In this document: positions 1-13,586 of the stretch, one piece after another
Numbering within the stretch: the first letter of the stretch is position 1
Layout: every line of letters starts with the position of its first letter
From: Desulfuromonadaceae bacterium
GTDB lineage: Bacteria > Desulfobacterota > Desulfuromonadia > Desulfuromonadales > Geopsychrobacteraceae
DNA: 13,586 nt
Assembly: GCA_013138655.1 (NCBI GenBank)
Contig: WTCI01000326.1
Span: 1-13,586, forward strand
Direction: 5' to 3'
Program-made: the position numbers and the translations under genes
Notes under the pieces: model-generated
What the model saw: the letters and a program-made list of their open reading frames with translations, nothing else
The model's database searches: none
What the model was told of the DNA's origin: nothing

Positions 1-48
1 TACTTTACGCTTTCCCCCAAGTGGTTCTACCTCAATGAAGATGCTTGC

Positions 49-804
49 GACTCCCTTGCGAACTGACCATGTCGCTCTTCCCTTGGGCCAAGTATCGTAA
101 GAGCAAGAGGGCAGCATAGCTCTCCACATCGGACTGGACGCCGACGGCTACCTGCCCGCATTTGTCGATCTGACTGAAGGCAAGGAGCATGAGATCAACA
201 TGGCCAGGGAGTTGGAACTTCCCAAAGGCTCTTACGTTGTTTTCGACCGTGGCTACACGGACTACGCTTGGTATCAGGAACTCTGCGAAGAAGATGTCCG
301 CTTCGTTACTCGACTCAAGCACAATGCCGTGACGATCCCCGGTCCGAAGCGCAGAGGCCGTAAAATCCCAGGTGTCCTGCTGGATCAGCAGATTCAACTG
401 AAGGGCATCGCCGGAACCTGCCGCAAAGTTGTGTATCTGGACGCGGAGACCGATATCACTTACGAATTTATGACCAATGCGCTGGATATCCCGGCTGCAA
501 CGGTCGCTGATTTATACAAAGAACGCTGGCAGATTGAGTTGTTTTTCAAGTGGATCAAGCAAACCTGCGTGTGAAGAGCTTTCTGGGAACCTCACGCAAC
601 GCCGTGATGACCCAACTCTGGATTGCCTTATGTGCCTACCTGGCGCTGGCATTCCTGAAGTTTCAGTCGAAACTTGGGCACTCCATGCAGCAGATGTTGC
701 GATTATTACAGTTAAATCTGTTTGAGAGACGCGATTTCATGGCGCTGTTTGCGCCGCCTTGGCCAAGAAAACCGTTATGCGACAGGCAGTTGTCGCTTAT
801 TTGA
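49..804 (+). pseudogene. IS4-family transposase, frameshifted remnant
   Basis: This is a DDE transposase of the IS4 family, broken into three reading frames. The first piece (about 63-107) reads LFPWAKYRKSK. The second (about 107-566) contains LHIGLDADGYLPAF and the second catalytic Asp in VVFDRGYTDY. The third (about 564-804) holds the C-terminus NLRVKSFLGTSRNAV to a stop at 802-804. The IS4 signature Y-x2-R-x3-E-x6-K is complete in YKERWQIELFFKWIK, carrying the catalytic Glu. Reading KQ into NLRVK needs one extra A in the AAA run near 562-566, so a single-base deletion explains the second break. The first break is near 102-110. A Asp-Ser pair at 49-54 may be the first catalytic Asp, but bases are missing just after it. 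The N-terminal third lies before the window or is lost. Family is confident; inactivity is inferred from the frame breaks. Confidence 0.85.
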
Positions 805-835
805 AACTATGAGACAGCAGTGACGTTGATTCCCC

Positions 836-864
836 TTGATTAAATCAAAACAAATGCCTATTAT
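836..864 (+). promoter_or_regulatory. sigma-70-like promoter for the hypothetical gene at 932
   Basis: TTGATT (836-841) and TATTAT (859-864) are separated by exactly 17 bp, in an AT-rich stretch between the transposase stop and the gene at 932. The expected start is near 871, giving a leader of about 60 nt. A 7-bp perfect inverted repeat, TTATTTG (861-867) with CAAATAA (874-880), overlaps the -10 and the likely start and could be an operator or a leader hairpin. Prediction by eye only. Confidence 0.5.
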
Positions 865-931
865 TTGCAGAAACAAATAAGCAAAGCCCAACCTTCGGCA
901 CAATAAACGTATCAAGAAAGGTCGAATTATT

Positions 932-1324
932 ATGGCTATAAAAAACATGTGGGGAAATCTCGCTGATATTTCGAATATCCGAACACCCCATGAAATTCTG
1001 TTAGAACAGAGCAATTTTCTCTCAGAAATGACCAATGGATTATTGGAATTTAAGATTGAACGTAAGCAGAGTAGTGCCGTATTCAGCTATGATGTTTACA
1101 TTACCCTTCCATCGATGAAATATATGGAGCGTCTGCTGCGCATGTCTCACGACATCAAACTTTATCCTGCGCTCTTGCACGATGCGCAGGAAAGCAGACA
1201 ATATGACAGTAAAAACCAGGAAGAATTTGAAGAAAATCTCGGAGCTATTCTCTCTTCGCCTGAAACCATGTCACTTATCAGTAGCTTAATGGTACAGTCC
1301 CGTTCCGGGGATTTTCTGGTCTGA
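932..1324 (+). CDS. Hypothetical protein, 130 aa
   Basis: This gene encodes a 130-residue soluble protein with no signal peptide or membrane segment. The ATG start is preceded by AAGAAAGG about 12 nt upstream, a promoter-like pair at 836-864, and a hairpin terminator at 1354-1378, so it looks like a monocistronic transcription unit. Residues near 17-38 (RTPHEILLEQSNFLSEMTNG) suggest an amphipathic helix. A central stretch, LLRMSHDIKLYP (about 66-77), and the C-terminal EEFEENLGAILSSPETMSL look like conserved blocks. From memory, small uncharacterised proteins in scattered bacteria share the RTP-x-IL-x-EQ and SHDIxLYP patterns, but I know no function for them. It is a lone gene between IS remnants, which suggests accessory DNA. 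Coding status is probable; function is unknown. Confidence 0.65.
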   Translation: MAIKNMWGNLADISNIRTPHEILLEQSNFLSEMTNGLLEFKIERKQSSAVFSYDVYITLPSMKYMERLLRMSHDIKLYPALLHDAQESRQYDSKNQEEFEENLGAILSSPETMSLISSLMVQSRSGDFLV

Positions 1325-1353
1325 AAGAGACTTTGCTCAATTTACATCTCAAA

Positions 1354-1378
1354 GGCGCTCTATGCAGGAGCACCTTTT
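1354..1378 (+). terminator. Rho-independent terminator of the hypothetical gene
   Basis: GGCGCTC (1354-1360) pairs with GAGCACC (1368-1374) around a 7-nt loop with one C/A mismatch, followed by TTTT (1375-1378). It begins 30 bp after the stop codon of the gene at 932-1324. Confidence 0.6.
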
Positions 1379-1379
1379 C

Positions 1380-1800
1380 CTATCATGTTAGTTGCCCGCC
1401 CGCCTGACCGTTGTGCACTCAGCATTGATGCTGTGCGCCGCCAAGCTGCGACACATCGCCGGGACCAGAGACGTCAAATGCCCTGTGCCTGACAATCCCT
1501 GCATTTAAGAGCATAGAATAGGTTTCCTTTGGGGTTGCCAGCCCAACCTGTCTGATATGTTGAGCTATCCATTTTACTGGCTGGGCAGATGGCAAATCTG
1601 TGCTTTCTTAGGACTCCTGCTATGCTGGAATCCCCTCCAGAGATTTTCATCTCAAAACTTTGAAAATTTTGAAAGCCCCCACCAGGGTATCAACCGCCGC
1701 CAATTCTTGTCTCAAAAATCGTGTCATTAAGCATTGAGGTGGTAAGAAAAAAGTGGATACTTTTATAAGGGCGGGTTAGTACCCCTCAGAGGAGGTGTTC
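1380..1800. other. Gene-free stretch between IS remnants
   Basis: About 420 bp with no recognisable gene. Short open frames exist on both strands (under 60 codons), but none has a good ribosome binding site or a familiar product. The end of the stretch, from about 1735, leads without a break into the IS3-type orfA stub and probably includes that element's terminal non-coding sequence; I cannot place the inverted repeat by eye. Its setting among three transposase remnants suggests insertion-sequence debris. Confidence 0.5.
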
Positions 1801-1801
1801 C

Positions 1802-1903
1802 GTGTCAAAAAAGAGAAGGCAGTACACACAGGAATTCAACGAGTCGGCAATCAAACTGATCACCGAGTGCAGGACCTGCAGGGTCTTGCATTGCCACATG
1901 TAA
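1802..1903 (+). pseudogene. IS3-family OrfA, N-terminal stub
   Basis: An AGGAGG Shine-Dalgarno sequence sits six bases before a GTG start at 1802. The product begins MSKKRRQYTQEFNESAIKLI, the typical start of the helix-turn-helix OrfA protein of IS3-family elements (compare RRxYTxEFKxxAVKLI). Similarity stops after about 22 residues, at TEC, and the frame ends at a TAA at 1901-1903 after unrelated residues. The rest of orfA and all of orfB (the DDE integrase) are absent, so the element was cut by a deletion or a later insertion near 1868-1890. The next recognisable sequence is a piece of a different transposase on the other strand. Confidence 0.75.
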
Positions 1904-2068
1904 CAAAGGTTCTGTACCGGATCCCAAACTGCTTTTTGGCGATCATCACCAACAGGTAGATGCACAGAGCAACCCCCAGATCTTGCGTTGATCTATGTAC
2001 GCGCGATCTATCGTGTAGATGGCCTCTTCGATGACAGGCATGTCATCAAGCATTCTGACGTCATGAAC
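1893..2068 (-). pseudogene. IS4-type transposase, internally deleted fragment
   Basis: Reading the minus strand from 2068 downward gives VHDVRMLDDMPVIEEAIYTI followed by DRAYID. This matches the region around the second catalytic Asp of IS4-group transposases (VHDVxxLD ... YxMDRxYxD). A few codons later, with a two-base frame slip at a G run, the sequence continues as WVALCIYLLVMIAKKQFGIR. That is the segment lying after the catalytic Glu signature in the same proteins. The catalytic Glu region between the two blocks is missing, so the fragment is dead. It differs in sequence from the IS4 remnant at 49-804, so two different elements are involved. It ends 17 bp from the stop of the gene at 2085-2801. 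Confidence 0.65.
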
Positions 2069-2084
2069 TCATTTCCCCGACAGC

Positions 2085-2801
2085 TCAACTTCTCGGCTTC
2101 CCGCGCAGGCGTTGGTTTTGCGGTTTTCCGGCGGTCTTTTTTTCGGCGACCCAGACGGCATGGCGGTAGCCTCCCTTGCCGGGTCTTTCGCATCGTACCG
2201 CGAAGCCGGCGGCGGCGAGGCGCCCTTCGAAGCCGGCGTCGGGGTTTTCGCCCCATACCGCAAAAACTCCACCGGGCTTGAGCGTGTCGCGGGTGCGCTC
2301 GATGGCGCGGCTGCCGTAGATCGGGTCGTTGTGTCGGTCGGTCTGGGGATGGGGACCGCGGTAGAGGTCGAGGATGACGGCGTCGAAGGCCTCGTCAGAC
2401 GATTGACGAATCAGCTCGGCAACGTCGGTGATTTCAACCGTTACGCGCGGGTCGCCGGCGGCTCCGCCGGTCAGTTCGGCGAGCGGGCCGAGGCACCACT
2501 CGAGGATTTTGGGATTGAGCTCGGCGACGATGACCCGGGCAGTTTCGGGCAGGGTGTCGAGCACCGCGCGCCGGGTGATCCCCATCCCCAGCCCGCCGAC
2601 CAGGACCCGCGGATTGGGGTGGTTTTTCAGGCCGCCGCCGCCGAGTTCGCCGAGGGCTATTTCGGAGCGTTGAGCTTTGCTGTTCATCAACACCTGGGGG
2701 CCGAGGGTGATGAGGAAGTCCCCCTTGCCGCGCTGGCGCAGCTCAAGGGTTCCCTCCTCTTCGGTGGCAAATCGGTCGAGTGTTTTCCAGGGCAGGGCCA
2801 T
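2085..2801 (-). CDS. Spermidine-synthase-like methyltransferase-fold protein
   Basis: A 238-aa cytoplasmic protein with the Rossmann fold of the spermidine synthase family. Visible landmarks are the nucleotide-binding loop VLVGGLGMGITRR (66-78), the acidic residue ending strand 2 in VAELNPKILEW (92-102), the acidic motif TDVAEL (125-130) and strand 4, FDAVILDLYRGPHP (139-152). True polyamine aminopropyltransferases carry a D-S-S/T-D-P motif at the strand-4 end; here it is DLYRGP, so aminopropyl transfer is doubtful. Family members like this one are usually annotated only as spermidine-synthase-like. The ATG is preceded by GAGGAAA at good spacing. The gene follows the helicase by 45 bp on the same strand and is noticeably richer in G+C than its neighbours. 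The substrate is unknown. Confidence 0.8.
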   Translation of the reverse strand: MALPWKTLDRFATEEEGTLELRQRGKGDFLITLGPQVLMNSKAQRSEIALGELGGGGLKNHPNPRVLVGGLGMGITRRAVLDTLPETARVIVAELNPKILEWCLGPLAELTGGAAGDPRVTVEITDVAELIRQSSDEAFDAVILDLYRGPHPQTDRHNDPIYGSRAIERTRDTLKPGGVFAVWGENPDAGFEGRLAAAGFAVRCERPGKGGYRHAVWVAEKKTAGKPQNQRLRGKPRS

Positions 2802-2830
2802 GGTGATTTCCTCGTATAAGCGGGGCCAGG

Positions 2831-2853
2831 AGGCTGTCCCGGAGGGTCAGCCT
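2831..2853 (-). terminator. Hairpin at the end of the helicase gene
   Basis: AGGCTG-T-CCC (2831-2840) pairs with GGG-T-CAGCCT (2844-2853) around a 3-nt loop, giving nine base pairs with one internal T/T mismatch. It overlaps the stop codon of the helicase (2847-2849). No T-tract follows on the minus strand, so it may be a processing or stability hairpin between the two genes and not a full terminator. Confidence 0.4.
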
Positions 2854-4169
2854 GTTGGTGCCATGCGGCGTGTTTTCGGCTTGGCTCCGGTACCGTTGCG
2901 ACCCGTTCCCGGTTTTGCCCCACCAGCATTGCGGCCGGTTCTCGGTCTGGATTTGCCGCTATTGCGACTATTTTTCACTTTGGCTCTGGGAGGATTCTGG
3001 CGCCCATTGTTTATCGGTTCAGCCGCTATGGAGGGATCGGGCTCGTAGCCTTCGATGACCACCTTGGGGACTGCGCGCTTGAGAAGGCGTTCGATATCGC
3101 GCAGCAGTTTGTGCTCATCTATGGACACCAGCGAGACTGCCTCCCCCTCGTTGCCGGCACGACCGGTGCGGCCGATTCGGTGCACATAATCCTCGGGCAC
3201 GTTGGGGAGTTCGAAGTTGACCACCTGGGGCAACTGATCGATGTCGAGACCGCGTGCGGCGATATCGGTGGCGACCAGGACACGTACCGCGCCCTTTTTG
3301 AAGTCGGCCAGTGCCCGGGTGCGGGCCCCCTGACTTTTATTGCCGTGGATGGCGGCTGCGCGAATGCCGTCCTTTTCCAGTTGTCCGGCGAGGCGATTGG
3401 CACCGTGTTTGGTACGAGTGAAGACCAGCACCTGCTGCCAGTTGCGCGAGCCGATCAGGAACGAGAGCAGTGCGCGCTTGCGTTTTTTATCAACCTGATG
3501 CACGACTTGAGCGACACTTTCGGCGGCAGGGTTACGACGCGCCACTTCGATGAGGGTCGGCGAGTTCAGCAAGCCGTCGGCCAATCGTTTGATCTCGTTG
3601 GAAAAGGTCGCGGAGAAGAGCAGGTTCTGCCGCTGTTTGGGCAACAGGGCGAGCACTCTGCGGATGTCATGGATGAAACCCATATCCAGCATGCGGTCGG
3701 CCTCGTCCAGCACCAGGACCTCCACCTGGGACAGATCCAGCGTCTTCTGGCCGACATGATCCAGCAGGCGTCCCGGTGTGGCCACCAGGATATCGACCCC
3801 CTTGCGCAGGACCTGGATCTGCGGACGAATATTGACGCCACCGAAGATGACCGCGGAGCGCAGTGGCAGGTGTTTACCGTAGGTGGCGACACTTTCGGCG
3901 ACCTGTGCGGCCAGTTCACGCGTGGGGGTAAGAATCAGAGCACGCACGGGACGATTCCCCTTGGCGGGCTTTTGGGCACTCAGGCGCTGCAACAGCGGTA
4001 AGGCAAAACCGGCGGTCTTGCCGGTGCCGGTCTGTGCGCTGGCCAGGATGTCGCGCCCTTCGAGTACCACAGGGATAGCCTTGGCTTGGATAGGGGTGAG
4101 TTGACTGTAGCCCTGTTCGGACACAGCACGAAGTAGTTCGGCCGAAAGGCCGAGGTCATTAAACGTCAT
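2847..4169 (-). CDS. rhlE: ATP-dependent DEAD-box RNA helicase, RhlE type
   Basis: This 440-aa protein unwinds short RNA duplexes, typically in ribosome assembly, RNA decay or cold adaptation. All the core motifs are present: Q-motif TPIQ (25-28), Walker A AQTGTGKT (45-52), PTRELA (82-87), TPGR (131-134), DEAD (155-158), SAT (186-188), then [12 protein letters not shown] and [10 protein letters not shown] in the second RecA domain. The tail after about residue 385 is basic and low in complexity, with near-repeats [10 protein letters not shown] and [10 protein letters not shown], as in RhlE-type RNA-binding tails. The frame is open up to 4247, but the usual RhlE start, MTFNDLGLS, is the ATG at 4169. 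GGAG lies about 12 nt upstream, a slightly long spacing, and the 26 extra residues look non-native. It is the first gene of a likely two-gene unit with the downstream methyltransferase-like gene. Confidence 0.93.
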
Positions 4170-4297
4170 GGAAATATAGAACTCCGGGATTGGAACCGGC
4201 CTATCCAATGCGTCTGGCAAAGGAACGGTCTTAGGCTGGAAACACATAAACTAGGTGTCTGGGGAATATCGAGAAGAAACTACCGAGGACACAAACA

Positions 4298-4317
4298 GGT
4301 GCCGACCGAAGGGCACC
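4298..4317 (-). promoter_or_regulatory. UUCG-type hairpin between the ATPase operon and the helicase gene
   Basis: GGTGCC (4298-4303) and GGCACC (4312-4317) form a perfect 6-bp stem. On the minus strand the loop is CTTCGGTC, which contains the stabilising CUUCGG core, and the 3' side runs into a T-rich sequence. It could be a second terminator for the upstream operon or a structured leader of the helicase gene. Confidence 0.4.
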
Positions 4318-4341
4318 GAGATAATTTGTAACTGTAACATG

Positions 4342-4392
4342 AAAACTCCATCGTGTCCATCCAGAAACTTCGGATGAACACGATGGAGTTTT
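4342..4392 (-). terminator. Strong hairpin terminator of the ATPase operon
   Basis: Fifteen bases (4342-4356, AAAACTCCATCGTGT) pair perfectly with 4378-4392. An inner CATCC/GGATG stem (4358-4362 with 4372-4376) closes around AGAAACTTC. Each strand ends in TTTT, so it can work in both directions. It touches the stop codon of the ATPase gene at 4392. Relatives of this hairpin occur at 10277-10305 and 12884-12914. Confidence 0.85.
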
Positions 4393-5255
4393 CAGGAATG
4401 GGGGAATAGTTTCTCGCAGAGATTCTCAATCACCGGTCGATAGGCCGGTAGATCAAGCAGGGTTTCCCTGCGGGATAATGACCGTGGGATTTCCATGTCG
4501 AAGGGGATGCGGGCGACGATTTCACCGCCATTTTCAGCGACGACGGTTTCAATCCGTTTGCCCAGTTCCGGGTCGATCCCGGTTTTGTTGATCAGCACCA
4601 GGTGCGGAATGCGGAAACTCTCCATCAGTTTTGCCAGCCGCCGGTAGTCGGACAGGCCACTCAGGCTTTCTTCCAGAACGGCCAGCACCATGTCCACGCC
4701 GGTAAGGCTGGAGATGGCCTGGCAACTGGTGCCGGGAGGACCGTCGATGAGAATGAGATCCAGACTTTTTTCTGTGGCAACCGTTCTTGCTTGTTTGCGG
4801 ATACTGGCGATCAGCTTGCCGCTGTTGTCCTCTCCCGGGATCAGATCGGCATGCAGCAGAAAGCCGTTTTCAAGTTGACTGAGATATTTTGTTCCGGAAC
4901 AATGCGGCACCATGCTGATACATTTTTCCGGACAGACCCAGGCGCAAGCGGCACAGCCTTCGCATTCGTCATTGACGGAATAGTTTCCCTGCTCATCGAG
5001 ATCTATGGCGTTAAAAGCGCAGATTTCCGCACAGCGGCCGCATCGCGTGCAGCTTTCAGTGTCAATGTGTGCGACATCCATCGCATAGTAGCTGCTTTCC
5101 GAGAGTTTTTGCAGAGTTAATAAAATCGGTAAATTTGAGGCGTTGACATCGCCATCGACGGCGACGACCTCGGGGAGCAATTTGAGCAGGGCGGCGGTGA
5201 CGGAGGTTTTTCCTGCCCCGCCTTTACCGCTCATGACGGCAATCTGTCGGATCAT
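4392..5255 (-). CDS. MinD-type P-loop ATPase with inserted 2[4Fe-4S] ferredoxin domain (second copy)
   Basis: A 287-aa soluble ATPase of the MinD/Mrp/NifH superfamily. The deviant Walker A is GKGGAGKT (about residues 10-17) and the switch II strand is LILIDGPPGTSC (about 167-178). Between them sits a ferredoxin domain with two complete CxxCxxCxxxC motifs (Cys 69/72/75/79 and 98/101/104/108) plus an extra Cys at 112. The start ATG overlaps the stop of the upstream paralogue by four bases (ATGA), so the two are translationally coupled. Proteins of this build are paired with NifX-fold partners in many anaerobes and belong to the ORP complex of Desulfovibrio. Iron-sulfur or metal-cluster handling driven by ATP is the likely role, inferred from family and context. 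Last gene of the operon; a hairpin terminator follows directly. Confidence 0.9.
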   Translation of the reverse strand: MIRQIAVMSGKGGAGKTSVTAALLKLLPEVVAVDGDVNASNLPILLTLQKLSESSYYAMDVAHIDTESCTRCGRCAEICAFNAIDLDEQGNYSVNDECEGCAACAWVCPEKCISMVPHCSGTKYLSQLENGFLLHADLIPGEDNSGKLIASIRKQARTVATEKSLDLILIDGPPGTSCQAISSLTGVDMVLAVLEESLSGLSDYRRLAKLMESFRIPHLVLINKTGIDPELGKRIETVVAENGGEIVARIPFDMEIPRSLSRRETLLDLPAYRPVIENLCEKLFPHS

Positions 5256-6082
5256 GGTTTATCTATCTCCGCAGCAACTGCCTGTTGCAACAACCGGCAG
5301 ATTTGCTGATCACTCTGGCTGAGAATTTCACCGTTGAGCAGGGCCTTATGGTGTTCCGTCTTCAGGGGGATTGAAGCGGCCAACTTGAGACCGCGCTCTG
5401 CCAACACGGAAGTCAGTTGTTCATCACCCTGCGACTTGTTGGCAATGATCACCACTGATTTTTGTAAATCTTTCAGGATATCGAGCGTCTGCAGCATGTC
5501 GTGGATGCCGAACGGGGTCGGCTCGGCCACCAGCACAACCAGGTCGGCCGGTTTGATGGCGGCAACTGCGGCGCAGGAATTTCCCGGGGGCCCATCGATA
5601 ACTACCGTCCCCGGAGAATCGATCCGCTGAACGATATCCTGAATCAGGGCTGTGCCGCGGGTTGAGCCGATGTCCAAATCGCCAATAATTGTCCGGGCTC
5701 CGGTTTTGCCGGAATGACCGGTGCGTACCTTGCCGATACTTGCTTGTTTATAGCTGATGGCCCCTTCCGGACAGACCTCGCGGCAAAGATTGCAACTGTG
5801 GCACAGGGTTTCGGTCAAATAAATGTGGTTGGCAACCTTGTAGAGGGCATTGAAGCGGCACTCTTTGGTGCATACACCACAGGCGCTACAGAGTGACTCG
5901 TTGATTTCCGGCTGCTGTTGGGAAACCGCCCGGATTGTTTCATTCTCGGGTTGCAGAAAATACTCACCGTTGGGGGCATCGACATCCAGATCGTAATAAT
6001 CTGCCTGAAAAATGTGGGCAAGGGAGGTGGCGATGGTGGTTTTACCCGCACCACCCTTGCCGCTGACCACTGAGATAATCAA
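5252..6082 (-). CDS. MinD-type P-loop ATPase with inserted 2[4Fe-4S] ferredoxin domain (first copy)
   Basis: A 276-aa paralogue of the protein encoded just downstream. It begins MIISVVSGKGGAGKTT, with the deviant Walker A at residues 8-15. Two CxxCxxCxxxC clusters follow (Cys 65/68/71/75 and 94/97/100/104), and VVIDGPPGNSC (about 160-170) marks switch II. The start is a TTG at 6080-6082, only two bases after the upstream stop codon, with GGAG seven bases before it; no ATG is close enough to keep the Walker strand. The two ATPases differ clearly in the ferredoxin insert and C-terminus, so they probably act as a heterodimer, as proposed for paired ORP-type ATPases. Middle gene of the operon. 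Function in cluster loading or transfer is inferred. Confidence 0.9.
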   Translation of the reverse strand: MIISVVSGKGGAGKTTIATSLAHIFQADYYDLDVDAPNGEYFLQPENETIRAVSQQQPEINESLCSACGVCTKECRFNALYKVANHIYLTETLCHSCNLCREVCPEGAISYKQASIGKVRTGHSGKTGARTIIGDLDIGSTRGTALIQDIVQRIDSPGTVVIDGPPGNSCAAVAAIKPADLVVLVAEPTPFGIHDMLQTLDILKDLQKSVVIIANKSQGDEQLTSVLAERGLKLAASIPLKTEHHKALLNGEILSQSDQQICRLLQQAVAAEIDKP

Positions 6083-6084
6083 AA

Positions 6085-6843
6085 TCAGGCTCCGCCGCTG
6101 CAGACCTGGTCCTGACTGATCGGGCCGATCTGTCCTTGTAGATAGGCATCTATCGTTTCCTGAACGGTGTGGCCGTGCCCCGAATAGACTTCAATACCCT
6201 CTTGCTGGAAACCCATCAGGGGACGACCGCCGATGCCGGCGACGACCACCTTGTTAACATCCCAGCCCTTGAGCAGGGCGACTGGTACAGAACATCCGCC
6301 GACAACATGGCCCCCGTTTTCCATCGACTGGACAGCTATGACCTTGTCATTGACAATATCAACCAGCGTGTAGAAAGCGCACTTGCCGAAATGCCCGGAG
6401 CGGATTGAATTGAGCCCATCCTCGCTATCCGAAGGAATAGCAACGCGGACAGCCTCTGCGGCAACAGCTTCTGCCAGGGGAATTTCTACATCAGTTTGTG
6501 CACTATTCTGAGCATTGGCAACCAGGGTGCCATGCAGGGCTCGACTCAAGACCTCTTCAACAGTTCCGGTGGCCTCCTCGACATAGCGGATACCGGCTTT
6601 TTCCAGGGCATCAGAGGCCTTGGGGCCGACCCTCCCGGTGTAAACAACCTCAACCTTCTGTTCGGACATCAATTGGGCGGCGCCGGTTCCGGCACCGTTG
6701 CTCGCATTGACGCCTTCCTTGTTGTCGAAAGCGTAAACTTCCATGGTTTCGCTGTTGGCGATCATGAAAAACGGGGCCCGGCCGAAATGGGAATCAACCG
6801 GCGAGTCCATGCGCCCTTCTTGAGCGGTGACTGCAATAATCAT
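6085..6843 (-). CDS. Two-domain NifX/NifB-fold (dinitrogenase Fe-Mo cofactor family) protein, ORP-like
   Basis: A 252-aa cytoplasmic protein made of two copies of the NifX/NafY/NifB C-terminal fold. Copy one covers about residues 1-105 and copy two about 132-238, joined by an Ala-rich linker. Each copy has the family HFG motif (HFGRAPFF at 19-26 and HFGKCAFY at 151-158). Copy two also has GGHVVGGCSVP (177-187) and AGIGGRP (202-208), typical metal-cluster-binding loops; copy one lacks a comparable Cys. The C-terminus ends in CSGGA. The family binds iron, molybdenum or mixed-metal clusters, and the Desulfovibrio orange protein is a related single-domain member. It is the first gene of a three-gene operon with two ferredoxin ATPases. 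AGGAG sits six bases before the ATG. No nif structural genes are visible, so a role outside nitrogen fixation is likely. Confidence 0.88.
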   Translation of the reverse strand: MIIAVTAQEGRMDSPVDSHFGRAPFFMIANSETMEVYAFDNKEGVNASNGAGTGAAQLMSEQKVEVVYTGRVGPKASDALEKAGIRYVEEATGTVEEVLSRALHGTLVANAQNSAQTDVEIPLAEAVAAEAVRVAIPSDSEDGLNSIRSGHFGKCAFYTLVDIVNDKVIAVQSMENGGHVVGGCSVPVALLKGWDVNKVVVAGIGGRPLMGFQQEGIEVYSGHGHTVQETIDAYLQGQIGPISQDQVCSGGA

Positions 6844-6866
6844 TTTTATCTCCTGTTATGTTGATG

Positions 6867-6882
6867 GATCGTGCAAACGATC
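6867..6882 (-). promoter_or_regulatory. Small inverted repeat in the leader of the NifX-like operon
   Basis: GATCGT (6867-6872) and ACGATC (6877-6882) form a perfect 6-bp inverted repeat with a 4-nt spacer. It lies between the operator palindromes and the ribosome binding site, so it would be transcribed. It may be a leader hairpin or another protein site. Confidence 0.35.
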
Positions 6883-6894
6883 ACCTGTTTATTA

Positions 6895-6919
6895 TGTGCA
6901 TATGCACAATATTATTGTG
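6895..6919. promoter_or_regulatory. Double-palindrome operator of the NifX-like operon
   Basis: Two overlapping palindromes occupy this site: a perfect 14-bp TGTGCATATGCACA (6895-6908) and CACAAT-ATT-ATTGTG (6905-6919), which share a CACA half-site. They cover the -10 and the likely transcription start of the operon promoter, the usual position for a repressor. No regulator gene is adjacent, so the protein that binds is unknown. Confidence 0.6.
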
Positions 6920-6934
6920 ACCGCTTTTTGTCAA
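6906..6934 (-). promoter_or_regulatory. Sigma-70-like promoter of the NifX/ATPase operon
   Basis: On the minus strand a perfect TTGACA (6929-6934) and TATTGT (6906-6911) are 17 bp apart, 63 bp upstream of the ATG at 6843. The -10 is embedded in the operator palindromes. Desulfovibrio ORP operons are known to be sigma-54 dependent, but I see no TGGCAC-N5-TTGC element here. Confidence 0.65.
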
Positions 6935-7206
6935 GCAGGTTTTCAAAACTGGCGATCAAGAAACTATATTGTATGACTTTTGGCATATTTTTAATACCCT
7001 GGGCGCTAAAAACAACTGCCACCGTTCGCAGTCATCAATAACCGTCACAGGAAAAGCCTCGCGAGAGCCTAACGACCGGCAAATATTCTGCTATGCTGAC
7101 GTCTTGTCAACCTCGGATCGATCAACGTTTCGGAGGGACTAAGTCTGGCAATATGATTTGGACGTTGGCCTGATTCTGGAGAACCTCTATTCAACAAGGA
7201 AAAACA
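6935..7206. other. Intergenic region between divergent genes
   Basis: About 270 bp between the NifX-operon promoter and the phosphodiesterase gene. It should contain the promoter for the plus-strand gene, but I see no convincing -35/-10 pair. Small palindromes such as CTCGCGAG (near 7057) and GACTTAGTC on the minus strand (near 7138) occur, but no riboswitch or RNA gene is recognisable. The ribosome binding site AAGGA at 7196-7200 closes the region. Confidence 0.4.
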
Positions 7207-8055
7207 TTGAGTCATTTTTTTGATCGATTCTCCGGGACCGGTTATATCTGTGCCCATCGCGGGGCACGCTCGGTCGCTCCGGAAAATACCCTGATGGCAT
7301 TGAAAAAAGCTCGTGATTGCGGTGCAGATCTCTGGGAAACTGATGTTCGAGTGACCACTGATGGTGAATTGATCCTGTTCCATGACCGTACTCTCGTGCG
7401 CACAACAGATGTTATGACTCGGTCAGAATGCTCTGCTCAAATGCCTTGGAATCTTTCAGAATTTACTTTTGCAGAGCTGAAAAATCTGGCTGCGGGTTCC
7501 TGGTTTCTGCAATCCGACCCCTTTGGAACCATTGCGGCAGGGGACGTTACAAAGGATGATTTCCCGATCATCAGAGCGCAACGAATTCCGGCGTTGCGAG
7601 ATGTCCTGAAATATTGTCGTAACTACGATTTTCCGGTCAATCTGGAGATCAAGGATCAAGCAGAAACTGCCGCAGACGGAACAATTGTCGGCCGAATTCT
7701 GGATCTGCTTAAAGCGACCGGTACTGAACAACTGGTATTGCTCTCCTCCTTCAATCATGATTATCTGCGCCAGGCGAAACAGTTGAATCCGACCATTGCC
7801 ACAGCGGCTTTGGCGGAAAACTGCCATCCGGAAAATCTTCTCGCCTATCTGCGGAACCTGGGTGTAGATGCCTATCATCCGGATCAACTGATAACCGATA
7901 GTCAGCTGGTCAGATGGCTTACCGCCTCTGGAGTACGGGTGAATCTCTGGGTGGTTAATGATCTTGACAGAGCCCGATATTTTTTCGAGGCGGGGGCCAC
8001 TTTCATCTGTACCGATTGGCCGCAACGCATGGCCGGAGGCGGTCATTCTCCTTAA
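7207..8055 (+). CDS. Glycerophosphodiester phosphodiesterase (GDPD family)
   Basis: This 282-aa enzyme would hydrolyse glycerophosphodiesters, released from phospholipids, to glycerol-3-phosphate and an alcohol. The TIM-barrel active-site residues are in place: HRG (17-19) followed by PENT (25-28), the metal ligands WETDVR (43-48) and DGELILFHD (52-60) with the catalytic second His, and NLEIKD (145-150) with the third acidic ligand. The C-terminal VNLWVVND and TDWP match the family. No signal peptide is visible, so a cytoplasmic enzyme of UgpQ type is more likely than a periplasmic GlpQ. The start is TTG at 7207, six bases after AAGGA. Between residues 72 and 125 there is an insertion-like stretch not typical of short UgpQ proteins. 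It stands alone; its stop codon touches the palindromic repeat at 8055. Confidence 0.9.
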   Translation: MSHFFDRFSGTGYICAHRGARSVAPENTLMALKKARDCGADLWETDVRVTTDGELILFHDRTLVRTTDVMTRSECSAQMPWNLSEFTFAELKNLAAGSWFLQSDPFGTIAAGDVTKDDFPIIRAQRIPALRDVLKYCRNYDFPVNLEIKDQAETAADGTIVGRILDLLKATGTEQLVLLSSFNHDYLRQAKQLNPTIATAALAENCHPENLLAYLRNLGVDAYHPDQLITDSQLVRWLTASGVRVNLWVVNDLDRARYFFEAGATFICTDWPQRMAGGGHSP

Positions 8056-8233
8056 ACCTAAATCCTGCAATCAATCGGCATTCGATTGTCGATACAGGCA
8101 CATATGCTATGTTGGCTTTACCGTTTTCATGCTCAGCGTAGCTCGGCTACGCCTGCGCTGAAAACAGCTTGCTGCCTTGCCTCTGCACCTGTCTCAACAC
8201 CCTCGGTGCTCGATCAATTACAGGATCTAGGTT
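8055..8233. repeat. 179-bp imperfect palindromic repeat element
   Basis: The two ends, AACCTAaATCCTG (from 8055) and CAGGATcTAGGTT (to 8233), are inverted copies with one mismatch. The centre is GCGTAGC-TCG-GCTACGC (8136-8152). Intermediate blocks, including GTTTTCA (8123-8129) with TGAAAAC (8159-8165), sit at matching distances from a centre at 8144, and both ends are exactly 89 bp from it. The middle of the arms is diverged. The structure is that of a non-coding palindromic mobile repeat (REP/MITE-like) able to form a long cruciform or RNA hairpin. It lies directly between the stop of the phosphodiesterase gene and tadA. Confidence 0.8.
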
Positions 8234-8326
8234 GAATTCTCTCCGGTTCCGTGATAGAAGCACATTCCTGTTTCGGTGATCGACCAACGGCGGTTATTTG
8301 GTCTGCATGGCAAAGACAGTTGACTG

Positions 8327-8815
8327 ATGGATACAGCGGAACAAGATCGGTTCTTTATGCAGGCGGCACTGGAAGAAGCTGCAGCGGCAGAAATTTCAGC
8401 TGAGGTTCCGATCGGTGCGGTTGTGGTGCTGGATGGTCAAATCATCGGCCGTGGGCACAATTTGCGTGAGACTGAGCAGGATCCAACCGCCCACGCTGAA
8501 ATGATTGCCGTCCGGCAGGCGGCGGAAAAGCTCGGCTCTTGGCGCTTGATTGATTGTACCTTATACGTTACCCTTGAGCCCTGTGTGATGTGCATGGGCG
8601 GGATTATCCTGGCGCGGATTCCGCATCTGGTGTTCGGTTGTCGTGACCCGAAAGCCGGTGCCGTCGGCTCAATTTATGACTTTGCTGAAGACAATCGGTT
8701 CAATCATCAGGTCCAGGTCAGAGAAGGGGTGCTGCAAAAAGAATGCAGCGAGCAGTTGAGCCGCTTCTTTCGGCAATTGCGGGAGCAGAAGAAACAACAG
8801 AAAATTCAAAATTAA
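8327..8815 (+). CDS. tadA: tRNA-specific adenosine-34 deaminase
   Basis: TadA converts the wobble adenosine of tRNA-Arg(ACG) to inosine. The 162-aa protein has the cytidine/adenosine deaminase zinc site: HAE (56-58; His ligand and catalytic Glu) and PCVMC (85-89; two Cys ligands). VPIGAVVV (27-34) and DPTAHAEM (52-59) are typical TadA sequence, as is the C-terminal FFRQLR. Length matches the family (about 150-170 aa). The ATG at 8327 has only a weak upstream Shine-Dalgarno match, but the N-terminus fits the family. It precedes a tRNA-Ser gene by a few bases and may be co-transcribed with it. An ordinary housekeeping gene. Confidence 0.95.
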   Translation: MDTAEQDRFFMQAALEEAAAAEISAEVPIGAVVVLDGQIIGRGHNLRETEQDPTAHAEMIAVRQAAEKLGSWRLIDCTLYVTLEPCVMCMGGIILARIPHLVFGCRDPKAGAVGSIYDFAEDNRFNHQVQVREGVLQKECSEQLSRFFRQLREQKKQQKIQN

Positions 8816-8819
8816 GTTT

Positions 8820-8907
8820 GGAGAGGTGTCCGAGAGGCCGAAGGTGACAGACTCGAAATCTGTTGTGGCGCAAGCCACCGGGAGTTCGAATCTCCCCCTC
8901 TCCGCCA
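8820..8907 (+). tRNA. tRNA-Ser (anticodon CGA)
   Basis: An 88-nt class II tRNA. The acceptor arms GGAGAGG (8820-8826) and CCTCTCC (8897-8903) pair perfectly, followed by discriminator G and an encoded CCA (8905-8907). The anticodon stem ACAGA/TCTGT closes the loop CTCGAAA, with anticodon CGA at 8854-8856, reading UCG serine codons. A long variable arm (GTGG...CCAC around 8865-8878) is expected for tRNA-Ser. The T-arm has GGGAG-TTCGAAT-CTCCC. Confidence 0.97.
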
Positions 8908-8958
8908 TAATAAAAAACGGGGTATTGTGCGTCAGTACAATGCCCCGTTTTTTATTAT
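8907..8958 (+). terminator. Rho-independent terminator after tRNA-Ser
   Basis: The 22-nt arms 8907-8928 and 8937-8958 pair almost perfectly, with only one wobble/mismatch between the AAAACGGGG/CCCCGTTTT core and the TATTGT/ACAAT extension, around an 8-nt loop. T6 and A6 tracts flank the core, so it should work on both strands. A second hairpin, TTGCAC-TTT-GTGCAA (8997-9011), is followed by a T-rich run that resembles the 3' arm of this terminator. Confidence 0.9.
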
Positions 8959-9113
8959 GTTGTTTGGGGAGATTTACCAAAAATACAGGTAGGATTTTGC
9001 ACTTTGTGCAATGTCCCGTTTTGTTTTGAGATCTGAAATATAAAGAGATTTGCTGGGTGAAGGTATCGATCCGATTAAATATCGATTATTTTTGTTTTTG
9101 CTGTGTCCAAATA

Positions 9114-9142
9114 TTGACACATTATAGAACATATATTATTAT
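9114..9142 (+). promoter_or_regulatory. Sigma-70 promoter of the sigma-54 activator gene
   Basis: Perfect TTGACA (9114-9119), a 17-bp spacer and TATTAT (9137-9142). The expected start near 9149 leaves a short leader of about 25 nt before the GTG at 9175. AT-rich sequence lies upstream. Confidence 0.75.
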
Positions 9143-9164
9143 CAGCTCATCTTTCTGCTTTTGT

Positions 9165-9180
9165 CGGCACTTCAGTGCCG
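9165..9180 (+). promoter_or_regulatory. Hairpin overlapping the annotated start of the activator gene
   Basis: CGGCACT (9165-9171) and AGTGCCG (9174-9180) form a perfect 7-bp inverted repeat with a 2-nt centre, and the second arm contains the GTG start codon. It could be an operator for self-repression, or a hairpin hiding the start. No Shine-Dalgarno sequence is visible before this GTG, so translation may begin instead at the ATG at 9205 or 9220. Confidence 0.45.
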
Positions 9181-10263
9181 AATAATTTACTCGAACAGTA
9201 TAGAATGGACTTCATACGTATGACCGCTAACAGTGGATTCGGGGGAATGATCGGGCGCTCACCGCAGATGCTGGAACTTTTTGAGTTGATCTCCTGTGTC
9301 GCTGAAGATGGTGAAAGTACGATTCTGATCCAGGGTGAAAGCGGAACGGGGAAGGAATTGATCGCCCGGGCGATTCATGAAAACAGCCCGAGAAAAAGTG
9401 GGCATTTTGTTCCGGTCAATTGCGCGGCGATTCCTGATGAGCTATTGGAAAGTGAACTCTTCGGTTACGTCAAAGGGGCATTTACCGGGGCGCAGCAATC
9501 GAAAATCGGCCGGGTGCAGTTTGCCGAGGGTGGAACTCTTTTTCTTGATGAAATCGGTGATATGAAGCCGGCTTTACAGGCAAAACTGCTGCGGGTGTTG
9601 CAGGAGCGAGAGGTGGAACAGGTTGGTGCTGTGCGGGCGACGAAGGTTGATGTCCGCGTGATTGCTGCCACTCATCAGGATTTGGAACAGCAGGTCGCTG
9701 AAGGGTGGTTCCGGGAGGATTTATATTACCGGTTGGCGGTGATTCCACTGAATGCCCCGCCGTTGCGGGAGCGTAAAGGTGACATTCCGATCCTGATTGG
9801 TAAATTTATTGAACAGTTCAATCGCCGTAAAAGTGATCGTCCTACAACCCTTGATCCCATGAGCGTGCGGAGTTTACAGGGATATTCTTGGCCGGGGAAC
9901 GTCAGGGAACTGGAAAATTTAATCCAGCGGCTGGTGATTTTGCACCGGGGCAAATGTGTCACCCTGAAAGAACTGCCGGAGAAGTATCGTTGCGAGGTGC
10001 CTGATGAGCCGGTGGTTGAGGAACTCCCGGGAAATGAAGTCACCACGGCAGGCAGCACAGTTGTGGCGGCCTCTCCACCGCCCGAGGTGATTTGGTCTGA
10101 TGAAGGTCTTGATTTTAACGGTTTGATCAGTGAATTTGAAGATCGTTTGATTCTGCAGGCTTTGCATCGTACCGGTGGGAACAAGAAGGAAGCTGCCCGT
10201 TTGCTCAACCTGAAGCGGACAACCTTGATAGAAAAAATCAAAAAGAAAAATTTACCGGTTTGA
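9175..10263 (+). CDS. Sigma-54-dependent transcriptional activator without receiver domain, FleQ/FlrA-like end
   Basis: This protein remodels sigma-54 RNA polymerase with ATP. The AAA+ domain starts almost at once (GGMIGRSP, 23-30). It has Walker A GESGTGKE (54-61), the sigma-54-contacting loop GAFTGA (101-106), Walker B GGTLFLDE (119-126) and [14 protein letters not shown] sequence ([12 protein letters not shown]). A Fis-type helix-turn-helix closes the protein (about 325-360), ending [19 protein letters not shown], which resembles the RTTLVEK signature of FleQ/FlrA flagellar regulators. There is no receiver, GAF or PAS domain; 362 aa is close to the PspF layout. Activity is therefore probably set by its level or by a partner protein. 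GTG at 9175 is the longest start in this frame but lacks a ribosome binding site; ATG 9205 or 9220 are alternatives that leave the AAA+ domain intact. The gene is convergent with the chemotaxis-type operon, and a motility role is inferred. Confidence 0.9.
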
Positions 10264-10276
10264 TTCTTATTCGCTG

Positions 10277-10305
10277 GTTCCCATCCGGAAACTTCGGGTG
10301 AGAAC
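10277..10305. terminator. Hairpin between convergent genes
   Basis: GTTC-C-CATCCG (10277-10287) pairs with CGGGTG-A-GAAC (10295-10305), with one C/A mismatch and one G-T wobble, around GAAACTT. It lies between the stops of the activator gene and the minus-strand gene at 10328, so it can serve both. T-tracts are weak. The loop and inner stem match the hairpin at 4342-4392. Confidence 0.65.
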
Positions 10306-10327
10306 TGGTCGGTTTCCGAGTCGGGAA

Positions 10328-12181
10328 CTAGCCGGCTTTGCGGAAATGCCGGTTAAGCTTTTGCTGAATCTCGTCCCCGGATGCCGGCAGAATGAGGATA
10401 TCGCGTGCCCCGTATTTCACCGCTCGAAGGACCGTGGAGCGGGTCCATTCCGGCCCGGCAAAGATCATCGGCGGCAGCGGCTGTCCGGTTGATTGCAGTT
10501 TGATCGCTGTGGCGAATCCCTTCTCGCTGACCTGTGACATGACCAAGAAGGCTCCGAGAATCTGGTGTTTTTGGAACTGTTCCTTGATATCTTCTTGGAA
10601 AGACAGCACTTTACAGTCGTAGTCAGCTGTCGAGAGGATTTCTGAAAAGGGTTCCGCGTCCCCTGAATCTTCTGAAATGACCAGTACGATCGGCGGTCCG
10701 GCCGGCACGGCGGGAGCCTCCGTGGTTCGGGCTTTTTCATCACTATCAGCGGCGACAGGTTCTGTCGATGTCTCTCCTGCTGATCCCCCTGCTGCTGTCA
10801 CCGCCGTCGCTGGAGTTGTCTCCTGTGCCCGGGAGCTCGTCTGATCTGCCGCCGCCTGCTCATGTCCGTCCAGGTCGAAAATTTCGGCAGGGAAAAGCAA
10901 TAGGATCCTGTGCAGTTCATGTTCTTCGAGATGTATGGCAAAAGACGCCAGGTAGTAGCTGCCTTCCGGGAAAGGGGTGTCAGAGGTTGGGTCGATCTTG
11001 GTCGGAACGATGATTTCAGATTCAGTTCTGACAAAACGGATCTGTTGCGAATAACGATCAAGAAAAACCTGGGTCAGGCCTCCGGCCAGGATGTTGGCAA
11101 CTTCTCCAAAGGCATCTTCAATTTCCCCATCCAGCAGTCCCTGTGAACTTTGTTCTTCAATCTGGTCCTCGGGCAGCATAATCAGGGTTCCGCCGAGAAC
11201 CACGGCATCAGGAATCTGCGTGAACATGAAGCCAAGACCTTCACGATCCCCGGAAATCTTCAAGTGGGCCATGGTGACTTTTTCCATGCAATGATTGGAG
11301 AAAAAGTCACTTTTGGTCGTCAGCAAAAGCTGGATGTCGTCGCAAACCAGATCTTTTCCGAGCAGGGCACCGATTTCTTCTCCGAGCTGGTTGATCGTTG
11401 CGGTAAAAACGACATCTGTCAATTTTTTGGCATCGGCAAATGCCGGTTTGGGTGGCGGGGGGGGCTCGCTCTCTTCTGCGGGTGCCGGTTCTGCGGCGCC
11501 GGCAGGCTCGGACCTTGGCTCGGGTGTCGGTTCCGCAATAGTTTCTGCGGCTTTTGGCTCCTGTTGCGCGGGAGTTTCCGCAATTTCCGGAGGTTCTTCC
11601 GGGGCGGCGTCTTCAAGTTCAAAAATGCTTGCCGGAACAACGAATTCAAGGAGACCGAGGTTTTTCTCAGCGGTACTCAGGATGCAGCTGGCAACGTAGT
11701 AATTGCCGGGAGGAAAAGGTTGGTCGCTGGCCGGATCAATTTTGGTCGGCACCAGTTCTTCAACGGTTTCTTTGATAAAACGGAGTGTTTTTGAATATTT
11801 ATCAACAAAGGCTTGGGTGAAGACCCCGGCAATGATATTTGCCACCTCACCGAAGGCGTCGCTCAGCTCGCCATCGAGCTTGCCGCCCTGAGCGTTCTCT
11901 TCGATCATCTCCTCCGGCAGCATGATCAGGGTGCCGCCGAGAATAATGGCCGAATCGAGTCTGGTCAGCAGGTAGCAAGCCCCCTCTTTGTCGCCACTGA
12001 CCGACATCCGAGTGAACGCGGTTTTTTCCCGCCCGGGATCGCTGAAGAGGGTGTCTTTAGACGAGAGGAGAAATTGAATATCGCTACAGGTCAACTCCTG
12101 CCCGAGAAGAGCACCAATTTCTGTCGCTAGATTTTTGATGCCCGCTTTGCAGATGACATCAATGATGGCCCGTTGATCCAA
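10328..12181 (-). CDS. Tandem CheC/CheX-like protein with C-terminal pseudo-receiver
   Basis: A 617-aa cytoplasmic protein with an internal duplication. Domain one covers about residues 1-190 and domain two about 250-438, offset by 246-248 residues. Each contains GALLGxxLxCxDIQxLL, LGGTLIMLPE and the CheC/CheX-type active-site pattern D-x3-E-x2-N (D108/E112/N115 and D356/E360/N363, both as DAFGEVAN). In known CheC and CheX proteins the Glu and Asn dephosphorylate CheY-P. The domains are joined by a Pro/Ala/Glu-rich linker (about 191-248), and a second flexible linker (about 439-495) leads to a receiver-like fold (496-612). In the receiver the phospho-Asp position reads FLVMSQVSE and the Lys position reads ILILPAS, so it cannot be phosphorylated normally. 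Start is TTG at 12181 with GAGGG four bases upstream. It is last in an operon after two CheX genes. Phosphatase activity is inferred. Confidence 0.85.
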   Translation of the reverse strand: MDQRAIIDVICKAGIKNLATEIGALLGQELTCSDIQFLLSSKDTLFSDPGREKTAFTRMSVSGDKEGACYLLTRLDSAIILGGTLIMLPEEMIEENAQGGKLDGELSDAFGEVANIIAGVFTQAFVDKYSKTLRFIKETVEELVPTKIDPASDQPFPPGNYYVASCILSTAEKNLGLLEFVVPASIFELEDAAPEEPPEIAETPAQQEPKAAETIAEPTPEPRSEPAGAAEPAPAEESEPPPPPKPAFADAKKLTDVVFTATINQLGEEIGALLGKDLVCDDIQLLLTTKSDFFSNHCMEKVTMAHLKISGDREGLGFMFTQIPDAVVLGGTLIMLPEDQIEEQSSQGLLDGEIEDAFGEVANILAGGLTQVFLDRYSQQIRFVRTESEIIVPTKIDPTSDTPFPEGSYYLASFAIHLEEHELHRILLLFPAEIFDLDGHEQAAADQTSSRAQETTPATAVTAAGGSAGETSTEPVAADSDEKARTTEAPAVPAGPPIVLVISEDSGDAEPFSEILSTADYDCKVLSFQEDIKEQFQKHQILGAFLVMSQVSEKGFATAIKLQSTGQPLPPMIFAGPEWTRSTVLRAVKYGARDILILPASGDEIQQKLNRHFRKAG

Positions 12182-12215
12182 AGTGCCCTCTTCTTAACAC
12201 GTGGGTGAGAACAGG

Positions 12216-12236
12216 GCCTCGGATAGTCCGACAGGC
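12216..12236 (-). promoter_or_regulatory. Intercistronic hairpin between cheX-like and cheC-like genes
   Basis: GCCT-CGGA (12216-12223) pairs with TCCG-AC-AGGC (12227-12236), with a 3-nt loop and a 2-nt bulge. It sits between the stop at 12239 and the next start at 12181 and has no T-tract, so it looks like a stability or partial-termination hairpin inside the operon. Confidence 0.35.
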
Positions 12237-12238
12237 TC

Positions 12239-12697
12239 CTAGTTGAGATTGTATTTCATCTCGACGAAGAAACGACCCTGCTCAAGGTCGAAGGGGATTA
12301 TAACCCGATTACTTTTGGTTGGGGAAGATACGGTATAGGACTTCCCCGAAACTGTTGTCGGAATCGATAATTCGAGACGGACATTTTCTGCCGCAAAAGC
12401 TTGTTTTATCCCCCCGGCAACCATGTTGGCAATTTCACCGAGGGTATCTTTGACATCTTCATCAACTTCTTCAATATCCATGCCAAGCATTTCGCCGGTA
12501 ATGGCCATCCCGACGGTGCCGGGACAATGGATGGCAAGCATGCCGACAAAATCTCCAGTCAGACCGATCATTGCCGAGATATGGCAATCGAGAACCTCTT
12601 TTCCCTCTGTCAACGGGTTCCCTGCGGAGATCTCCATGAAAATCATGGTGTTAAAGATCTCCTCGGTTGATTTAATGATTTTTTTAGCAAATTCCAC
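12239..12697 (-). CDS. cheX: CheX-family chemotaxis phosphatase-like protein (copy 2)
   Basis: This 152-aa CheX-fold protein probably removes phosphate from a CheY-like response regulator. The active-site pattern D-x3-E-x2-N is D84/E88/N91 in DTLGEIAN, and SAMIGLTGDFVGML (41-54) is the family's SxxIGLxG region. The reading frame is open to an ATG at 12883, but I place the start at GTG 12697 for three reasons. A GGGA sequence lies six bases before it. The product then aligns from end to end without a gap to the 152-aa paralogue at 12937-13395. The upstream 186 bases belong to a palindromic repeat. The two paralogues share the same length and the same active site but differ at about half of positions. 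It lies between the other CheX gene and the tandem CheC-like gene. Confidence 0.85.
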   Translation of the reverse strand: MEFAKKIIKSTEEIFNTMIFMEISAGNPLTEGKEVLDCHISAMIGLTGDFVGMLAIHCPGTVGMAITGEMLGMDIEEVDEDVKDTLGEIANMVAGGIKQAFAAENVRLELSIPTTVSGKSYTVSSPTKSNRVIIPFDLEQGRFFVEMKYNLN

Positions 12698-12732
12698 AAT
12701 AAATCCCACGGGGTATAACCGGGTGAAAAAAG

Positions 12733-12885
12733 AGTTAGTTTTAATCCGAAAACGGCCCTTTCCCGTGATCTCGGAGTCAATCAGCATGCTCACTTGTGCG
12801 GCGTACCTATGTACGCCTCCGCGTAAATGTTTGATCTTCTTGATCTCACGAGAAATTGCTCGTTTCCCATATGAAAACTTCATCG
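12733..12885. repeat. 153-bp imperfect palindromic repeat element inside the operon
   Basis: The centre is a perfect GGCGTAC-CTAT-GTACGCC (12800-12817). Both arms then match outward with scattered mismatches. The left arm, read 5'-3', has AGTTTTAAT, GAAAACGGCCCTTTC and CGTGA in the same order as AGTTTTCAT, GGAAACGAGCAATTTC and CGTGA in the reverse complement of the right arm. The ends are about 75 bp either side of the centre (12808). It is read through on the minus strand as a spurious N-terminal extension of the CheX gene at 12239-12697. It is an intergenic mobile-type palindrome in build, like the element at 8055-8233 but of different sequence. Confidence 0.65.
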
Positions 12886-12914
12886 TGTCCCTCCGGAGTT
12901 TCCAGATGGATACG
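12884..12914 (-). terminator. Imperfect hairpin of the GAAAC-loop family
   Basis: CGTGTCCCTCCGG (12884-12896) pairs with CCAGATGGATACG (12902-12914), with two mismatches and one wobble, around AGTTT. The sequence entering it, GAAAACTTCATCGTGTCC (12873-12890), is nearly identical to the start of the terminator at 4341. It lies just after the stop of the first CheX gene, so it may attenuate transcription into the rest of the operon. Confidence 0.5.
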
Positions 12915-12936
12915 AGTTAGCGGGTCAGATGTTTAC

Positions 12937-13395
12937 TCAGTTCTGACCGATTTGCAGTTCAACCAGGAAGGTTTCCCCTTCGAGTGCAAAAGGAACTGTG
13001 ATGTTTTCGGCATCGGCCAGGCAGTCAATCGAGTATTCTTCACCGTGGATCGCCGAGGGCATCGACAGTTTGATATCGCTCCCTTTCGGGTCGAGGGCAA
13101 ACTTCAGGCTGCCGCCCAACATATTGGCCAGTTCCCCGATGGCATCACAAACGTCTTCGTCAATCTCTTCGACATCCATCCCGAGAAAAGCCGTGGTGAC
13201 AGCCAATGCGACCGGCTTCGGCAGATGGATGGCCAGTAGGCCTTTGGTCGTTCCGGCCAAACCGATAATGCCGGAAATACTGTCCTGCAGCATTTCTCTT
13301 CCGCGGCTGAAGGGTTCCCCGGGGGTGACATCCAGCATGATCATACTGGAGAAAATTTCTTGGGTCGAGTGAATGATATGTTGTGCGTGATCCAC
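12937..13395 (-). CDS. cheX: CheX-family chemotaxis phosphatase-like protein (copy 1)
   Basis: A 152-aa cytoplasmic protein of the CheX family, expected to dephosphorylate a CheY-like receiver. The active-site pattern is D84/E88/N91 in DAIGELANMLGG, preceded by EEIDEDVC (76-83). SISGIIGLAGTTKGLLAI (39-56) is the family core strand-helix region, and the C-terminus ends in a beta-rich LVELQIGQN. The start is GTG at 13395, six bases after a clear AAGGAG; VDHAQHIIHSTQEIF aligns with VEFAKKIIKSTEEIF of the second copy. The gene follows a CheY-like receiver gene on the same strand, the natural substrate. Between the two lies a perfect 16-bp hairpin immediately upstream of the ribosome binding site. 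Confidence 0.9.
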   Translation of the reverse strand: MDHAQHIIHSTQEIFSSMIMLDVTPGEPFSRGREMLQDSISGIIGLAGTTKGLLAIHLPKPVALAVTTAFLGMDVEEIDEDVCDAIGELANMLGGSLKFALDPKGSDIKLSMPSAIHGEEYSIDCLADAENITVPFALEGETFLVELQIGQN

Positions 13396-13409
13396 GAATC
13401 TCTCCTTGT

Positions 13410-13450
13410 CAGCCGTAGCAGGCTGAACTAAGCACAGCCTGCTACGGCTG
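13410..13450 (-). promoter_or_regulatory. Perfect 16-bp hairpin between receiver and CheX genes
   Basis: CAGCCGTAGCAGGCTG (13410-13425) and its exact reverse complement (13435-13450) flank a 9-nt spacer. On the minus strand it ends three bases before the AAGGAG of the CheX gene and begins 26 bases after the receiver stop codon. There is no T-tract, so it is not a standard terminator; an mRNA stability or processing element, or a short palindromic repeat, fits better. Confidence 0.7.
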
Positions 13451-13475
13451 ATATTTATGCGGGGTTGCCGGGGGG

Positions 13476-13586
13476 TTAGAGTAAGGCACCCAGGGTTTCG
13501 TTAATCAGATCGGGAGTGAACGGTTTTTTGATCGCGCCTTTGGCTCCATAGGATTTGGCTTCATCGATGATGTCCGCACCCGTCTC
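13476..13586 (-). CDS. CheY-like response regulator receiver, C-terminal part
   Basis: Only the last 36 residues are in the window; the gene continues past the right edge. They read ETGADIIDEAKSYGAKGAIK followed by KPFTPDLINETLGALL and a TAA at 13476-13478. The GAKGAIKKPF segment is the beta-5 strand with the conserved Lys-Pro of receiver domains, and the remainder is helix alpha-5. The protein ends right after the receiver fold, so it is a single-domain CheY-like regulator or the last domain of a longer protein. As first visible gene of the operon it is the probable substrate of the downstream CheX-type phosphatases. Confidence 0.85.
   Translation of the reverse strand, partial: ETGADIIDEAKSYGAKGAIKKPFTPDLINETLGALL

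Follow-up and report, generated by a model that had tools for sequence, protein, structure and literature searches.

In a window of 13,586 nucleotides, the whole stretch of Desulfuromonadaceae DNA that was analysed (contig WTCI01000326.1), we found an ORF of 617 residues (10328..12181, minus strand) composed of two CheC/CheX-fold domains, called heads here, and a C-terminal receiver fold. The protein may well, with about even odds in our judgement, be a multi-headed CheY-P phosphatase that is anchored by a phosphorylation-blind receiver and works in flagellum-linked chemotaxis. How bacteria that lack CheZ dispose of CheY-P is understood for few species. Here a conserved putative phosphatase shares one chain with a dead receiver that is conserved too, and nature offers versions of one, two and three heads, some of them in named isolates, so that a docking role of a pseudo-receiver and the effect of phosphatase valency are directly testable.

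The three-domain make-up given by the initial annotation was right, as judged by AlphaFold2 modelling and fold search (Table 1). Its internal duplication with an intact D-x3-E-x2-N site per half was also confirmed, the two heads being 50% identical without gaps and carrying one site apiece. The Pro/Ala/Glu linkers that it placed between the domains showed low pLDDT and low identity; the model had disordered linkers and a pTM of 0.46. Mean pairwise identity over 55 rows was 0.64 and 0.63 for the heads and 0.63 for the receiver, with 0.27 for linker 1 and 0.21 for linker 2. The receiver is thus conserved as strongly as the heads (0.63 vs 0.63-0.64) despite the loss of its chemistry.

Table 1. 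Features of the 617-aa protein and of its gene neighbourhood in the window
Feature	Position	Strand	Remark
617-aa protein: two CheC/FliY/FliM-fold heads and C-terminal pseudo-receiver	10328..12181	-	
Head 1, residues 2-190, CheC/CheX-type phosphatase fold (predicted)	11612..12178	-	
Head 1 site D108-x3-E112-x2-N115	11837..11860	-	invariant in alignment A3
Pro/Ala/Glu linker 1, residues 191-247	11441..11611	-	pLDDT mostly <50
Head 2, residues 249-438, fold as head 1	10868..11437	-	
Head 2 site D356-x3-E360-x2-N363	11093..11116	-	invariant in alignment A3
Linker 2, residues 439-495	10697..10867	-	pLDDT <50 for residues 445-489
Pseudo-receiver, residues 496-617; phospho-Asp, Thr and Lys lost	10331..10696	-	
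W579-T580-R581	10439..10447	-	W and T invariant; R in 48/49 diverse receivers
Stand-alone CheX, next gene upstream	12239..12883	-	PF13690, E 2.1e-26
Stand-alone CheX, second gene upstream	12937..13395	-	PF13690, E 2.3e-23
CheY, C-terminal end, KKP lysine present, cut at contig end	13476..13586	-	complete homologues in relatives
Convergent sigma-54-dependent regulator	9175..10263	+	

Through fold search with the AlphaFold2 model, the heads were matched to FliM, FliY, CheC and CheX. The earlier reading of the halves as CheC/CheX-like stands in part: residues 1-190 and 250-438 both gave a CheC/FliY/FliM-type fold, and CheX was less near. The Pfam family PF13690 (CheX) scored 33.1 bits in the 617-aa protein (cut-off 27), and among 17 diverse members profile matches at E 0.01 were obtained with CheX in 15 and with CheC in 7. 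The curated CheX equivalog NF041094 gave no match to the 617-aa protein at E 1; it matched the two neighbouring CheX genes at E 6.6e-15 and 4.4e-16, yet both stayed below its cut-off. Searching solved structures with the full-length sequence as query gave no match at E 1, and a diverse profile returned eight chains at E 0.1, mostly receivers together with two designed or Rossmann-type proteins, with no CheX among the eight.

CheC proper has two catalytic sites in one domain. Each head of the 617-aa protein contains exactly one E-x2-N, and the protein differs from CheC and FliY in this single site per domain, in its two or three domains per chain, in the fused pseudo-receiver and in the absence of a SPOA (FliN-type) domain (Pfam scan, E 1). 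It resembles CheX in the Pfam match, in the single ExxN site and in the CheX genes directly upstream, but the heads are about 190 aa long, compared with 152 in a neighbouring CheX, and their predicted fold is closer to the FliM middle domain, FliY and CheC than to CheX. The catalytic Glu and Asn were both kept in 754 of 756 heads, a set drawn from 351 listed proteins and 41 loci that partly overlap (P0001 is the window protein), with L094-L113 left out. Outside this set, L100 (G149) had lost the pair in both heads (EIAK, EVAD) and kept the receiver. Since the head Glu and Asn are kept and the operon encodes intact CheYs, it is likely that the heads have phosphatase activity on CheY-P. We know of no phosphatase role for FliM, which shares the fold, and fold alone therefore does not imply activity.

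A search for the same architecture revealed a family, with one to three heads before one C-terminal receiver, rather than a one-off fusion. Each protein search scored 8000 candidates and listed 120 of the matches; matches at E 0.001 numbered 683 in the first search, 699 in the profile search and 234 in the single-head search. Among the matches listed, two heads were present in 120/120 of P0001-P0120, three heads in 104 and two in seven of P0121-P0231, and one head in 119 and two in one of P0232-P0351. The 41 loci that were read comprised 28 with two heads and 13 with one, including L068, which is cut by the contig end. Single-head forms belong to the Geobacter type and some Desulfuromonadales, and the named three-head carriers among the matches listed are Desulfopila, Desulforhopalus and other Desulfobulbaceae or Desulfobacterales. 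Named isolates with members include Malonomonas rubra and Desulfuromonas acetoxidans.

At E 1e-10, matches were obtained in 27 of 395 genomes of the phylum, and these 27 belong to 19 of 246 genera. Twenty of these were heads plus a pseudo-receiver of the same type as in the 617-aa protein, three (L107-L109) had one head with a more distant degenerate receiver, and four (L110-L113) had one head, no receiver match and a C-terminus read as CBS domains, PF00571 being confirmed for L110 only. L110-L113 come from families f61 and f93 and keep the head Glu and Asn; a weak CheX-like match lies in a separate ORF just upstream in L110 and L112. A 94-97% identical copy was found under the title 'Chloroflexi bacterium' (L004, JADFVC010000225.1; L005, JADFVC010000199.1), and this title looks misassigned.

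The receiver was initially described as lacking the phospho-Asp and the conserved Lys. Alignments, the AlphaFold2 model and fold search agree with this, and the Thr is missing too. The Lys position is occupied by L598 and the Thr position by G576, and the phospho-Asp position falls on V547 or M548 (strand end, one profile alignment) or on Q550 (gapped profile alignment), none of them Asp; neither the model nor the fold search aligned the domain with an intact phospho-Asp. A phosphorylatable response regulator requires phospho-Asp, Thr/Ser and Lys, and the domain falls instead among the aspartate-less or pseudo-receivers. Judging from these residues, the receiver of the 617-aa protein presumably cannot be phosphorylated in the usual way. 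A census of aspartate-less receivers reports that the acidic positions are rarely taken by Val, Ile, Leu or Met (PMC4395418). The Lys was replaced by M, T, I, L or V in 120/120 of P0001-P0120 and by T or V in 111/111 of P0121-P0231, and the Thr by G or A in all of both sets (120/120 and 111/111). P0232-P0351, mostly of the Geobacter type, kept the Lys in 103/120 and the acidic pair in most, with Thr changed to A in 120/120.

An HMM alignment put an Asp of the post-beta3 loop at the phosphorylation site in 109/120 of P0232-P0351 and 40/111 of P0121-P0231. We rejected this register because strand beta3 in the AlphaFold2 model of P0237 (Geobacter-type) ends at residue 276, before residue 278, and a gapless hand count places the Asp position at Gly275. 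Read in our register, the Asp is absent throughout the family. This model-based rejection is an argument and does not prove the point; should the HMM register be correct after all, the Asp, the acidic pocket and the Lys may all be present in the Geobacter type, with the Thr alone missing. On the same argument hangs the possibility that the Geobacter type is an intermediate, which may have lost the acceptor and the Thr and kept the rest. The window protein is unaffected by the register question. Profile-profile alignment against neighbouring CheYs gave probabilities of 14 (Desulfuromonadales), 7 (P0121-type) and 97 (Geobacter type); being weak outside the Geobacter type, it did not fix the phospho-Asp register.

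Conservation was scored in 49 of 61 receivers and compared with 25 CheYs of the same operons. I560, P571, W579, T580, V584, A587, G591 and P599 were invariant over the 49 diverse receivers, and R581, Y590, D594 and I595 nearly so. The alpha1-beta2-alpha2 part scored 0.30-0.36 (helix 1, 0.33), beta1, beta3, the beta3-alpha3 loop and alpha5 scored 0.49-0.54, and alpha3, beta4, alpha4 and beta5 with their loops scored 0.67-0.98, except the alpha3-beta4 loop with 0.48. In the neighbouring CheYs, a set taxonomically narrower and more conserved throughout (0.67-1.0), alpha1 scored 0.91, alpha4 0.77 and the active-site loops 0.78-1.0. The low scores on helix 1 and at the phosphorylation site and the high scores from alpha3 to beta5 indicate that conservation has shifted to one face. 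No Cys was found among the strongly conserved positions of the 49 receivers, and a redox-active Cys receiver, which we had considered, was dropped for this reason.

The gene of the 617-aa protein is the last of an operon in the order cheD-HDOD-cheY-cheX-cheY-cheX-cheX-617-aa gene. The window contig stops inside cheY, and the upstream order was read from relatives: 40 genomes were taken with wide flanks, and 11 were read further upstream. The identities of CheD, HDOD, Response_reg, CheX, CheA, FliG, MotB and CheB were checked with Pfam at one locus each. A gene of the CheX cluster lay immediately upstream in 39/41 loci, and all 39 carried the site. Within seven genes upstream on the same strand, the 41 loci contained at least two CheX in 37, CheY in 36, two CheY in 32, HDOD in 36 and CheD in 33. 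The CheYs of the operon are intact, with all five residues in 11/11 aligned. The 11 longer stretches all contained a CheA homologue (11/11), and a fliG-containing flagellar block was divergent to cheA in 8/11; L076, L077 and L084, of the window's family, had no flagellar block beside cheA in these stretches.

A homologue of the sigma-54-type regulator was located at most two genes downstream in 40/41 loci (33 convergent, seven on the same strand), and hence it may regulate the operon. The activator in the window (9175-10263, plus strand) has no recognised N-terminal sensory domain. Among 101 upstream members of the CheX cluster, 68 matched the narrow site pattern and 71 the looser one. About 30 of the 101 have no D-x3-E-x2-N[MIL] (for example L039:6034-6519 and L041:11168-11647); such CheX genes, seemingly placed mainly between the two cheYs, encode possible pseudo-phosphatases. 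The CheX ORF at 12239-12883 (minus strand) has an N-terminal extension of 62 residues that is missing from its 152-aa neighbour, so its true start is probably internal.

Presence of the gene was compared with fliM in 98 relatives: both were found in 58, the gene only in five, fliM only in two and neither in 33 (Fisher p 1.9e-18, with related genomes treated as independent). For the 54 genomes from other families of the order, the corresponding numbers were 30, 0, 0 and 24. The gene-positive set is 63 rather than 67 because weak receiver-only matches in G045, G049, G054 and G065 were counted as absent, and the 0/0 split at order level depends on this count. The gene occurred without a FliM match in G005, G006, G027, G032 and G038 (completeness 71-96%), and FliM without the gene in G007 and G026; the window's own genome (G000) carries FliM. 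CheZ was above the cut-off in 0/98 genomes, with sub-threshold matches in five. From the co-occurrence with FliM and the operon context, the 617-aa protein is very probably part of the flagellar chemotaxis system.

The number of heads seems to have changed repeatedly. A head tree was built from 86 of 107 heads, after removal of near-identical copies and of heads no longer than 110 aa. Both heads of the window's family fell in one clade (98/90), and separate clades were formed by the heads of f5 (99/99), f14 (95/92) and f19 (93/81, below star); P0121-type, f38 and f121 heads formed a further set. The first and second heads of family f18 were found in two separate clades and did not pair, and single-head forms were placed between two-head clades. 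A single ancient head duplication was rejected by the AU test (p-AU 1.9e-74 when first heads were forced into one clade; quick tree of 15 first and 15 second heads of Desulfuromonadales). The tree would fit either several duplications or homogenisation of copies within genes. The single head of L067 (G021) nests among second heads and so arose probably by loss; this one-head form resembles a recombinant of a first and a second head, and in the stretch examined its direct upstream neighbours are not the usual che genes. Heads 1 and 2 of the three-head P0121 are almost identical in the tree, suggesting a recent duplication or conversion.

Phosphatases of this family are described as working with an Asn that positions the water for attack and an acidic side chain that forms a pair with the lysine of the receiver (PMC3035606). 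Each head of the 617-aa protein would likewise insert its Asn, to orient the water, and its Glu, as a salt bridge to the lysine, into the active site of a CheY encoded in the same operon. The pseudo-receiver would serve as a CheY-shaped anchor with no phosphorylation cycling, docked constitutively through its alpha3-beta4-alpha4-beta5 face on a partner in the chemotaxis system or motor, with the kinase array, the motor switch or the pole as candidate places. Thanks to the disordered linkers, CheY-P around the anchor point would be within reach of one, two or three heads, and such multivalency agrees with a head number that changed repeatedly while the single receiver stayed. Docking is suggested by the conservation of that face, and we give this role about equal chances of being right or wrong. 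Going further, we might tentatively speculate that the phosphorylation-blind CheY mimic works as a label that brings a cluster of CheY-P phosphatases to the kinase array or motor switch and keeps them there, with the number of heads re-tuned repeatedly in evolution so as to adjust how fast the signal is removed locally.

Self-assembly, pseudosubstrate inhibition and sensing are weaker rivals to docking. The pseudo-receiver could be a constitutive dimerisation or oligomerisation domain that clusters the heads through alpha4-beta5 and has no separate partner. The conserved R581, K589, Y590 and D594 lie on alpha4-beta5 and would fit a homodimer; 15 pseudo-receiver structures are dimeric without phosphorylation, and the major regulator families pair on alpha4-beta5(-alpha5) (PMC12632262). 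However, alpha5 is conserved to only 0.49 and alpha3 to 0.67, and it is not clear why chains that already carry two or three heads should dimerise, so we consider this rather unlikely. The domain could also act as a pseudosubstrate, restraining the active site of a head until displaced by CheY-P or a partner, since heads of this kind naturally bind a receiver fold, and here one is tethered to them. This is quite improbable: the Lys that would partner the head Glu is retained in 0/231 of P0001-P0231 and survives mainly in the Geobacter type (103/120), and helix 1 is poorly conserved. The disordered linkers and the low pTM of the AlphaFold2 model give no sign of a fixed contact, though this is not decisive.

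The initial annotation had suggested that a double phosphatase-like protein with a pseudo-receiver could hold a partner in place or sense a signal without phosphorylation; holding fits the conservation pattern, whereas sensing lacks specific support. A receiver that senses a small molecule or the redox state and tunes the heads, as the CBS module might in the CBS-fused relatives, is very doubtful given that no Cys stands at strongly conserved receiver positions, even though L110-L113 join the same kind of head to a CBS-read module (confirmed in L110 only) and thereby suggest that the C-terminal module may be regulatory. It is most unlikely that the heads have no phosphatase role and that the protein belongs to the motor as a structural or adaptor component resembling FliM, as the Glu/Asn pair of the heads is almost always kept and the Pfam scan found no SPOA domain.

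Docking by a pseudo-receiver has a precedent in FrzS of Myxococcus, a protein that is not known to contain a phosphatase domain. FrzS binds SgmX through the alpha3-beta4-alpha4 face of its pseudo-receiver, a face for which a 2025 review is aware of no report in ordinary receivers, and differs in working on type IV pili at the pole; the mechanisms of pseudo-receivers are called a mystery in the same review (PMC12632262). The Leptospirae CheA-CheC/CheX fusions also join CheC/CheX to another chemotaxis module, which is a kinase there and a receiver here (PMC10542144). A Desulfuromonas Che cluster of 'unique type' (AOP6_0888-0878), located beside a flagellar cluster and containing cheX, cheC and cheD (PMC8235581), is probably of the same operon type, and its 'cheC' would then be a homologue of the gene of the 617-aa protein; the section of that paper on the Che cluster does not give the domain make-up of the 617-aa protein.

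The fusion had at first not been recognised as described. This holds for the open-licence literature in PubMed Central, where we found no description of a CheC/CheX-receiver fusion, but automatic database names such as 'phosphatase CheC / two-component response regulator' (P0006) pair both halves, so annotation pipelines had already caught it. The pseudo-receiver review names neither CheX nor CheC (PMC12632262), and in the aspartate-less census 'CheX' is absent and the matches shown for 'CheC' are the word 'check' (PMC4395418).

In the rest of the window, a DDE transposase fragment was found near the contig start (200-574, plus strand). In an apparent operon at 4392-6843 (minus strand), a pair of neighbouring MinD/ParA-type ATPases carrying 4Fe-4S motifs is accompanied by a Nitro_FeMo-Co protein with two stretches. 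A tRNA-Ser(CGA) (8820-8907, plus strand) directly follows a deaminase gene, which we take to be tadA-like.
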